DNA from: an uncultured Chloroflexota bacterium
GTDB lineage: Bacteria > Chloroflexota > Anaerolineae > Anaerolineales > Villigracilaceae
Assembly: GCA_903914955.1 (NCBI GenBank)
Contig: CAIWRB010000122.1
Span: forward strand, 1 to 64,000
DNA length: 64,000 nucleotides
Direction: 5' to 3'
Positions 1 through 64,000 of this stretch are shown piece by piece (position 1 is the first letter of the stretch; the number at the start of each line of letters is the position of its first letter). The position numbers and the translations under genes were made by a program. A model generated the notes under the pieces. That model made no database searches, had not been told where the DNA came from, and saw only the letters and a list, made by a program, of their open reading frames with translations.

Positions 1-560
1 AGTTTTTGGAACAAGTCCATGATCTCGACGCTGGTTTTACTGTCCAACGCGCCAGTCGGTTCATCGGCAAGAAGGATGGCTGGTTCGTTGACCAATGCAC
101 GGGCGATTGCCACGCGCTGCTGCTGTCCGCCGGAAAGTTCATTGGGAGCGTGATGCGTTCGTTTCGATAAACCCACCCGTTCCAACGCTTTCATGGCGCG
201 CTCAGTTCGTTCCCTGCCGGATACGCCTGCGTAGGTCAACGGCAGCATTACATTTTCCAAAGCACTGGTACGAGCCAGCAGATTGAACTGCTGGAACACA
301 AAGCCAATCTTTCGTCCGCGAGTCTCGGCGAGTTTGGCTTCATCCATATTTTCAACGGATAAGCCGTCCAGCATGTATTTTCCGCTGGTCGGCACATCAA
401 GGCATCCGATGATGGACATCAACGTGCTTTTGCCCGAGCCCGATGGTCCCATGATCGCGACCATCTCACCTTTCTCGATGGTGAAGCTGGCGCCATCCAA
501 TGCGCGTACTTCGCTGTCACCCATTTGATATACCTTCATCAGGTCTTCCGTTTGGATCAT
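1..560 (-). CDS. ABC transporter ATP-binding protein, MacB/LolD type (C-terminus beyond window)
   Basis: Translating the minus strand from ATG at 560 gives a continuous reading frame to the window edge, about 186 residues. Walker A (GPSGSGKST, about residues 39-47), the Q-loop (VFQQFNLL), the signature [15 protein letters not shown] and Walker B with its catalytic Glu ([12 protein letters not shown]) are all present. Order and spacing match the LolD/MacB/FtsE class of ATPases, which energise efflux or lipoprotein extrusion with an FtsX-like permease. The start lies one base from the stop of the adaptor gene upstream (562), so the two are cotranscribed. The permease is presumably next, outside the window. 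Family assignment is firm; the substrate is unknown. Confidence 0.93.
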
Positions 561-561
561 T

Positions 562-1881
562 CTAGTTGCCTCCACTCAGGGGACCCAGTGCATTGGGAGC
601 CTCAACACTACTGGTTTGCACCAACTGAATTCGATCTCCAGCCTGCAAGTCGCCTGCCACAACCACCTGGTCACCCACGATCGAACCGCTGACAACATCA
701 ACTCGCTGCGTTGAGCCATCATTTTGAATCAGCAAAACGAACTCGCCCTGCGCATCATTCTGAATGGCAGTGATCGGTACAGTCAAAGTGGCAGCGGCAT
801 CTTTCACAGTGATGGTCACATTGGCCGTCGTGCCCAAAGGCAGGAAGATATCGCCATCCACCTTATCCAGATCCAAACGAACTTTATATTTCACAAGGCC
901 AGAATTGATCTCACCGACTGGATTGATGGCTGACACTTTCCCTGTGAGTGCGACTCCAGTCACCGCATCCAACGTAACCTCAGCCTGATTGCCCAATTTA
1001 ACATTTGCTATATCTGATTCATCCACCTGCGCCTCAACGTATAGATGATCCATGTCCGCCATGTTGACAGAGAGCTCACCTGTATTGACCACATCCCCAA
1101 CATGCGAGTCCACCGACAACACCTGCCCGGTAAATGGAGCGATGATACTCAATTGATTGACAGTCGCCTGTGCGGCATCCACTGTTGCCTGCGCCGCGAT
1201 CACATTCGATGAAGTGTCACCAGCAAGCAGGCGGTCATATTCACGCTGGGCATCTTCCAGTTTGGCCTTTTTCAACGCGAGGTCATTCTCCGCTTCGATA
1301 ATCCAATCTTTGGGAGGGACGCCTTTGAAGTTTTCAGCGGTGTAATCATACTTCCAGCCATTCCCTGATTTTACAAGTTTGGCAGAGTATGTTGTTTGCG
1401 GAACCTTGTTATCGGTTTGCAAATAGCGCAGGTAATAGACTGCATCATCGTAATCTTCCTGCGCATTCTTCAAGTCAATCACAGCTTGCGCGAGGTTTGT
1501 TCCAGAGGTGAGAAGATCATCCAGATTTTTTTGAGCAGTTACCAGATCCGCTTGAGCCGAGACGATGCTTGCCGAGGTACTAGTCGGATCCAACGTTAAC
1601 AAGATCGAGTCAGCTTTGACAAAATCTCCTGGCTTCACATTCACAGCTTCCACTACGCCGCTTGCCTTCCAATTGAGGCTGGCAAAGGGCTGGGCTTCGA
1701 GAGAACCAGAGGCTTGAATGGTTTCGGCGACATCCAGCGAAGTGACGGTTGCTTCGGTTGCCGCAGCGGTATCACTTGCCTTGGCTGGAGAAAATCCCCA
1801 TACCATTAAAATGGCGGCGACCGCCACAATTCCTACGATAGCCCAATTGCGGATTTTTTTGTTATTCCATAAATTCAACAT
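562..1881 (-). CDS. Efflux periplasmic adaptor (HlyD/MacA-type membrane fusion protein)
   Basis: This 439-residue protein has one N-terminal membrane segment (about residues 12-30). A biotinyl-lipoyl-like half motif follows ([26 protein letters not shown] region), then a long Ala/Gln-rich coiled-coil hairpin (about 110-245), the second lipoyl half ([20 protein letters not shown] region) and beta-barrel domains. That is the architecture of MacA/HlyD adaptors linking an ABC exporter to the cell exterior. An AAGGAG ribosome site precedes the ATG. It sits directly upstream of the ABC ATPase with a one-base gap, forming an export operon. The cargo cannot be told. In a Chloroflexota cell without a classical outer membrane it may work with the permease alone. 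Confidence 0.9.
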
Positions 1882-1974
1882 TTCATATCTCCTTGTTTAT
1901 TATTCTTTCCCAAAGATACTTTGCGATTGTGCAGAATTTGTGCAGAAAGGCGGGATGGTTGTGGATGGGTACGG

Positions 1975-1980
1975 TATAAT
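1975..1980 (+). promoter_or_regulatory. -10 hexamer of a probably leaderless promoter (PSP1 gene)
   Basis: A perfect TATAAT ends seven bases before the ATG at 1988, so transcription would begin at or next to the start codon. No Shine-Dalgarno sequence is visible between them. A good -35 is not obvious. The same arrangement recurs elsewhere in the window. Confidence 0.6.
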
Positions 1981-1987
1981 TACGCCC

Positions 1988-2929
1988 ATGCAAACTAACA
2001 TTATTGGTGTCCGATTTACAAAAATAGGCAAAATCTACCACTTCGACTCTTCGACTCTTTCTGATATCAAAAAGGGCGAGCATGTCATTGTGGATACCGT
2101 ACGCGGTAAACATCTCGGTGAAGTTGTCCAGGTTCTGGAAGAGGCTCCTGCCCAACCAGAAGGCGGATGGAAATCAGTGGAGCGACGCGCCAACCCGCGC
2201 GATCTTTTGCTCCAGCAATCATGGCAAGCCAAACAAACCGAAGCCATGATCAACTGCCGCGCGCGCGCCTCCGAACTTCGTCTGCGTGATGTAAAAATTG
2301 TCACAGCCGAATACAACTATGATGGTTCGCGTCTGGCGCTCCTTTTCAGCACAGAGAGCGAAGACAAAGCCGACCTCAAGTCTCTCAAAAAGGATATGAG
2401 CAATCTATATCCGAACACGCATGTTGAGATGCGCCAGATTGGTCCGCGCGATGTGGCAAAATTTCTCGGAGGCATGGGCGCCTGCGGAATCGAAACCCGC
2501 TGTTGCTCAAAATTCCTGACGGATTTTTCTCCCATCTCGATCAAGATGGCGAAGGAACAAGGCATCTCACTCACTCCCAACGAGATCACGGGCATGTGCG
2601 GACGATTGCGCTGCTGCCTCATCTACGAATATGAACAATATGTTGAAGCGCGCAAGACTCTGCCAAAACGAAACAAGCGCGTGGTCACACCCAAAGGTGA
2701 AGGCAAAGTCATCGACCTGATCCCAATGAGCGACAAAGTTGTGGTGCTCATCGAGAGCGGCACAGACCGCCCGCAGCACATGACCTTCTCACGCGAAGAG
2801 ATCGAGCCGTGGGATGAACTCGAAGCCCTGCGCCGAAAAGCCCAGGCGCCCTGCGACCGTCACGAAGGCGGCGGATGCACATGCGGCAAAACATCAAACA
2901 TGAAAAATAACAATGACCGAACAAATTGA
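1988..2929 (+). CDS. PSP1 domain protein (YaaT-like)
   Basis: This 313-residue protein carries the PSP1 C-terminal domain. The conserved Cys-rich blocks MGACGIETRCCSKFL and ITGMCGRLRCCLIYEYEQY lie at about residues 165-220. In Bacillus, YaaT is part of the RicAFT complex, which affects phosphorelay and RNase Y activity and binds Fe-S clusters through related cysteines; a similar role here is inference. The C-terminus adds a short Cys/His-rich tail (CDRHEGGGCTCGK). The start at 1988 is chosen because the upstream in-frame extension crosses the promoter region and the neighbour's leader. The 3' end overlaps the LmbE gene by 17 bases, implying translational coupling. Confidence 0.88.
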   Translation: MQTNIIGVRFTKIGKIYHFDSSTLSDIKKGEHVIVDTVRGKHLGEVVQVLEEAPAQPEGGWKSVERRANPRDLLLQQSWQAKQTEAMINCRARASELRLRDVKIVTAEYNYDGSRLALLFSTESEDKADLKSLKKDMSNLYPNTHVEMRQIGPRDVAKFLGGMGACGIETRCCSKFLTDFSPISIKMAKEQGISLTPNEITGMCGRLRCCLIYEYEQYVEARKTLPKRNKRVVTPKGEGKVIDLIPMSDKVVVLIESGTDRPQHMTFSREEIEPWDELEALRRKAQAPCDRHEGGGCTCGKTSNMKNNNDRTN

Positions 2930-3641
2930 TCTTTGGGAAACTCCACAAAATATTCTTGTAATTCTGGCTCATCCCGATGACCCAGAATTTTTTTGCGGCG
3001 CCACGCTAGCCCGCTGGGCGCTTGCGGGACATCAGATCACGTATGTTCTGCTGACTTGCGGAGAAAAGGGATTCAATCCCGCCACTCACCCTGAAATGAC
3101 CCCAGATTATTTATGCGCGATCAGACCCGATGAACAAAATAACGCAGCGAAAATCATCGGAGTAAACGCGGTTCATTTTCTAGATCGAGAAGATGGCTAC
3201 GTGATCCCAGACTTAAAATTACGCTGTGACATTGTGCGCGAGATCCGCAGGCACAAGCCTGATATCCTCGTCACCTGCGACCCGCAAACATTGTTCGCGA
3301 CGTATGGTATCAACCACCCCGATCACCGCTACTGCGGACAGGCTGTGCTGGATGCCGTCTTCCCCGCCGCTGGCAACATCGCCTATTTCCCCGAATTGCT
3401 GATGGAAGGCTTTCAGCCGCACATGCCAAAAGAAGTATGGTGTTCGTTAACCAATCAACCCAACACAACCATTGATGTGACCGATACGTGGGATATCAAA
3501 CTCAAAGCCATCCTTGAACATAAAACCCAGGTACAGGATGCAGAAAAACTCATCGAGAGATTCAAATCCCGAAGAACAGAAGACAGCACGGATGAGAATC
3601 CGCGATATGAAGAAAAATTTAGAGTTGTGAAATATAGCTAG
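2913..3641 (+). CDS. PIG-L/LmbE-family deacetylase
   Basis: The 242-residue product has the zinc-site motif AHPDDPEF near residue 20 and the later HPDH motif (GINHPDHRYCG, about 135), both typical of LmbE/PIG-L N-acetylglucosaminyl deacetylases such as MshB and BshB. These enzymes remove acetyl groups from GlcNAc-containing glycolipids or thiol precursors using Zn2+ and Asp/His ligands. The first Pro of the usual PHPDD is Ala here. The gene overlaps the 3' end of the PSP1 gene and is probably read from the same transcript. Its substrate is not predictable, and no bacillithiol or mycothiol gene is nearby. Confidence 0.88.
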   Translation: MTEQIDLWETPQNILVILAHPDDPEFFCGATLARWALAGHQITYVLLTCGEKGFNPATHPEMTPDYLCAIRPDEQNNAAKIIGVNAVHFLDREDGYVIPDLKLRCDIVREIRRHKPDILVTCDPQTLFATYGINHPDHRYCGQAVLDAVFPAAGNIAYFPELLMEGFQPHMPKEVWCSLTNQPNTTIDVTDTWDIKLKAILEHKTQVQDAEKLIERFKSRRTEDSTDENPRYEEKFRVVKYS

Positions 3642-3698
3642 CTAGCATGTTAGAACCATCCCACATATAAACCTTCAAACCAAAAACGGAGTATTTAA

Positions 3699-4889
3699 AT
3701 GACCGATTTCCTGAAAGAAGCTAAATCATTATTCACCTATACCCAATCTATGCGCCGTGACTTTCACATGCACCCGGAACTTGGCTTTCATGAGATTCGC
3801 ACGGGCGGAATCGTAGCAAAAGAATTAGAAGCGTTGGGATTGGAAGTCACCAAAGGCGTTGGCAAAACTGGTGTTGTAGGTTTGCTCGAAGGAGCGAAGC
3901 CTGGCCCGACACTGCTCATCCGCTTTGACATGGATGCACTGCCTATGAGTGAAGATACCGGCGCTGAATATGCGTCACAAACTCAAGGTGTGATGCACGC
4001 CTGCGGGCATGATGGTCACACTGCCATCGGATTAACGGTTGCGAAAATGTTACACACACATCGTGAAGAGTTGGCTGGTACCGTCAAGTTTTGCTTTCAG
4101 CCATCTGAGGAAGGATTCAACGGTGAAGAAGTCGGCGGCGCGGAAATGATGATGCGCGACGGCGTCTTGAGTGGACCGAATGTGGATAAAACGTTATCCC
4201 TGCATTTGTGGAATGAAAAACCACTCGGCTGGGTCAATGTTGCGAAAGGTCCTGTCATGGCAGGCGCGGAACAATTCACCATCAAGCTGACAGGCAAAGG
4301 CGGGCACGGCGCTGCACCTCACACCACCATCGACCCGATCGTGACTGCGGCCCAAATTGTCACAGCATTACAAAGCATTGCATCACGCAACGTGGCACCA
4401 TTACTCGCTGCGGTCATCAGTGTTACGACGCTGCATTCAGGGACAGCTTTCAACATCATCCCACAGGAAGCAGAGTTGACCGGAACCATCCGCACCTTTG
4501 ACCTGTCCGTCCGCAAGATGGTTTTGGAACGCTTTGAGCAGGTTGTACGTGGAATTGCTGAGACTATGGGTTGCAAAGTTGAGATCAATGTTCAGCGCGT
4601 TACACCCGCAGTTATCAACAATGATTCAGTTGCGGCAAAGGTTCAGGAAACTGCCCGGAACCTCTTCCCTGAAACAGAATTGGACACAGCCAACTATCTC
4701 ACCATGGGCGCGGAAGATATGGCCTATATGCAGGAAAAGGTGGAAGGCTGTTATTTCTTCATCGGTTCGAACAACAAAGAAAAACAGCTCGACTACGGTC
4801 ACCATCACCCGAAGTTTGACTTTGACGAGGAAGCATTGGTGCGCGGCTCGGCATTGATGGCGGCGGCAGTGGCGGATATGTTAAAATAA
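3699..4889 (+). CDS. M20-family amidohydrolase (N-acyl amino acid / hippurate hydrolase type)
   Basis: The protein has 396 residues, the usual length for M20D peptidases. Recognisable motifs are RRDFHMHPELGF near the N-terminus, the metal-site block MHACGHDGHTA (about residues 98-108), the catalytic SEEGFNGEEVGGAE region and the dimerisation-domain motif GKGGHGAAPH. Members hydrolyse N-acyl or N-aminobenzoyl amino acids in the cytoplasm using two metal ions. GGAG lies about 8 bases before the ATG. A stem-loop terminator follows at 4911. The neighbours do not narrow the substrate. Confidence 0.92.
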   Translation: MTDFLKEAKSLFTYTQSMRRDFHMHPELGFHEIRTGGIVAKELEALGLEVTKGVGKTGVVGLLEGAKPGPTLLIRFDMDALPMSEDTGAEYASQTQGVMHACGHDGHTAIGLTVAKMLHTHREELAGTVKFCFQPSEEGFNGEEVGGAEMMMRDGVLSGPNVDKTLSLHLWNEKPLGWVNVAKGPVMAGAEQFTIKLTGKGGHGAAPHTTIDPIVTAAQIVTALQSIASRNVAPLLAAVISVTTLHSGTAFNIIPQEAELTGTIRTFDLSVRKMVLERFEQVVRGIAETMGCKVEINVQRVTPAVINNDSVAAKVQETARNLFPETELDTANYLTMGAEDMAYMQEKVEGCYFFIGSNNKEKQLDYGHHHPKFDFDEEALVRGSALMAAAVADMLK

Positions 4890-4910
4890 AAGGATGAAGC
4901 AGAAAGATGA

Positions 4911-4939
4911 AAGAAGCTCGCGGGAGCGGTCTTCTTTTT
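4911..4939 (+). terminator. Intrinsic terminator after the M20 gene
   Basis: AAGAAG and CTTCTT arms, reinforced by an inner CGC/GCG pair, are followed by a run of T residues. It lies between the convergent M20 and feoB genes. Confidence 0.65.
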
Positions 4940-4962
4940 ATATCGTTGGGACGACCCTACGA

Positions 4963-6669
4963 TTAGAGGAAAATAATTGCGACGCCTCTTACCAACAAGG
5001 ATGCAAGCATAGCTACGACCACTGTTAACGCTGAGATAGTCAGCATGGCGCGCGTGCCGAGTTCGCGCCGTAAAATAGACAGGGTGGCAAGGCATGGCAG
5101 ATAGAACATTACGAAGGTTGCGTAAACGATCATCTGCTCCGGAGACAACGCGGATTTAAAGTCTTCTGTGCCGAGAGCTTGACTCAACATCACGAGTGAA
5201 AGCTCCTTGCGGAGAATGCCGAAGATCAGCGGAACTCCCACTTGAAAAGGCAAACCGATCAACCATGTGATTGGTCGCGCCAGCCAATTGAAAATATATG
5301 CCAGATCGAAATAATTTAAAGTTGCCAGCACAGCACTTCCAGCGATCAATATCGGCCAGGCTTCCACGACAAACTCGCGCACACGGAACCAAGATTTCCC
5401 AAACACATTTTTTAGAGTCGGTACACGATAGGTGGGCATTTCCATGATGAGACCCGGACTATTTTCGGGAGTCAATTGCGAGAGTACCTTGCCTGTGATT
5501 GCAATGACCAACAAATTAAAAAGATACAAGGCGAATGCGGCTACTGGGCCAAGATAGAACGCCACCAATCCAAACACAACCGCCAACCGCGCGGCACATG
5601 GGACGAGCACTGCCAGCGCCGCGGCAATATAACGGTCACGCGGTTCCTCCAAAGTGCGGGTGGACATGACAGCCGGCACATTACATCCGTAACCGAGAAT
5701 AAATGGCACAATGGCTTTGCCATGCAAGCCAATGCGGTGCATGAACGCGTCCATAAGAAAAGCCACGCGCGGCAAATAGCCAATATCTTCCAACATGCCG
5801 AGTCCCAGCAAAAATGGAAGAAGATACGGAAGCACGATCGCAACTCCCGCAGCGATACCTTGTAATACACCCAGAATGATCTGCGCTAAAAATGCTCCGC
5901 CTTCGAAGAGAGATAGCGCTCCTTTCATCAACCAATCGAACAGGGCCAGCAAAGGCGGCTCAGTGATTTTTCCAATTCCATAAACTGCCTGAAAAAACAA
6001 ATACAACACGATCAGCATGATCGCATATCCCCACACAGGATGAAGTAATATATTATCAAGACGGTCACGCCAGATGATACGTCTCTCGCCCTGAGTGACA
6101 TATTTTTTGGATATCTCAACTGCAAGCTGATGCCTGTCTTGGGGATTTAGCGCATCAGTCTCTTGACCTTGAGTCTGCTCCCGTTTCCTGTACACTTCCA
6201 GCGCTTTGATAAAAAGCCCCTTTACACCGCGCCCTTTACTGGCAACCAATGGCAGGACAGGCACATGCAATTCACGCGATAATCCATCAGCATCAATGTG
6301 CAGACCCATGCGCGCGGCTTCGTCGATCATATTCAAGGCGAGGATCAAAGGCTTGTTGAGGGCAGCCAACTCCAACGTTAATGAAAGAGCAGCTGACAGT
6401 TGAGTCGCATCCGCCACGTTGATGATCACATCCACGTCACGAGAATTCAAATATCGCGCGGCTTCCAACTCCGCAGGGCTTCCACTTTGTAATGTGTAAG
6501 CGCCAGGCAGATCCACCAACTCGATGACCTCCCCTGCCACACGCACGCGGCTTTCAGTAAATGTGACGGTAGTACCACTGAAATTTCCAGTTTCGGCTTT
6601 ATAGCCTGCAACTTGATTGAACAAGGTACTTTTCCCACAATTGGGCAGACCGATCAAGGCAACTCTCAT
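4963..6669 (-). CDS. feoB: Ferrous iron transporter FeoB
   Basis: The 568-residue protein begins with a GTPase domain. G1 is GLPNCGKST (residues 6-14), G3 is DLPGAY and G4 is NMID near residue 112. It continues into the membrane domain with both Gate motifs, including the region LGYGCNVPAVMSTRTLE and GILRKELSLVML. It imports Fe2+ across the cytoplasmic membrane. It is shorter than E. coli FeoB (773 residues) mainly because of a compact linker and C-terminus. Its ATG overlaps the feoA stop (ATGA), a classic coupled FeoAB unit. No Fur box was identified with confidence. Confidence 0.96.
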   Translation of the reverse strand: MRVALIGLPNCGKSTLFNQVAGYKAETGNFSGTTVTFTESRVRVAGEVIELVDLPGAYTLQSGSPAELEAARYLNSRDVDVIINVADATQLSAALSLTLELAALNKPLILALNMIDEAARMGLHIDADGLSRELHVPVLPLVASKGRGVKGLFIKALEVYRKREQTQGQETDALNPQDRHQLAVEISKKYVTQGERRIIWRDRLDNILLHPVWGYAIMLIVLYLFFQAVYGIGKITEPPLLALFDWLMKGALSLFEGGAFLAQIILGVLQGIAAGVAIVLPYLLPFLLGLGMLEDIGYLPRVAFLMDAFMHRIGLHGKAIVPFILGYGCNVPAVMSTRTLEEPRDRYIAAALAVLVPCAARLAVVFGLVAFYLGPVAAFALYLFNLLVIAITGKVLSQLTPENSPGLIMEMPTYRVPTLKNVFGKSWFRVREFVVEAWPILIAGSAVLATLNYFDLAYIFNWLARPITWLIGLPFQVGVPLIFGILRKELSLVMLSQALGTEDFKSALSPEQMIVYATFVMFYLPCLATLSILRRELGTRAMLTISALTVVVAMLASLLVRGVAIIFL

Positions 6670-6881
6670 TGCAGTTCCACTAAAATTTTTTCGGCCAGCA
6701 CGCGCCCCAATGCGATCTCGCGCCCATTGACTTCAACTAATAACGGGCCATCCAACGGCGCGACGCGCAGCACACGTACTGTGTCGCCGACATACAAACC
6801 ATATTGATTCAATTTTGCGCGGACTTCGTCGAAGGACGATAATCGCGCATTAGCATTCAAGGGCAGGTCAAGTAATCGCAT
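6666..6881 (-). CDS. feoA: FeoA family protein
   Basis: This 71-residue SH3-like protein (MRLLDLPL start; GLYVGDTVRVLRVAPLDGPLLVEVNG core) matches FeoA, the small cytoplasmic partner of FeoB. The ATG at 6881 is preferred over upstream in-frame starts because it gives the normal FeoA length. In addition, a TATAAA hexamer (minus strand, 6893-6888) ends six bases before it, consistent with leaderless transcription. It overlaps feoB by four bases. Confidence 0.88.
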   Translation of the reverse strand: MRLLDLPLNANARLSSFDEVRAKLNQYGLYVGDTVRVLRVAPLDGPLLVEVNGREIALGRVLAEKILVELQ

Positions 6882-6953
6882 GCAGGATTTATAAACGAAC
6901 ATGAATAAATAGCCAAGTGATGAACATCCCCAAGTTGGGATAAAATGGATGTA

Positions 6954-7532
6954 ATGAAAAAGTCCGTTCCCTATATTGTTCTCGCCACTCTCATCGGCAC
7001 GGGCGTGCTGGCACAAAATCTATTAAGTACGCCGCTTTCAACGCCTCCAACTGCTTCTGCTTCGGTGACAGTTCAATCCCCGACAGAAACGCCAACCAGC
7101 GCCCAACCGATTGGTCAGTGCGCTTATATGTGGGCGTATCACAATGCGGATGAGTTAAGCGCAATGATCGAGGAAAAAATTCACGCTCTGGATCCTGCCG
7201 CGAGCGGTAACGCAAGTTTCTACGGCGAGGACTGCGTCTACGCGGATGGACAATCCACCTTTGGCGCGATGGAAACGGATTTTTATGTTCACAAACCCGT
7301 TGACGATCTAACGAACGAAGAAGCATTTGGCAATTGGATGTCACAAGTCTTACAAATAGTTATCGAAATCCCGCGTGAACGAATTCAAGGAAATTATGGA
7401 TTCGTTGAATTCTGGTTTGAGAAATCCGAGGGCGAACAAGAGATCGTCCGCGTACCCATTCAACAATACATGGATGACGCCCATGGGATTACCGGCGCGG
7501 CGTTGTTCCGCATGTTTTATGTTGCACCCTAA
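6954..7532 (+). CDS. Secreted or membrane-anchored protein of unknown function
   Basis: This 192-residue product is not recognised. It opens with MKKSVPYIVLATLIGTGVLA, a signal peptide or N-terminal anchor, followed by a Thr/Ser/Pro-rich linker (about residues 25-50). The globular part has two cysteines (QCAYMW and EDCVYAD) that could form a disulfide, and it is acidic. The second ATG is chosen because a TAAAAT hexamer ends seven bases before it and the shorter form gives a clean signal sequence. ATG at 6945 is the alternative. A strong terminator follows. Confidence 0.72.
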   Translation: MKKSVPYIVLATLIGTGVLAQNLLSTPLSTPPTASASVTVQSPTETPTSAQPIGQCAYMWAYHNADELSAMIEEKIHALDPAASGNASFYGEDCVYADGQSTFGAMETDFYVHKPVDDLTNEEAFGNWMSQVLQIVIEIPRERIQGNYGFVEFWFEKSEGEQEIVRVPIQQYMDDAHGITGAALFRMFYVAP

Positions 7533-7563
7533 TTTTAATTAATCAAAGTTCAAAACAAATATC

Positions 7564-7591
7564 AAAAGCCGCCTATTCTGGTGGCTTTTTT
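7564..7591 (+). terminator. Intrinsic terminator
   Basis: The AAAGCCGCC arm pairs with GGTGGCTTT (one G-U pair) around a six-base loop and runs into a T tract. It isolates the secreted-protein gene from the regulator promoter that begins five bases later. Confidence 0.85.
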
Positions 7592-7595
7592 GTGC

Positions 7596-7643
7596 TTGAC
7601 AATCCAAAATATTTATCATATACTACGTTTAGTAATTACTAAA
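7596..7643 (+). promoter_or_regulatory. Sigma70-type promoter with palindromic operator for the GbsR/MarR regulator
   Basis: TTGACA (7596-7601) and TATACT (7619-7624) are separated by 17 bases, a near-consensus promoter. A perfect 16-base palindrome, TTTAGTAATTACTAAA (7628-7643), covers the expected transcription start. A repressor bound there would block initiation, so autoregulation by the MarR-type protein encoded directly downstream is likely. Confidence 0.85.
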
Positions 7644-7662
7644 TATTCTAAAGGAAAAAGTA

Positions 7663-8193
7663 ATGGCCACTCAACTCACCCAACTGAAACAGGATTTCAC
7701 CGAAGGTCTCAGCCAGATCAGCCGCTTCTGGGGCTTTCCCAAAGGCATGGGCGCGATCTTCGCCGTGCTGTATCTTTCCGCCACCCCACTCTCGTTGGAT
7801 GAGGTCGTGCAAGCTACAGGACTAACCAAGGGGGCGATCAGCACCGAAGTCCGCACTCTGGCACGCATGGGGCTTGTACATCGCTCATCTAAACTTGCCG
7901 ACCGCAAAGATTATTACGAAGCCGAGGATGATTTCTATAAGTCCATCCGCTCAATCCTGAAAGAACGCCAGAACAGCGAATTCGATAGCGCGATCCGCTC
8001 GGTGCGTGAAACGCTCGAGAGGCTGGAAGCGGGCACGGTTACAGGTGATGCAGCGGAACTGGACTTCATCTACAAACGCGTGCAGGCTTTGCAGGAATTC
8101 TTCAACGCGATAGATGGACTCACAAAGGCGGTCATCAAGTTGGAGAGTCTCGGAATGACCAATGTTACAAAAATTCTGTCCATTCTGAAGTAA
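7663..8193 (+). CDS. GbsR/MarR-family transcriptional regulator
   Basis: The 176-residue protein has a winged helix-turn-helix (about residues 25-85; LSLDEVVQATGLTKGAISTEVRTLARMGLV region) and a helical C-terminal dimerisation part. This matches GbsR-like MarR regulators. The wing region carries the basic stretch SSKLADRKDYYEA. AAAGGA lies before the ATG. It is transcribed from its own promoter with an overlapping palindrome, and 20 bases separate it from the NAD(P)-binding gene downstream, which is the likely regulated partner. The ligand is unknown. Confidence 0.88.
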   Translation: MATQLTQLKQDFTEGLSQISRFWGFPKGMGAIFAVLYLSATPLSLDEVVQATGLTKGAISTEVRTLARMGLVHRSSKLADRKDYYEAEDDFYKSIRSILKERQNSEFDSAIRSVRETLERLEAGTVTGDAAELDFIYKRVQALQEFFNAIDGLTKAVIKLESLGMTNVTKILSILK

Positions 8194-8213
8194 CAACAAA
8201 TGAAGGAGTCAAA

Positions 8214-9116
8214 ATGAAAATCGCAGTCACAGGTGCATTCAGTTATTCAGGAAAATATATTGCAAGCCGTTTGCTCGAGCGCGGCGAGGAAGTATTCACG
8301 CTCACCAATCATCCCAACCGACCTGACCCATTCGGCGGAAAAATAATAGCCGTCCCCTTAGATTTCGACAACAAAACAGAGTTGATCAAAAATTTACGCG
8401 GAGCGGATGTACTGGTCAACACCTATTGGATCCGCTTCGATAAAGGAAATAATACGCAGCCTAAAGCGGTGGAGAACACAAAAATTTTGGTGGATGCCGC
8501 CGCAAAAGCAGGCGTGAAGCGTATCGTCCACATCAGCATCACCAACCCATCGCCCGATTCAAATCTGCCCTACTTCTGGGGAAAAGCCGCCAACGAAAAA
8601 GCAGTCATTGGCTCAGGCATGAGTTACGCTATTTTGCGGCCCACTGTTTTGTTTGGTAAGGAAGATATTCTTATCAACAATATTGCATGGCTGTTGCGCC
8701 GTATGCCACTCTTTGGTTTGCCTGGCGATGGCTCATATAAGTTAAGTCCGGTTTATGTGGATGATCTCGCCCAACTCGCTGTTGATTCAGTTTATAAAAA
8801 AGAAAATTATATTTGGGATGCAGTCGGCCCCAACGAATTGACGTTCAAACAAACAGTGAAGTTGATCGCAAAAACAATTGGCATATCCCGCCCTTTGATA
8901 TCCATGCCGCCACGCGTTGCATTGTTTGCCGCTCAAGTATTGAGCATCTTTGTGAAAGATGTGATGCTCACCCCCGAAGAAATCGATGGATTGATGTCGA
9001 ACCTGCTCATTTCCAAAGAAGCGCCACGCTGCAAGACCAGCTTAAAAGATTGGCTTGAAGAACACAAAAAAACTGTAGGGAAACATTATGCCTCTGAACT
9101 GGCAAGACATTTCTAA
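8214..9116 (+). CDS. NAD(P)-binding atypical SDR (NmrA/epimerase-like)
   Basis: This 300-residue protein starts with the Rossmann fingerprint VTGAFSYSGKYIASRLLERGEE. It has the atypical-SDR blocks VKRIVHISITNPS and SYAILRPTVLFGKEDILINN, resembling complex I NDUFA9-like and nucleoside-diphosphate-sugar epimerase relatives. The classical YxxxK catalytic pair is not clear, so it may be a redox sensor or assembly factor rather than an epimerase. AAGGAG precedes the ATG. It follows the GbsR/MarR gene in one operon. Confidence 0.86.
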   Translation: MKIAVTGAFSYSGKYIASRLLERGEEVFTLTNHPNRPDPFGGKIIAVPLDFDNKTELIKNLRGADVLVNTYWIRFDKGNNTQPKAVENTKILVDAAAKAGVKRIVHISITNPSPDSNLPYFWGKAANEKAVIGSGMSYAILRPTVLFGKEDILINNIAWLLRRMPLFGLPGDGSYKLSPVYVDDLAQLAVDSVYKKENYIWDAVGPNELTFKQTVKLIAKTIGISRPLISMPPRVALFAAQVLSIFVKDVMLTPEEIDGLMSNLLISKEAPRCKTSLKDWLEEHKKTVGKHYASELARHF

Positions 9117-9149
9117 CATTATTCCCATTCATAAAATAAACTGGGATAA

Positions 9150-9743
9150 TTAATCTATCGCCACCACACCGGCACAACCCGGGCTGTCCATGCATCCATA
9201 ATATTTTTTACCAAAATTTCTGGATGTGCGCTTTATTCGCAGGACCATCATCTTTCCACAGATCGGGCATTGCGGCACAGAATCAGAATCACTAGCCGCG
9301 CGCGTAGATATCGTTTCATCGATCTTCGCTACAGCCAGTTGCAAAAGCAAAACAAGTTCAGCGTGATCATACGACTCGCTGGACCGCACATGTACCAAGG
9401 GCAGCCCGGCATCAATGAACAACCCCGCCATGAATTTGTCATTCTCGCGCGCCTCATTTTTTGAATTCTGACGCAGGATCTCCACGCCAAATGCAGGTGC
9501 AAGTGTTTGCGGATCGCATAACAAAAAGTCGGCATGTTTGCGAAAAAATTTATTGAAAAAATGTACATTCTCGTTTGGTCGCACAATATAAAAGATGTCA
9601 TTTAGAGAAACTTTTGGACAGACCAAAAAGCGATCCTCAACAATGATTTTCAGGGCATGAAAAAGGGCCAATTCTGTAGTTGTCAGAAACGGCTCGCGCA
9701 GTCTATAGGGCAATCGTTGAGTATCAGTTATATTTTCTTTCAT
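9150..9743 (-). CDS. DUF2726 protein with topoisomerase-type zinc finger
   Basis: The 197-residue product combines a DUF2726 domain (about residues 15-140; PKVSLNDIFYIVRP and HADFLLCDPQTLAPAFGVEI blocks) with a C-terminal four-Cys finger. The finger reads CPICGKMMVLR and YYGCMDSPGC, typical of the C-terminus of type IA topoisomerases. DUF2726 is related to restriction-endonuclease-like folds (D...E-x-K arrangement, here CDPQT...VEILRQNSK), so a nucleic-acid-binding role is plausible but unproven. It is the last gene of the cca-SPFH-NAD kinase-HisN run, 19 bases after HisN. Confidence 0.85.
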   Translation of the reverse strand: MKENITDTQRLPYRLREPFLTTTELALFHALKIIVEDRFLVCPKVSLNDIFYIVRPNENVHFFNKFFRKHADFLLCDPQTLAPAFGVEILRQNSKNEARENDKFMAGLFIDAGLPLVHVRSSESYDHAELVLLLQLAVAKIDETISTRAASDSDSVPQCPICGKMMVLRIKRTSRNFGKKYYGCMDSPGCAGVVAID

Positions 9744-9762
9744 ATCGTTACACCTGCATTAA

Positions 9763-10554
9763 TCAAGATACAAATATTTTAGTCGATGAAGAGGCACGCA
9801 TCAACTCCATAACCTCGGGCTTGAGTGCAGCGTTACAGGCGATTCCCTCACCGTGAGTATGACCTTCTTCGCCACTCCACGAACCAAAGTATCCACCCGC
9901 CTCCCGAAAAATGACAGGGTATGGGCCACAATCGTAAACATCCAAACGCGGATCCAAGGCCACTTCAGCGCGGCCAGTCGCCACCAGTAAATATCCATAA
10001 GCATCCGCCCATGTGCGCATCAGAGATTTCTTATTTCTAAAACGATCCACAACATCGGGCATTTTTGCAGAGAGATTTTGAAAATCAGAGCTGACCACAC
10101 AGGCATCTGAAAGTTTATCCACCTGCGAAACCCGCGCCCTGCGGCCATTCCACATACACCCGAGTCCATCCGCGGCGCAAAGCATTTCATCCAAAGGTGG
10201 AAAATACGCCGCTCCCACGCGGACAACGCCTTCAATCTCCAAGCCGATTAACACGCCATACAATGGGACACCTCTGATAAATGATATTGTTCCATCGATC
10301 GGGTCTATGATCCAGCGAAAGGAGCTCCCATTTTTTTCATTTTCTCCAAACTCCTCACCCACCATGGAATGACCGGGATAGGTGCGCTCGATCTCTGCGC
10401 GGATAAACGACTCGGCTTCACGGTCGGCTATGGTGACTGGGTCATTATTTTCCTTCAATTCCACATGAATGTTAGTATTGAAATATCTTAATGTGATTTT
10501 CCCGGCGTTGTATGCGAGGGATGTTGCAAAATCAAGATAGGGTTGGAGGTTCAT
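9763..10554 (-). CDS. Inositol monophosphatase-family phosphatase, HisN-like
   Basis: The 263-residue protein has the metal-binding motifs of the FIG superfamily: GEEFGE (about residue 68), WIIDPIDGTISFIRG (about 81) and the C-terminal WADAYGYLLVATGRAEVALDP with VYDCGPYPVIFREAGG. The Trp-Ala-Asp-Ala-Tyr-Gly context resembles IMPase-type histidinol-phosphate phosphatases (HisN), so L-histidinol phosphate hydrolysis is the best guess. Inositol-1-phosphate is an alternative. Four bases separate it from the NAD kinase-like gene upstream, a tight operon. Confidence 0.88.
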   Translation of the reverse strand: MNLQPYLDFATSLAYNAGKITLRYFNTNIHVELKENNDPVTIADREAESFIRAEIERTYPGHSMVGEEFGENEKNGSSFRWIIDPIDGTISFIRGVPLYGVLIGLEIEGVVRVGAAYFPPLDEMLCAADGLGCMWNGRRARVSQVDKLSDACVVSSDFQNLSAKMPDVVDRFRNKKSLMRTWADAYGYLLVATGRAEVALDPRLDVYDCGPYPVIFREAGGYFGSWSGEEGHTHGEGIACNAALKPEVMELMRASSSTKIFVS

Positions 10555-10558
10555 TGAT

Positions 10559-11497
10559 TCATCCGACTACGAGATTGGTCTTCTTGTTGGCAAGTGAAAT
10601 ACTGGCAATAGCGCCGGAATTAAAAGCGAGAAAGTCAGATTCCACGCCGTCGCTAAAGATAACCCCGTTCTCGGGGATTTCAGAGTGCACCACAAGCGGT
10701 GCACCTTTGGTGATATGTCCGAATACCAGTTTGGCAGAGGAGGTTTTACTTATAAAAGGTTCACGCACTACAAATACAAGTTGTTCCGATTCCCAATCAA
10801 TGCGCGCTGGCGGTGGGTTTTGATCTTTATTCCCAGCAGGTCGAATCCCTACCTGCATCCCATTTGCCATATTGAACATACTGCTCAGCCAGCCTGTTGA
10901 ACCAACGCCCGTGGAAACAATGATTCCGCTGGATGATTGTCTTTCCTGCTGACCATTGATTTCAATAGAATAGCGCGCAGATACGTGGCTCTTTACCCCC
11001 ACAAAAAAATCATTAAAGGCCAATAGGGTTTGCCCATCATTCAATTGGACATTTGCCATGCTTATTTTTCTTGTAGTCATCTGGTTCCTGAGCACTCCCT
11101 TTGCAGCAACGATTGCCTTTTGTACATCAAAAGGCAACAGAATCCCGTCTATGTGAGCGGGGTCCGGATTGACGGCGATCAGAGGTTGTCCGCTTAAATA
11201 TTTGGCAGTGTTGGCCACCAATCCATCGATTCCGATCGTAACAACGATATTCGTTTCGGTAAAAAGGAAATTTGGGAGCAAACCTCTTTCGATCTCTTGA
11301 AGTTTGACCAGCTCCTGCAATTTGGAGCGCAGGCTTGATACGGCCGCATAATAAATATCATGCTCGTGTTGATAAAGATCAAAATCCCCGCCGCCATGCT
11401 CAAGATAGAATTTAGCCTGACCGAGGGTGTTGAACCTTTCGACCAGACCTTCAAGCCGCGTCTTACGCGTGACCAAAACGATTTTCTCAAATTCCAA
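10559..11497 (-). CDS. NAD kinase-like protein with altered GGDG motif
   Basis: This 312-residue protein has the C-terminal half of NAD kinases, including the diagnostic STGVGSTGWLSSMF region and the beta-strand domain (LLAFNDFFVGVKSHVSARYSIEI). The N-terminal GGDGT nucleotide motif reads GIDGLV at about residue 110, so one Gly and the Thr are replaced. Either it is a divergent NAD kinase using the retained Asp, or it phosphorylates or binds another substrate. It lies seven bases after the SPFH gene and four before the HisN-like gene. Confidence 0.82.
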   Translation of the reverse strand: MEFEKIVLVTRKTRLEGLVERFNTLGQAKFYLEHGGGDFDLYQHEHDIYYAAVSSLRSKLQELVKLQEIERGLLPNFLFTETNIVVTIGIDGLVANTAKYLSGQPLIAVNPDPAHIDGILLPFDVQKAIVAAKGVLRNQMTTRKISMANVQLNDGQTLLAFNDFFVGVKSHVSARYSIEINGQQERQSSSGIIVSTGVGSTGWLSSMFNMANGMQVGIRPAGNKDQNPPPARIDWESEQLVFVVREPFISKTSSAKLVFGHITKGAPLVVHSEIPENGVIFSDGVESDFLAFNSGAIASISLANKKTNLVVG

Positions 11498-11504
11498 AAC
11501 GAGC

Positions 11505-12536
11505 CTACTTATCTGCCGTTTGTTTTTTTTCTTCCATGAGCAATTGCATTAACTCAGGTGAGATGTTTAAATTGCCAATCTTGGATGCATTCTGGGCCAG
11601 TTCTTTCATGGCCAAGCTGACCATTAAGCGGGGGTCTGTTGTTTGAACAGCAAGCATTTGCAACACATACGGATCAATCCCCTTGAAAGTACGAAGTGAA
11701 GCTTCCATTGCATAAGCCTGGCTGTCTGCTTCAACGCGCGCATTTTCTGTGCGGACAGATACCAACTGTTTCCGTTCTGTTTCCAGCGCGATCTGTCCTG
11801 AAAGCTGTGCCTGACGAACTTCCTGCTGTTTCTTTTCCACGACCAGATCGGCTTCCACTTTAGTCTCACGGATCTGACGTTTTTTCTCTTCAATGGTGAT
11901 CTCGGTGCTTAGTTCATTTTCCTTGATGCGCCGTTCCTGTTCCACCGATGCATTTCTGCGATCATAAATGGCCTGATCTGCGCGGCGCATGAATTCTTCA
12001 CGCGCTTCGGATTCGAGAGCTCGGGCCACTTCCGGTACGGGGCGAATGGCCTGGATCGCAAGCGCCATCACCTCAACCCCAAGAGATTTGAGTGATTCAC
12101 TTCCACGCATTTTCTCCAGAACTATGGAAGCCACAGCTTCAGATGCCTTGATCACATCCCGCAAGGAGAGTCTTTGAACTTCTGCGCGCACCATTACTTG
12201 CAGCAGGTTAATCAATCTCTGGGAAAGTTTTTGCGGGTCTTCAGAAAGGTACCGGGTCGGTAAATTGTCCACGGTGTAATTAAGCAGGGACGCGACCAGC
12301 TCAGGGTTGAATATCCGGTAGGTCAATTCGCCTTGAACTGTCAGGGGTTGGTAATCCTGACTTAATTCGTTGAAGATGAAAGGCACATCGGCGCTGTTTA
12401 CAGGCACAACCACAATGGAAGATGTTGGCTTATAGTAGAAAAAAGACAGGCCTGTTCCTGCGCGTCTTTTCTTTCCGCCTGCGAAGTGGATCACGTAATG
12501 GGTAGGATTGGCCTTTATATATTGAATTCCTAACAT
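11505..12536 (-). CDS. SPFH/band-7 (flotillin/prohibitin-like) protein
   Basis: This 343-residue protein has an SPFH domain in its first half (KANPTHYVIHFAGGKKRRAG and YRIFNPELVASLLNY blocks). A long charged, Glu/Lys/Gln-rich coiled coil follows (about residues 185-280), then a short C-terminal helix. No N-terminal membrane helix is visible, so membrane association would be peripheral. ATG at 12536 is selected because AAGGAGG lies nine bases upstream; the longer in-frame form lacks support. Flotillin-like proteins organise membrane microdomains. Its link to the kinase and phosphatase neighbours is only by operon position. Confidence 0.88.
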   Translation of the reverse strand: MLGIQYIKANPTHYVIHFAGGKKRRAGTGLSFFYYKPTSSIVVVPVNSADVPFIFNELSQDYQPLTVQGELTYRIFNPELVASLLNYTVDNLPTRYLSEDPQKLSQRLINLLQVMVRAEVQRLSLRDVIKASEAVASIVLEKMRGSESLKSLGVEVMALAIQAIRPVPEVARALESEAREEFMRRADQAIYDRRNASVEQERRIKENELSTEITIEEKKRQIRETKVEADLVVEKKQQEVRQAQLSGQIALETERKQLVSVRTENARVEADSQAYAMEASLRTFKGIDPYVLQMLAVQTTDPRLMVSLAMKELAQNASKIGNLNISPELMQLLMEEKKQTADK

Positions 12537-12580
12537 ACTGACTACCTCCTTGAGTTGGGTGATTTTACCAAAGTTAAGCA

Positions 12581-13846
12581 TCAACGGATCAAAGTTTCAA
12601 GTAATTTCAATTCATCCTCGAATGAATGTACTTTACCGTCCAGCCAAGCAGCGCGCAGTTGGGGCAAGATCTCTCCAAAACGCGGACCAGGTGGAAGACC
12701 GCGCGCTTTTAGATCATCACCAGTACTCTTTGCTTTTACGTGCCTCCACTTCACAATAAATTCCTTCAAGGCTGGTTCATTAGTAATGAGCCAAAGTGCA
12801 TAAATCACAGATAAAGGAATCTTCTCGAGGTGAAATGTCCAAGCGCTAGGTTTGAAGTCTTTGCATGGGATCAAATCGTTTTTCAATTGAGCCGCAGCAA
12901 GAGTTGCGTTGCTCAAATCAGAAGTGAAATCAAGCCGCTTGGAAAGAGCATTAACTATTTCGACTGGAGAATCGAATAACCAGAGTAGGTAGCCAAGCAA
13001 GACTCGATCCACAGAAATGGGGAACTCCGCGGGCGGAATGGAATTCTGCAATGCCAAATACTTCTCGTTGATTTTCGGCATATTTGGGTCGAACCTATTG
13101 AAGACACCCAGGTCGCTCAAACGCAACAACATTTTCAGAGAATTTTCCTCTGCGAAGATCAAATCAATTTCATGACGGATGCGTTGGCCGCTTAGTGTGT
13201 TTAGGACTGCAAAACATTCAGAGTTGATGAGGTGTAAAGTTGAAGGATCAAGAAAAAATCCATACCTCTGTTCGTAGCGAATGGCGCGGAATATCCTGGT
13301 GGGGTCATCCATAAAAGATCGTGGATGCAGAATGCGGATGATCTTCTTTTCGAGGTCAGCCTGTCCGTTTAGCGGATCGAGTAATTCGCCGAAATGCTCA
13401 CCGTCCAAGCGAACAGCCATTGCGTTAATAGTGAAGTCTCGGCGAAGCAGGTCATCACCAATCGTGGATGGTTTTATGGTCGGCAGTGCGCCTGGGCTGA
13501 GATAGGTTTCGTTGCGGGTGGTGATTAAATCTAAGGATGCTGACTGAACACTTTGCGCAAAGGTTAAAGGGAGGTGCCAGATGGCGGTGCGGAATTTAGT
13601 GTGTGGAGTTAATTTACCTCCATATTTCTTGACAAGCGATTCGCCGAATTGGATCGCATCACCTTCGACAATGATATCGAGATCGTTGACTGGTTTGCCC
13701 AGCAAAATGTCACGCACGAAGCCACCGACAAGATAACAGGGCATGTTCATAGACGCGGCTTGGCCGGCAATGCTCGAGAGAAGAGTCTGCTTTTCAGGTG
13801 GAATCAGGTTCGGGTCACGCATGAGGCGAATCAAGTCCTTTTGCAT
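12581..13846 (-). CDS. cca: CCA tRNA nucleotidyltransferase / poly(A) polymerase family
   Basis: The 421-residue protein is a class II nucleotidyltransferase. Residues about 35-55 hold LVGGFVRDILLGK and DLDIIVEG, the catalytic Asp pair. LLRRDFTINAMAV and the RNA/ATP-recognition block FMDDPTRIFRAIRYEQRYGF follow. It adds or repairs the CCA end of tRNAs, or adds only C or A in split systems; the sequence does not separate these. The start at 13846 drops 20 poorly conserved upstream residues. The complementary strand of the start codon is part of the -35 (TTGCAT) of the opposing leader promoter, so the two transcripts overlap head to head. Confidence 0.9.
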   Translation of the reverse strand: MQKDLIRLMRDPNLIPPEKQTLLSSIAGQAASMNMPCYLVGGFVRDILLGKPVNDLDIIVEGDAIQFGESLVKKYGGKLTPHTKFRTAIWHLPLTFAQSVQSASLDLITTRNETYLSPGALPTIKPSTIGDDLLRRDFTINAMAVRLDGEHFGELLDPLNGQADLEKKIIRILHPRSFMDDPTRIFRAIRYEQRYGFFLDPSTLHLINSECFAVLNTLSGQRIRHEIDLIFAEENSLKMLLRLSDLGVFNRFDPNMPKINEKYLALQNSIPPAEFPISVDRVLLGYLLWLFDSPVEIVNALSKRLDFTSDLSNATLAAAQLKNDLIPCKDFKPSAWTFHLEKIPLSVIYALWLITNEPALKEFIVKWRHVKAKSTGDDLKARGLPPGPRFGEILPQLRAAWLDGKVHSFEDELKLLETLIR

Positions 13847-13876
13847 AAAATCAATTTTACCCTTATAATCGCGGAC

Positions 13877-13933
13877 ATGTTGATGAACCCGAACCCGTCG
13901 CCTCAAATATGGATAACTACCAAGTCTGGCTAG
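13877..13933 (+). CDS. Leader peptide MLMNPNPSPQIWITTKSG
   Basis: This 18-residue ORF starts seven bases after TATAAT, so it has no ribosome-binding site and is probably translated from a leaderless mRNA. Three Pro codons (CCG 13889, CCG 13895, CCT 13901) and one Trp codon occur in 18. Its stop codon (13931-13933) overlaps the point where a terminating ribosome would mask the antiterminator strand. It is too short to be recognised as any protein. The proposed role is as a sensor of charged tRNA-Pro. Confidence 0.65.
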   Translation: MLMNPNPSPQIWITTKSG

Positions 13934-13951
13934 GTTCGATTCAGTGCGTTC

Positions 13952-13986
13952 AAACGGCTCCCAGATTTGGTGAGCCGTTTTTTTTT
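13952..13986 (+). terminator. Intrinsic terminator upstream of the LOG-family gene
   Basis: AAACGGCTC and GAGCCGTTT form a perfect nine-base stem with an 11-base loop, followed by a run of Ts. It stands in front of, not after, a gene on its strand, and about 110 nt from the promoter, as expected for an attenuator. Confidence 0.9.
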
Positions 13987-14002
13987 AGACAATGGATACT
14001 CG

Positions 14003-14542
14003 ATGAACATAACAGTATTTGGCGGAGCACAACCCAAAGAAGGTTCAGCGGCATATGAAGAAGCCCGCGAGCTTGGCTCGCTTCTCGCTCAGCGTGGACA
14101 TGCCGTATTAACTGGCGGGTACATGGGAACCATGGAAGCAGTCTCGCGCGGAGCATCCGAGGCAGGTGGCCATGTCATCGGCGTGACCTGCATTGATATA
14201 GAAGAATGGCGCGGCACATCACCCAATCAATGGGTCAAAGAGGAAAGACGTAAGAAGTCGCTGATCGAAAGATTGCAAGCTTTGATCGAAGGTTGTGACG
14301 CGGCACTTGCCCTGCCTGGCGGCGGCGGCACATTGGCGGAAATTTCGTTGATGTGGAATCTGATGATCGTGGAATCTTTTCCCCGCAGGCCGCTGATACT
14401 GATCGGGAGTGGCTGGCGTTCCACATTCGATCAGTTCTTCCATGAGTTTGAGAATTATATGCCCACACACCAACGAGAGTTGTTATACTTTGCGGAAGAT
14501 GTGAATAAGGCAGTTGAAAAGTTGGAAAGCTGGAAAGTTTGA
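14003..14542 (+). CDS. LOG-family (lysine decarboxylase-like fold) protein
   Basis: This 179-residue Rossmann-fold protein carries the nucleotide-binding motif PGGGGTLAEISLMWN (about residues 98-112) and an N-terminal ITVFGGAQPKEGSAAYEEAR. Both are typical of the LOG/TIGR00725-type family, whose studied members are nucleoside-5'-monophosphate phosphoribohydrolases. The ATG at 14003 follows the attenuator terminator; an upstream in-frame start at 13967 would lie inside the terminator and is rejected. It probably shares a transcript with proS, 54 bases downstream. Confidence 0.87.
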   Translation: MNITVFGGAQPKEGSAAYEEARELGSLLAQRGHAVLTGGYMGTMEAVSRGASEAGGHVIGVTCIDIEEWRGTSPNQWVKEERRKKSLIERLQALIEGCDAALALPGGGGTLAEISLMWNLMIVESFPRRPLILIGSGWRSTFDQFFHEFENYMPTHQRELLYFAEDVNKAVEKLESWKV

Positions 14543-14549
14543 AGGTTGT

Positions 14550-14579
14550 AAACCTGCAAACCTGAAACCTGTAAACCTG
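14550..14579 (+). repeat. Short direct repeats of AAACCTG
   Basis: Four copies of AAACCTG (starting at 14550, 14558, 14565 and 14573) fill the gap between the LOG gene and proS. A related CCTGAAACCTGGAACC string occurs near 48332. Their function is unknown; they resemble low-complexity intergenic repeats. Confidence 0.7.
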
Positions 14580-14596
14580 AAAGCGAAGAGGAAAAA

Positions 14597-16036
14597 ATGG
14601 CAGAAGATAAATTAACAAAGCGTGCTGATGATTTTTCAGAATGGTACAACCAACTTGTTCTAAAAGCCGACCTGGCTGATTACGCCCCAGTGCGCGGCTG
14701 TATGGTCGTCAAGCCGTATGGCTGGGCGTTATGGGAAAATATCACGGCTGTGCTGGATAAGGAATTCAAAGCGACAGGACATGTCAACGCGGCTTTCCCG
14801 ACACTCATTCCCATGTCATTCTTTGAAAAAGAAAAAGAACACGTGGAAGGTTTTGCGCCTGAGTTGGCAGTCGTCACACATGGCGGCGGACAGGAACTCG
14901 AAGAACCTTTGGTAGTGCGTCCTACATCCGAAACCATCATTGGTTATATGTACTCCAAATGGGTTAAGTCTTGGCGTGACCTGCCCATCTTGATCGTTCA
15001 ATGGGGCTCTGTACTGCGTTGGGAGCTTCGCACCAAACTTTTCCTGCGCACCGCCGAGTTTTATTGGCACGAAGGTCATACTGCTCACGCCAGCATCGAA
15101 GAAGCCAAAGAGGAAATGTACCGCATCCTCGATATTTATGAACGTTTCTGTCTCGAAGAAGCCGCGATCCCTGTCATCAAAGGCACGAAGAGCGACACTG
15201 AAAAATTTGCGGGCGCACAGATCACAACTTCCATTGAAGCCATGATGTGGGACAAACGCGCCCTGCAATCGGGCACATCACATTACTTCGGGCAGAATTT
15301 CGCAAAGGCATTTGAAATTCAATATCTCGACAACAACAACACCCTGCAATTTTGCGAAACAACCTCCTGGGCGATTTCATCCCGCATCATTGGTGCGCTC
15401 ATTATGGTTCATAGTGACGACCAGGGCCTCGTATTACCTCCCCGCCTCGCGCCTATTCAAGCTGTGATTGTGCCCATCTTCAAAACTCCCGAAGAAAAAA
15501 TCAAGGTGATGGAAGTTGCCGAGCGCATTTTCAAGGAACTCAAAGCCGCCGGCATCCGCATCAAAATGGATGACCGCGATAACGTCAGCAGTGGATTCAA
15601 ATTCAACGATTGGGAAATGCGCGGCGTACCCGTTCGCATTGAAGTGGGGCCCAAGGATGTGGAAAAGGAATCAGTTGCTCTTGCCCGCCGTGACCGACCC
15701 GGCCGGGAAGGAAAATCCTTCGTCCCGCAAGCAGATCTGAACATAACTGTCAGCGGATTGCTGGTCGAGATTCAGGATTCACTCCTCAAGCGCGCTACTG
15801 AATATCGCGATGCTAACATCCATCATCCCAAAGATTACGAAGAGTTGAAGAAAGTGATTCAGGATGGCTGGGCTTTCTCGTATTGGTGCGAATCACGCGA
15901 GTGTGAAACCAAAGTCAAAGAAGACTGCAAAGCCACCACCCGCAATATTCCTTTCGACCAACCCGATGAAGAAGGCATCTGTATCGTGTGCGGGAAACCT
16001 TCCAAGCGAAAAGTATATTTCGCGAGAGCATACTAA
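14597..16036 (+). CDS. proS: Prolyl-tRNA synthetase (archaeal/eukaryotic-type)
   Basis: The 479-residue length, the lack of the editing insertion and the C-terminal zinc-like Cys set (CESRECETK, then CKATT and CIVCGK) identify the short ProS3-type enzyme. It charges tRNA-Pro with proline in the cytoplasm. Class II motifs are visible: LVVRPTSETIIGYMYSKW, motif 2 LFLRTAEFYWHEGHTAH and motif 3 around QGLVLPPRLAPIQAV. A GAAGAGG ribosome site precedes the ATG. It follows a leader with proline codons and a terminator, suggesting feedback by proline charging. The enzyme ends in Tyr, as usual for this type. Confidence 0.97.
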   Translation: MAEDKLTKRADDFSEWYNQLVLKADLADYAPVRGCMVVKPYGWALWENITAVLDKEFKATGHVNAAFPTLIPMSFFEKEKEHVEGFAPELAVVTHGGGQELEEPLVVRPTSETIIGYMYSKWVKSWRDLPILIVQWGSVLRWELRTKLFLRTAEFYWHEGHTAHASIEEAKEEMYRILDIYERFCLEEAAIPVIKGTKSDTEKFAGAQITTSIEAMMWDKRALQSGTSHYFGQNFAKAFEIQYLDNNNTLQFCETTSWAISSRIIGALIMVHSDDQGLVLPPRLAPIQAVIVPIFKTPEEKIKVMEVAERIFKELKAAGIRIKMDDRDNVSSGFKFNDWEMRGVPVRIEVGPKDVEKESVALARRDRPGREGKSFVPQADLNITVSGLLVEIQDSLLKRATEYRDANIHHPKDYEELKKVIQDGWAFSYWCESRECETKVKEDCKATTRNIPFDQPDEEGICIVCGKPSKRKVYFARAY

Positions 16037-16047
16037 TTTTTTTGTAA

Positions 16048-16067
16048 GAGCACGACATGTCGTGCTC
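16048..16067. repeat. Perfect 20-base palindrome (REP-like)
   Basis: GAGCACGACA is followed directly by its reverse complement, with TGTA/TACA flanks outside extending the symmetry after one mismatch. It lies between proS and the next gene and lacks a T tract, so it is not a clear terminator. It resembles dispersed palindromic repeats. Confidence 0.7.
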
Positions 16068-16082
16068 CTACACATGATAACC

Positions 16083-17495
16083 ATGCCCGCTATAGATCTA
16101 GCACGCCTACGTAAACAAGCCAATCGTTTGGCAGATTTTTTCTTTCTGCCGGACGAGTTCATGAAGCATTTACGCGAGTTGCTGGAGTCTTATGTTAATC
16201 ACACCTTGCGGAAAGTGGAAAACGTAGCCCCCGATTCAAATTTAAAAACCTACCGCACACCGCCCGCAGTCCTCACACAAATTGAGAATGAACTTCGCGC
16301 AGCAACGGAAGCGAACCCGGAGTTTGCGATTGAACTTGCAGATATATTATGGGAAGAAGGTGCTCTCGAAACACGTCTGCTCGCTGCTTATTTGCTTGGG
16401 CGAATCCCCCCCAAGGAAGAACACCTGCTCCCACGTCTCACGATCTGGAGTCAGCAAATCCGCGACCAGCGTGTTCGCTCAGCCTTGCTATCAACAAGTC
16501 TGGCGCGTATGCGAAATGAAAAACCTGATCAATTTCTTAACCTCATCCGCGAGTATTTGCATCCGGCGCGTACGCGTACCTGGTCAAACGGACTTCAGGC
16601 CCTCCTCCCAATGATCGCGGATCTATCTTATACAAACCTTCCCCCGATCCTTGATATTGTAGAACCCATCATAGAAGAAGCACCTGCCATTTTACAAAAT
16701 GAATTGGCAGCCTTGATCGTGGCTTTGTATCGCGCCTCCACAAGCGAAACAATATTCATGCTCAAACACGTGCTCAGCAATACAGAAAACCCAATGACCG
16801 TGGTGACCATGCGCCGCATTGTCGCTTCATTTCCACCTCCGCTTCAAGCAGAATTACGCGAACTCCTGCGCCCACAATCAACCTCAACAACCGTGCCAGT
16901 AGAACAGGAAGAAGAAATCATAGATGATTTTATTCTTGAACCAGTCAAGCCGATCATGCTTGAGTCGAATGTAGAAGTTCGCCAACGTAAAAAGCGCGCG
17001 CCTCGCAAACCGAAATTAGACAATTCAAGAATCATCTACCTGCACGGACTCGAAAGCACCAGCCAAAGCGGCAAGGCGCGTCAATTCGCAGAAAAATTCC
17101 CAGGTATGATCACGCCCGATTTTATCGGCTCATTTGAAGAACGCATGCAACAACTGAAGCCGATCCTCGGCAGAAAGAAAAACTGGACGATCATCGGATC
17201 CTCGTTTGGCGGGCTGATGGGCGCGGCATTTACGCTCGATCATCCGACTCAGGTGCGGAAGTTGATCCTGCTCGCGCCAGCTCTCACGCTCGAACCATTC
17301 GCTTCGCGCTTGCTGACACCTGTCTCTGTCCCAACCATCATTGTTCACGGCACAGCGGATGATGTCGTTCCGCTTGAACCTGTGCGTGAGATCGCAAAAA
17401 AAGCTTTCACCTATTTAACCTACCGCGTCGTAGATGATGGACATCGTTTACAAAAAGCATTTGAAGAAATAAATTGGGAAGAAATATTGGCCTAA
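16083..17495 (+). CDS. AlkD-like helical-repeat domain fused to an alpha/beta hydrolase
   Basis: The 470-residue protein has two parts. Residues about 1-275 are helical repeats of the DNA alkylation repair/HEAT type, with the AlkD-like phrase ADILWEEGALETRLLAAYLLG. After an acidic then basic linker (about 275-310), residues 315-470 form a small alpha/beta hydrolase. It has IIYLHGLEST, nucleophile elbow GSSFGG, an acidic residue in HGTADDVV and His in DDGHRL, a complete catalytic triad resembling YqiA-type esterases. The start could be 16083 or 16074; upstream in-frame codons lie inside proS. The fusion is unusual. Substrate and any DNA role are unknown. Confidence 0.83.
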   Translation: MPAIDLARLRKQANRLADFFFLPDEFMKHLRELLESYVNHTLRKVENVAPDSNLKTYRTPPAVLTQIENELRAATEANPEFAIELADILWEEGALETRLLAAYLLGRIPPKEEHLLPRLTIWSQQIRDQRVRSALLSTSLARMRNEKPDQFLNLIREYLHPARTRTWSNGLQALLPMIADLSYTNLPPILDIVEPIIEEAPAILQNELAALIVALYRASTSETIFMLKHVLSNTENPMTVVTMRRIVASFPPPLQAELRELLRPQSTSTTVPVEQEEEIIDDFILEPVKPIMLESNVEVRQRKKRAPRKPKLDNSRIIYLHGLESTSQSGKARQFAEKFPGMITPDFIGSFEERMQQLKPILGRKKNWTIIGSSFGGLMGAAFTLDHPTQVRKLILLAPALTLEPFASRLLTPVSVPTIIVHGTADDVVPLEPVREIAKKAFTYLTYRVVDDGHRLQKAFEEINWEEILA

Positions 17496-17520
17496 CCGCT
17501 GCACTCCAAATGGAGGAATC

Positions 17521-18801
17521 ATGAACCATCAAATCTACTGGCATACAACTGTAAAAATGCCCGACGACTCAATCTTGACACCCGTCCCCGAAAAAGTGGA
17601 TGTTGCGATCATAGGCGGAGGATACACAGGCCTGAGCGCCGCGCTGACTCTGGCGAAGCGCGGCGTGAAAGTAGTTGTGCTGGAAGCAGAAACCATTGGC
17701 TGGGGCGCAAGTTCCCGCAACGGCGGCATGACGTTGACCGGGCTCAAAGTCTCCATGCAAACAGTCATCAATAATTATGGGCGGGAATTGGCAAAAGAAT
17801 TATTCCAATGCTCCATTTATTCTGTGGATACGGTTGAACAGATCATAAAAGAAGAAAATATAAACTGTGGGTTTTCGCGCACAGGCCACCTACTGGCGGC
17901 GAACAAGCCGAAGCATTATGAAGCGCTCAAACATGAAGTTGATTTCATGGCGAAGGAATTTAATCATACAGTCCATCTTGTATCACCAAAAGATCTACAA
18001 AGTGAATTAGGCTCGAAAGTTTTTCACGGCGCTTTGGTGGATGATGTCAGCGCGGGGTTGAACCCTGCTCAATTTGTAGCAGGACTCGCTGGCGCGGCTG
18101 AAAGAGCAGGGGCGATTCTCTGCGCGCGAGCGCGTGTCAACAAGATCGAGCGGAGTCAGAACCGATTTGTCATAAAGACAGAGCGAGGCACGGTCACAGC
18201 AGAATCTGTTTTCGTAGCTACATCTGGTTACACAGGAAACGTCACAAAGAAATTGCAGAAAAAAATTATTCCGATCGGGTCGTTCATTATTGCGACGGAA
18301 AAATTATCTGACGAACTCGCGCACGAGCTCAGCCCAAAGAATAGAATGATCTTTGATTACAAACATTATTTGAATTATTTCAGGTTGTGGGATAACCGTA
18401 TGATCTTTGGCGGGCGCGCGGCTTTCTTTCCTGAAAACGAAAAAACAATTTCACAAAGTGGTGAAATCTTACGGAAAGAAATGTGTCAGGTATATCCGCA
18501 ACTGAAAGATATTAAAGTGGATTTTGTCTGGGGCGGTACACTTGATTTTGCATTTGACATGATGACGCACGTCGGCGAATTGGATGGCATTCATTACGCG
18601 CTTGGGTACGCCGGGCATGGCGTGGCAATGGGAACTCATCTGGGCAGGACCGTTGCCGAAGCCATGTTGAAGGGAAATATAAAAGAACATCCATTTGCGA
18701 AATTCAATTTTCCAAATGCGCCTTTGGGGTTGTATGATGGCCGTCCGTGGTTTTTACCGTTCGCATGGATATGGCATAAGTTTTTAGATTGGGTGGAATA
18801 A
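17521..18801 (+). CDS. FAD-dependent amine oxidase, DAO family (PuuB-like)
   Basis: The 426-residue protein has the FAD dinucleotide motif IIGGGYTGLSAALTLAKRG with the second block VVLEAETIGWGASSRNGG, plus a C-terminal GYAGHGVAMGTHLGR FAD-contact motif. This layout fits gamma-glutamylputrescine oxidase and related DAO-family enzymes that oxidise secondary or N-modified amines to aldehydes with H2O2 release. GGAGG is positioned before the ATG. No putrescine pathway partner is nearby, so the exact amine is uncertain. Confidence 0.88.
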   Translation: MNHQIYWHTTVKMPDDSILTPVPEKVDVAIIGGGYTGLSAALTLAKRGVKVVVLEAETIGWGASSRNGGMTLTGLKVSMQTVINNYGRELAKELFQCSIYSVDTVEQIIKEENINCGFSRTGHLLAANKPKHYEALKHEVDFMAKEFNHTVHLVSPKDLQSELGSKVFHGALVDDVSAGLNPAQFVAGLAGAAERAGAILCARARVNKIERSQNRFVIKTERGTVTAESVFVATSGYTGNVTKKLQKKIIPIGSFIIATEKLSDELAHELSPKNRMIFDYKHYLNYFRLWDNRMIFGGRAAFFPENEKTISQSGEILRKEMCQVYPQLKDIKVDFVWGGTLDFAFDMMTHVGELDGIHYALGYAGHGVAMGTHLGRTVAEAMLKGNIKEHPFAKFNFPNAPLGLYDGRPWFLPFAWIWHKFLDWVE

Positions 18802-18931
18802 ATTTTGAGCCAAGATCAGTCGCGTTAAATAAAAAAGCATCACACCGAAGTTGGGATGTAAAGCGTTCGGATTCCGTGGAAAATTCGATTAAAATAGCCG
18901 CTACTATTCTTACCAAATCCAGGAGGCACTC

Positions 18932-20839
18932 ATGGCAAAGACCGGCAAGCCGAAAGAAATGGAAGGTGAAGTATATTATCCATCAGAGCAGGTGATCGCG
19001 CAGGCGCGCTTGAAAGATTGGGACGCGCTCGCCGAAAAAGCGGGCAAAGACCTGGAAGGCTTTTGGGCTGGTGAAGCGAATGAACTTGAATGGTATAAGA
19101 AATGGGATAAGGTTCTGGATGATTCCAATAAACCTTTTTACAAATGGTTCGTTGGCGCAAAGACGAACATCATTCACAACGCCATTGACCGTCATCTCAA
19201 AACACACCGCAAGAATCAACTCGCGCTGATCTGGGAATCAGAAGACGGCAAGACCGAACGTACATTCTCTTACTTCGCCATGAACCGCGAAGTTTCACGC
19301 ATGGCAAACATCATCAAAGCCATGGGTGTTCAAAAAGGCGAGCGCGTAACTATTTATATGGGACGTGTTCCCGAAATCGTTTTTGCCATGATGGCGTGCG
19401 CAAAGATCGGCGCAATTCACTCGGTTGTATTCGGCGGCTTTTCAGTTGATTCACTGCAGGGACGTATTGATGACAGCAACTCAAAACTCGTCATCACCTG
19501 CGATGGCTCCTATCAGAACGGCAAAGTTGTTGAACTAAAAGCTATCGTGGACGAATCGATCAAGCGTTGTCCGTCAGTTGAAAACGTGATCGTTGTCAAA
19601 CGCGTCGGTAATCCTGTCATCATGGAATCCGGACGCGACCATTGGTATCAAGATCTGTGCGCGCTTCCAATTGCAAATGGCAAATGCGTCACCGAAGTAA
19701 TGGATGCGGAAGATCCACTTTTCATTCTTTACACATCCGGATCCACTGGCAAGCCCAAAGCCATCCTGCACACGCATGGTGGCTACATGGTCGGCACCTA
19801 TTCAACACTCAAGTACGTTTTCGATGTCAACGATGAAGATCGTTGGTGGTGCACCGCCGACCCAGGCTGGATCACGGGCCACTCATATCTCGTGTACGGC
19901 CCAATGATCAACGGTGTGACCACATTCATGTTCGAAGGCGGCCCATCGTATCCGTATCCAAATCGCTGGTGGCAATGCATTGAGCGCTATGGAATCACCA
20001 TCTTCTATACCGCACCCACTGCCATTCGTGGTCTCATGCGATTTGGAGAATCCTGGCCGAACAAACACGATCTTTCATCCCTGAGGCTGCTCGGTACAGT
20101 CGGCGAGCCGATCAACCCTGAAGCATGGAAGTGGTATCACCGTGTCATTGGCAAGGAGACGAAACCGATCATCGATACCTGGTGGCAGACTGAGACTGGG
20201 TCATTCATGATCACGCCGACGCCTGTCGTGCCGCTCAAGCCCGGATCGGGAACGCGTCCATTCTTTGGGCAGGAAGCTGAAATCGTGGACGAAGAAGGGA
20301 ATCCAGTCCCGGATAACACGGAAGGCTATCTCACCTTGAAAAATCCATGGCCTGCCATGTTACGCACAATCTACGGCGATGATGAGCGCTATGTAAAACA
20401 ATATTGGTCGAAATTTCCAGGACGCTACACAACCGGGGATTCAGCCAAGCGTGACTCAGACGGCTATTATTGGATCATCGGCCGCGTGGACGATGTCATC
20501 AAAGTCTCTGGTCATCGCCTCGGCACCGCAGAAGTTGAGTCTGCGCTGGTTAGTCACCCCGCAGTGGCAGAAGCTGCCGCAATTGGTTTACCGCATGACG
20601 TTAAGGGACAGGCGATCCATACCTTCGTGATGCTACGCACAGGATTTTCCCCCTCAGCTGAGTTGGCGGAAGAATTACGGCAGCATGTATCCACTCACAT
20701 GGGACCGATCGCCCGTCCTGAGGATGTTAAGTTTGTGGATAAACTTCCCAAAACCCGCTCCGGTAAGATCATGCGCCGCGTGTTGAAAGCCAGAGCGCAG
20801 GGATTACCCGAGGGAGACATTAGTACGTTGGAAGAATAG
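18932..20839 (+). CDS. acs: Acetyl-CoA synthetase
   Basis: This 635-residue AMP-forming acyl-CoA synthetase has the P-loop-like YTSGSTGKPKAILHTHGG (about residue 265), the WWQTETG motif and the hinge GYYWIIGRVDDVIKVSGHRLGTAEVE. The C-terminal PKTRSGKIMRRVL holds the catalytic Lys that is acetylated in Acs regulation. Length and motifs match AcsA, which activates acetate to acetyl-CoA. AGGAGG lies just before the ATG. A strong bidirectional terminator follows. Confidence 0.96.
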   Translation: MAKTGKPKEMEGEVYYPSEQVIAQARLKDWDALAEKAGKDLEGFWAGEANELEWYKKWDKVLDDSNKPFYKWFVGAKTNIIHNAIDRHLKTHRKNQLALIWESEDGKTERTFSYFAMNREVSRMANIIKAMGVQKGERVTIYMGRVPEIVFAMMACAKIGAIHSVVFGGFSVDSLQGRIDDSNSKLVITCDGSYQNGKVVELKAIVDESIKRCPSVENVIVVKRVGNPVIMESGRDHWYQDLCALPIANGKCVTEVMDAEDPLFILYTSGSTGKPKAILHTHGGYMVGTYSTLKYVFDVNDEDRWWCTADPGWITGHSYLVYGPMINGVTTFMFEGGPSYPYPNRWWQCIERYGITIFYTAPTAIRGLMRFGESWPNKHDLSSLRLLGTVGEPINPEAWKWYHRVIGKETKPIIDTWWQTETGSFMITPTPVVPLKPGSGTRPFFGQEAEIVDEEGNPVPDNTEGYLTLKNPWPAMLRTIYGDDERYVKQYWSKFPGRYTTGDSAKRDSDGYYWIIGRVDDVIKVSGHRLGTAEVESALVSHPAVAEAAAIGLPHDVKGQAIHTFVMLRTGFSPSAELAEELRQHVSTHMGPIARPEDVKFVDKLPKTRSGKIMRRVLKARAQGLPEGDISTLEE

Positions 20840-20856
20840 AAGTTAGTAAAAAGTGA

Positions 20857-20902
20857 GAAACGAAAGGACACCAGGATTTTCATCCTGGTGTCCTTTCGTT
20901 TT
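20857..20902. terminator. Bidirectional terminator between acs and the MprF-like gene
   Basis: A perfect stem of about 20 bases (the GAAAGGACACCAGGAT arm and its complement, loop TTTC) has A and T tracts on either side. It can end both convergent transcripts. Confidence 0.93.
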
Positions 20903-20903
20903 A

Positions 20904-22559
20904 TCATTCATCCGAGCTGTTGCGGAAATTTGCACGGAGTAGTGAAATGCTTACCGCGGGCAGATTCCCTGTACCCGGATAAATCAAATAACGCGGCGAC
21001 CAGGCTGGATGAAATTTCTCCTTGAAGGAATGCAAACCTTTGAAATTATAAAAACGATTCACATTTTCATAGATGAAACGCATTGTGCGTTCGAGCGCCG
21101 GGTCTTTTGGATTCTCTCCAATTCCTGAAAATGTGCTCAAGCCAAGATTGAACGAAGCAATGCCTTTCTCTTTTGCCCACAAAAAAAGAGACACGAACAG
21201 AAAATCCATGATGCCTTTCTCGGAAAAACTGCGGTGACGCATCAGATCGACCGCCATTTCATTGGCTTGAAACTCGGTCACAATATTGGCAAAGGCATCG
21301 ATAAAGCCTTCGCCATCACGTACGAGCAGAATAGGACAGGAGTTGAGATATTCATCATCAAACCAACCGAGGGAGAAACCCATCTCCTTCACCCCACGAG
21401 TGTTCAACCAATCATCACTGATCGCGTGTAATTCACGCAACATACGCGCCGAATGTGGCGGCTCCTGCACCGTAACCTTGTATTCATTACGAAGCATTTT
21501 ATTGTAGGCATTACGAACAGGTTTATTCTCACTGCCTTCCATTGTGAATTTGGAAAGGTCAACGCTCGCTTCCTGACCGAGGGGGAGCGAATCAAAACCA
21601 AGCTCTTTATACACTTCAAGGAAATCAGGCATCACCTGATAAAAAGCCGTTATCCAATCATTACGAGCAGCGAAATTTTTAAATGCTGTGATGGCTGACG
21701 CGGTATCTTGAGTACTGCCAATTGGATCACCAAGAACCAAAGCCACTCGATTCTCAACAACATAGGATATCACCGAACCGCCGGGACTAAAGAAATACAG
21801 TTTATCATCCAAAAGCGTGTAACGCGCCAGCGATGATCTACCATAGGCACGTACAATTTCCCAGGCTCGAGTCTGTTCATCTGTCGAGGGAAGAAAGCGT
21901 GCTAACACCGGGCGCAAGAGCATAAAGAGCGCATACGTTCCAGAAACTGCACCGACCACATAGATCGAATCTGCAAAGTATTTTCCGAAACCGGTGATCG
22001 GTTGTAAGCCGGGGTCATAGAATGCTACGAACATGATAACGGTCTGCCGGATGGCATCCCAAAAACCGAAATTGACCTGGAAGTGCTTATCCAGTAAGAA
22101 GAAGCCCAACACTCCATACGCAAGTGTAAAGCTCAAAGAGGCAAGAACAGCTAAAAGTCCAGAACGAACCGATGGAGCGTCAGAGCGCGCTTGAAAATGT
22201 TTGCGGGTGATAATCAGCGGGATGAGCGTCAGCGCAGCCAGGGTCGCTTCTTCATAATCCAACCCTTTGAGGAGGTGCGTGGGAATGGAAATGCTGAGAA
22301 TGGTCACGGTCAGAATCCAGCCGATGCGTTTACGACGCCAAAGGCTGAGCGCAAGAAGCAAAAGCGCGAAGCCTGCCAGCGCCGAGGTGAGATGCCCTCC
22401 ATGGCTAACGCCTAATGGAGAATATTGCTCCAGCAGTTTCAACCTGTTTTTTAAAGTAGGTGTGACCGCCGACATTACATTGATAATGCCCATGGCGGCG
22501 GTCAGCAGGGAGATCGATTTGACGACAGTGATCTCGGAAAAAATAAATTTGGATTTCAT
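20904..22559 (-). CDS. MprF-like membrane protein with DUF2156 aminoacyltransferase domain
   Basis: The 551-residue protein has about six membrane helices in residues 1-235, then a cytoplasmic DUF2156 (GNAT-like) domain. The domain spans DDKLYFFSPGGSVISYVVENRVALVLGDPIG through FNLGLSTFSGIG, as in phosphatidylglycerol lysyltransferases. These transfer amino acids from tRNA to membrane lipids, altering surface charge. The N-terminal flippase part is much shorter than in MprF, so it resembles the short LysX/PgsA-associated type. Start at 22559 has AGGAAG-like context. No partner gene is obvious. Confidence 0.85.
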   Translation of the reverse strand: MKSKFIFSEITVVKSISLLTAAMGIINVMSAVTPTLKNRLKLLEQYSPLGVSHGGHLTSALAGFALLLLALSLWRRKRIGWILTVTILSISIPTHLLKGLDYEEATLAALTLIPLIITRKHFQARSDAPSVRSGLLAVLASLSFTLAYGVLGFFLLDKHFQVNFGFWDAIRQTVIMFVAFYDPGLQPITGFGKYFADSIYVVGAVSGTYALFMLLRPVLARFLPSTDEQTRAWEIVRAYGRSSLARYTLLDDKLYFFSPGGSVISYVVENRVALVLGDPIGSTQDTASAITAFKNFAARNDWITAFYQVMPDFLEVYKELGFDSLPLGQEASVDLSKFTMEGSENKPVRNAYNKMLRNEYKVTVQEPPHSARMLRELHAISDDWLNTRGVKEMGFSLGWFDDEYLNSCPILLVRDGEGFIDAFANIVTEFQANEMAVDLMRHRSFSEKGIMDFLFVSLFLWAKEKGIASFNLGLSTFSGIGENPKDPALERTMRFIYENVNRFYNFKGLHSFKEKFHPAWSPRYLIYPGTGNLPAVSISLLRANFRNSSDE

Positions 22560-22666
22560 AGGAAGGTCACATTCTCTTTTTCAGCTTTAAATTGATATGC
22601 GCCCCTACCAGAGCGACGATGTAGGCGGGTTTTCAACCTGACAATTTTTTTTCAAATACAGTCAGG

Positions 22667-24214
22667 CTAAATTCCTCCGCGCTCTTTCATTACCGCGCGA
22701 ATTTCTTTTTCGAGTTTGTCGGCTTCCACTTCTAATTCAGTAAGTTCTGCCAGCATCTTATCACCAGCGGATTTGTCTTCGAGGGAGTTGATGTTGATGC
22801 GGACATTGTAGCCAGCAGCTGTGAGTGCGGCTCTTGCCATGGCGAAGCCAGACATAGAGTCACTTATGGCGTTAAGGTTGGCGTGTTGCACGCATTTCAC
22901 GGCAAGTTCCATCACTTTGATCGCACTTTTGGATACATGCAGCGGAATATGCGCAGCGTTGAGCGTCGCATTGACAATGGCGTTATTACGCGTATCTTTT
23001 TGGTCTTCCGTTTCTTTTGGTAATTTGAAGGTTGCCATCAAAACTTCGAATGAGGCAGCGTCATCATCCACAGCCTGAGTGAGTTCGGCGCGGAGATTTT
23101 CAGATACGGCTCGGATGGCTTGCATTTCGGCTTCAATCCCGGCATATTTCTTTTTGCCGATGGTGAGTCCCGCGACCATGGCAACGAGTCCTGCGCCCAT
23201 GGCACCCGCGTAAGCCCCGGCAGAACCTCCGCCTGGAGTTGGTGTCGGGGAGGCTAATTCATCTATGAAAGAAGCAGGCTTGGAAGAAGAAAAATCGTGG
23301 GAGGCGGATGATGTCTGCGGTCCACTGTCGAACAATCGTGATTCCAATATCTGTTGTTTGTCAAACTGATCCAGTTGCGTATACCAGACCGCCGCATCCA
23401 CCAAAGCTTCCTGCGGAATCAATCCGACGAGTTCGCTGTGATGAATGCCGACGCCATAACGCTGGGCTTCGCGGCGAATAATTTCAACCACGCGCGCAAT
23501 GGGAGTCTCGCGGAAGTTGGTAAGATTCATCGAAACTTGCGCGCGCCCATCCACGAGCAATCCAAGCCCCTTCACATAACGCAGTCCGCCCGATGACTGA
23601 CGAACGACTTTGGCAATTTTTTTCGCGATGCCGACATCATCAGTGGTGAGATAAACATTGAATGCGATCAGTGGATTGCGCGCACCGATAACAGTGGCTC
23701 CCGCCGTGCCGAGTTTTGCGGGACCGAAATCAGGTTTACGATTCGGGTCAGATTCAATTTCAGATTTCAAGCCTTCGTATTGACCTCGGCGGATATTTTC
23801 AAGATTGGCACGTTCGGGGCGAGTTGCCGCCGCTTCATACAAATAGACGGGAAGGCTGAGCTCGCTTCCGACACGCTGACCCAACCTTTGGGCAATGGCG
23901 ATGCATTCTTCCATGGTGACATCAGACAGCGGAACAAAAGGACAAACATCCGTCGCGCCCATGCGCGGATGCGCGCCAGTGTGTACGTTGAGATCAATTA
24001 ATTCAGATGCAGTTTTGATGGCACGGAAGGCAGCTTCTTCCACACCTGCGGGCGTGCCCACAAATGTGACCACCGTGCGGTTGTGATCGAGATCGGAGGA
24101 ACGGTCGAGAAGTTTTACTTCGCTGACCGATTGGATGGCGGCGACGATCTGGTCAATGACTTCGGGTCGGCGCGCGTCGGAAAAATTGGGGATACATTCA
24201 ATAAGTTGGGTCAT
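22667..24214 (-). CDS. ftcD: Bifunctional glutamate formimidoyltransferase / formimidoyl-THF cyclodeaminase
   Basis: The 515-residue protein fuses two enzymes of histidine degradation and one-carbon metabolism. Residues 1-295 match glutamate formimidoyltransferase (IECIPNFSDARRPEVI at the start; catalytic His in DLNVHTGAHPRMGATDVCPFVPL). Residues about 320-515 match the cyclodeaminase FTCD_C domain (FIDELASPTPTPGGGSAGAYAGAMGAGL). It moves the formimino group from formiminoglutamate to THF and then forms methenyl-THF with ammonia release. The fusion is common in animals and some bacteria. No other hut gene is in the window. Confidence 0.95.
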   Translation of the reverse strand: MTQLIECIPNFSDARRPEVIDQIVAAIQSVSEVKLLDRSSDLDHNRTVVTFVGTPAGVEEAAFRAIKTASELIDLNVHTGAHPRMGATDVCPFVPLSDVTMEECIAIAQRLGQRVGSELSLPVYLYEAAATRPERANLENIRRGQYEGLKSEIESDPNRKPDFGPAKLGTAGATVIGARNPLIAFNVYLTTDDVGIAKKIAKVVRQSSGGLRYVKGLGLLVDGRAQVSMNLTNFRETPIARVVEIIRREAQRYGVGIHHSELVGLIPQEALVDAAVWYTQLDQFDKQQILESRLFDSGPQTSSASHDFSSSKPASFIDELASPTPTPGGGSAGAYAGAMGAGLVAMVAGLTIGKKKYAGIEAEMQAIRAVSENLRAELTQAVDDDAASFEVLMATFKLPKETEDQKDTRNNAIVNATLNAAHIPLHVSKSAIKVMELAVKCVQHANLNAISDSMSGFAMARAALTAAGYNVRININSLEDKSAGDKMLAELTELEVEADKLEKEIRAVMKERGGI

Positions 24215-24270
24215 GGGAAGCTCGATTTACGATTTTGGATTTGCGATTGCAAAGTAATTATAAGGGATGA

Positions 24271-24408
24271 AATGGATTTGTTTGATTTCAAAGTGGCTAT
24301 CGATAAAATCTCTTGTCGGTGTCAGGAGATTTTTGTTTGTGGGGTTGAGGTGGTCAAGGGTTTTATTCAACAGCTAAGCGAATGGGAATTGATGTGTCTG
24401 CATTTTTA
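24271..24408 (+). CDS. Possible small ORF or gene remnant (45 residues)
   Basis: In the 214-base gap between ftcD and the SDR gene, an ATG preceded by AAGGGATG opens 45 codons beginning MDLFDFKVAIDKISCRC. It contains an amphipathic stretch and three Cys, with no recognised family. It could be a small gene, a remnant or chance. The rest of the gap shows no other feature. Confidence 0.3.
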
Positions 24409-24428
24409 GATCCGAAAATATTTGCTTG

Positions 24429-25358
24429 CTAAAAGTGGTATACCACCCTTGTCAACTCTTCAGAAATAGTCCACAGTCGTTTCGCCATTGCTTCATCATA
24501 AGATTTGTTGTTTGACATCACCTTGTCAGGATAGCCGCGCATTCCTCTCATACCAGTCGGCCCAATATAATCACAGCCATTTACTTGAGGAGCAACAGCT
24601 GCGAATAGAATGGGCAATGCACCCATTTCCTGTGATTGGGCAATTAATATATTGGCCGCTTTCATCATCCATTTGGAAATTACAGACCCGTCCAAACCCG
24701 GGCCAGCCGCCTGTAAATTCGTCGCAGCATATCCAGGATGACATCCTACGCTAATAACATTGATAGCCGAAGTGGCAAAACGACGATGTAATTCATACGC
24801 AAACAGCAAATTCGCAAGTTTGCTTTGTGCGTACGCACCCCAACGGTCATAGCTTTTTTTCCATTGCAAATCATCAAAATGAATATCTCCGGAGGCATGG
24901 AAAGTACTGCTCACTGTCACAACCCGCGCATTGGGAGTCGCTTTCAAAGCAGGCAGGAGCAGACCGGTCAACGCAAAGTGACCGAGATGATTGGTGCCAA
25001 ACTGCATCTCAAATCCGTCAGTAGTTCGAAGTTCGGGTAGTGCCATAACTCCTGCGTTGTTGATCAGAACATCGAGCCGATCATGGTTCGCAAGAAAAGC
25101 GTTCGAAAAACTGTTTACACTTTTCAAATCAGCAAGATTCAGTTCCATAACCTTAACTTCCGCTGCGGGATAACGTTGGCGTATGATTTTCGCAGCCTGC
25201 TCGCCCTTGTCCAAACTACGCGCGGCCAAGATTACGTGGGCATTCCTACCAGCCATTGCTAGAGCTGCCTCGTATCCAATCCCACTGTTTCCACCGGTCA
25301 CGACCACCACCCTGCCTTTTTGATCCAGAATATCCTTTTGGTTCCATTGACTAGCCAT
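24429..25358 (-). CDS. Short-chain dehydrogenase (retinol dehydrogenase/WW-oxidoreductase-like)
   Basis: The 309-residue classical SDR has the cofactor motif VVTGGNSGIGYEAALAMAG, NNAGVMALPE, the catalytic Ser in VSSTFH and Tyr/Lys in YAQSKLANLLFAYEL. This subgroup resembles vertebrate RDH11-14 and many bacterial SDRs of unknown substrate, usually NADP-dependent. GGAGATATTTC lies before the ATG. It is transcribed divergently from the cupin gene across a 169-base promoter region. Confidence 0.92.
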   Translation of the reverse strand: MASQWNQKDILDQKGRVVVVTGGNSGIGYEAALAMAGRNAHVILAARSLDKGEQAAKIIRQRYPAAEVKVMELNLADLKSVNSFSNAFLANHDRLDVLINNAGVMALPELRTTDGFEMQFGTNHLGHFALTGLLLPALKATPNARVVTVSSTFHASGDIHFDDLQWKKSYDRWGAYAQSKLANLLFAYELHRRFATSAINVISVGCHPGYAATNLQAAGPGLDGSVISKWMMKAANILIAQSQEMGALPILFAAVAPQVNGCDYIGPTGMRGMRGYPDKVMSNNKSYDEAMAKRLWTISEELTRVVYHF

Positions 25359-25527
25359 GAAATATCTCCATTTTATTTTATTGACTGACAGATTATAACG
25401 GAATATCTCCGATGGCCTTCTACCAGACAGTATTTATAATGATTTATACGTGGAAATGAAAATTTGACCAAAGGACTTTATAATTGCGAAAATATTATTT
25501 CTCAACTAAACTTGATTGGAGATCAGT

Positions 25528-25857
25528 ATGGAAATGAAAAACATCCCTTTTGGTACAACCGATTGGGCAAAAATCGTCCCTACAGAACACAAAGGTAAAA
25601 CGGGAATGGCAACATGGCGAACCCAACAATTTGATAATATCCGCGTGCGCATGGTGGAATATAGCGCTGGCTATCTTGCCGACCATTGGTGTTCAAAGGG
25701 TCATATCCTGTTATGCATCGAAGGGGAATTACATACAGAGCTCGCAGATGGCAGAGAATTTATCTTAACTCCAGGAATGAGTTACCAAGTCGCTGACTCT
25801 GCTGAACCTCATCGCTCAGACACCAAAACCGGCGCAAAACTTTTTATTATTGATTAA
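25528..25857 (+). CDS. Small cupin-fold protein (DHCW-motif-like)
   Basis: The 109-residue single-domain beta-barrel has the signature YLADHWCSKGHILLCIEGE, close to the DHCW-motif cupin family but with the order His-Trp-Cys. It also has late HRSDTKTGAKLFIID. Such proteins may bind a metal; no enzyme activity is established. GGAG six bases before the ATG at 25528 decides this start over one four codons upstream. A GNAT gene follows 21 bases later, likely cotranscribed. Confidence 0.82.
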   Translation: MEMKNIPFGTTDWAKIVPTEHKGKTGMATWRTQQFDNIRVRMVEYSAGYLADHWCSKGHILLCIEGELHTELADGREFILTPGMSYQVADSAEPHRSDTKTGAKLFIID

Positions 25858-25878
25858 AAATAGGGTCAAGAGCTTCCC

Positions 25879-26388
25879 ATGAAAATTCTTGAAACGGAAC
25901 GACTAGCTCTTCGACATCTCTCCGCTGGCGACGCTGAGTTTCTCATTGAATTGCTGAACGATCCAGCTTTTATTCAAAATATCGGGGATAGGGGAGTCCG
26001 CACAACAGCGGATGCCCATGCTTACATCCAAAACGGACCCGCAGCCAGTTACGCAAAAAATGGTTTTGGCCTCAGCCTTGTCATTCTCAAAGAAACTGGC
26101 GAATCAATTGGGGTTTGCGGATTGATCAAACGAGATGCGTTGGAAGATGTGGATATTGGGTATGCATTCCTGCCGCGGTATCGGTCAATGGGATACGCGG
26201 TCGAGTCTACTTTGGCTGTAAAAAAATACGCAACGGATGTGATTGGATTAGAACGCTTGGTTGCCATCGTCGACCCTAACAACTTCAGTTCGATCCGCGT
26301 GCTGGAGAAGATCGGGTTCACATTTGAGAAAATGGTCAGGCACTCAGAAGATGATATCGACCTCAAATTGTTCGCCACTACCCTATAG
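25879..26388 (+). CDS. GNAT acetyltransferase (RimJ/RimL type)
   Basis: The 169-residue protein begins ETERLALRHLSAGDAEFLIELLNDP. It has the acetyl-CoA region IGYAFLPRYRSMGYAVESTLAVKKYA and RLVAIVDPNNFSSIRVLEKIGFTFE, all standard for the RimJ/RimL-like N-acetyltransferase group. Targets may be protein N-termini, small molecules or antibiotics. It is the last intact gene before the IS-disrupted region. Confidence 0.9.
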   Translation: MKILETERLALRHLSAGDAEFLIELLNDPAFIQNIGDRGVRTTADAHAYIQNGPAASYAKNGFGLSLVILKETGESIGVCGLIKRDALEDVDIGYAFLPRYRSMGYAVESTLAVKKYATDVIGLERLVAIVDPNNFSSIRVLEKIGFTFEKMVRHSEDDIDLKLFATTL

Positions 26389-26572
26389 GTCAATCACTTA
26401 GCAAATTCCATAAACATATTCAAGAACTCGTATTTTATGGAAACCCAAGGAATCTTTCGCCTATTCCACCAATGGTGCAGGATTACTTGAGCAGAGGGTT
26501 GAACACCACCTACGCTGATTATTCAATTGGAACAAATGGTGGATTATCTTGAAAATCAACTAGAGATCAATA
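26389..26572 (+). other. Gene-remnant-like stretch before the moxR pseudogene
   Basis: No intact gene is present. One frame is open to a TGA at 26550-26552 and reads like coding sequence (HIQELVFYGNPRNLSPIPPMV, then a DYLSRGLNTTYADYSIG-like tail) but lacks a good start. It may be the decayed 3' end of a gene that once preceded moxR. I do not recognise it. Confidence 0.3.
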
Positions 26573-26720
26573 ATGAGGGCTAAGATCGCTGAAGTCGCTG
26601 TGACAGGGCAAAGTAGATTTGATGAAGTTGAACGCGCTTTTGTGGGCAAGCGTAATCTAGTGAATATGATCATTTCCTCTGTTTTGGCTGGCAGACATAT
26701 TTTATTGAAGGATTACCCCT

Positions 26721-28536
26721 GACTCCACTGCAAAAAGGGTAACACAAAGTCGGAAAAATTTAATATAATCAGCGCATGTTTAGAAAAAACACCAAACACC
26801 AACAGCCCGCATTAATTAGCGCAGCCAGTGAACTACCAGAGAAACAACGCAAACGTCTGGAGAACTCCTGGGCAGGGACCTTCTACAAAGAATTCTTCAG
26901 CCGCATTGACGAACAATCCTTTGCGGTGTTGTATTCAGAAAAAGACTCACGCCCGAATGTGCCTGTGAATGTGCTGGTCGGACTGGAAGCGCTGAAAGCA
27001 GGCTTCGGCTGGAGCGATCAAGAGTTATACGAGAACTATTGCTACAACCTGCAAGTGCGCTACGCCTTGGGCTACGACCGACTGGGCGATGGTGATTTTG
27101 AGATCCGTTCCCTTTACTACTTTCGAGAACGTCTGAGCAAATACAATGCAGAGGAAAGCATAAATTTGCTGGAAAAAGCCTTCGAGCAAATCACAGATGC
27201 CCAGATCGTGGATTTGAAAGTTCGAACCGGAATGCAAAGAATGGACTCGACCCAGATCGCCAGCAACATTGTCTCAGCCAGCCGCCTGCGACTGTTGGTG
27301 GAAGCCGTGCAGCGGGTAGAACGGATATTGAATGAGGCAGATCAGGCACGGCTGAGCGAAACCTTTGCGCCCTACATTATAGACAGTGCCGGACATTATA
27401 TCTACCGCGTCAAAGGCAAAGAAGCGCAACAGGAACATCTGCAGCAGATCGGACAAACCATTCACGTGCTGTTGCAGGATTTGAAAAGCGACTACGCTGC
27501 CGAACTTGCATATCAGATCTTGGAGCGAATTTTCGCTGAAACCTTCAATCCGCTGGCATCGTCCCCGCAGGGGGAAACTAGACCACGCGCCAAAGAAAAC
27601 TCCGAGATCACCTCTTCCTGTCTGCAGTCAGTGGATGATCTTGAAGCAACCTATCACACTAAAGGGACCGGGCATTACAAAGGCTACGTGGCCAACATCA
27701 CCGAAACCTGCGATCCTGAAAATGAGATTCAGTTAATCACCAAAGTACAAGTTGCACCCAACAATGTGGATGATGGACAACTGTTGGCAGAAGCCCTGCC
27801 CAATTTGAAAGAACGCACCGAGATCGAAACTATGATCACCGACGGCGGCTACGGCAGTGAAGTTAGTGACGATGCCCTACAAGAACATGAGGTCACCCTC
27901 ATTCAAACCGCAATTAGAGGGGCGCAACCCAGCGCTGACAAATTCAGTCTCTCCGACTTTGTCATTGAACAAAATGAAAAAGGCGACCCCAACTTGCTGA
28001 CCTGTCCACAGGGACATTCGGTTCCCGTGCTTCCCGGCCGCACGACTGGCTGGCAAGTTCGCTTCAATCCTGAGCTTTGTTCCAAATGTCCGTTCCAACT
28101 GGATGGACATTGTCGCACCCAACCTCAAAAGCGCGACCTGCGCTATCTGCTGACTTTCACCACACATGAAATGCGCGCCGCTCAACGGCGCAAAAATTAT
28201 CTGGCACATCAAGATCACAGTAACAACCTACGTTCTGCTGTGGAAGCCACCGTGCGCTCGGTGAAACATCCATTTCCTGCAGGCAAGCTGCCGGTACGTG
28301 GGCAGTTCAGAGTGACATGTATGGCGATCGCATCTGCTGCCACAACCAACGTGCGGAGGATTAGACGCTACTTGACTGCAAAAATGAAGCAAGCAGAAGC
28401 AGCAAAAAACCTCCAAAGCGAAGCTGGGCCTGCCGCCGTGGTTTCTTTTTTTGTCATTTCGGTGCGCTGGCTACGCTCCCGGTTGGCTTTCAGCCCAAGT
28501 TTCGATTATTAAAGAACGGCTTCTTGCACTGGAGTC
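26721..28536 (+). mobile_element. IS1182-family insertion sequence (about 1.8 kb)
   Basis: The imperfect terminal inverted repeats start GACTCCACTGCAA on the left and, read inward from the right end, GACTCCAGTGCAA, matching 15 of 17. Both ends are flanked by ACCCCT (26715-26720 and 28537-28542), a six-base target duplication, or CCCC if the repeat is counted one base longer. It holds a single transposase gene. It landed exactly in the Walker A region of the moxR remnant. Confidence 0.9.
26776..28512 (+). CDS. IS1182-family transposase
   Basis: The 578-residue protein has the IS1182/IS5-like N-terminal dimerisation and helical region (FYKEFFSRIDEQSFAVLYSEKDSRPNVPVNVLVGLEALK). DDE-type core elements follow (RMDSTQIASN for the first Asp; MITDGGYGSE for the second; a C-terminal EATVRSVKHPFPAGKLPVRG block with the Glu). 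Between them is a Cys cluster (CPQGH, CSKCPFQLDGHC). A TATAAT hexamer ends six bases before the ATG, so the mRNA is probably leaderless. The reading frame is intact, so the element may still be active. Confidence 0.92.
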   Translation: MFRKNTKHQQPALISAASELPEKQRKRLENSWAGTFYKEFFSRIDEQSFAVLYSEKDSRPNVPVNVLVGLEALKAGFGWSDQELYENYCYNLQVRYALGYDRLGDGDFEIRSLYYFRERLSKYNAEESINLLEKAFEQITDAQIVDLKVRTGMQRMDSTQIASNIVSASRLRLLVEAVQRVERILNEADQARLSETFAPYIIDSAGHYIYRVKGKEAQQEHLQQIGQTIHVLLQDLKSDYAAELAYQILERIFAETFNPLASSPQGETRPRAKENSEITSSCLQSVDDLEATYHTKGTGHYKGYVANITETCDPENEIQLITKVQVAPNNVDDGQLLAEALPNLKERTEIETMITDGGYGSEVSDDALQEHEVTLIQTAIRGAQPSADKFSLSDFVIEQNEKGDPNLLTCPQGHSVPVLPGRTTGWQVRFNPELCSKCPFQLDGHCRTQPQKRDLRYLLTFTTHEMRAAQRRKNYLAHQDHSNNLRSAVEATVRSVKHPFPAGKLPVRGQFRVTCMAIASAATTNVRRIRRYLTAKMKQAEAAKNLQSEAGPAAVVSFFVISVRWLRSRLAFSPSFDY

Positions 28537-28633
28537 ACCCCTGCCTTGGGAAAACATTCCAGGCTCGATCTTTATTACGGCAAGGGCCGATCTTCGCCAA
28601 CTCGTGCTGGCAGATGATATCGACGTTTGACGA

Positions 28634-29143
28634 TCAATCAAAATAAATATTCAGATCCGAACAGTCGAAGCGATAACCGCAATTGGGACAAGTCACTTTG
28701 CAATTCATTTCATGCATGCTCGATCCACAGCGATCACAAGTCCACACTTTTTTCTCGCTCCATAATATTGGTTGAAATATAGATGTGTCGAATTGAGCGA
28801 TATTTTTCGCTCCCAATGTTTTCAAATTGTTAATCACATTCTCCGCGTCATTTCTTAATTTTTCCACTTGAATTCCCCGACAAATTTCAGGCCAGTCTTT
28901 CAGCCATTTTGTGCTGCGCTCGTATACCTTGACCGCACCGTTATAATTTCCGCGCGTGATGTGCAAGTAGGCGACTGCCACTTGTAAAATTCCTTGATAC
29001 AAGTTTCTTATTTTGCTCGTTTCCTTGCGCCACGCATCTTCCAATTCTTCGTGGGCTTTAAAGAATTTTAGCTCGTTAAATAACTTCAATCCCTCAACTG
29101 CTTTTGGATGTAGTGTGCCATTACAAATAAATTCATCCTTCAT
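28634..29143 (-). CDS. DUF309 protein with C-terminal zinc ribbon
   Basis: The 169-residue protein starts with a DUF309 helical domain (LKLFNELKFFKAHEELEDAWRKET; QGILQVAVAYLHITRGNYNGAVKVYE). It ends with a rubredoxin-like ribbon holding CDRCGSSMHEMNC and CPNCGYRFDC. The DUF309 core is usually about 100-130 residues and stands alone, so the ribbon is an addition. Function is unknown; metal binding by the four or more Cys is likely. Its 3' end abuts the decayed moxR region. Confidence 0.85.
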   Translation of the reverse strand: MKDEFICNGTLHPKAVEGLKLFNELKFFKAHEELEDAWRKETSKIRNLYQGILQVAVAYLHITRGNYNGAVKVYERSTKWLKDWPEICRGIQVEKLRNDAENVINNLKTLGAKNIAQFDTSIFQPILWSEKKVWTCDRCGSSMHEMNCKVTCPNCGYRFDCSDLNIYFD

Positions 29144-29221
29144 CGTTCATCCTTTTAATGCGGCAGTATAACATGTGGATAATTTCAAGAGTACAATTTA
29201 GCATATGCAAAGGACACCACT

Positions 29222-29710
29222 GTGACCAGCACCGCACTCTCGATCAGTATCATTTTTGGGACAGGTTTTCTCGCGCACGGCTACAACCTCGCAGGCTTTT
29301 ATGTTTTTGCGCGCTGGTTTGGTTTATTAGGAGTATTATGGTTAATTGCCCAATACAACCGCTGGAACTGGTTTTCGGCAGTCGCTTTGATCATAAACAT
29401 CCTCGCCTCCGGACTTGGAATATGGATGGGGTTTCATGCCGGCTGGTTGATCGCTGGCTCAATCTTTAGCCTGGTCGCATGGGACCTATCCGAATTCCAC
29501 CGCCGAACTCGCACGATGCTAAAAGATGGTCTTCGCAGAATGGAGCGGCTTCATATTGCGCGGCTTAGTTTCCTCGCTTTAGCTGGGCTTGTATTCGCCA
29601 CTCTGCTGCTGCTCTTGCGCGGACAATTCACAAGTGATTGGGGCTTGCTACTTATCCTAATGATCGTTGCTTCCCTCATCCAATTTATAGCTGGGTTGAG
29701 AACTTCTTAA
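29222..29710 (+). CDS. Small integral membrane protein of unknown function
   Basis: This 162-residue protein has about five hydrophobic segments. Two are at the N-terminus (SISIIFGTGFLAHGYNLAGF...), two lie around residues 45-80 and one or two near the C-terminus, separated by a charged cytoplasmic-type stretch (SEFHRRTRTMLKDGLRRMER). The start is GTG at 29222 with AAGGA nine bases upstream; no in-frame ATG fits. I do not recognise a family. It precedes an aminotransferase gene on the same strand. Confidence 0.7.
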   Translation: MTSTALSISIIFGTGFLAHGYNLAGFYVFARWFGLLGVLWLIAQYNRWNWFSAVALIINILASGLGIWMGFHAGWLIAGSIFSLVAWDLSEFHRRTRTMLKDGLRRMERLHIARLSFLALAGLVFATLLLLLRGQFTSDWGLLLILMIVASLIQFIAGLRTS

Positions 29711-29787
29711 TGAATAAAGACTTCGAATGTCAAAACACTTCCGAGGTCTGGTTCAATTCAAAATAAAAAATCCAAGTGAGGCTTTCC

Positions 29788-31140
29788 ATGTTTGATCTCC
29801 CCGACAACGAAATTCTATCCCTTTCCCAAGAACATGTCTTCTGGACGTGGTCTGCGCAAGCCAAAGTTAATCCCATTGCTGTAAAGCATGCCAAAGGCGT
29901 GTACTTCTGGGATGTTGATGATAAACGCTATCTTGATTTCAACTCTATGACGATGTGTGTCAACATAGGCCACGGAAATGAACGCGTCATCAAAGCCATG
30001 CAAGATCAGGCCGCAGAATTGCCTTATGCCGCGCCTGGCATGACAACGAAAATCCGCGCGCTGGCTAGCAAAGCTGTGGCGGATGTCACACCGCAGGGAG
30101 CATTGAGCAAAGTACTGTTCACGCTCGGCGGTGCGGACGCGAACGAGAATGCCATCAAGTTGGCGCGCGGCTATACAAAGCGGCACAAGATTTTAGCGCG
30201 CTATCGCTCATATCATGGCGCGAGTGCAGGCGCAATGGCCGCCACCGGTGATCCGCGGCGCGTGGGTTGGGAGCCGAACTTGATGACAGGTGTGGTGCAT
30301 TTCCTCGACCCGTATCGTTATCGCTCAACCTTTCATCGCATGAATCCAAATATTTCAGAAGCGGATTTTGCCCTTGATTACGTCAATCATTTGGAAGAGA
30401 TCATTTTATATGAAGGTCCCGAATCCATTGCAGGCATCATTATGGAATCAGTGACGGGTACGAATGGCATCATCATCCCTCCGCAGGGATACATGCAAGG
30501 CGTGCGAGCGCTGTGTGATAAATACGGCATCGTCATGATCGCGGATGAAGTCATGAGCGGTTTTGGCCGCACAGGCAAATGGTTTGCAATTGAGCATTGG
30601 GATGTTGTACCAGATATTATGACGATGGCAAAGGGACTCACATCCGCGTATGCGCCGCTGGGTGCGGTTGCGATGAAGCCTGAGATTGCCACGGCTTTCA
30701 ATGAGCATCCCTTTGAAAGCGGGCTGACTTATACCTCACATCCCATATCTCTGGCGGCGGCTGTGGCAAACATCAACGTCATCAGGGACGATAAACTCGT
30801 CGAGCACGCGGCAGGCATGGGCGTAGTCTTAAGGCGCATGTTATCCGATCTCGGTGAGGCACATCCATCCATTGGTGAAGTCCGCAATATCGGTTTATTC
30901 GGAATCATCGAATTGGTCAAAAATAGAAATACAAAAGAGCCGATAGCTCCCTGGAACGGGTCTGCGCCTGAGATGGTTGCGCTGCGAAAATATTGCGCGG
31001 ATCATGGATTATTTTTATACACTCATTGGCATACCGTATTGATCATCCCGCCGTTGATCATTGATGAAGAACAGTTGAAAGAAGGCATGGATGTTTTGGA
31101 TAAGGCTTTGGAAATCACGGATAAATCTGTGATGATATAA
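29788..31140 (+). CDS. Class III PLP-dependent aminotransferase
   Basis: This 450-residue fold type I aminotransferase has the phosphate-binding region TLGGADANENAIKLARGYT, the ring-stacking MESVTGTNGIIIPPQGY, the cofactor Asp in MIADEVMSGFGRTG and the catalytic Lys in TMAKGLTSAYAPLG. It resembles omega-amino acid or taurine:pyruvate aminotransferases. ATG 29788 is preferred to the GTG four codons upstream. No pathway neighbours define the substrate. The IS701 element follows within 50 bases and could affect its 3' end or termination. Confidence 0.9.
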   Translation: MFDLPDNEILSLSQEHVFWTWSAQAKVNPIAVKHAKGVYFWDVDDKRYLDFNSMTMCVNIGHGNERVIKAMQDQAAELPYAAPGMTTKIRALASKAVADVTPQGALSKVLFTLGGADANENAIKLARGYTKRHKILARYRSYHGASAGAMAATGDPRRVGWEPNLMTGVVHFLDPYRYRSTFHRMNPNISEADFALDYVNHLEEIILYEGPESIAGIIMESVTGTNGIIIPPQGYMQGVRALCDKYGIVMIADEVMSGFGRTGKWFAIEHWDVVPDIMTMAKGLTSAYAPLGAVAMKPEIATAFNEHPFESGLTYTSHPISLAAAVANINVIRDDKLVEHAAGMGVVLRRMLSDLGEAHPSIGEVRNIGLFGIIELVKNRNTKEPIAPWNGSAPEMVALRKYCADHGLFLYTHWHTVLIIPPLIIDEEQLKEGMDVLDKALEITDKSVMI

Positions 31141-31186
31141 ATCTATTTATCCGGGATCATCTACAAGTCAAGATAAGTGTTTTTAT

Positions 31187-32808
31187 TATTACAGCGCAAG
31201 GTTGCGAGTGAAAAGCTCAAGTTGAGCGATTTTTTTCTTGCGGTGTGAACGGTAAGCGACGAAGTTGCGTTTTTGGTAATAGCGCACTCGCTCCATAGCT
31301 GATTGAATGTCCGAAATAAATGAAGGCAAAACGCTGCAAAGCAAAATGCGAACTTGATAAATGGTAAGCGCAGGAGCCTGTTCTTGAAATTGAATTCTCA
31401 AACGCACCAGGAAATGATGAGCCAGAGAAACCAGGAGCATATGATGATGCCATCCAATCCAACTGCGCATCTCATAATGGTCCATCCCGACTTCACCTTT
31501 GCTTTCTTCGAAGATGGATTCAATCGGCCACCTCATTCCGCAAACTCTGACCAGCTCTGCCAGGGGAATATGGATAGGAGCATTGCTAAAAAAGTATTTG
31601 ATCTCCGAAGGATCGTCCAGATTGCGGCGAATGATCAACCAGAGTTCACCAGCGGGCAAGCCTGCGCGCGATTCAGTCACGCGCAGAAATGCGAAATCAC
31701 AAACAATAGGTCCCTTGCTGCCTTCTTTGATCACCGCTCGGGTCCAATCTTGCTTTTGTATCTTCTTCACCAAATCCTTGACCTGGATGGGATGCTTCCT
31801 CGCATCGCTCAATCGCAATTGAGTGGGATGATGTCCGTGACCGCTCCATTGGGGAATATGAACCTTGGGCGCACTACACCAGATCAGGCTGTTGTCCTTG
31901 ATGGCAGTGAAATACCACTTTCCCGTAGCAGCGATACCGTCCCGAAAGGCGGAACTATCTCCATACAAAGCATCTGCCGCCACCCAGGAAAATGGCAAAT
32001 TGCCTCGTTGGATGGCACTTTTCAACAATTCCAGCCCGATTCCCGGCTTCGTTTTGAAATCCAGATCTTCCGGTACCCCGCAGGCTTGCCTTTGCTCGGC
32101 ATGTCCTTCTTCAAGCCACTTTTCTGGCATGAACAACCTGCCTTCGATCAAACTATATCCTTTGCGACTGGCGTATCCCAAATACACTCCGACTTGCCCG
32201 TTCGCGATCTTTCCCACCGACCCACAATATTGAGCCGCCACCCCGACCGATGCTGTGCCTTGTTTGACCGAGCTCGATTCATCAATCAACATGACCCCGT
32301 CCTCTTCCCCCAAACTCTCCCCGATCAATTCTTGATGGGTCGCGATCACTGGCTCCGTCTCCCATTGGCTTTGCCCAACAAAGTATTGCAGACTGCGTAC
32401 TTTCTCTTTCTGTCCCAGCGCCATCTGTTCTACATTCTTACGCGTCGTATTACCCAGCAAGCCATGCAGATAGCTCAGGCTTTTCTGGATTTGCTCCACT
32501 CGTTGAAAGGCAGACTTGAACAGCTTCATGTATTTTTTCGTTTCACTCAAGAACAACTTGACATCTTTCGTCGACAGATTGCACTCGGGGGCCGGGCATG
32601 TTTCAACTTGAACTCCACTAAGCTGCCTCTCGGTTTTCCTGATCAACTCCTTGGTTTGACTCGACAACTTTTCTCGTCTGGTTTCGGTTACAATTTCTTT
32701 CGGCATGGTTTTCTTCCTCTCCTTTTCACTCGCTGGTGATTGGAGAAAGATACCATGCTTTTTTCTCAGATTACCCTGTTTTTACACTCGCAACCTTGCG
32801 CTGTAATA
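31187..32808 (-). mobile_element. IS701-family insertion sequence (1.6 kb)
   Basis: Perfect terminal inverted repeats of about 24 bases begin TATTACAGCGCAAGG at each end. They are bordered by the direct repeat TTAT (31183-31186 and 32809-32812), a four-base target duplication typical of IS701. One transposase gene on the minus strand fills the element. Intact ends and ORF suggest a recent insertion. Confidence 0.92.
31189..32706 (-). CDS. IS701-family transposase
   Basis: The 505-residue DDE transposase has IS701 hallmarks: the first Asp in MLIDESSSVKQGTASVGVAAQYCGSVGK, the second in VAADALYGDSSAFRD, and the Glu in RWPIESIFEESKGEVGMDHYE. It mediates cut-and-paste movement. The stop codon lies within the right inverted repeat, so the gene spans nearly the whole element. 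The frame is intact. Confidence 0.94.
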   Translation of the reverse strand: MPKEIVTETRREKLSSQTKELIRKTERQLSGVQVETCPAPECNLSTKDVKLFLSETKKYMKLFKSAFQRVEQIQKSLSYLHGLLGNTTRKNVEQMALGQKEKVRSLQYFVGQSQWETEPVIATHQELIGESLGEEDGVMLIDESSSVKQGTASVGVAAQYCGSVGKIANGQVGVYLGYASRKGYSLIEGRLFMPEKWLEEGHAEQRQACGVPEDLDFKTKPGIGLELLKSAIQRGNLPFSWVAADALYGDSSAFRDGIAATGKWYFTAIKDNSLIWCSAPKVHIPQWSGHGHHPTQLRLSDARKHPIQVKDLVKKIQKQDWTRAVIKEGSKGPIVCDFAFLRVTESRAGLPAGELWLIIRRNLDDPSEIKYFFSNAPIHIPLAELVRVCGMRWPIESIFEESKGEVGMDHYEMRSWIGWHHHMLLVSLAHHFLVRLRIQFQEQAPALTIYQVRILLCSVLPSFISDIQSAMERVRYYQKRNFVAYRSHRKKKIAQLELFTRNLAL

Positions 32809-32846
32809 TTATATTCGCCTACGTTTTGCTGATTTCGATGATTGGG

Positions 32847-34883
32847 CTACTTGACCTGCGTTGACTCAGGGAAAGGGTCCCGCCGCCCGCTGGGCAATAA
32901 CAGCATATCGGCCATGTAATAGGCATATTCATAAGCGGTCGTTGCACCACCCTCCCCAACGATCGGCTCGATGAGTTCATTCCCATTCGCGTCAACCCCG
33001 GAGATGATACGATCTGATAAAACCTTTATTTCAGCGATGAGCGGTTCCATGTCTGAGTCAAAAGGCATTGCCTGTAATTGCAACGTCTTAGTGAGCAGGT
33101 GCTCAGACCAACCTTTCATATTTTCCAAACAAAGCACCACATTTCCGCTTTGCGTTTTAATATTCTCTGTTGCATCAATGGCTTGTGCAGCTAGCTTTAC
33201 GTGTGAAATTGTCTGCGAAATATATCCATGTTCGTTTGTGCCTGGTTCGCCATTCAGAAGCAAACCATATCCGTCTGTGGGGTCGCTTACACTTCCGTCT
33301 GTATTCCAGTCGAGATATTGACCGGTGCTCTCATCTCCCACTACCAGGTTAATGATCTCTTCAATTTTTGCACGAAAAAGTCCCTGATCACCATTTGAAA
33401 ACGAGTCCTGCAAATCGCCAACGGTTGAATACAACCAGTCTGACGAATCCCATAATCCTTGAATGAGCGCAGTCTCATCGGGAGTCGTCGGAAATGACAC
33501 AAGAACATGCCGCACATGGATCAAGGCAAGCGGAGGAAACACAGAGGATGCAATGATGTCACCCGAGGTTTCATTTGGAATTGGACTATTATCCGATTCG
33601 ACTGTAACTTCGATCTGGTCAAACAGCGACAGGATATTTTCCTGGTTCAGGTTTGTGTAAATCAACTGTCCTTGAGCAGTCTCATCCATTACAACTGAGC
33701 CAATGTCAAGACGGTCTTCACCACCTCGTGCGAGAACCCAAACATCGAAATGAGTCCCAGCTTCCGGCGCAGAAAGACCAGTCAGAGTGATCGTCACTTT
33801 ATCCATCAGCCCATTTTGATCTGAATACACAACCCGGCCAACCGCCTGATTTTCATCCGCCACGGGAGAAATCAAGAAACGGGGGATGGCTAATACCAAG
33901 CCGATTAGCAGAAGTGCGACGGCGCCTACCCAACCCCAATTGAAGGAACGCGCTGCTTTTGATTTTTGAGAAACTGCGCGGGCCTTTTTCATCAGTTCCA
34001 AGGTTTTAGAAGAAACTGTTTGCCCACCGATCACCGCTGAAAGTTCCTCTGCCATTTCTATGGCGCTGTCATACCGAAGATCAGGATCCTTGGCGATGGC
34101 GCGGTCGATGATGGTTTGCAGATCCACTGAAATGCCGAGGATCGGCGGCGGCGGCTCGTTGATATGTTTCATTAACACGCCAAAAGAAGATTCGGCTTCG
34201 AAGGGAACCACACCTGCCAGCATTTCATATAAAATTACACCGAGCGAGTAGAGATCAGATTTGCGGTCAACTTTATCACCGCGAGCCTGTTCGGGACTCA
34301 TATAAGCTGGTGTACCGGAGACTGTCCCTGTTGATGTTTGGATAGATGAGTCAAGAATGCGTACCAACCCAAAATCGGTCAGGATGGGTTCTACATCGGC
34401 AGGTAAAAGCTGGTCAGGGTCGACTGGTCCGCTTGCTGAACGTAAGAGCACATTGGCAGGTTTTATATCACGATGGACAATTTGTTGGGCGTGAGCGTAA
34501 TCTATGGCCGAGGCAAGCGCTGAGATGATCTTCACGATCATTTCCTGCGGAAGTTTTTTACCACGGCTCTGAAGAGTCTTTAAGAAATTTGCAAGAGTCG
34601 CACCTGGAACATATTCCATAATGAGGCAGGGCTGCCCTTCCACCAGATCATAGTCAAACATTTGAATAATATTGGGATGACGCAGACTTGCTACCACGCG
34701 CGCTTCACGTTCAAAGCGCATCCGTGTATCAGGATCATGGTCGACCTGATCGCGCATGATCTTTACTGCCACTTTGCGGTTAAGTGATTTATGCTCGCCG
34801 AGATAAATTTCCGCCATGCCCCCGCGCGCAATAAATTCGCCTATCTGGACATTTCCAATTATTTTTCCATTCCAGTTGGACAT
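32847..34883 (-). CDS. Transmembrane Ser/Thr protein kinase with extracellular sensor-like domain
   Basis: The 678-residue protein has a Hanks-type kinase domain at residues about 10-275: G-loop IARGGMAEIYLG, VAVKIM Lys, catalytic HRDIKPANVLL, DFGLVRI and GTPAYMSPEQARG. A linker and one membrane helix follow (about 317-338, GAVALLLIGLVLAIPRFLI). The outer part has no PASTA repeats but an unrecognised domain with two EF-hand-like Asp-rich loops (DWNTDGSVSD and DANGNELIEP). TATAAT ends five bases before the ATG, suggesting leaderless transcription. It is divergent from pncC. Signals and targets are unknown. Confidence 0.92.
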   Translation of the reverse strand: MSNWNGKIIGNVQIGEFIARGGMAEIYLGEHKSLNRKVAVKIMRDQVDHDPDTRMRFEREARVVASLRHPNIIQMFDYDLVEGQPCLIMEYVPGATLANFLKTLQSRGKKLPQEMIVKIISALASAIDYAHAQQIVHRDIKPANVLLRSASGPVDPDQLLPADVEPILTDFGLVRILDSSIQTSTGTVSGTPAYMSPEQARGDKVDRKSDLYSLGVILYEMLAGVVPFEAESSFGVLMKHINEPPPPILGISVDLQTIIDRAIAKDPDLRYDSAIEMAEELSAVIGGQTVSSKTLELMKKARAVSQKSKAARSFNWGWVGAVALLLIGLVLAIPRFLISPVADENQAVGRVVYSDQNGLMDKVTITLTGLSAPEAGTHFDVWVLARGGEDRLDIGSVVMDETAQGQLIYTNLNQENILSLFDQIEVTVESDNSPIPNETSGDIIASSVFPPLALIHVRHVLVSFPTTPDETALIQGLWDSSDWLYSTVGDLQDSFSNGDQGLFRAKIEEIINLVVGDESTGQYLDWNTDGSVSDPTDGYGLLLNGEPGTNEHGYISQTISHVKLAAQAIDATENIKTQSGNVVLCLENMKGWSEHLLTKTLQLQAMPFDSDMEPLIAEIKVLSDRIISGVDANGNELIEPIVGEGGATTAYEYAYYMADMLLLPSGRRDPFPESTQVK

Positions 34884-34888
34884 GCCGC

Positions 34889-34908
34889 ATTATACCCGAT
34901 AGTATAAT
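34889..34908. promoter_or_regulatory. Back-to-back -10 elements for the kinase and pncC
   Basis: On the minus strand TATAAT (34894-34889) stands five bases before the kinase ATG. On the plus strand TATAAT (34903-34908) stands 24 bases before the pncC ATG, which has its own AAGGAG. The two -10 boxes are nine bases apart, so the polymerases would compete. Confidence 0.65.
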
Positions 34909-34932
34909 TGCTCAAATTACAAGGAGACCCTT

Positions 34933-35418
34933 ATGAAAATTGTTCTCGAAGAAGTTTTGCAGGAATCCATGCGTTTACTAACCCTGAAACTTGCCACTGC
35001 TGAATCCTGCACAGGCGGTCTGGTCTCGCATCGCATCACAAACATATCTGGTTCATCAGAATATTTTCCCGGGGGTGTCGTAGCTTATTCGTACGAAGCC
35101 AAAGTCAACTTACTTGGTGTATCATGGGATACACTTAATTCATACGGTGCGGTGAGTCAGGAGACCGTCCTTGAAATGGCGCGCGGGGCACAAAAAAAAT
35201 TTAGCGCGGATATTGGATTATCTGTCAGCGGGATCGCGGGACCAACTGGCTCCATGCCCGGTAAACCGATCGGCACGACCTGGCTGGGACTCTCCACGAA
35301 AACTGGTGAATGGGCAAGACACTTCATCTGGGATGGTGATCGTGAACAAAACAAACAAGATTCAGCTGAGGCCGCGCTGCAATTTGTAATAGATTATCTG
35401 GAAGGAAAACTCTTATGA
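34933..35418 (+). CDS. pncC: Nicotinamide-nucleotide amidohydrolase (CinA C-terminal domain)
   Basis: This 161-residue stand-alone CinA C-terminal domain has TAESCTGGLVSHRITNISGSSEYFPGGVVAYSYEAK at the N-terminus and GLSVSGIAGPTG near residue 100, matching PncC. PncC deamidates nicotinamide mononucleotide to nicotinate mononucleotide in NAD recycling. AAGGAG precedes the start. The last four bases overlap the next gene (ATGA), so the two are translationally coupled. Confidence 0.94.
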   Translation: MKIVLEEVLQESMRLLTLKLATAESCTGGLVSHRITNISGSSEYFPGGVVAYSYEAKVNLLGVSWDTLNSYGAVSQETVLEMARGAQKKFSADIGLSVSGIAGPTGSMPGKPIGTTWLGLSTKTGEWARHFIWDGDREQNKQDSAEAALQFVIDYLEGKLL

Positions 35419-36119
35419 AGACGGTTGTGCTTATTTCTGCAGGTGCTGAATGGCGCGTGGTAAAAGAACTTTATTCCAACCTTGAGATTCAGCAATCTCC
35501 ATTTGGCGAATTTGCCGAATTGAAGCTTTCAAATTTCACCTTTCAAATTTTTCATGGCGGCTGGGGAAAGATCTCTGCAGCCGCGTCCACACAATATGTG
35601 ATCGATAACTTCAAACCGGATTTACTGGTCAACCTTGGAACATGCGGCGGCTTTGAAGGGTTGATCGAACGTGGAACAATTATTCTGGTTGAAAGAACCA
35701 TCGTCTATGACATCATCGAACAGATGACAGATGCAAATGAAGCCATTGAGCATTATTCAACAAAACTGGATCTGACTTTTTTACCACGCATCCTGCCCAC
35801 TCCTGTGCTGCGCGGATTATTGGTTTCCGCTGACCGAGACATAGTACTTGAAGATATTTCTTCATTGATCAAGAAATATCATGCAGTCGCAGCGGATTGG
35901 GAATCAGGAGCAATCGCCTGGATTTCTCAAAAAAACGGAGTCAAATGTTTGATCCTGCGTGGAGTCAGTGATCTGGTGAATCCAGAAACTGGCGAAGCCT
36001 ACGGAAATTATGATCTATTCAGCCAGCGCACAAAGGAAATTATGAGAAAGCTGTTTGAACAATTACCTGACTGGCGGGATGCGATCGAAAAAGTAAGCCA
36101 AGGCTACCGCGGATATTGA
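35415..36119 (+). CDS. Nucleoside phosphorylase/MTA-SAH nucleosidase-family protein
   Basis: The 234-residue protein has the purine nucleoside phosphorylase superfamily layout. NLGTCGGFEGLIERGTIILVERT matches the family's GTAG-like loop, and AADWESGAIAWISQKNGVKCLILRGVSDLV carries the catalytic Glu and Asp. It probably cleaves the N-glycosidic bond of an adenosine-type or futalosine-type nucleoside. Assignment to MTA/SAH nucleosidase specifically is tentative. It is coupled to pncC by a four-base overlap, which hints at nucleoside/NAD salvage. Confidence 0.82.
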   Translation: MKTVVLISAGAEWRVVKELYSNLEIQQSPFGEFAELKLSNFTFQIFHGGWGKISAAASTQYVIDNFKPDLLVNLGTCGGFEGLIERGTIILVERTIVYDIIEQMTDANEAIEHYSTKLDLTFLPRILPTPVLRGLLVSADRDIVLEDISSLIKKYHAVAADWESGAIAWISQKNGVKCLILRGVSDLVNPETGEAYGNYDLFSQRTKEIMRKLFEQLPDWRDAIEKVSQGYRGY

Positions 36120-36217
36120 GCCTAAGACAAAAACCTTTTTAGACAAAGATGAAATAGTTTTCTAAAATTTAGCCGCAAAATTTTTCATCAATAATCTGTG
36201 GTATTTCTCAAAACAAA

Positions 36218-37483
36218 ATGACATCACTTCGTAGTTTTCTCACCCAACGTTTCCCCGCATTGAGCTCGCGCGATTTCGCCATCTTCTGGGCGGGACATTT
36301 GCTTTCATTAATCGGCTCATCGATGCAAAACACTGCGCTGCCACTCATGGCTTATCGCATTAGCGGACGGCCATTCGATCTGGGGCTGATCGGCTTCGCA
36401 GTGACCTTACCAACTTTTTTTCTAGCCCTGCCTGGTGGAGTGCTCATCGAACATTTGGATAAACGTAAAGCCATCATCTTCCTGCAAACCATAATGATGC
36501 TGGATACCTTTGCGTTGGCATTTCTTACATTAAGCGGAATTATCCAGATATGGCAAATCGTGATCACATCATTGATCCTTGGCATAGCGACCGCGTTCGA
36601 GATCACAGCACGTCAAGCCATGTTGATTGAGTTGGTTGGACGTGAGTCTCTGCCAAATGCCATTGCTTTACAATCGACCGCGTTTAATATCTCGCGAGTG
36701 TTGGGGCCGGCGCTTGTTGCATCGACCCTGCTGTTGATCCCAAAGAATGGAGAAGGTTGGATATTCCTTATAAACGGCATCAGCTTTATAGCAATTATCA
36801 TCGGTTTGTTTTTTGTGCATGCGCATTACAAAGCGCCCATCACACCGCGAACCCGTCCCATGCTCGAAGAATTTCGCGAAGGCGCACAATATCTTTTCAA
36901 AAATTCATCCATTGGCTTGCTTATCATTATCGCAGCAACGCTTGGCATCTTTGCATTTCCGATCATTCAACAACTGCCCGTAATTTCAACCGAAATATTA
37001 AGACAATCCACCGACACGAAAAGTATTATAGATCTGCGGAATAGTATGCTTTACACCGCCCAAGGTGTTGGTGCTTTGATAGCAGCCTTCTCAATCGCGA
37101 TGAACAATACCTCCCGCTGGCGAGGACACCGCCTTATTTTGGGAGAGGCCGTTTTTATTCTTGGAATAATTTCCATTCCCTTCTCACATACACTAGCATT
37201 CACATTAATCGTGATCACATTAATGGGATGGGGCTCAGTAACGCAGCTCGCCACCATGAATACTCTCATCCAATTACAAGTACCGGATACGTTGCGCGGA
37301 CGTGTGTTCAGCATCTACATCTGGGCTTTACAAGGAGTAGCTCCCATCGGTAGTCTCTTGATCGGATGGATGACGCAGGAATTCAGCCTCTCCACGACAG
37401 CGCTCGTAAGCGGGCTGGTTTCGCTTGTAATTATTGGCGGAATACAGTTATTTCGACCCGCTGTTCGCCAAATAGCGGGTTAA
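36218..37483 (+). CDS. MFS transporter, EntS/MFS_3-type exporter
   Basis: The 421-residue protein shows about 12 membrane helices. The N-terminal WAGHLLSLIGSSMQNTALPLMAYRISG and ARQAMLIELVGRESLPNAIALQSTAFNISRVLGPALVA blocks are typical of MFS_3 exporters such as EntS. These often export siderophores, antibiotics or unknown small molecules. No biosynthetic cluster is adjacent. The 98-base gap upstream contains no clear ribosome site or promoter. Confidence 0.88.
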   Translation: MTSLRSFLTQRFPALSSRDFAIFWAGHLLSLIGSSMQNTALPLMAYRISGRPFDLGLIGFAVTLPTFFLALPGGVLIEHLDKRKAIIFLQTIMMLDTFALAFLTLSGIIQIWQIVITSLILGIATAFEITARQAMLIELVGRESLPNAIALQSTAFNISRVLGPALVASTLLLIPKNGEGWIFLINGISFIAIIIGLFFVHAHYKAPITPRTRPMLEEFREGAQYLFKNSSIGLLIIIAATLGIFAFPIIQQLPVISTEILRQSTDTKSIIDLRNSMLYTAQGVGALIAAFSIAMNNTSRWRGHRLILGEAVFILGIISIPFSHTLAFTLIVITLMGWGSVTQLATMNTLIQLQVPDTLRGRVFSIYIWALQGVAPIGSLLIGWMTQEFSLSTTALVSGLVSLVIIGGIQLFRPAVRQIAG

Positions 37484-37534
37484 CGCAGGATTAGTGTTTG
37501 GCGCGCGGCTTGACGGTGATTTTTTTCCCATGAT

Positions 37535-38767
37535 ATGATGAACAACATGCAAAACGATTTTAAAGAAGATTCACCAAATTCTGATGAATTAAACAAACAA
37601 AAGAGAAAAAAGGGGGCATCCAGCACCTCACACGGTAAACCTAGTTTTTTCTCACGCTGGATGAACAACCTTGCGCAAATGGGGCTGGGCGAGTCTCTTC
37701 TGCGGGTCGGAACTAATTTATTTTCCATTCTCGCAATCGGGCTCATCATCTTTCTGGTGCAGGCTTTTTATCGGCAGACGTCAAACCAACTTTCAGAAAA
37801 CAATGGGCAGGCTTCAGTTCCAGCCCCGACCGCTGTTATAGTGGCGAATCCGATCGCTGCGTTGGATATTCCGATTATTTCTGGCATCGCCCGCGGCGCA
37901 CAGATCCATACGAATATTCCTTCGCGGCCGCGTGATGACATCACAAAATATGAAGTGCAAAAGGGTGATACCATAAATGGAATTGCAGACAAATATGGAC
38001 TACAGCCAAAAACGATCTTTGCCGCTAATTACGCCATTCTTCAAGATAACCCTGACTATCTTTTCCCTGGCCAGGAGTTACAGATATTGCCTGTAGATGG
38101 TGTCATCTGGGAGTGGGTGGGTGGAATTTCCTTCGGTTCATGGGCGGATTATTTTCAAGTAAAACCCGAGGATATTATCAACTATCCCGCCAATAATTTG
38201 GATATAAAATCTGTTGGGGATCCGCAATTGGCAAATATCCCAGTTGGTAAATGGCTTGTAATTCCGGGCGGGAAATATGAATATCACATGGCAGGTTTGA
38301 TACCTTTAGGGATCACCCGCACAAATCCGGCTTCTGCCCAGGTCGGTGGAGCAGGTTTTTGCCCTCCGGTTAGCGGTGGAGCTGTGGGCATTGGAATATT
38401 TATTTTCCCAACTGACAAGCATGTTCTTTCTGGATATGATTATTCCGAAAAAACAAACCATCGTGGAATCGACCTGGCAGGCAACCTCGGTGACAATATC
38501 TACGCCACTGATGGTGGTGTAATTGTGTATGCCGGCTGGAACGATTATGGCTACGGCAATATGGTGATGATCGATCATGGAACAGGATTCCAATCTTTAT
38601 ATGGGCATATGAGTCAACTCTTCGTAAGTTGCGGGCAAAGCGTGTCTCAAGGAGCTGTGATTGGAGCAGTTGGAAGCACAGGTCATTCTAGCGGTCCACA
38701 TCTACACTTTGAAGTTCGAACCATGTCAACGGTAATCAATCCCTGGAATGTGCTGCCCGCGCCGTGA
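37535..38767 (+). CDS. LysM and M23 (LytM) peptidoglycan hydrolase, membrane-anchored
   Basis: The 410-residue protein starts with a charged cytoplasmic tail and a single membrane helix (about residues 62-82). A LysM follows (YEVQKGDTINGIADKYGLQP, about 138-190), then a degenerate second LysM (about 200-245) and a C-terminal M23 domain. The M23 zinc ligands are HRGIDLAG, SLYGHM and GPHLHFEV. It should cleave peptide cross-links in cell wall or surface layers outside the cytoplasm. Both catalytic His motifs are intact. A tRNA promoter follows five bases after the stop. Confidence 0.93.
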   Translation: MMNNMQNDFKEDSPNSDELNKQKRKKGASSTSHGKPSFFSRWMNNLAQMGLGESLLRVGTNLFSILAIGLIIFLVQAFYRQTSNQLSENNGQASVPAPTAVIVANPIAALDIPIISGIARGAQIHTNIPSRPRDDITKYEVQKGDTINGIADKYGLQPKTIFAANYAILQDNPDYLFPGQELQILPVDGVIWEWVGGISFGSWADYFQVKPEDIINYPANNLDIKSVGDPQLANIPVGKWLVIPGGKYEYHMAGLIPLGITRTNPASAQVGGAGFCPPVSGGAVGIGIFIFPTDKHVLSGYDYSEKTNHRGIDLAGNLGDNIYATDGGVIVYAGWNDYGYGNMVMIDHGTGFQSLYGHMSQLFVSCGQSVSQGAVIGAVGSTGHSSGPHLHFEVRTMSTVINPWNVLPAP

Positions 38768-38771
38768 TTCC

Positions 38772-38800
38772 TTGCCAAAGCAGAAAGCCTATACTATAAT
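38772..38800 (+). promoter_or_regulatory. tRNA promoter
   Basis: TTGCCA (38772-38777) and TATAAT (38795-38800) are separated by 17 bases. Transcription would start near 38807, just before the truncated tRNA copy. Confidence 0.8.
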
Positions 38801-38815
38801 CTCTGTCGCTTCACC

Positions 38816-38864
38816 GGGCGCGTAGCTCAGTTGGTTAAAGTGCGTGTAACACACAGACGAGGTC
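38816..38864 (+). pseudogene. Truncated tRNA-Val(CAC)-like copy (5' half)
   Basis: The sequence has a 5' acceptor strand (GGGCGCG), a tRNA D-loop (AGCTCAGTTGGTTA), a weak anticodon stem whose loop AACACAC places CAC at positions 34-36, and the variable-loop AGGTC. It then passes directly into GGTCTC, the start of the intact tRNA. The D and T arms cannot complete and residue 33 is A instead of U, so it is non-functional. The junction sits at a shared GGTC. Confidence 0.75.
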
Positions 38865-38934
38865 TCATAGTTCAGTTGGTTAGAACATTCGGTTCACATC
38901 CGAAAGGTCACTGGTTCGAGCCCAGTTGAGACCA
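38861..38934 (+). tRNA. tRNA-Val(CAC)
   Basis: The 74-nt cloverleaf has acceptor GGTCTCA/TGAGACC, D stem GTTC/GAAC, anticodon stem TTCGG/CCGAA with loop TTCACAT (anticodon CAC, reading GUG), variable AGGTC and T arm ACTGG/CCAGT with TTCGAGC. All stems pair fully. The discriminator is A; the CCA end is not encoded in full (ACA follows) and would be added by the CCA enzyme. Confidence 0.93.
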
Positions 38935-38953
38935 CAAAACAGAAAAAAAACTA

Positions 38954-38994
38954 AAACCAAATCCCCTTAAATTTATTTAGGGAATTTGGTTTTT
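38954..38994 (+). terminator. Terminator of the tRNA unit
   Basis: AAACCAAAT and ATTTGGTTT arms, with an inner CCC/GGG, enclose an AT-rich loop and are followed by Ts. It lies 20 bases after the tRNA. Confidence 0.75.
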
Positions 38995-39044
38995 AAAATC
39001 CAAAAATAGTTAACTTGACAATTAGCCTAGATAATGGGCACCTA

Positions 39045-39225
39045 ATGAGAAAATGTATTCGTTGTTTACAATCGAAAGATGAAACAGATTTTAATATCAG
39101 GAATCAGGAGAAGGGATTGCTTCAGTCAGTATGTATTGACTGCCAAAAAAAATGACAGTAGGGATCGTTATACAAATAATCCGGAATATATAATTGTACG
39201 TGGACAGTTTCAAATCCATTTTTGA
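39045..39225 (+). pseudogene. Frameshifted zinc-ribbon peptide, HNH-associated type
   Basis: The ORF from 39045 reads MRKCIRCLQSKDETDFNI through VCIDCQKK and stops at a TGA in an A8 run (39155). This is the CxxC...CxxC ribbon often found at the start of phage-like HNH endonucleases. Dropping one A continues as NDSRDRYTNNPEYIIV and ends at 39225, which fits the usual downstream helix. No HNH motif follows. It is a decayed fragment, a sequencing slip in the A run, or a slippage-dependent gene. The rest of 38995-39316 holds no other gene. Confidence 0.5.
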
Positions 39226-39316
39226 GCGGCATTCATAAATATATTTCTGAGAGTAATTATTAATGAAAACCACGTCAGAGTTATCGTGCCATATTGGGCG
39301 CTGAAGAGCTTTGTTA

Positions 39317-40966
39317 TTAGACTTCCCGCTCCTCATCCTCTCTCGCCGCCTCACCGCGCTCCATCTTGCGCTTCAAATTCTCAGGCCACGCGGATACATC
39401 CTCAGAAGGCAGGAACGTCAGGCTCGCGCCGCTCTGATTCAAAATATCGCGCGTGCGGCAATTGAGCACCGCCTTGGCCGCGTCGATTCCAGATTGGGTT
39501 ACGCCCGCCACACCGTGGCTAAGCGTGCTCGCTCCGCACATAAACAAGCCCTCGAACTCGGTGCGCGACGAAAATGCCCACGGTCCCACCTGTTGCGGCG
39601 ATTTCTCGATGCCGTATAAATTTCCGCGCGTGGCGTTGAGATAATGTTCGTTCGTCAGCGGAGTGCCGAGGCTGTAAAACACAATGTGCTTGCTCAAGCC
39701 AGGCACGTGCTTCTCCAATCCGCGCACCATGCGCCACGCCAGGTCTTCCTTCATCGCGTCGTAGTCTGCGGGGCGCGAACCGTATTTTGAATTTGCCCAT
39801 TTCTCAAACGCCTCATAGCCCACGAACGCGAACGACTCGCAGGTGTGATGTCCGCTGTGCATCTTCGATGGGTCTTTCAACGTGGTCGCGGTCAGAAACA
39901 TGCCAGGCGGAGTTTCATCACGCAGCAACGCATCGGTGAGACCGTCGGAATAAATTTTGTCAATGTTTTCGTTTTCATAAAACCAGAAGTTGCCCGAGTC
40001 GAGTCCTGCCGCGCGCAGATCCATGTCTGTGGCGAAGAACAGGCTGATACATGAAGTTGAATATCGGACAGAATCAACTTTCCGCTTAAGTTTGGGCGAA
40101 AGATTCTCCCGTCCGATCAACTGACCGAACGTCACTTCAGGATCCGCATTGGAGATGACAACACTCGAGCGGATTTCCTCGCCACTGTCCAACTCCACGC
40201 CGATAACTTTTTTCCCTTCGACGAGAATCCGCTTCACTCTACACTGAAGTCTGATATCACCTCCCGAGCGTTTCAACGCCCTGACGAATGCGCGCGGCAA
40301 CGCGAACGCCCCGCCCAGCGGATAGAAGCCGCCGTTGAAGTAGTGATGTGTAATGCCAGCATGCACGAAGGCCGAAACCTTCGAAGGCGGCAATCCGTGA
40401 TCGCCCGCCTGCGCCGCCAGCACGCCGCGCAAAACAGGGTCGCTGATGTGCGCGTTGATCAAGTCTGCGCCTGTAGCGCGAATCCATTTAAGAATATTCG
40501 GCGCGCTCATCGCCGCTTTCAACGGATCTTTCAACCTGCCAATGTTCGCAAGCGATTCCATCATATTGGTGGTATCGGCGAAGAAGGAATCAATGCCCTT
40601 GGCCTCCTGCGGAAAATAACTCTTCAAGCGCTCAATTAAATTTTCCCTGCCTTTGGGAAAGTCCACGCGCTTATCACCGATCACCACATGATCGTAACCA
40701 TCAGGGTTAAGTTCACAGAAAGTTAGATCACCTGCAACACCAAGTCCCTCATAAATACTTCGCAAATGTCCGCCCTCATGCAAATCACCGATGTAATGCA
40801 CACCGGGACTGAAACGATAGCCTTCCAATGTGAACGAATGCGTCCAGCCGCCGGGTCTATCGTGCTGTTCAAGTACGATCACTTTTTTTCCAGCCTGTGC
40901 GAGTGCCACCGCAGCGGCGAGTCCGCCCGCGCCTGAGCCAATGATGATTGCGTCGTAAGATGTCAT
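39317..40966 (-). CDS. FAD-dependent NAD(P)-binding oxidoreductase, CrtISO/RetSat-like
   Basis: The 549-residue protein has the N-terminal FAD motif IIGSGAGGLAAAVALAQAGKKVIVLEQHDRPGG and C-terminal GLFMCGASTLSHGVAGVTQSGIDAA. Between them lies the long substrate domain of carotenoid isomerase/all-trans-retinol 13,14-reductase and phytoene-desaturase relatives. The HSFTLEGYRFSPGVHYIGDLHEGG block fits that group. No carotenoid biosynthesis genes are near, so the substrate (carotenoid, quinone or lipid) is unknown. The gene is visibly GC-rich compared with its upstream flank. Confidence 0.88.
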   Translation of the reverse strand: MTSYDAIIIGSGAGGLAAAVALAQAGKKVIVLEQHDRPGGWTHSFTLEGYRFSPGVHYIGDLHEGGHLRSIYEGLGVAGDLTFCELNPDGYDHVVIGDKRVDFPKGRENLIERLKSYFPQEAKGIDSFFADTTNMMESLANIGRLKDPLKAAMSAPNILKWIRATGADLINAHISDPVLRGVLAAQAGDHGLPPSKVSAFVHAGITHHYFNGGFYPLGGAFALPRAFVRALKRSGGDIRLQCRVKRILVEGKKVIGVELDSGEEIRSSVVISNADPEVTFGQLIGRENLSPKLKRKVDSVRYSTSCISLFFATDMDLRAAGLDSGNFWFYENENIDKIYSDGLTDALLRDETPPGMFLTATTLKDPSKMHSGHHTCESFAFVGYEAFEKWANSKYGSRPADYDAMKEDLAWRMVRGLEKHVPGLSKHIVFYSLGTPLTNEHYLNATRGNLYGIEKSPQQVGPWAFSSRTEFEGLFMCGASTLSHGVAGVTQSGIDAAKAVLNCRTRDILNQSGASLTFLPSEDVSAWPENLKRKMERGEAAREDEEREV

Positions 40967-41016
40967 TTTTCCTCCAATGATTTCGGCGGGAGGTAGTTCC
41001 TGCCTCGGTTCGTGGA

Positions 41017-41034
41017 ATTCGACAAAAGTCGAAT
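41017..41034. repeat. Inverted repeat in the intergenic hairpin cluster
   Basis: ATTCGAC and GTCGAAT surround AAAA. A second small hairpin (AGCCC/GGGCT, about 41044-41056) lies close by in the 143-base gap between mgsA and the FAD oxidoreductase. It is REP-like; it has no T tract, so termination is doubtful. Confidence 0.55.
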
Positions 41035-41109
41035 CAATCGTCTAGCCCAAAGGGCTTTCATGTACTGAGGAAGGACTTTAGTCTGCACCGTACCCGCGCC
41101 TATGTTTCC

Positions 41110-41589
41110 CTAACTCGTCTTCTCCCCCAAATCTATTTTTCTCGCCAAATAATTTTCATAATCAGGCACGAGCCGATCATATTCCCCATCCATCAACGGA
41201 GAGGAGATCATAAAATCTGCCGAAGCGCGATTGTTGGCAATAGGGATATTCCACACAACAGCTAGTCGTAAGAGTGCTTTTACATCGGGATCGTGCGGCT
41301 GTGGTTCCAGCGGATCCCAGAAGAAGATCAGGAAATCTATCTTGCCTTCCACGATCTTGGCGCCGATCTGCTGGTCGCCGCCGAGTGGTCCACTTTTGAG
41401 TTTAGTGATCTTGAAACCAAGTTCTTTCTCCAGAATTTTCCCGGTTGTGCCTGTTGCAAATATGTGGTGATGAGCAAGCAGGTCGCGGTTGAATTTTGCC
41501 CATTCCACCATATCGCGCTTTTTATTATCATGCGCCACAAGCGCGATCTTCTTGTCATGTTCCATGGGGAATTTTTTATGAGCTGTCAT
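41110..41589 (-). CDS. mgsA: Methylglyoxal synthase
   Basis: The 159-residue protein has the MGS-domain signature: [47 protein letters not shown] with phosphate-binding residues, and [27 protein letters not shown] containing the catalytic Asp. It converts dihydroxyacetone phosphate to methylglyoxal plus phosphate, a glycolytic bypass. It lies 43 bases downstream of the polyphosphate glucokinase gene on the same strand, linking it to sugar phosphate metabolism. Confidence 0.96.
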
Positions 41590-41632
41590 TTTAATTATTC
41601 CTATTTATATATTAAGTCGTTGGATATCAGCG

Positions 41633-42367
41633 CTATTTTCTCAGCGCTCCCAAAGCCGCGCCAACGATGCCAGCTTCATTCAACAGTTGTGCGGGAACAA
41701 CATGCGTCTCAATGGTGAGATAAGGCAAAAATTTTTCAGACTCTTTGCTAATGCCGCCGCCGATGATAAACAGGTTCGGCCAGAAAAGCCTTTCCATTGT
41801 CTCTAAATATTTATTCAACCGTTTGGCATATTTCTTCCATGAAAGGTCTTCGCGCTGACGGGCTGCATCGGAGGTGCGAAACTCTGCGTCTTCGCCTTTT
41901 ATTTCAAGATGACCAAACTCGGTGTTGGGGAGCAACTGTCCGCGGTGAAAAATCGCTGAACCAATGCCTGTTCCAAGTGTAAGCAGAATGACTGTGCCAG
42001 GTTGTCCACGCCCTGCGCCGAAGGTCATTTCAGCGAGTCCGGCCGCATCTGCGTCGTTGATCATAATACAGTCACAACCTGTGATTTTGCTAAAGAGTGC
42101 GTCCGCATTCGTGCCAACCCATTTCTCCGAGACATTGGCCGCCATCAAAGCCACTCCGCCTTTAATAGGTGCGGGAAAACCAATCCCTATTGGGCCATTC
42201 CAGCTAAAAGATTGCGCAATCTGATTTACTACTTCAGCAATTGGTTGAGGTTCCCCATTTTTCGGCGTCTTGATACGAACCCGCTCCGCAAGAAGCTGGC
42301 CTGTTTCAGTGTCTACGGGTGCGCCTTTGATACCTGATCCGCCTACGTCGATTCCGAGAATTTGCAT
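41633..42367 (-). CDS. ppgK: Polyphosphate glucokinase (ROK family)
   Basis: The 244-residue ROK-type kinase starts [20 protein letters not shown]. It has GFPAPIKGG, the catalytic Asp in [17 protein letters not shown] and the ATP/polyP region [20 protein letters not shown]. Length and motifs match polyphosphate/ATP glucokinases, known from Actinobacteria and Chloroflexi, that make glucose-6-phosphate from polyphosphate. The zinc-finger Cys motif of larger ROK kinases is absent, as expected. Confidence 0.92.
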
Positions 42368-42618
42368 GTTTTGTTCCTAAGTTTGGATTTTGTAACCAGG
42401 GGATATAACCACAATTACCTGATTGGAAAAACATTTTTTGGTAATCATTTATCTGCATGGATTATAGCACCTAGATAATTGCCTGTCGGTCCGTGAGGAA
42501 TCTTTGAAAATCAAACGAGAAAGTCAAATATTTGAAAAAAAACGATCTAAATCTGGATTAGCAGTTTTGGGTGGAATTATCCATTTCGCTTAAATAATCG
42601 GACAGAGCTAGTCTATTT

Positions 42619-42661
42619 TGTAACTTAAGTTACAGCTTAATTCTTGAGGAAATGCTATTAT
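42619..42661 (+). promoter_or_regulatory. Putative Crp/Fnr-type activated promoter of the heme-copper operon
   Basis: The perfect palindrome TGTAACTTAAGTTACA (42619-42634) fits the GTA-N8-TAC style of Crp/Fnr-family sites. TATTAT (42656-42661) would start transcription near 42668, placing the palindrome centre at about -41.5, the class II activator position. No -35 hexamer is evident. The rest of the 361-base gap (42368-42728) shows no gene; only a weak ATTACC/GGTAAT inverted repeat near 42413-42447 is seen. Confidence 0.6.
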
Positions 42662-42728
42662 CCTAAACTAGATAATGATTGTGAAATTACGCACGTTACA
42701 TTATTCAACCAAATTGAGGAGAAATGTC

Positions 42729-42890
42729 ATGGCTAAAAAAGAAGAAACTGAATCGAATGAGTCTCAGCCTAGGGGACAGAAAATTTTTGACAATATCTGG
42801 CTATTATTTATCCTTTCGTTATTGATCAGTACCTTGATCTATAACGTGTGGGGCATCGTCGATCTTATGAGAGTCCCGCTTGCTCCATAA
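42729..42890 (+). CDS. Small single-span membrane protein of the heme-copper operon
   Basis: This 53-residue protein has a charged N-terminus (MAKKEETESNESQPRGQK) and one membrane helix (about residues 21-44). AGGAG precedes the ATG at 42729, so this is preferred to the longer in-frame start at 42675. Its place 16 bases before CuA subunit II recalls the tiny subunit IIa of ba3-type oxidases, but similarity is only in size and position. Confidence 0.78.
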   Translation: MAKKEETESNESQPRGQKIFDNIWLLFILSLLISTLIYNVWGIVDLMRVPLAP

Positions 42891-42906
42891 GCGGTGAGGA
42901 GAAAAT

Positions 42907-43431
42907 ATGTTAGCACCTGAAAAAAATTGGTGGAAGCCGATGGGTCGCATCGAAAAGACCTGGCTGACTGTTGCATTTGTGTGGTGTATCTTCCTGACAT
43001 TGATGATGCCTCTATGGTATTTCAATGGCAAGCAGAATGTGCCCACAGAAACATATCGCACAACGCCCGCAGATTACGGAGCAAAAGTCAACGCTTTTGT
43101 GGAGCAGTATACAGTTGGGAAAGATGACGCGACCGGGTTACCGATTGTATCCGCACCTCCCGGCAGTGACATTTACCTGCGTGCCAGCACCTGGCAATGG
43201 TATCCGATCCTGCAATTGGAAAAAGGAAAGGAGTACCGCCTGCACCTTTCGTCGATGGATTACAACCACGGCTTCTCGCTTCAACCCGTGAATATCAACT
43301 TGCAAGTTTTGCCTGGTTACGATTACGTGGCGACAATTACTCCCACCAGCTCAGGCGAATTCACCATCGTTTGCAATGAATATTGTTTTGTCGGTCATCA
43401 TACGATGGTTGGCAAAATGATCGTTAAATAG
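42907..43431 (+). CDS. Heme-copper oxidoreductase subunit II (CuA type)
   Basis: The 174-residue protein has one N-terminal membrane helix (about residues 17-38) and a cupredoxin domain ending in the CuA motif CNEYCFVGHHTM. The domain's earlier His is in MDYNHGFSLQPV. It passes electrons from a soluble or membrane-bound donor to subunit I on the outer face of the membrane. It is short and ba3-like, lacking the second helix of aa3 subunit II. GGTGAGGAG lies before its start; subunit I follows ten bases after the stop. Confidence 0.93.
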   Translation: MLAPEKNWWKPMGRIEKTWLTVAFVWCIFLTLMMPLWYFNGKQNVPTETYRTTPADYGAKVNAFVEQYTVGKDDATGLPIVSAPPGSDIYLRASTWQWYPILQLEKGKEYRLHLSSMDYNHGFSLQPVNINLQVLPGYDYVATITPTSSGEFTIVCNEYCFVGHHTMVGKMIVK

Positions 43432-43441
43432 AGGAATGAAG

Positions 43442-45169
43442 ATGGCTACACTTGCACCTACAACCCCCTGGACTAAAGACGCAAAGGACGATTATCGCAA
43501 CTGTCCTGTAACCACCCTGAAAGTTGACATGCACACCGAACGGCTCATCATCGCCAATGCAGTCATGGCTGTGGTCTGCCTCACACTTGGTGGTATTGCC
43601 GCATTGTTAATCGCGCTTACCCGCTGGCAGGCCGTTCATTTACTTGGCGCGGCCTGGTTCTATCGTCTGCTCACATTGCATGGCATTGACATGCTCATCG
43701 CGTGGATCGTATTCTTCGAGATGGCTGGCTTGCACTTCGGCTCAACCGTGCTTCTCAATGCGCGCCACGCCGCACCAAAGCTTGCCTGGCTGGGCTTTGG
43801 CATGATGACAGTTGGCGGATTGATGGCAAATGCAGTTGTGCTGATTGATCCAAATTCCAGCGTAATGTTTTCGGCTTACGTTCCGCTAAAAGCGCATCCG
43901 CTATTCTATCTCAGCTACATTTTGTTTGCAGTTGGCGCGTTGATCACGGTCATCACTTTCTTCATCAACATCGTGGTTGCGAAACGTGAAAATCGATTCC
44001 AAGGCTCTTTGCCTCTGGTAGTCTTTGGCTTGATGACTGCCGCAATTCTTGCAACTTACACATTGTTGGAAGGCGCAGCCGCAATTGTGCCCGCCTTCTT
44101 ATGGTCGCTGGGCATTCTGAAAACCTATGACCCTGGAATTTACCGCAACTTCTTTTGGGGTTTCGGACATCCCGCGCAGCAAGTCAATCTCGCAGCGATG
44201 GTTTCCATCTGGTATGCGCTCGCGCAGATGACCGTCGGCATTCGCCCGGTCAACGAGAAGTTCTCACGCCTCGCGTTCATCCTGTATCTGTTCTTTATTA
44301 ATCTTGGTTCGGCGCATCACCTGCTGGTTGACCCTGGACTCTCCTTCGCGTGGAAGGCAGTCAATACTTCGTATGCGATGTATCTGGCTGTCCTCGGCTC
44401 GATGATGCACGCCTTCTCCATTCCTGCCGCATTGGAAATCGCTTTGCGTTCCAGAGGATACAGGAAAGGTTTATTTGGCTGGCTTCGAAATGCGCCCTGG
44501 GCCGAACCTGGTTTTAGTTCGCTCGTCTTATCCATGTTCCTATTTGGCTGGATCGGCGGCGTAACCGGTGTGACCATCGGTACTGAGCAGATCAACATGC
44601 TTGTGCATAACACTCTCCGCCTGCCCGGTCACTTCCATGCGACGGTAGTGAGCGGTACAACGCTCGCATTCATGGGCTTCACCTATTATGTCATTCCACT
44701 CATCTTCCGCAAGGAACTGAAACTTAAGAGCTGGGCAAAATGGCAGCCGTATATATTCGGCTTCGGAATGTTATTGACCTCATTGGGCATGATCACCAGT
44801 GGTTTGCAGGGTGTTGCCCGCCGCAATTGGGATATCACCTTCGCAGGTGTTGTACCTGGCACAGTTGAGATCACGCTCGCCATCTTCGGAATCGGCGCGC
44901 TCCTGGCAGTGGTTGGCGGCATTATGTATGTCACGATAGTGTTGGTTTCAATCCTGACGGGCCCGCGTTTGGAAGCCAGCAACTTACTACTTCTCACTGG
45001 CACGCACAATCCGATCATTGAATCCACCAAGATAACCGACGAGCAAATGGAAGATAAACAGAATCAACCGAAAGGCTCGCTGGTACTTGTCTTTGCCTTC
45101 CTGGTCTGGTTTGCCATTTACTACCTAAGCAACTGGTGGCTGCTCGGACGCACCTGGTTCATTCGATAA
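43442..45169 (+). CDS. Heme-copper oxidoreductase subunit I, Tyr-less (possible nitric oxide reductase)
   Basis: The 575-residue protein has about 13-14 helices. Visible ligands: low-spin heme His in LLTLHGIDML; active-site metal His in FFWGFGHPAQQVN and the pair in GSAHHLLVD; high-spin and low-spin heme His in LRLPGHFHATVV. In family A and B oxygen reductases, the residue four after the GHP His is a cross-linked Tyr; here it is Gln. Enzymes lacking this Tyr include NO reductases derived from oxygen reductases, so NO reduction is a real alternative to O2. The start at 43442 has GAGGA six bases upstream; ATG 43436 is less likely. Confidence 0.9.
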   Translation: MATLAPTTPWTKDAKDDYRNCPVTTLKVDMHTERLIIANAVMAVVCLTLGGIAALLIALTRWQAVHLLGAAWFYRLLTLHGIDMLIAWIVFFEMAGLHFGSTVLLNARHAAPKLAWLGFGMMTVGGLMANAVVLIDPNSSVMFSAYVPLKAHPLFYLSYILFAVGALITVITFFINIVVAKRENRFQGSLPLVVFGLMTAAILATYTLLEGAAAIVPAFLWSLGILKTYDPGIYRNFFWGFGHPAQQVNLAAMVSIWYALAQMTVGIRPVNEKFSRLAFILYLFFINLGSAHHLLVDPGLSFAWKAVNTSYAMYLAVLGSMMHAFSIPAALEIALRSRGYRKGLFGWLRNAPWAEPGFSSLVLSMFLFGWIGGVTGVTIGTEQINMLVHNTLRLPGHFHATVVSGTTLAFMGFTYYVIPLIFRKELKLKSWAKWQPYIFGFGMLLTSLGMITSGLQGVARRNWDITFAGVVPGTVEITLAIFGIGALLAVVGGIMYVTIVLVSILTGPRLEASNLLLLTGTHNPIIESTKITDEQMEDKQNQPKGSLVLVFAFLVWFAIYYLSNWWLLGRTWFIR

Positions 45170-45182
45170 TTTTTGTTTATGG

Positions 45183-45217
45183 AATCTTCGGAGGTCTTTC
45201 AAAGGCCTCCGAAGATT
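45183..45217. repeat. Inverted repeat after the subunit I gene
   Basis: AATCTTCGGAGG and its exact complement CCTCCGAAGATT flank an 11-base loop. No T tract follows, so it is probably an mRNA stabilising or processing hairpin, or a partial attenuator, within the operon. Confidence 0.7.
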
Positions 45218-45234
45218 TACTTTTAAGGTATTTG

Positions 45235-45900
45235 ATGATCGCGCCTCTTTTTCTCGGCCTACTTGGAAGCCTCGGTCACTGTGTGGGGATGTGCAGCGCA
45301 GTGATTTTAATTTTCGATCGACAGCCTATTTTTCAAAATAAGTTCGCATGGTTCTTCGCGCACGCTGGCCGTGTGACAACGTACTCACTACTTGGTTTGC
45401 TCGCCGGCGCACTGGGCCAAACACTTTGGTCATTTGATAAACTCCAGGCAATTCTTTCGATTCTTTTTGCGGTCATCGCTTTTTATATGGCCTCCGCTTT
45501 TATTGGATTAACTCCCTCGCCTGAAATTTTATTTTCAGGATCGATCCAACGTTGGGGCAAAGCCATGCGTGGATTTAAATCCGATTCACTCTCCGCTTCA
45601 TATCTGCTCGGCCTGCTTTGGGGACTTCTTCCCTGCGGCCTGGTACTGACCGCGCTCGTCATGGCGATGGCTTCGACAAATATTGTCCAAGGCGCGTTGA
45701 CCATGTTCATCTTCGGCCTCGCGACTATTCCCAGCCTATTCATGGTCCGCTGGCTTGCAAATAAAATGAACTCGCGTTTTTGGCCGCGCAGTTTCGCGTC
45801 ATTAGTCATGATGTTCTTCGGTTTCCAATTCGCCATGCGCGGATTCGCTTCGCTTGGCTGGGTTGACCATCTCATGCTTGGTTCGGTAATGTTCTGGTAA
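45235..45900 (+). CDS. SafE/TauE-family (UreH-like) membrane protein, likely copper handling
   Basis: The 221-residue protein has about six membrane helices. The first carries HCVGMCSAVI, close to the HCxGMCG motif of the UreH/CcoS-neighbour group. The helix beginning LLPCGLVLTALVMAM has the LPCG motif common to these transporters. Such genes sit beside oxidase and Cu-ATPase genes (for example next to ccoI) and are thought to help copper or thiol delivery. AAGG precedes the ATG; the in-frame extension upstream lies over the preceding hairpin and subunit I end. The P-type ATPase follows six bases later. Confidence 0.86.
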   Translation: MIAPLFLGLLGSLGHCVGMCSAVILIFDRQPIFQNKFAWFFAHAGRVTTYSLLGLLAGALGQTLWSFDKLQAILSILFAVIAFYMASAFIGLTPSPEILFSGSIQRWGKAMRGFKSDSLSASYLLGLLWGLLPCGLVLTALVMAMASTNIVQGALTMFIFGLATIPSLFMVRWLANKMNSRFWPRSFASLVMMFFGFQFAMRGFASLGWVDHLMLGSVMFW

Positions 45901-45905
45901 ATAAA

Positions 45906-48284
45906 ATGATTCTCGCAACATCTGCTCCCGTCAAATCAAAAACCCTCGTCACATGTTCATTGTGCGAATTGACTACGTATCACCCGCTTACCAATAAACA
46001 AGGGGATGTATTCTGCTGTCCATCGTGCCGTGAGGTTGCGGCGTTGTTGGCTGAGGCGCCAGCACTGCCAATTAAACAGGAGCAGGCTAAAGACGCGGAA
46101 GGAAGCGCAGAGATCATCCTCACCTTGGGCGGCATGTGGTGTTCATCCTGCGCGTGGCTGGTCAGTGAACAGCTGCGCCGCACACCTGGCGTGGTCAGCG
46201 CTGATGTTAGTTTCATCCAAAAGCAGGCAAATCTAACTTATGACGCGTCGCTGTTGGATGCGCGAAAAATTAAGAAGCGCGTGCGCGCGTTAGGCTATCA
46301 GGCGGCGCTGCCAAACGAAAAACCTCATGATGAAGAAGAATCTTTTTACACGCGCTTGTTGATCGGCGGCGTGATGGTTTTACATGACATGATCGTTGGC
46401 GCGGGCATCTACGGTCGTGAACTGCTCGGCTGGGCAACTCCCGAAACTGCCTGGCTGGTACATTTTTTTCAACTGATGATGCTGGTCACAAGCCTGCCAG
46501 TTTTGATATTACTCGGCTTGCCCATTCTGCGCGCGGGACTCGCCAGCCTGTTACGATTGCAGCCCAACATTCATACACTGATCGCGATCGGCACATTCTC
46601 GGCGTTCGCTTTATCCGTCCGCAATTTTATCTCTGGTTCTGGCGGATTGTATTTCGATACCGCCACGATGCTCATCTTTTTGGTTTCGATAGGACACTGG
46701 CTGGAGATGCAGGCGCATAAATCCAGCAGTAAAGCTGTGGCACGTTTACTTGAACAGATTCCTGATAAGGCAATTATCGTAACTGGAAAACGTGATAGAT
46801 CCGTACCAGTAAGCGAATTGAAACCTGGTCAACGCGTGCGCGTGCGTCCTGGCGAGCGCTTTCCTGTGGATGGCTTGATCGCGATCGGCGAAGGTGACGT
46901 GGATGAATCTTTGCTGACAGGCGAGCCGCGCCCTGTGACCCATCGCGAAGGGCAGACGGTCAAAGCGGGGACGATCAGCCTGGACGGAAGTTTTGAAGTG
47001 ATCACAACTGCTGTAGGCGATTCGACCGCAGCGGGACAAATTGGGCGACTGCTGCATGAAGCCCTGTGGAATCGTTCTCCCATTGAACGGCTCGCCGACA
47101 AATTGTCCGCGTGGATGACTCCGATCGCGCTGGCGCTGGCGACGATTGCCTTCTTAATTTGGAATTATTTTTCAGGTTTTGAAGCTGGCCTACTGGTCGC
47201 GCTTTCTGTTTTGTTGATCGCGTGTCCGTGTGCGTTGGGGCTGGCAACTCCGCTTACGCTTTGGCTGGCATTGGGACGTGCGGCTGAGTCAGGTGTGATC
47301 TTGCGCAGTACTGCCGCGCTCGAAAGACTGGCCAGCGTGAAGAAAGTATTCTTCGATAAAACAGGCACACTGACAAAATTGCCAATGCAAGTTGGAGGGA
47401 TTTATTTAGTCCCCGCTCCTTTTGGGAAAGGGGTAGAAGTGAAGGAAAGAGAGTTCCTTCAAATAGTTGCTTCAATAGAAAACGCATCTGAACATCCGAT
47501 GGCAAAAGCGATTGTCGACTGTGCGCGTGCGAAAAAAATAAAATTATCCAAGCCAACAGAATTCAAAGCTTTGCCAGGCATGGGCGTGACCGCAAAACTT
47601 GATGGAAAGATAATTGTCATCGGCAGCGCACGCTTTATGTCTGCTCGAGGGTTGACTCTCCCTGTCAGATTAAAGAAGCAGGCTGAGGTATGGAAAGATT
47701 CGGGACAGGTTGTCGTCTATGCCGGTTGGGGTGGAAAAACCATCGGTCTGATCGGCTTGGGAGAAACCATCCGCTGTGAAGTAAGTGAAGTGATGACGCA
47801 ATTGCAATCACGCGGACTTGCTCTTGGTGTGCTAACAGGTGATGAAAAACAAGCAGGCGCGCGCTGGCAAAAGATACTTGGCATTCCCGTCCACGCGTCG
47901 CTCAGCCCTGATGAGAAGATGTCTTATTTGCTTGAAGACGCCGCGATGATCGGCGATGGCATCAACGACGGTCCCGCGCTCGCCGCTGCGACTGTGGGGC
48001 TTGCCATGAATCACGGCACCGATGTAGCTCGCACTGCTTCTGATATTGTGCTCATGCGCGAAGATCTAAGTGTGATTCCCTGGCTCGTGGATCTTTCGCG
48101 TGAAACGATGAAACGGGTACGCCAAAATCTTGGCTGGGCGTTTATTTATAATTTGATCGGAATTGGACTCGCGATGGCCGGCTTGATGCAGCCTGTCTTC
48201 GCCGCGCTGGCGATGGTGCTGAGCAGTGTTTTTGTCACAGCCAACGCAATGAAAATGAATAAGTTTCCGTTGTTGAAAGAATAA
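45906..48284 (+). CDS. Copper-transporting P1B-type ATPase (CcoI/FixI-like)
   Basis: The 792-residue protein has an N-terminal Cys cluster (CSLC, FCCPSC), an HMA domain (GGMWCSSCAW) and about eight membrane helices. The transport site is ACPCALGLATP, the phosphorylation motif DKTGTLT, and the hinge GDGINDGPALAAA. The extra N-terminal metal-binding Cys domain before HMA is typical of FixI/CcoI ATPases that supply Cu to heme-copper oxidase assembly rather than for detoxification. Its position after the subunit genes supports this. Only one HMA domain is seen. Confidence 0.95.
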   Translation: MILATSAPVKSKTLVTCSLCELTTYHPLTNKQGDVFCCPSCREVAALLAEAPALPIKQEQAKDAEGSAEIILTLGGMWCSSCAWLVSEQLRRTPGVVSADVSFIQKQANLTYDASLLDARKIKKRVRALGYQAALPNEKPHDEEESFYTRLLIGGVMVLHDMIVGAGIYGRELLGWATPETAWLVHFFQLMMLVTSLPVLILLGLPILRAGLASLLRLQPNIHTLIAIGTFSAFALSVRNFISGSGGLYFDTATMLIFLVSIGHWLEMQAHKSSSKAVARLLEQIPDKAIIVTGKRDRSVPVSELKPGQRVRVRPGERFPVDGLIAIGEGDVDESLLTGEPRPVTHREGQTVKAGTISLDGSFEVITTAVGDSTAAGQIGRLLHEALWNRSPIERLADKLSAWMTPIALALATIAFLIWNYFSGFEAGLLVALSVLLIACPCALGLATPLTLWLALGRAAESGVILRSTAALERLASVKKVFFDKTGTLTKLPMQVGGIYLVPAPFGKGVEVKEREFLQIVASIENASEHPMAKAIVDCARAKKIKLSKPTEFKALPGMGVTAKLDGKIIVIGSARFMSARGLTLPVRLKKQAEVWKDSGQVVVYAGWGGKTIGLIGLGETIRCEVSEVMTQLQSRGLALGVLTGDEKQAGARWQKILGIPVHASLSPDEKMSYLLEDAAMIGDGINDGPALAAATVGLAMNHGTDVARTASDIVLMREDLSVIPWLVDLSRETMKRVRQNLGWAFIYNLIGIGLAMAGLMQPVFAALAMVLSSVFVTANAMKMNKFPLLKE

Positions 48285-48355
48285 TAATATGTCGTCGCTA
48301 AGGAAAAGAACGCTCTTGGCAACAAGATCAAGCCTGAAACCTGGAACCCAGATAC

Positions 48356-50416
48356 ATGACCCCTAACCCCTACACAAAGCGTCGTTTTTTAAGAAGCCTC
48401 GAAAAACTCTGGGCTTCCCTTGAAGGAATTACAAACCGATTCACAAGATCGGACTTCAATCCTTTCTATCATCTTGGCACACTGACTATTTTTATGCTGA
48501 TCGTGCTGATCGCAACCGGCACCTATCTCACCCTCATTTACCGCCCTGGCTTGGATGTCGCCTACGCCACCGTCAATAAAATCGATTCAAATTGGTTTGG
48601 CTCGCTCATGCGCAGCGTGCATCGTTACGCATCCGACGGCATGATCGTGCTCATTGTTTTACATTTGCTCAAAGTATTGGTCAGTGACCGTTTTTGGGGT
48701 CAGCGCTGGCTGGCTTGGACCAGCGGTTGGATCATGCTCGCCATGGTCTGGCTGACAGGCACAATGGGCTACTGGCTCATCTGGGATCAGCGCGGGCAAT
48801 GGATGACCGAGTATATGATGCAAGCGCTCGCAGGCACATCAGGGCTAACCTATGTTGCGCCCGATCTTGCCTCGCGTACTTTTTCAAACTTCGTCATCAT
48901 TCTCTTCCTGCATGTTTTTCTGCCGTTGATCGGTTTCCTCGGCATCTACATTCATGGCTTGCGGCTCTCCCGCGCGCGCTGGTGGTCGCCTCGCTGGGTC
49001 AGCATGCAAGCCCTTGTTGGCCTCGTTGTACTTTCAATCATCAAGCCCACCCTATCTTCCGCGCCAGCCGATCTATCGCACCTCATTCAATCTGCTCCAA
49101 TGGACGCGCTTTATCTTGGCTTTCTGCCATTAATGGATCTATGGGGCAATGTGATTTTCTGGGGACTTGCGATTCTCGTCGGCGGCAGTTTATTCCTGCT
49201 CCCCTGGCTCGCTTCAGGTCGTGACGATGGACCTGCCATTGTTACCGACCCAAAGTGTACTGGCTGTAACATTTGCTACGCCGAATGCCCATTTGACGCG
49301 ATCCGCATGGTCGATCGAAATGATACTTCGGGATATCATAAGTTGGCGGTCATCGACAATGCTCAATGTACAGCCTGCGGAATTTGCATAGGCGCGTGTC
49401 CAACAAACGCGATTGATCTGAAAGGCGGCTATAACGGAGAGGCTGTCTTTGGTGCTGTGAAAGGCGCGCTTCATCGCGAGAATAATGATGGTCACCCCGT
49501 TACGATTTTATTTGCAAGCCAGCATGACGAAGCGTTGGGCGGATTGCCCGCAAAGTTAACTGTCAGCGAAAATAATATTCCAGTATCAGTAACAGGCTGG
49601 GGGTCAGAAGAATCGGTACGAGTGGTCACAGCTGTGCTGCCCTCCATTAGCGCGATCAACATCGAATGGATCAAGTCTCTGCATTCCGAAGGAGCGCGCG
49701 ATATCATCCTGCTTTCAGCCCCATATGATGACGGTGTTTATCGCGAAGACGCGCATTGGATCTTAAATCGTTTACATTCGCGCCCTGCGCTGGTAACAAA
49801 GGGATTGCATTGGCTTGAAACAACACCCGGTGATTCTAAAACCGTCGCAAATTTTCTGGATGACTTGCATCGCGATGAAACACAGGCAAAAAAGAGAGCG
49901 CCTGTTTTACCGACCGTGAAGGATCGCAATAAACTTTTTCCATCCATTGTCAGCGCATTGATCGGAACGATCATATTATTTTCAATTTTTGCGGTTGCCA
50001 TTCCACTTGATATTCCTGCGGGCATGTCCAAAGCAGACGGGGCGGCTATGCGTATCGCGCTTGATCTAAAAGGAAAAATTTCCGCCGCCGCAATTCCCCC
50101 AGGCGTGACCCTGCCAGAAGGTGCGGATGCGGAAAAAATATTTGGCGGAGAACACTTCCCCGCCCTTCTGCGAGTGACTGTTGATGGGAAGCAAGTTTTT
50201 GAAAAAACCTATCAGCCTTCGGGAGTCAGCGGCAATGGACGCATCTCAGCGCTGGAATTCCTGCCGCTCACAGCCGGTTCACACCAAATTGAAATTCTAT
50301 TAAAAGATGACGGAAATGATTTCCGTACAGTTTTTTCAGATGAAGTTGTATTTGATGTGTCTCAGGTAATCGTATTTCATTACTCCGATAAGAGTAACAC
50401 GATTGAAGTAAGGTAA
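48356..50416 (+). CDS. Cytochrome b / two [4Fe-4S] ferredoxin / MvhD-like fusion protein
   Basis: The 686-residue protein has four helices in residues about 40-230 with paired His (SVHRYASDGMIVLIVLHLL and LHVFLPLIGFLGIYIHGL), matching the cytochrome b N-terminal domain. A helix near 260-285 leads to a ferredoxin domain with CTGCNICYAECP and CTACGICIGACP. Next is a region like the MvhD hydrogenase iron-sulfur subunit, but with the Cys of LPC and GC replaced (LPSISAIN, LLSAP). A last membrane helix and a beta-rich extracellular domain end the protein. It probably moves electrons between ferredoxin or quinone and the oxidoreductase. Shine-Dalgarno is weak. Confidence 0.85.
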   Translation: MTPNPYTKRRFLRSLEKLWASLEGITNRFTRSDFNPFYHLGTLTIFMLIVLIATGTYLTLIYRPGLDVAYATVNKIDSNWFGSLMRSVHRYASDGMIVLIVLHLLKVLVSDRFWGQRWLAWTSGWIMLAMVWLTGTMGYWLIWDQRGQWMTEYMMQALAGTSGLTYVAPDLASRTFSNFVIILFLHVFLPLIGFLGIYIHGLRLSRARWWSPRWVSMQALVGLVVLSIIKPTLSSAPADLSHLIQSAPMDALYLGFLPLMDLWGNVIFWGLAILVGGSLFLLPWLASGRDDGPAIVTDPKCTGCNICYAECPFDAIRMVDRNDTSGYHKLAVIDNAQCTACGICIGACPTNAIDLKGGYNGEAVFGAVKGALHRENNDGHPVTILFASQHDEALGGLPAKLTVSENNIPVSVTGWGSEESVRVVTAVLPSISAINIEWIKSLHSEGARDIILLSAPYDDGVYREDAHWILNRLHSRPALVTKGLHWLETTPGDSKTVANFLDDLHRDETQAKKRAPVLPTVKDRNKLFPSIVSALIGTIILFSIFAVAIPLDIPAGMSKADGAAMRIALDLKGKISAAAIPPGVTLPEGADAEKIFGGEHFPALLRVTVDGKQVFEKTYQPSGVSGNGRISALEFLPLTAGSHQIEILLKDDGNDFRTVFSDEVVFDVSQVIVFHYSDKSNTIEVR

Positions 50417-50423
50417 ATTTTTG

Positions 50424-50473
50424 ACAAACAAAAAGAACGTGAAGCTTTTTTGCTTCACGTTCTTTTTGTTTGT
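50424..50473. terminator. Bidirectional terminator
   Basis: A perfect stem of about 22 bases (an ACAAACAAAAAGAACGTGAAGC-type arm and complement) closes a six-T loop, with A and T rich flanks. It separates the convergent cytochrome b fusion and the signal-peptide protein gene. Confidence 0.93.
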
Positions 50474-50964
50474 TACTTTTTTTGTTTGGGCTTTGTTCGA
50501 TATGCAATGAAGAAGCCGGTCAACAAAACAACCAACACCGCAAAGGGAATCCACGTCAGCCGTGTATCTTCTGCAAGAGCGGAGAGAAATGGTTCTTTTA
50601 TGGCTGGGTTGGCAATATACCATTTGCCGCCATCTTCAGAAAAACCATTGACGATGCCGTCATAATACACAAAGCCTGTGTACGGATAGTAATGCAATTG
50701 GTCATACGGAACGCCTTTACTGCCCTCTGCCACCATTCGCACAACCTGAAACCCCGCACCAGGTTCGGCAGGCTCGGCAACGCTGCCTTTTGAGAAATCA
50801 GCGAATGTAAAATAATCCTGTGTAAGAACAGGATTGGACACATTGACATCGCCTGTAATGCCGGGGCCTTTGATCACGATATAATCAAATTTACCTTTGG
50901 CAAAGGCAAAGGTAGCAGGGATAAAAAGAGCTAAAACTAAAAAGAAGAAGAGTGTCTTTTTCAT
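50473..50964 (-). CDS. Exported protein with C-terminal membrane anchor, unknown function
   Basis: The 163-residue protein has a signal peptide (MKKTLFFFLVLALFIPATFAFA) and a single C-terminal helix (about residues 134-153) followed by a basic tail. This is a type I topology with the middle outside. The outer part is acidic and Tyr/Phe-rich and holds no Cys. I do not recognise a family. It is convergent to the electron-transfer operon and divergent from the sigma factor gene, so any link is by position only. Confidence 0.75.
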   Translation of the reverse strand: MKKTLFFFLVLALFIPATFAFAKGKFDYIVIKGPGITGDVNVSNPVLTQDYFTFADFSKGSVAEPAEPGAGFQVVRMVAEGSKGVPYDQLHYYPYTGFVYYDGIVNGFSEDGGKWYIANPAIKEPFLSALAEDTRLTWIPFAVLVVLLTGFFIAYRTKPKQKK

Positions 50965-51151
50965 ATTTCTCCAATCAAATATTTAATAGATGCGCTTGTA
51001 TATTGTTAGATAAATTCTAACCTGTTTTTCAAGAGCCAATGGATGAGTTTATGCGCAAGGTGCCATATATATGGGATAAAGGAATGGATTACAAAACTAT
51101 CAAAAAGTCTCATAGTTTCATAAGAATTCTAATTCCCACTCAATTATCTTT

Positions 51152-51157
51152 TATAAT
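51152..51157 (+). promoter_or_regulatory. -10 box for the ECF sigma gene
   Basis: TATAAT ends eight bases before the ATG at 51166, again without a ribosome site. A small inverted repeat, GTTAGA/TCTAAC with five bases between (51005-51021), lies in the same 201-base divergent gap. Nothing else is seen there. Confidence 0.6.
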
Positions 51158-51165
51158 CAACAATC

Positions 51166-51804
51166 ATGACCTCACGAACCAACGAAGCCTGGCTTGCTGA
51201 CCTGAGAGATTCGGGCATAACACACGCAGATGCGTTAAATGATCTGCGTGATATCATCCAAAAAGGCTTACCATTTGCCCTTACCCGCTGGCTCTCATCA
51301 GACGATCCGCTTTTTCAACCGCTAGTGGAAGAAGTAACACAAGAAACCCTTTTGCGTGTGCTGGATCAACTCGACTCATTCGAAGGCCGAAGTCTCTTCA
51401 CCACCTGGGTACACAAGATCGCTATACGCCTCGCTCTTACAGAGCTACGCCGCAAACGTTGGAGGGATGCCTCTCTCGATGAGTTGACTGAAAACGAAGA
51501 CGCTCCACCGCCCCCCGGCCTGCTCGCTGATGCTCAGGCCTCCCCTGAAACTTCAGCAGAACGCGCAGATATGCTCGTCCACGTACGCCGCATTCTGGAG
51601 GAAGAGCTAACTCCAAAACAACGCGAAGCGCTGGTTCTGCTTGGCTTGCAGGATATGCCGATGGAAGAAGCTGCGAAACGCATGAAAACGAATCGCAACG
51701 CATTATATAAACTTCTACACGACGCCCGGTTGCGTTTGAAAAGACGCCTCGCCCTTGAGGATCTCACTCCGCAAGACCTATTAATGGCCTTTGAGCACAA
51801 GTAA
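51166..51804 (+). CDS. ECF-type RNA polymerase sigma factor
   Basis: The 212-residue protein has sigma region 2 (VEEVTQETLLRVLDQLDSFEGRSLFTTWVHKIAIRLALTELRRKRW) and region 4 (LTPKQREALVLLGLQDMPMEEAAKRMKTNRNALYKLLHDARLRLKRRL). This is a complete group 4 factor. Between them is an acidic Pro-rich linker (about residues 108-130). A TATAAT hexamer stands eight bases before the ATG, suggesting leaderless transcription. The anti-sigma-like gene follows within 35 bases, so the pair forms a signalling cassette. Target genes are unknown. Confidence 0.92.
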   Translation: MTSRTNEAWLADLRDSGITHADALNDLRDIIQKGLPFALTRWLSSDDPLFQPLVEEVTQETLLRVLDQLDSFEGRSLFTTWVHKIAIRLALTELRRKRWRDASLDELTENEDAPPPPGLLADAQASPETSAERADMLVHVRRILEEELTPKQREALVLLGLQDMPMEEAAKRMKTNRNALYKLLHDARLRLKRRLALEDLTPQDLLMAFEHK

Positions 51805-51837
51805 GATTAATGTTTGATTAATCGTCAACTTATTAGT

Positions 51838-52125
51838 ATGACCATCAAAAAAAACAGCCAAGATACTGAAAACATGAGCAAAAACCAGGAACAATTGACA
51901 GATAATATTGTCCTAAAGTTTCTCCAGGTTCTTGAAAAAGTGCGCTCCGAGGAAATGTCCTGCAGTGACATGTATGCTCGTTTGGACGAATTCGTTGAGC
52001 AAGAAGTCAAGTCAAGTGACGCCGAGATGATCTTGCCTCTCATCCAGGAACATTTGGACCTGTGTCCCGAATGCTGTGACGAATACGAAGCTCTTTTGGC
52101 AGTTTTGGAAAATACAAAGGAATAA
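51838..52125 (+). CDS. Putative anti-sigma factor (zinc-finger type)
   Basis: This 95-residue acidic, helical protein has the anti-sigma zinc signature H-x3-C-x2-C (HLDLCPECC) near residue 78 and no membrane helix, so it would act in the cytoplasm. Start ATG 51838 is chosen over a TTG eight codons upstream; ATG 51874 is also possible. It directly follows the ECF sigma gene and ends before a strong terminator. The role is inferred from the motif and its position. Confidence 0.78.
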   Translation: MTIKKNSQDTENMSKNQEQLTDNIVLKFLQVLEKVRSEEMSCSDMYARLDEFVEQEVKSSDAEMILPLIQEHLDLCPECCDEYEALLAVLENTKE

Positions 52126-52148
52126 AGAAAAATAGGCCGAACTGCAGA

Positions 52149-52196
52149 AGTACGCTGATTCTCTCTTTTATTAAAGCGAGAATTAGCGTACTTTTT
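52149..52196 (+). terminator. Terminator after the sigma/anti-sigma pair
   Basis: AGTACGCTGATTCTC and GAGAATTAGCGTACT pair over 15 bases (one G-U) and are followed by TTTTT. Confidence 0.92.
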
Positions 52197-52240
52197 CTCT
52201 GTTAGAAAGACACCCCAAATAAGTACGGCCTGGTAATCAA

Positions 52241-52747
52241 CTATTCGTGAAATAGCTTTTCCCCCGCTCGCACCTCCACCATCAAACGATTCTCAGACGG
52301 GGTGATCGGACAGGACCACATCTCGTTATAAGCACAATATGGGTTATAAGCAATATTGAAATCCACAAGAAAACGACCATCAGGCAAAGGCACAGGTTCA
52401 AGATAACGCCCCGCAGGATATGTTACTTTACCAGCAAGCGAATCAACAAATGGCAGGAAGAAACCATGCTGTCCCTGATAGATGGTCAATTGCACCTTCA
52501 GGCCATCCACCGTAAAGCTGAATTTACCAAACTTCTCATAGATTTGAATGCTTCCCGTTGAAGTATGCATCTCAAAGCTGTGTTTGACCGGAAATTCATC
52601 AACCTGTACTTCAAGCCGCAGGGCATCGTTCTCAGGGTAATAATTCAAGCCATGAAAATCCTTCCTTTGTTCCTGGGTCAACGGACTTTGCGGATGACTG
52701 CCAAAGAACTCATCCTTTTCCGTACGAAAGGCCTCCAAATCATTCAT
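52241..52747 (-). CDS. DUF1684 domain protein
   Basis: The 168-residue protein matches DUF1684: N-terminal AFRTEKDEFFGSHPQSPL, FFLPFVDSLAGKVTYPAGRYLE, and the highly conserved VDFNIAYNPYCAYNEMWSCPITPSENRL at the end with paired Cys. The start at 52747 is set by GGAGGA six bases upstream; the longer frame has no support. The function of the family is unknown. It is transcribed alone, facing the sigma operon terminator. Confidence 0.88.
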   Translation of the reverse strand: MNDLEAFRTEKDEFFGSHPQSPLTQEQRKDFHGLNYYPENDALRLEVQVDEFPVKHSFEMHTSTGSIQIYEKFGKFSFTVDGLKVQLTIYQGQHGFFLPFVDSLAGKVTYPAGRYLEPVPLPDGRFLVDFNIAYNPYCAYNEMWSCPITPSENRLMVEVRAGEKLFHE

Positions 52748-52954
52748 TGTTCCTCCAATCATTGATGAACAATAGACTGTGAAGGCATCCGAATTCTTAC
52801 GAAATCTATAACTTCCCATCAGCCCCTTGCCAATTCATCTGGTTTATGCTATTTTTAGCACCGAGAAAAAAATACGGAGGCACAAAAAACGGCCATGATC
52901 ATAGAGGACAAACCGTATGTTGAGCAATTTGTGGAAAGGGCATAATCATATCGC

Positions 52955-53548
52955 ATGAGTCAGTTGCGCGCATTCATCGCCATCGAAATCCCTCTCAATA
53001 TTCAAGACGCAATCCAAAGGAAAACCGCCCGTCTGCGCCAAACTCTTGGAAGTGATCTTGTCCGCTGGGCTCCCGCCCAAAATATGCATTTGACTATAAA
53101 ATTCCTTGGAGAAATCGCCGCCTCACATGTAGATTTTCTAAAACAGATGCTCGCCCGTGAAGCGGATTCACACATTCAGTTTGATCTACAATTCGGAGGC
53201 CTCGGATCATACCCAACCTCGCGCCGACCACACATTCTATGGGTAGGCCTCCACGCTCCAGCAGAATTGGCCTCCCTTCAGAAAAGCATTGAAGCAGGCA
53301 CATCCCGCTTAGGGTATGAACAGGAAGAACTTGTATTTTCCCCGCATCTAACCATAGGCCGCGTTCGACAGAACGTCAGCCCCGCAGATCTGGCAAAGAT
53401 TCGCACTGCCATGGACAATATTCAACTTGGCAATATTGGTACAGCAAGAGTAGACTCTGTACACCTGATCAAAAGCGATCTTCAACCCAACGGACCAGTT
53501 TACACAAAATTATTTTCTGCTCCACTATCCAAACAAAAAAAGAGGTGA
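52955..53548 (+). CDS. thpR: RNA 2',3'-cyclic phosphodiesterase
   Basis: This 197-residue 2H phosphoesterase has the two catalytic HxT motifs, MHLTIKFLGE (about residue 47) and PHLTIGRVRQ (about 128), spaced as in ThpR/LigT. It hydrolyses RNA 2',3'-cyclic phosphates to 2'-phosphates. CATAAT eight bases before the ATG suggests a leaderless or near-leaderless transcript. The gene runs into rsfS with a three-base gap. Confidence 0.93.
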   Translation: MSQLRAFIAIEIPLNIQDAIQRKTARLRQTLGSDLVRWAPAQNMHLTIKFLGEIAASHVDFLKQMLAREADSHIQFDLQFGGLGSYPTSRRPHILWVGLHAPAELASLQKSIEAGTSRLGYEQEELVFSPHLTIGRVRQNVSPADLAKIRTAMDNIQLGNIGTARVDSVHLIKSDLQPNGPVYTKLFSAPLSKQKKR

Positions 53549-53551
53549 AAT

Positions 53552-53896
53552 CTGAACGCATTGGAACTTGCTCGTGAAATCGTAAACTCCCTTGAAGATA
53601 AAAAGGGGGAAGATATTGTGCTATTGGACTTAAAAGAAATTGTTTCTTTTACTGATTATTTTATTATCTGCACGGGGACCAGTGACCGCATGGTAGACGC
53701 GCTGGCTAACGCCTCAATTGAAGATATACGCGCCAATCATAAAAAGAAGGGAAAAAAACAAGGATTCGCCCGTGACGGCTGGGTGATCGTGGATTTTGGC
53801 GACGTGGTCTTACATCTCTTTTCACCCGACCAGCGGGAATTTTATAACCTCGAAGAATTATGGGAAGATGGGAAAGTATTGTTGAGAGTGCAATAA
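53552..53896 (+). CDS. rsfS: Ribosomal silencing factor RsfS, apparent CTG start
   Basis: The 114-residue protein (NALELAREIVNSLEDKKGEDIVLLDLKEI; DYFIICTGTSDRMVDALAN; GWVIVDFGDVVLHLFSPDQREFYNLEELW) is a full RsfS. RsfS binds uL14 on the large subunit and blocks subunit joining in starvation. No ATG or GTG exists upstream. CTG at 53552 gives the family's usual M-N-A-L-E-L start and lies six bases after AGAGG; the only other choice, TTG at 53561, would cut three conserved residues and sit 15 bases away. It is coupled to thpR. Confidence 0.9.
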   Translation: MNALELAREIVNSLEDKKGEDIVLLDLKEIVSFTDYFIICTGTSDRMVDALANASIEDIRANHKKKGKKQGFARDGWVIVDFGDVVLHLFSPDQREFYNLEELWEDGKVLLRVQ

Positions 53897-53910
53897 ACAG
53901 ATCTACAAAT

Positions 53911-53951
53911 AAAAACATCCCACGCATTTTATATGCATGGGATGTTTTTAT
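53911..53951. terminator. Bidirectional terminator between rsfS and ndk
   Basis: AAAAACATCCCACGCA pairs with TGCATGGGATGTTTTT (one mismatch) around a seven-base loop, A tract to the left and T tract to the right. Confidence 0.9.
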
Positions 53952-53988
53952 TTTCCAATCGGATTGGAGATCAAATTTCAATTCCGGG

Positions 53989-54441
53989 CTACTTCTCAAA
54001 CACCCATTGGTCTACAGCACGACTCCAATCCACGAGTTCTTCAACTTTGAACCAGAGAGCCACTTCACGTTCACCAGTTTCGGGTTTATCTGAAGCGTGT
54101 ATCAGATTGCGGCCCACTTCAAGCGCAAAGTCATGTCGAATTGTGCCTGGCGCAGATTCAACTGGCTTGGTCGAGCCAACCGTCTGACGGACTGCAGCAA
54201 CTGCATTCGGGCCTTCCCATACCATCGCCATGACAGGCGCGGATGTGATATACCCAATCAAGCCATCATAAAATGGCTTGCCTTTATGCTCAGCATAATG
54301 AGTCTCAGCCAATCCTTGGCTGACACGAACAAATTTCCCGGCTACGAGTCGAAGTCCACGGTGTTCAAATCGGGAGATTACTTCGCCAATGAGCCCACGT
54401 TGCACACCATCGGGTTTTACAAGTACGAGCGTTCTTTCCAC
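53989..54441 (-). CDS. ndk: Nucleoside diphosphate kinase
   Basis: The 150-residue protein begins RTLVLVKPDGVQRGLIGEVISRFE. It carries the active-site His in ESAPGTIRHDFALEVGRNLIHASD and ends DWSRAVDQWVFE, standard for Ndk. It equalises NTP pools by phosphate transfer through a His intermediate. Initiation is at GTG with GGAGG nine bases upstream. It follows the TPR gene on the minus strand map but has its own start region. Confidence 0.96.
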   Translation of the reverse strand: MERTLVLVKPDGVQRGLIGEVISRFEHRGLRLVAGKFVRVSQGLAETHYAEHKGKPFYDGLIGYITSAPVMAMVWEGPNAVAAVRQTVGSTKPVESAPGTIRHDFALEVGRNLIHASDKPETGEREVALWFKVEELVDWSRAVDQWVFEK

Positions 54442-54495
54442 AGAAAATCCTCCAGAATAAAATATGTAAGCCGGACCTAGAAATCCGCTTACTCT

Positions 54496-57400
54496 CTAAC
54501 GAATTAATTCTTCGGCCTTGTTATAGGCTTCGAGCGCTTCTTTTAAGCGGTTGGCGCGCATATAGGCGTCACCCAGTGTTTGCCAGATTCCAACTTCAAC
54601 CGGATAGCGGTATATTGACTCGCTTAAGTCACGGATGGCGTCTTCGAGATGCTTGCCTTTTTTGATTAGCTTCCCATAATGTTTCAAGGCTGTTGGAATA
54701 TCTCCGCGATCTAATTCACCCTTAGCCTGGATCAAAATATCTGAGGTATTCTGCGCTTCAGCTTGTGGTTGCCGCACAGATGGATTGGGTTTCTTCTTTG
54801 CTGAGATCGACGCAACCGCCACAGCAGGTTTGATAATACCGGCAGAGGGTTGTACTTTATTTAAATGTCCCACCGCAGATTCCTCCACTGGATGCCAATC
54901 AGAAGACGTGATGCGAACAGGAGGGCTCAGAGTTTCACCTGTTTCAAATTTCTCTCTATGCATCCAAGGCGGAGTATCGTCATCTTCCATCTCAACTTCT
55001 GCAACTTGACCAGACTCTTGTTGCGCGCCTATCAGCCAATCGGGAAGATCAGCCGCTTCGCTAACAGGAGCAGGCTCTTCGGTCGATAAGGATGCGACTG
55101 TGTCAAGCTCCTGCTCAATGGATTTCTTCCACAGATCTTCTTCCAGATCCTCTTCCGGTTTGGCGTCAACATCGCTCAACCAATCTGGTAGATCCGATTT
55201 CGCCGCCACCGACTCCTGCTCTATTGGTCGATCCAGGGTAATGGGGCGGGGTATTGCATTAGATACGATGGAATTGGGAGTTGGCATTGGCTCAAACGGA
55301 AGCCCGGGTTCGTCATCCAAACCATTCAACCAACTCGAGAGATCTTGATTCGATAACCCTTGATCATCTGCAATCTTGTTCGTGGAAGACTCTTCTTCAA
55401 TGCCGCTTAGCCAATTAGGGAGATCAGAATTTTGCGCGGCGGGTAATTCCTCGGCAAATTTGATCTGTTCACCTGAACCGCTCGGCTGGGCGCCTTTGAT
55501 CCAATCAGGAATTTCCTTTGAATCATCTATGGCGGGTGTATTGAATTCATTTTGCTTTTCTTTTTCATTGAGGTCGCGCAGCCACATCCCGGTTGCGTCT
55601 GTTGCAGGGATGCCTGCAGATGTGTTTTCAAAATCTACGAAGTACTGTTCGCCAATATTTAGGGCGTTATCCCCTTTGGCTGGCTTAGCTACTTGCTGAT
55701 TAGACCGTTCTGCTTCTTCGATCTGAGCTTTAGAAATGGATTCTGTTTCACCAATTGCTTGAGCCTGTTGCACCCATTCAGGCGGGATATCACTGCGCTT
55801 GTTCGGGTCGGAGACCATTTCCTCAGGCTTAGCGCCATGCTTGGCAGCAAGTGATTCAAGCCATGCTACAGCATCATCCTGTTCCTGGGTGCTCGCACCT
55901 AAGTTTTCAACAGAAGGCTTTTCATAGGTTTGTGAGTTGGTGCCCTGCTGTTGCTGTACCCATTCTGGAAGAGTTTCACTTTGAGAGATTGGATCGCTGT
56001 CCATTTCTTCAGGTTTATCGCCGTTTTTTGTAGCCAGCGATTCAAGCCATGCTATCGTGTCATCCTGTTCCTGGGCAACTACACCCAAATCTCCAACGGG
56101 GGGTTGAGTTTGGGCAAGCTGATCCAAACTGTTCAGCCAAGCTGGTACTTCATTTGATTTTGCAGAAATTGACGAATCATCCAACCCTTTTAGCCACTCA
56201 GGACCATTGTTGGGCTGTGCGGCTGCTAGGGGCTCGGCGACTTTTGAATCACCAAGGTTACTTAGCCAGTCGGGAATTTCACCTGGTTGTACAGATTCAG
56301 ATGCTTGCACTCCGCCAAGTCCGCCTAGCCAATCGGGAAGGTCGCCGGCTTGTGTTGCCATTGACTCGGGGGTTGTTTTTTCCTCATCAAGCCCGCTGAG
56401 CCAAGCGGAAACTTTATCAGGCTGGTCAGATATTGGCTTGATGGTTTTCTCATCGCTAAGTCCAGTCAGCCAATCAGGAGTGTCACCCGCCTGCACAGAA
56501 TCGGTGGTTGGTTCGCTGCCAAGCCCGTTTAACCAATCGGGAGTATCCAATGATTGAATTTGAGCGGACTGCAAAGGTTCAGTAATTGGAGCCTGACTCT
56601 TGAGCCAGTCAGGTAGATCAGCTGAGACAACTCCTGAGTCGCTGGCTGATTCCTGGTCAAACATGGAGGTGGGCTGTTCCGGAGTGTTAGACTCTGCCCA
56701 GCCGGCTGAACGTAAAAAATCTGGGATTTCATCCTCCGACCCGGAAACAGAAGCGGGCTTTAGTTGAAATTGATTCGTTCCGTCAGAAACTCCGCCAGAT
56801 TTTAACCAATCTGGCTGGTCATCAGATGAAGAACTAGATGCGGCGAGTTCGATTCCAAGAGAGGAGCCCCAATCCTGACCGATGGGCACTTCATTGCCGG
56901 TATATTCCAAATGTTCCAAATTAACAGCTGCATCAGCGACTTCATTGGATTGAAATATGGAGCCTTTGGTAAATGAAGCATAAGGATCCAGCTCAATAAC
57001 TCGGGCACGATAGACTTGAGTATTTTCAGCGGCGCCGGCAGTGGATGGGATAAGTTCAACCATGATCCGATTTGCGTCTAAACAATATGGATATTGTTTA
57101 AGTAACTGTCCACACATATCTGAAGCTGCTGATTTTTGGCCGCTGCGAAAATAAGCGCGCGCGAGCAAGATTTGCATATCGCCGCGGTTCGGGTCACCCG
57201 CAAGCACTGCGCGAACCTCCGCGACTGCTTGTGGATACAATTCACCCTGTACATACATATGCGCCAGCGCGCCGCGTGTCATACGGATCTTGGGCGGTTC
57301 CATGCCATCACGACGGCCATAGAGTCTTTGCAATTCACTTTGGATTGCGGCGTTGGATGGCTGAGACTCAAATGCGCGCTCCATGTGCCAGATGGCATCA

Positions 57401-57672
57401 TCGAACTTATTTTGCTCATCACTGATAATACTCATCCCCACATGAGCAACAAAATCCTCAGGCACAGTCATCAGCACGCGGCTAAAAATATCCACCGCTT
57501 CTGTGTAGCGTTTTGCCTCAAGGTGTGCTTTGCCAAGCAGGCGATAGGTTTCCAGGTGTTTTGGGAAAGTTTTTAAAATATGGTGGCAGTGTGCGATAGC
57601 CTCTTCTGTATTTCCCTGGTCAACGAGGCTTTCAATTTCACGATTGTAAATTCTTAATGAGACTTTTGCCAT
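54496..57672 (-). CDS. Large TPR protein with PDWL-repeat linker
   Basis: The 1058-residue protein is cytoplasmic (no signal or membrane helix). Residues about 1-215 contain five to six TPR-like units (for example EEAIAHCHHILKTFPKHLETYRLLGKAHLEA). Residues about 280-905 form an acidic low-complexity stretch with about 20 short motifs of the form (L/I/T)PDWLxxL. Residues about 955-1058 return to TPR-like helices. Two long units inside the linker, around the AWLESLA motif, are near duplicates. This architecture is common in Anaerolineae. It may be a scaffold whose PDWL motifs dock partners; the function is unknown. AGGAAAAAGG precedes the ATG. Confidence 0.85.
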   Translation of the reverse strand: MAKVSLRIYNREIESLVDQGNTEEAIAHCHHILKTFPKHLETYRLLGKAHLEAKRYTEAVDIFSRVLMTVPEDFVAHVGMSIISDEQNKFDDAIWHMERAFESQPSNAAIQSELQRLYGRRDGMEPPKIRMTRGALAHMYVQGELYPQAVAEVRAVLAGDPNRGDMQILLARAYFRSGQKSAASDMCGQLLKQYPYCLDANRIMVELIPSTAGAAENTQVYRARVIELDPYASFTKGSIFQSNEVADAAVNLEHLEYTGNEVPIGQDWGSSLGIELAASSSSSDDQPDWLKSGGVSDGTNQFQLKPASVSGSEDEIPDFLRSAGWAESNTPEQPTSMFDQESASDSGVVSADLPDWLKSQAPITEPLQSAQIQSLDTPDWLNGLGSEPTTDSVQAGDTPDWLTGLSDEKTIKPISDQPDKVSAWLSGLDEEKTTPESMATQAGDLPDWLGGLGGVQASESVQPGEIPDWLSNLGDSKVAEPLAAAQPNNGPEWLKGLDDSSISAKSNEVPAWLNSLDQLAQTQPPVGDLGVVAQEQDDTIAWLESLATKNGDKPEEMDSDPISQSETLPEWVQQQQGTNSQTYEKPSVENLGASTQEQDDAVAWLESLAAKHGAKPEEMVSDPNKRSDIPPEWVQQAQAIGETESISKAQIEEAERSNQQVAKPAKGDNALNIGEQYFVDFENTSAGIPATDATGMWLRDLNEKEKQNEFNTPAIDDSKEIPDWIKGAQPSGSGEQIKFAEELPAAQNSDLPNWLSGIEEESSTNKIADDQGLSNQDLSSWLNGLDDEPGLPFEPMPTPNSIVSNAIPRPITLDRPIEQESVAAKSDLPDWLSDVDAKPEEDLEEDLWKKSIEQELDTVASLSTEEPAPVSEAADLPDWLIGAQQESGQVAEVEMEDDDTPPWMHREKFETGETLSPPVRITSSDWHPVEESAVGHLNKVQPSAGIIKPAVAVASISAKKKPNPSVRQPQAEAQNTSDILIQAKGELDRGDIPTALKHYGKLIKKGKHLEDAIRDLSESIYRYPVEVGIWQTLGDAYMRANRLKEALEAYNKAEELIR
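54945..56835 (-). repeat. PDWL short-linear-motif array within the TPR gene
   Basis: About 20 copies of a P-(D/E/A/N)-W-(L/V/I) core, each separated by 20-45 mostly acidic residues. Segments at about 55740-55895 and 55925-56085 encode near-identical units, showing recent internal duplication. Confidence 0.8.
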
Positions 57673-57734
57673 TGCCTTTTTCCTGAAGTTAAGTATGCCC
57701 GATTCTTAAAAATTTTGCAATCCTACTCACTATT

Positions 57735-59030
57735 TTACTCGTAAAACAGGGGGAGTGGCGATACAAATTCATCACTAACTTTATGGGCAGCTAACACAGC
57801 TTTGCGCGCTTCTTCGAATTTTGCGTCATTATTAGCATGGATCTCGAACAACGGCTCGCCCGCTTCAACTTTATCGCCCACTTTTTTGTGGATGATAAAA
57901 CCAACCGCGTGATCGACAGGATCGCCTTTCTTAGTACGACCTGCTCCAAGCTCCACAGCCGCCTCGCCTACGATCCTGGCATGGACCTGTGAAATAAATC
58001 CGCTTCGAGGGGCATTCACTACATCCACATATTTTGCGCGCTTAAAACTGGAGGTATCATCCACATACGAAACATCTCCGCCCTGCGCCTGAACCAGCAC
58101 TCGGAATTTCTCAAGCGCACTTCCATCAACTATGCATTTTTCAGCCAGCGCGCGACCTTCACTCAAATCCTTTGCGCGCTGCCCGATGACTAGTATATGC
58201 GCGGTAACATGTAAACAATGTTCGTAATAATCTGCGGGAGCAAGCCCACTCAAGAGTTCGATCGCTTCGATCATTTCGAGCGAATTGCCAACCGCGTTCC
58301 CCAAAGGCTGATTCATGTCTGAAAGCAAGGCGACAGTTTTTCGCCCCGCCAATTGACCGATATCCACCATCAAGTTGGCGAGTTGACGCGCTTCATCAAG
58401 TGTTTCCATGAATGCGCCAAGGCCGACTTTCACATCCAAAACAATTGCGGTTGCCCCGGCTGCGATCTTCTTGCACATGATGGAAGATGCGATCAACGGT
58501 ATGGAAGGCACTGTGCCCGTCACATCACGAAGCGCATACATTTTTCCGTCTGCAGGCGCGAGGTCCAAGGATTGACCGGTGAGAACAATGCCTTTTTCTT
58601 TTAATTGTTGTTTGAATTCATCGGTGGTCAGGTTGACACGATAGCCGGGAATGGATTCCAGTTTATCCAATGTGCCACCACTGAAGCCAAGTCCACGGCC
58701 CGACATTTTGCCGACGGGCAATCCACAGGCTGCGACCATAGGCATGACCGAAAGGCTGGTTTTATCGCCGACTCCGCCAGAGGAATGTTTATCAACGACA
58801 ACATCAACGATCTTGGATAGATCAAGTACTTGTCCTGAATGCGCCATGGCCAGCGTAAGGTCTTTGGTCTCATGAGAAGTCATGCCGTTCAGCAGGACAG
58901 CCATTGCAAAAGCAGAAGCCTGATAATCGGGAATATCCCCATTTGTAAAACCATTTATTAAGAACTCGATCTCCTGTGAGGTCAATTCCTGTCTATCGCG
59001 TTTCTTGATGATGATATCCACGGCGCGCAT
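57735..59030 (-). CDS. Pyrimidine-nucleoside / thymidine phosphorylase
   Basis: The 431-residue protein has the signature VDIIIKKRDRQELTSQEIEFLINGF, phosphate-site VVDKHSSGGVGDKTSLSVMPMVAACGLPVGKMSGRGLGFSGGTLDKLES and a C-terminal domain of the nucleoside phosphorylase II family. It cleaves thymidine, uridine or deoxyuridine with phosphate. Length and the KHSSGGVGDK motif fit Pdp/DeoA; specificity (Pdp versus DeoA) is not determined. AAGGAG precedes the start. A terminator on this strand ends the unit upstream of it. Confidence 0.94.
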   Translation of the reverse strand: MRAVDIIIKKRDRQELTSQEIEFLINGFTNGDIPDYQASAFAMAVLLNGMTSHETKDLTLAMAHSGQVLDLSKIVDVVVDKHSSGGVGDKTSLSVMPMVAACGLPVGKMSGRGLGFSGGTLDKLESIPGYRVNLTTDEFKQQLKEKGIVLTGQSLDLAPADGKMYALRDVTGTVPSIPLIASSIMCKKIAAGATAIVLDVKVGLGAFMETLDEARQLANLMVDIGQLAGRKTVALLSDMNQPLGNAVGNSLEMIEAIELLSGLAPADYYEHCLHVTAHILVIGQRAKDLSEGRALAEKCIVDGSALEKFRVLVQAQGGDVSYVDDTSSFKRAKYVDVVNAPRSGFISQVHARIVGEAAVELGAGRTKKGDPVDHAVGFIIHKKVGDKVEAGEPLFEIHANNDAKFEEARKAVLAAHKVSDEFVSPLPLFYE

Positions 59031-59124
59031 GTAAAATCTCCTTGTACGAATTCTATTTTATCGCAAAGTGAAGGAAAGGATGAATACTTTGTGAGGAGGA
59101 TGAAGATTGAAAGCGGAAGGCAGA

Positions 59125-59163
59125 TAAAAAAAGACCTCAAATATTTTTCATTTGGGGTCTTTC
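59125..59163 (-). terminator. Terminator of the selenoprotein/S51 unit
   Basis: AAAGACCTCAAAT and ATTTGGGGTCTTT form a 13-base stem. On the minus strand it runs into a T tract, right after the stop of the S51-like gene. Confidence 0.88.
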
Positions 59164-59165
59164 GT

Positions 59166-60203
59166 CTATATCTTAACCAGTTTCTGTCCATCTTTGCCAT
59201 CTTGAACTATCCATCCCAACTTGGCGATCTGGCCGCGCAATCTATCTGATTCGGCAAAATCTTTTCGGGCGCGGGCATCTTTTCGTTGCTCGAGCAATTT
59301 CAAGGCTTTGTCAGGAGGCGTTTCTTCATCAATTGCTTTCGAGGCATTGAGAACCATTTCCCATACTTCGGGGCGGATCCCTTTTTCGATCGGGTCCGAC
59401 AGGTTGAAATTTCCCAATTTATTCAGTGAAAACTTTGCGCCCGCAGGATACATTTCCATGCTGGTATTCTTGACAATTGACACGGAACTAACTCCATGCA
59501 CATCACAAGTGCCATTTTCAAAATCCATGATGATGCCTGAATGTTCGTCGAGACCAACGAGAATATTTTCAGGAGGCAGTAATTTGAGCCACTGATCAAA
59601 GCGTTCGATGCCCACAAAACAACGGCTGGTATCGAGGTCGGTGCCGCCTTCGGCGTTATTCCAATGCGGGACAAATGACAGATCCATACCGAGGTCTGAA
59701 AAGAAATTCAAACCTTCTTTTGCATGCACATCCTCGCCTACTTTGTAAATTTCATAAACAGGCAAGACCCACGCGCCAACAGAGATCGTCGCAGCGGATG
59801 AAAATATTAATGTAGCGCCGAGCCTGTGACGCGCACGGATAATATCCCAGGCGAGCGAGCCGTGTAGTTGACGTGCCAAATATGTGGGGCTACCCGGTCC
59901 CATGAAAATAATATTGGCGCGTAATAAAGGTTTTAAGATTTCAATATTATTGGGGCTGAATTCTGTCCCCTGTTTGCGCGCAGGAATCAGGTCTATGGTC
60001 GGTTTGTAATTTTGCAAACGAGTCTTAAGGAAATCTCCAACGCGAGCCGCGACAATCGAGGCATTTAACTCAAAACCGGCTGGCGTTTCCAGTACGGAAA
60101 CATGTAAAGGTTCAGGAATGAGGCGGGCTAGTGATTCAAAAATGCGGCCTCCTGCGAGGGAAGTCTCACCAGAACCAAGAAAAGCAATGCGTCCAAAAGT
60201 CAT
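59166..60203 (-). CDS. S51/cyanophycinase-like protein fused to a CysS C-terminal domain
   Basis: Residues about 1-235 of 345 resemble type 1 glutamine amidotransferase-like S51 peptidases. IAFLGSGETSLAGG, IIFMGPGSPTYLARQL and TLIFSSAATISVGAWVLPVYE (nucleophile-loop region, GxSAG-like) are followed by GLDEHSGIIMDF. Residues about 285-345 (ALKLLEQRKDARARKDFAES, DRLRGQIAKLGWIVQDGKDG) are the C-terminal segment of cysteinyl-tRNA synthetase. The fusion of a serine-peptidase-like domain with this tRNA-synthetase tail is unusual. It begins one base after the redoxin stop, so both are on one transcript. The substrate is unknown. Confidence 0.82.
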   Translation of the reverse strand: MTFGRIAFLGSGETSLAGGRIFESLARLIPEPLHVSVLETPAGFELNASIVAARVGDFLKTRLQNYKPTIDLIPARKQGTEFSPNNIEILKPLLRANIIFMGPGSPTYLARQLHGSLAWDIIRARHRLGATLIFSSAATISVGAWVLPVYEIYKVGEDVHAKEGLNFFSDLGMDLSFVPHWNNAEGGTDLDTSRCFVGIERFDQWLKLLPPENILVGLDEHSGIIMDFENGTCDVHGVSSVSIVKNTSMEMYPAGAKFSLNKLGNFNLSDPIEKGIRPEVWEMVLNASKAIDEETPPDKALKLLEQRKDARARKDFAESDRLRGQIAKLGWIVQDGKDGQKLVKI

Positions 60204-60204
60204 T

Positions 60205-60690
60205 CTACTTTGATGACGCGTTGAGTTGGTCTATTACGTTGAGAAATATTTCATTATCTGGAATATCAGACATGGAGGAACCAAAGTGAACGTAGCGCAT
60301 GTGTCCATTGATATCAAGGACGGTATTTAACGGCATGCGGCCTAATTTAAATAAATTCACTTCCTGACGGTACAACTTTGAAACTTGATGGTCAGGATCG
60401 GGCAAACCAATATATGGAATATTTTCATTTTCCCAATAGTGTTGAAAGGTCTGCATATTGTCAGGGCCAACAGCAATAATTGTTACACCGCGTGCTGTGA
60501 ACTCTGCATAGTTATCTCTCATGCGCGCCAACTGCGCGCGGCAGTAAGGTCACAGAAAGCCGCGTAGGAAGGTAAGTACAACAGGCTTGCCTCCGCGAAA
60601 GCTGGAAAGACGCACAGGATTTTCATTTATATCCTTGAGTTCAAAATCAGGGGCAAGTTGACCGGGGGAAATGAGGTTCGTAAGAGTCAT
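60205..60690 (-). CDS. Redoxin-family protein with in-frame UGA at the active-site Cys: putative selenoprotein
   Basis: Read through TGA, 60690-60205 gives 161 residues of an AhpC/TSA-like redoxin: LISPGQLAPDFELKDI near the start and LTFLRGFL-U-PYCRAQLARMRD at the active site. The UGA (60552-60550, codon 47) falls exactly where relatives have the first Cys of the CPYC motif, giving a UxxC redox pair with Cys50. Frame and homology are continuous on both sides, so it is not a frameshift. A hairpin follows at the right spacing. TATAAT ends six bases before the ATG, and the S51-like gene follows with a one-base gap. Alternative: a nonsense mutation or sequencing error. No sel genes are in the window. 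Confidence 0.8.
60523..60552 (-). promoter_or_regulatory. Putative bacterial SECIS element
   Basis: Ten bases after the UGA, GCGCGC-AGTTG-GCGCGC (60539-60523) forms a six-pair stem with a five-base loop that begins 17 bases after the UGA. Bacterial SECIS hairpins sit about 16-37 bases downstream with a G early in the apical loop; G is the second loop base here. Confidence 0.6.
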
Positions 60691-60717
60691 GAATTCATTA
60701 TACTTTCTGTTAGCGTT

Positions 60718-61449
60718 TTATTTTACAAAAGAAGCTAAAAACGAAACAACCGACGAGACTACCTGTGCCTGTTGATCGGCACGTGAAATCGTTGCGGCAT
60801 TATCACCAGGTTGGGGACCGTAATCTCCAAACTGCGCGTGATTTCCGCCATCAATGACAACGTATTTTGCATCCGCAGTGAGTAAAGATTTTGTCTCATC
60901 AAATTTAGCCATACCAGCCATATCATTAGTTCCATAAATGGATAGCATTTTCAAGTCGCTGTTCTTGAGTGAATCATCTGCAGGATAAGATGCCCAAAAG
61001 ACAATTCCTTCCACTTGGGGATGACCTTTTGCAAACAAAGCCGAAGCCACCCCACCGAGGGAATGTCCACCGATTATCCAATGTTGGATCTCAGGATGTT
61101 TTTCGAAGACAGGATTTGCGGCGTTGATATCAAAGAACGCTAGATTCAATCTCACAGGAACTAATACAACCAAATATCCCTGCTCTGCAATCGCCCGTAA
61201 AGGCGCGGCATACGAGCGGTAATCTACGCGGCCACCGGGATAGAAGATGAAGGCGGTTGAAGGTTGCAGGTTGGAAGGATTGAAAGTTATAAAGTCATGT
61301 GTGGTTACCGTTACTTGAGAATCTGATTTGAGAGCGGCGAGTGCTTCAGGCGCGGGACCAAGAGGAGTCTCAGCCCAAACAACGAATCCGATGCTGATTA
61401 AGACTAAAATAATTACAAGCCCAAGAGCGAATCGTTTTAATATTTTCAT
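60718..61449 (-). CDS. Membrane-anchored alpha/beta hydrolase
   Basis: The 243-residue protein starts with an N-terminal membrane helix (about residues 6-26), then an alpha/beta hydrolase domain. Nucleophile elbow GGHSLGG (about residue 128), Asp in YGTNDMAG and His in DGGNHAQFG give a full triad. GHSLGG plus the late GNHAQFGDYG matches the alpha/beta hydrolase family found as secreted or membrane-tethered esterases. The start at 61449 is picked for the ATGA overlap with the glycosylase stop. Substrate unknown. Confidence 0.86.
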   Translation of the reverse strand: MKILKRFALGLVIILVLISIGFVVWAETPLGPAPEALAALKSDSQVTVTTHDFITFNPSNLQPSTAFIFYPGGRVDYRSYAAPLRAIAEQGYLVVLVPVRLNLAFFDINAANPVFEKHPEIQHWIIGGHSLGGVASALFAKGHPQVEGIVFWASYPADDSLKNSDLKMLSIYGTNDMAGMAKFDETKSLLTADAKYVVIDGGNHAQFGDYGPQPGDNAATISRADQQAQVVSSVVSFLASFVK

Positions 61450-62120
61450 AAGAGTGATTTTGCCTTTTTCCAAATTTGGTCAAACATTTCGATGGTTAAT
61501 TTTCCTGTTAGTGTATTTTGCTGGCTGGGGTGATACGAGCAAATTAAGGATGATTGATGAATTATCAAGGATGAAGGCGGAAGATCATAAACTGCGCTGT
61601 GTGAAAATTTTAGATTGCGAAGCGCAAGTACTTTGAGGATTCTATCGAACGCAATCTTACCTAAACATACGATCACTTTTGGCTGAATAATCTGAATTTC
61701 TAATTCTAAATACGGCTGGCAATTATTTAATTCCTGCGGATTTGGCTTATTATCCGGCGGCGCGCATCGGCCTGACGCGGTGATATACATATCCGTAAGA
61801 AGAAGACCATCGTCTCTGGACTCCGCCTCAGGCTGATTCGCAAACCCAGCACGCTGCAACGCTGGGAAAAGAAATCCACCCGAAGCATCCCCTGTAAATT
61901 GACGTCCCGTGCGGTTCGAGCCATGCGCGCCGGGGGCGAGTCCCACAACCAATACATGCGCCTGCGAGTCACCAAATCCTGGGACAGGTTTCCCCCAATA
62001 TTCCTCATCCTTATACGCTTTGCGCTTTACACGCGCAATCTCTTCACGCCATTCCACAAGGCGCGGACATTTACGGCATTGGATGATTTCAGCGTTTAAT
62101 TTTTCGAGTTGGGATTGCAT
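61446..62120 (-). CDS. Type 5 uracil-DNA glycosylase (UDGb)
   Basis: The 224-residue protein has the family 5 signature VLVVGLAPGAHGSNRTGRQFTGDASG and the C-terminal SYHPSQQNTLTGKLT. Four Cys (CRKC near residue 15, later C at RCAPP and CLGK) can hold a [4Fe-4S] cluster. It removes uracil and some oxidised bases from DNA. Just before SYHPSQ the protein carries an extra Ser/Leu/Ile/His-rich stretch, DLPPSSLIIHQSSLIC, encoded by repeat-like DNA. It overlaps the hydrolase gene by four bases. Confidence 0.92.
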   Translation of the reverse strand: MQSQLEKLNAEIIQCRKCPRLVEWREEIARVKRKAYKDEEYWGKPVPGFGDSQAHVLVVGLAPGAHGSNRTGRQFTGDASGGFLFPALQRAGFANQPEAESRDDGLLLTDMYITASGRCAPPDNKPNPQELNNCQPYLELEIQIIQPKVIVCLGKIAFDRILKVLALRNLKFSHSAVYDLPPSSLIIHQSSLICSYHPSQQNTLTGKLTIEMFDQIWKKAKSLL

Positions 62121-62170
62121 AGTTCTATGTTAGCACGTTTACAAGTTTGTTTGTTTGAATGTTCAACCCT

Positions 62171-63193
62171 TTAAACAATCAGCATTGCATCGCCAAAGGA
62201 ATAAAAACGATAACCTTCTTTGATGGCTGTTTCATACGCAGACAGAATCTTTTCACGTCCTGCAAACGCGCTGACCAGCATGATGAGGGTAGATTTTGGC
62301 AAATGGAAATTCGTGATCATCGCATCCACAACTTTGAATTGATAGCCGGGCAGGATGAAAATGGATGTTGGGCCGGTAAACGCGGCAACCTGTGATCGGT
62401 TATCAGTGTTCAGTGTAGCAGCCGATTCCAATGTTCTCACTGAAGTGGTTCCGACGGCAATCACCCGCCCGCCAGTTTTTTTGGTTTGATTAATTAATTC
62501 CGCAGTTTCTTGAGGGAGTTCACACCACTCGGTATGGATTTTGTGTTCTTCAGGGTCATCTTCTGTGACGGGGGCGAATGTATCCAAGCCAACGTGCAAA
62601 GTGGCATAAGCAACGTTCACACCTTTTGCTATTAATTCGTCTAATAATTGTGGTGTGAAATGTAATCCCGCCGTTGGCGCAGCGGCAGAACCAACATCAC
62701 GCGAGTATACGGTTTGGTAGCGTTCGGGGTCATTTAGCTTTTCATGAATATATGGCGGGAGTGGAATATTACCTACTTTGGAAAAATATGGTTCTATGGC
62801 TTCGGAGAATTTTATTAATCGTTCTGAGCCTTCCAATATTTCCTTAATTTCTGCAACGGGGCCATTTTCAACTTTTACCAATTTCCCTAGATTCAGGCCT
62901 TTTCCACCGACCAAGGCTTCCCAAGTCAACTCGTCACGGCGGCGGAGAAGGAGCAGCTCTACGCGGCCGCCTGTTTCTTTTTTGGCGAATATTCTGGCAG
63001 GGATGACGCGAGTCCTGTTGAGGATGAGTAAATCTCCAGCGCGCAGAAACAGGCTGAGGTCACGAAAGATGCGATGCTCTACATCGTCTGAATCACGATG
63101 CAGGATAAACAGTCGGGAAGAATCTCGCGGTTCGGCAGGAGTCTGCGCGATGGAAGATTCAGGGAGGTGATAGTCGAAGTCGGAAGTTTTCAT
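62171..63193 (-). CDS. queA: S-adenosylmethionine:tRNA ribosyltransferase-isomerase
   Basis: The 340-residue protein is a complete QueA: FDYHLPESSIAQTPAEPRDSSRLFIL at the start, LLILNRTRVIPARI, GSAAAPTAGLHFT and FHLPKSTLIMLVSAFAGRE at the end. It transfers and isomerises the ribosyl group of SAM to preQ1 in tRNA, giving epoxyqueuosine. No other queuosine genes are nearby. It is divergent from the beta-CASP gene across a 66-base gap without a recognisable riboswitch. Confidence 0.97.
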   Translation of the reverse strand: MKTSDFDYHLPESSIAQTPAEPRDSSRLFILHRDSDDVEHRIFRDLSLFLRAGDLLILNRTRVIPARIFAKKETGGRVELLLLRRRDELTWEALVGGKGLNLGKLVKVENGPVAEIKEILEGSERLIKFSEAIEPYFSKVGNIPLPPYIHEKLNDPERYQTVYSRDVGSAAAPTAGLHFTPQLLDELIAKGVNVAYATLHVGLDTFAPVTEDDPEEHKIHTEWCELPQETAELINQTKKTGGRVIAVGTTSVRTLESAATLNTDNRSQVAAFTGPTSIFILPGYQFKVVDAMITNFHLPKSTLIMLVSAFAGREKILSAYETAIKEGYRFYSFGDAMLIV

Positions 63194-63259
63194 CTTTTGG
63201 TTCCATCATAATGGATTAGAATCAAAAACGGAAGCCGAACAACCTTACACGGAGGCAAT

Positions 63260-64000
63260 ATGAAACTCAGTTTTCACGGAGCAGCGCAAACGGTAACTGG
63301 CTCGATGCATTTGGTGGAAGTAAATGGTTCACGATTGTTGTTGGACTGTGGCTTGTTTCAGGGGCGGCGCAAGGAATCCATTTTACGAAATCGGACTTTC
63401 CCTTTTGATGTTACAAAAATTGACGCTGTCATATTATCACATGCTCACATTGATCACTCTGGTAATTTGCCGAATTTAGTGAAGCAAGGCTTTAACGGTC
63501 CGATCTTTGCCACGCATGCCACCGCGAATTTAACCGATCTGATGGTGCGAGATTCAGGTCACATTCAAGAGAAGCAGGCAGAAAGCACAAGTTATCATAA
63601 TGCAAAGCGCGGTGAGCCTGCGGTTGATCCGCTTTATACAGAAAAAGATGCAGAGCGGGTCAAGCCTTTGCTAAAAAGCTATAATTATGAAGAGCCTTTT
63701 GAGGCGGCGAAAGGCGTGGCGGTGACATTTTATGACGCGGGTCATATCCTAGGTTCTGCTTCTATTTCTTTGCGCCTTGAAGAGAAACAACAAAAAAAAC
63801 ATTTGTGGTTTTCAGGCGATATCGGCAGGCGCGGTATGCCAATCTTACGCGACCCCGTTCTTCCAGAAGAGGCGGACATGTTATTGATGGAATCAACCTA
63901 CGGGGATAAACCACATAACGATCCTGAAAAAGCTTATGTTGAGATGCGCGCCATAATTCTGCGCACATTGAAACGCAATGGCAAAGTGATCATCCCTTCG
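63260..64000 (+). CDS. Metallo-beta-lactamase/beta-CASP RNA-processing nuclease (3' end beyond window)
   Basis: From ATG 63260 (GGAGG upstream) the frame is open to the window edge, 247 codons. It begins KLSFHGAAQTVTGSMHLVEV and has the zinc motif SHAHIDHSGNLP (about residue 57-68), AGHILGSASISL and SGDIGRRGMPILRDP. These are typical of bacterial/archaeal CPSF73-like nucleases with a beta-CASP domain, which follows (STYGDKPHND). It likely processes or degrades RNA. The C-terminus with motifs A-C of the CASP cap is partly missing. Confidence 0.93.
   Translation, partial: MKLSFHGAAQTVTGSMHLVEVNGSRLLLDCGLFQGRRKESILRNRTFPFDVTKIDAVILSHAHIDHSGNLPNLVKQGFNGPIFATHATANLTDLMVRDSGHIQEKQAESTSYHNAKRGEPAVDPLYTEKDAERVKPLLKSYNYEEPFEAAKGVAVTFYDAGHILGSASISLRLEEKQQKKHLWFSGDIGRRGMPILRDPVLPEEADMLLMESTYGDKPHNDPEKAYVEMRAIILRTLKRNGKVIIPS

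Follow-up and report, generated by a model that had tools for sequence, protein, structure and literature searches.

A conserved Chloroflexota operon that very probably encodes a CuA-type nitric oxide reductase of the eNOR family

The locus and its operon

The window, that is, the entire stretch of 64,000 nucleotides analyzed (on contig C122), comes from a 4.4-Mb genome that is 98.7% complete. Its nearest named records are metagenome-assembled genomes (MAGs) of Villigracilaceae and Anaerolineales, within the Chloroflexota. On the forward strand, six genes form an operon in the order small membrane protein, subunit II, subunit I, DsbD_2 protein, copper ATPase and cytochrome b/Fe-S protein. The five genes from subunit II onward recur in the majority of Chloroflexota loci of sufficient length. 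The record titles of relatives indicate groundwater, lakes and sludge, and subunit I is 99% identical to its counterpart in one MAG from Lake Pavin.

The first gene (42,729 to 42,890, +) encodes a membrane protein of 53 amino acids with a single helix. This reading frame is conserved directly 5' of subunit II in most loci, including those of Nitrospirota and Thermus (41 amino acids in the Thermus version), and its product is probably an extra subunit. Subunit II (174 amino acids; 42,907 to 43,431, +) lies directly 5' of the subunit I gene and matches ba3 subunit II with E=1.7e-14. Residues H121, C156, E158, C160, H164 and M167 align to the CuA site of the ba3 protein, and these ligands are conserved in 90 to 91 of 91 sequences. 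The initial annotation of the locus, made by reading the sequence without database searches, had described the CuA site as complete, and the alignment bears this out.

Downstream of subunit I lie two genes with probable roles in metal handling. The DsbD_2 membrane protein (45,235 to 45,900, +; PF13386, E=9.5e-42; longest reading frame from 45,136) is probably a copper or assembly factor, and the copper-translocating P-type ATPase (45,906 to 48,284, +; TIGR01511, over cut-off) probably supplies metal. Both are conserved in the operon. In the literature searched, we found no link of either gene, or of the cytochrome b/Fe-S gene, to eNOR. After the operon, a protein of 163 amino acids is encoded on the opposite strand (50,473 to 50,964, -); genomes of the genus share it at this position, and it has no Pfam match over cut-off.

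A perfect 16-bp palindrome, TGTAACTTAAGTTACA (42,619 to 42,634), resides about 290 bp 5' of subunit II and is a candidate operator, with variants of the form TGTRAC-N4-GTYAC at a similar place upstream of many orthologues in the genus. We rejected the idea that it marks a genome-wide regulon, as a loose pattern gave only four matches, fewer than the reversed control. No FNR-type box was found upstream of the operon.

An active site with glutamine in place of tyrosine

Subunit I, the heme-copper catalytic subunit (577 amino acids; 43,436 to 45,169, +), matches PF00115 with E=2.6e-63. The initial annotation had set its reading frame at 43,442 to 45,169; the end and strand stand, but 43,442 is the next in-frame ATG after 43,436. 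The frame is intact and, as was also claimed, retains the metal and heme ligands, with six of six canonical His residues present (H82, H245, H294, H295, H399 and H401). The CuB ligands His294 and His295 of helix VII (codons at 44,315 to 44,320) are invariant in our alignment. Helix VI has the sequence FWGFGHPAQQVNLAAMVSIWY, and its motif is also given as FWGFGHPAQQVN. The initial reading of a helix VI His followed by P-A-Q-Q proved correct: in G-H245-P-A-Q-Q249 (His245 to Gln249 codons at 44,168 to 44,182, +), the residue at +4, which is Tyr in A- and B-family oxygen reductases, is Gln249, and Gln248 stands at +3.

Both Gln residues are invariant in an alignment of 42 divergent sequences that share this site (Q-type sequences), as are Glu95, Asn251, Tyr284, Ile288, Asn310, Tyr313 and His325. 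The GHxxQQ motif was present in the relatives found, from 99 down to 46.5% identity. Because the motif is invariant in relatives, a pseudogene or a sequencing error as the source of the Gln was ruled out. As a separate observation, subunit I is broken across several frames in a few relatives (L087, L092/L030 and contig C1 of genome G016), reflecting either assembly errors or gene decay.

Subunit I resembles B-family oxygen reductases, such as the Thermus thermophilus ba3 oxidase and the B-family copy of the organism's own genome (contig C95), in fold, in metal ligands, in having a CuA subunit II and in the Glu of subunit II that starts the proton path. An AlphaFold model (pLDDT 81.1, pTM 0.85) has the ba3 oxidase 1xme as its closest structure (E=9.7e-17). 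However, the six aligned B-family sequences carry Val, Tyr and Trp at positions 248, 249 and 251 (+3, +4 and +6), where the protein in the window has Gln, Gln and Asn, and the Thr of helix VIII is replaced by His325.

In cbb3 oxidases, the active-site Tyr is supplied instead by helix VII, six residues ahead of the CuB His pair; CcoN of Sinorhizobium meliloti pSymA, for example, has this Tyr in YIWAGPHH. The initial annotation had proposed a check for such a stand-in. None was found at the equivalent position, which is the invariant Ile288, and a cbb3-style substitute is thus ruled out by register. Helix VII does contain Tyr284, which is Phe in B-family oxidases. Judged by register, this residue would not be equivalent to the cbb3 Tyr, as it lies four residues farther from the His pair.

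Tyr284 nevertheless enters into a competing explanation, which we consider quite unlikely. In it, the enzyme would be a B-type oxygen reductase of high affinity that reduces NO as a side reaction, and the role of the usual Tyr would fall to Gln or to a different residue, for instance this clade-specific Tyr. The B-family fold, the full set of metal ligands and the distribution of Tyr284 fit such an enzyme, whereas Ile288 at the cbb3-equivalent position argues against it. So does the presence of oxidases with Tyr elsewhere in the same genome. Its three PF00115 genes encode the eNOR-type subunit I, an A-type protein with HPAVY and the B-type protein of contig C95 with HPLVY; there is no other nitric oxide reductase (NOR) among the three.

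Probable assignment to the eNOR family

In a maximum-likelihood tree of 47 sequences with an A-family root, drawn without named bNOR, sNOR, gNOR or nNOR references or a purified-eNOR sequence, all 30 Q-type sequences form one branch beside the B-family oxidases (support 100/99). Relatives from Ardenticatenaceae, Thermus and Defluviimonas fall inside this clade. Grouping with proven oxygen reductases, for which the initial annotation had suggested a tree as a check, was not seen. Matches on haloarchaeal plasmids were considered as archaeal eNOR and rejected, since their HPVVY motif marks them as Tyr oxidases.

Several relatives depart from the common pattern. In two divergent eNOR-like proteins from Thermus plasmids (L118 and L119), Lys takes the place of His as the helix X ligand of the low-spin heme (GHFK). 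At locus L026 (7225 to 8883, -), NirK genes flank a sister-like subunit I that keeps its metal ligands but pairs Gln at +3 with Tyr at +4 (GHTLQY); this protein lies on a long branch in the tree and is a possible intermediate between eNOR and B-family oxidases. Some relatives' operons encode a second, tandem subunit I-like protein (L024, 4149 to 5630, -; L025, 6764 to 8344, +; L094, 3742 to 5157, +; L026, 5710 to 7218, -). These proteins form their own clade, carry GHxxQY and AHYH but not the CuB His pair, and are apparently heme-copper subunits without CuB.

The eNOR family reportedly goes back to Hemp and Gennis in 2008. Its common features are a B-family-derived subunit I with Gln at the Tyr position and all metal ligands, a cupredoxin/CuA subunit II encoded immediately upstream, occurrence in Anaerolineae, and nir genes often in the genome or neighborhood. 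A published table of active-site residues assigns Tyr to oxygen reductases, Glu to cNOR and qNOR, Asn to sNOR and CuANOR, Asp to gNOR and Gln to eNOR; the same paper takes Gln as the identifier of eNOR (PMC8756737). The family is already known from Chloroflexi (PMC4653789, PMC8756737); in Ardenticatena, also in the Chloroflexota, an eNOR-NirK operon occurs alongside oxidases of the A and B families (PMC4653789).

Gln249, conserved in 42 of 42 sequences, and the CuA subunit encoded together with subunit I agree with these features. Nothing excludes membership, and the genome of the window differs in lacking detectable nir and nos genes. Neither the Glu of cNOR and qNOR nor their input from cytochrome c or quinol instead of CuA is seen here. 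Another CuA-type family (sNOR, bNOR/CuANOR, gNOR or nNOR) is a most improbable assignment: these families, too, are related to B-family oxidases, and some carry CuA (sNOR and bNOR/CuANOR count as CuA-type NORs or as candidates for this function), but the published diagnostic residue is Asn in sNOR and CuANOR and Asp in gNOR. For nNOR, no residue was found in the literature searched. As for the oxygen reductase explanation, a dispute over the function of the related sNOR (PMC6967387) lends it some weight, whereas the listing of eNOR among four biochemically characterized NORs (PMC11388526) speaks against it. We therefore regard the enzyme not as a new kind but as a member of the described eNOR family.

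Linkage to denitrification genes

We found nirS or nirK on 12 of the retrieved loci, from Chloroflexota, an Acidobacteriota-labeled MAG, Nitrospirota and Thermus. In six of the 12, nirS immediately precedes the eNOR genes in the same orientation; one of the 12 (L093) has a nirK fragment about 6 kb downstream. Neighbors of eNOR on Thermus plasmids include nirS, an Rrf2 regulator and a RIC/ScdA-like protein. The eNOR gene occurs in 20 of the 37 genomes of the window's genus. Eight of the 20 also carry NirS (E<1e-80), which was seen in none of the remaining 17 (Fisher p=0.0039, not corrected for kinship or completeness), and NirK shows no association (14/20 versus 12/17). The proximity of nirS or nirK in several phyla argues against an oxygen reductase.

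The organism's own genome gives a different picture, and the lack of an NO-forming nitrite reductase there would suit an oxygen reductase. Searches of this genome gave no match for NirS or NirK, only short cupredoxin matches for NosZ, no NrfA, no NarG over cut-off and only fragments of NapA (118 bits, versus a cut-off of 930.6 bits). Because an NO-forming nitrite reductase and NosZ were not detected, the organism is not a complete denitrifier; partial denitrification or NO scavenging is the most that it would carry out. The enzyme therefore probably draws on NO that arises outside the cell, or on a source other than those searched for.

Taken together, the separate Q-type clade, the published Gln of eNOR, the lack of Tyr at the cbb3 position and the nir linkage in several phyla support the original proposal of a CuA-type NOR derived from oxygen reductases. 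We conclude that the operon very probably encodes such an enzyme, belonging to the already named eNOR family, with NO as its presumed substrate.

Proposed mechanism

Electrons would enter at CuA of subunit II and reach the low-spin heme (H82/H401) first; from there they would move on to the site formed by the high-spin heme (H399) and CuB (H245/H294/H295), which would convert two NO to N2O. NO reduction needs two electrons and two protons. Oxidase-type O-O cleavage is expected to be impaired without the active-site Tyr, and Gln249 in place of the redox-active, His-crosslinked Tyr would leave a site without a tyrosyl electron and proton donor for O2 splitting.

A single B-type proton channel is among the criteria for eNOR. 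Protons may come from the cytoplasm, because the B-type path from Glu16 of subunit II seems to be retained in part. Glu16 is kept in 88 of 91 sequences, and we take it, together with Tyr260, Ser322 and Ser328, to correspond to residues of the ba3 proton path. From the alignment, the path appears only partly conserved, since one channel Tyr of ba3 is replaced by Val256. The DsbD_2 protein and the copper ATPase would probably serve assembly of the copper sites.

A candidate electron donor

The last and least explained part of the operon encodes a membrane protein of 686 amino acids (48,356 to 50,416, +) that combines a cytochrome b6-like region (PF00033), two [4Fe-4S] clusters (PF12838) and a further region that we read as MvhD-like. 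The four heme His residues are present in 47 of 47 sequences, and the eight [4Fe-4S] Cys residues in 46 to 47 of 47. The further region carries extra Cys residues in 23 of the 47 sequences, which are absent in the genus of the window; in the window protein it has no Pfam match, and in a Defluviimonas homologue it matches the C-terminal part of HdrA2. That homologue occurs with eNOR on a plasmid. The protein also adjoins eNOR in loci of Nitrospirota and Deltaproteobacteria, and relatives were found at loci L061, L063, L074, L099, L105 and L133.

This co-occurrence makes the protein a candidate electron donor of eNOR. A more specific and rather doubtful proposal is that it is a dedicated entry point at which electrons from ferredoxin or an Hdr-like partner in the cytoplasm pass, via quinone or directly, to the CuA site of eNOR. 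It would then form part of an undescribed membrane module for NO respiration, whose MvhD-like Cys residues were lost secondarily in this genus.

Conclusions

Because no NO-forming nitrite reductase was detected in the genome, neighbors are the most likely source of the NO that the enzyme would consume, whether for respiration or for detoxification. Genes of this kind routinely carry the label cytochrome c oxidase or "cbb3-type subunit I", so that the putative capacity of Anaerolineales to reduce NO and form N2O is overlooked. With its conserved operon, a NOR family that has received little study gains partners that can be tested.
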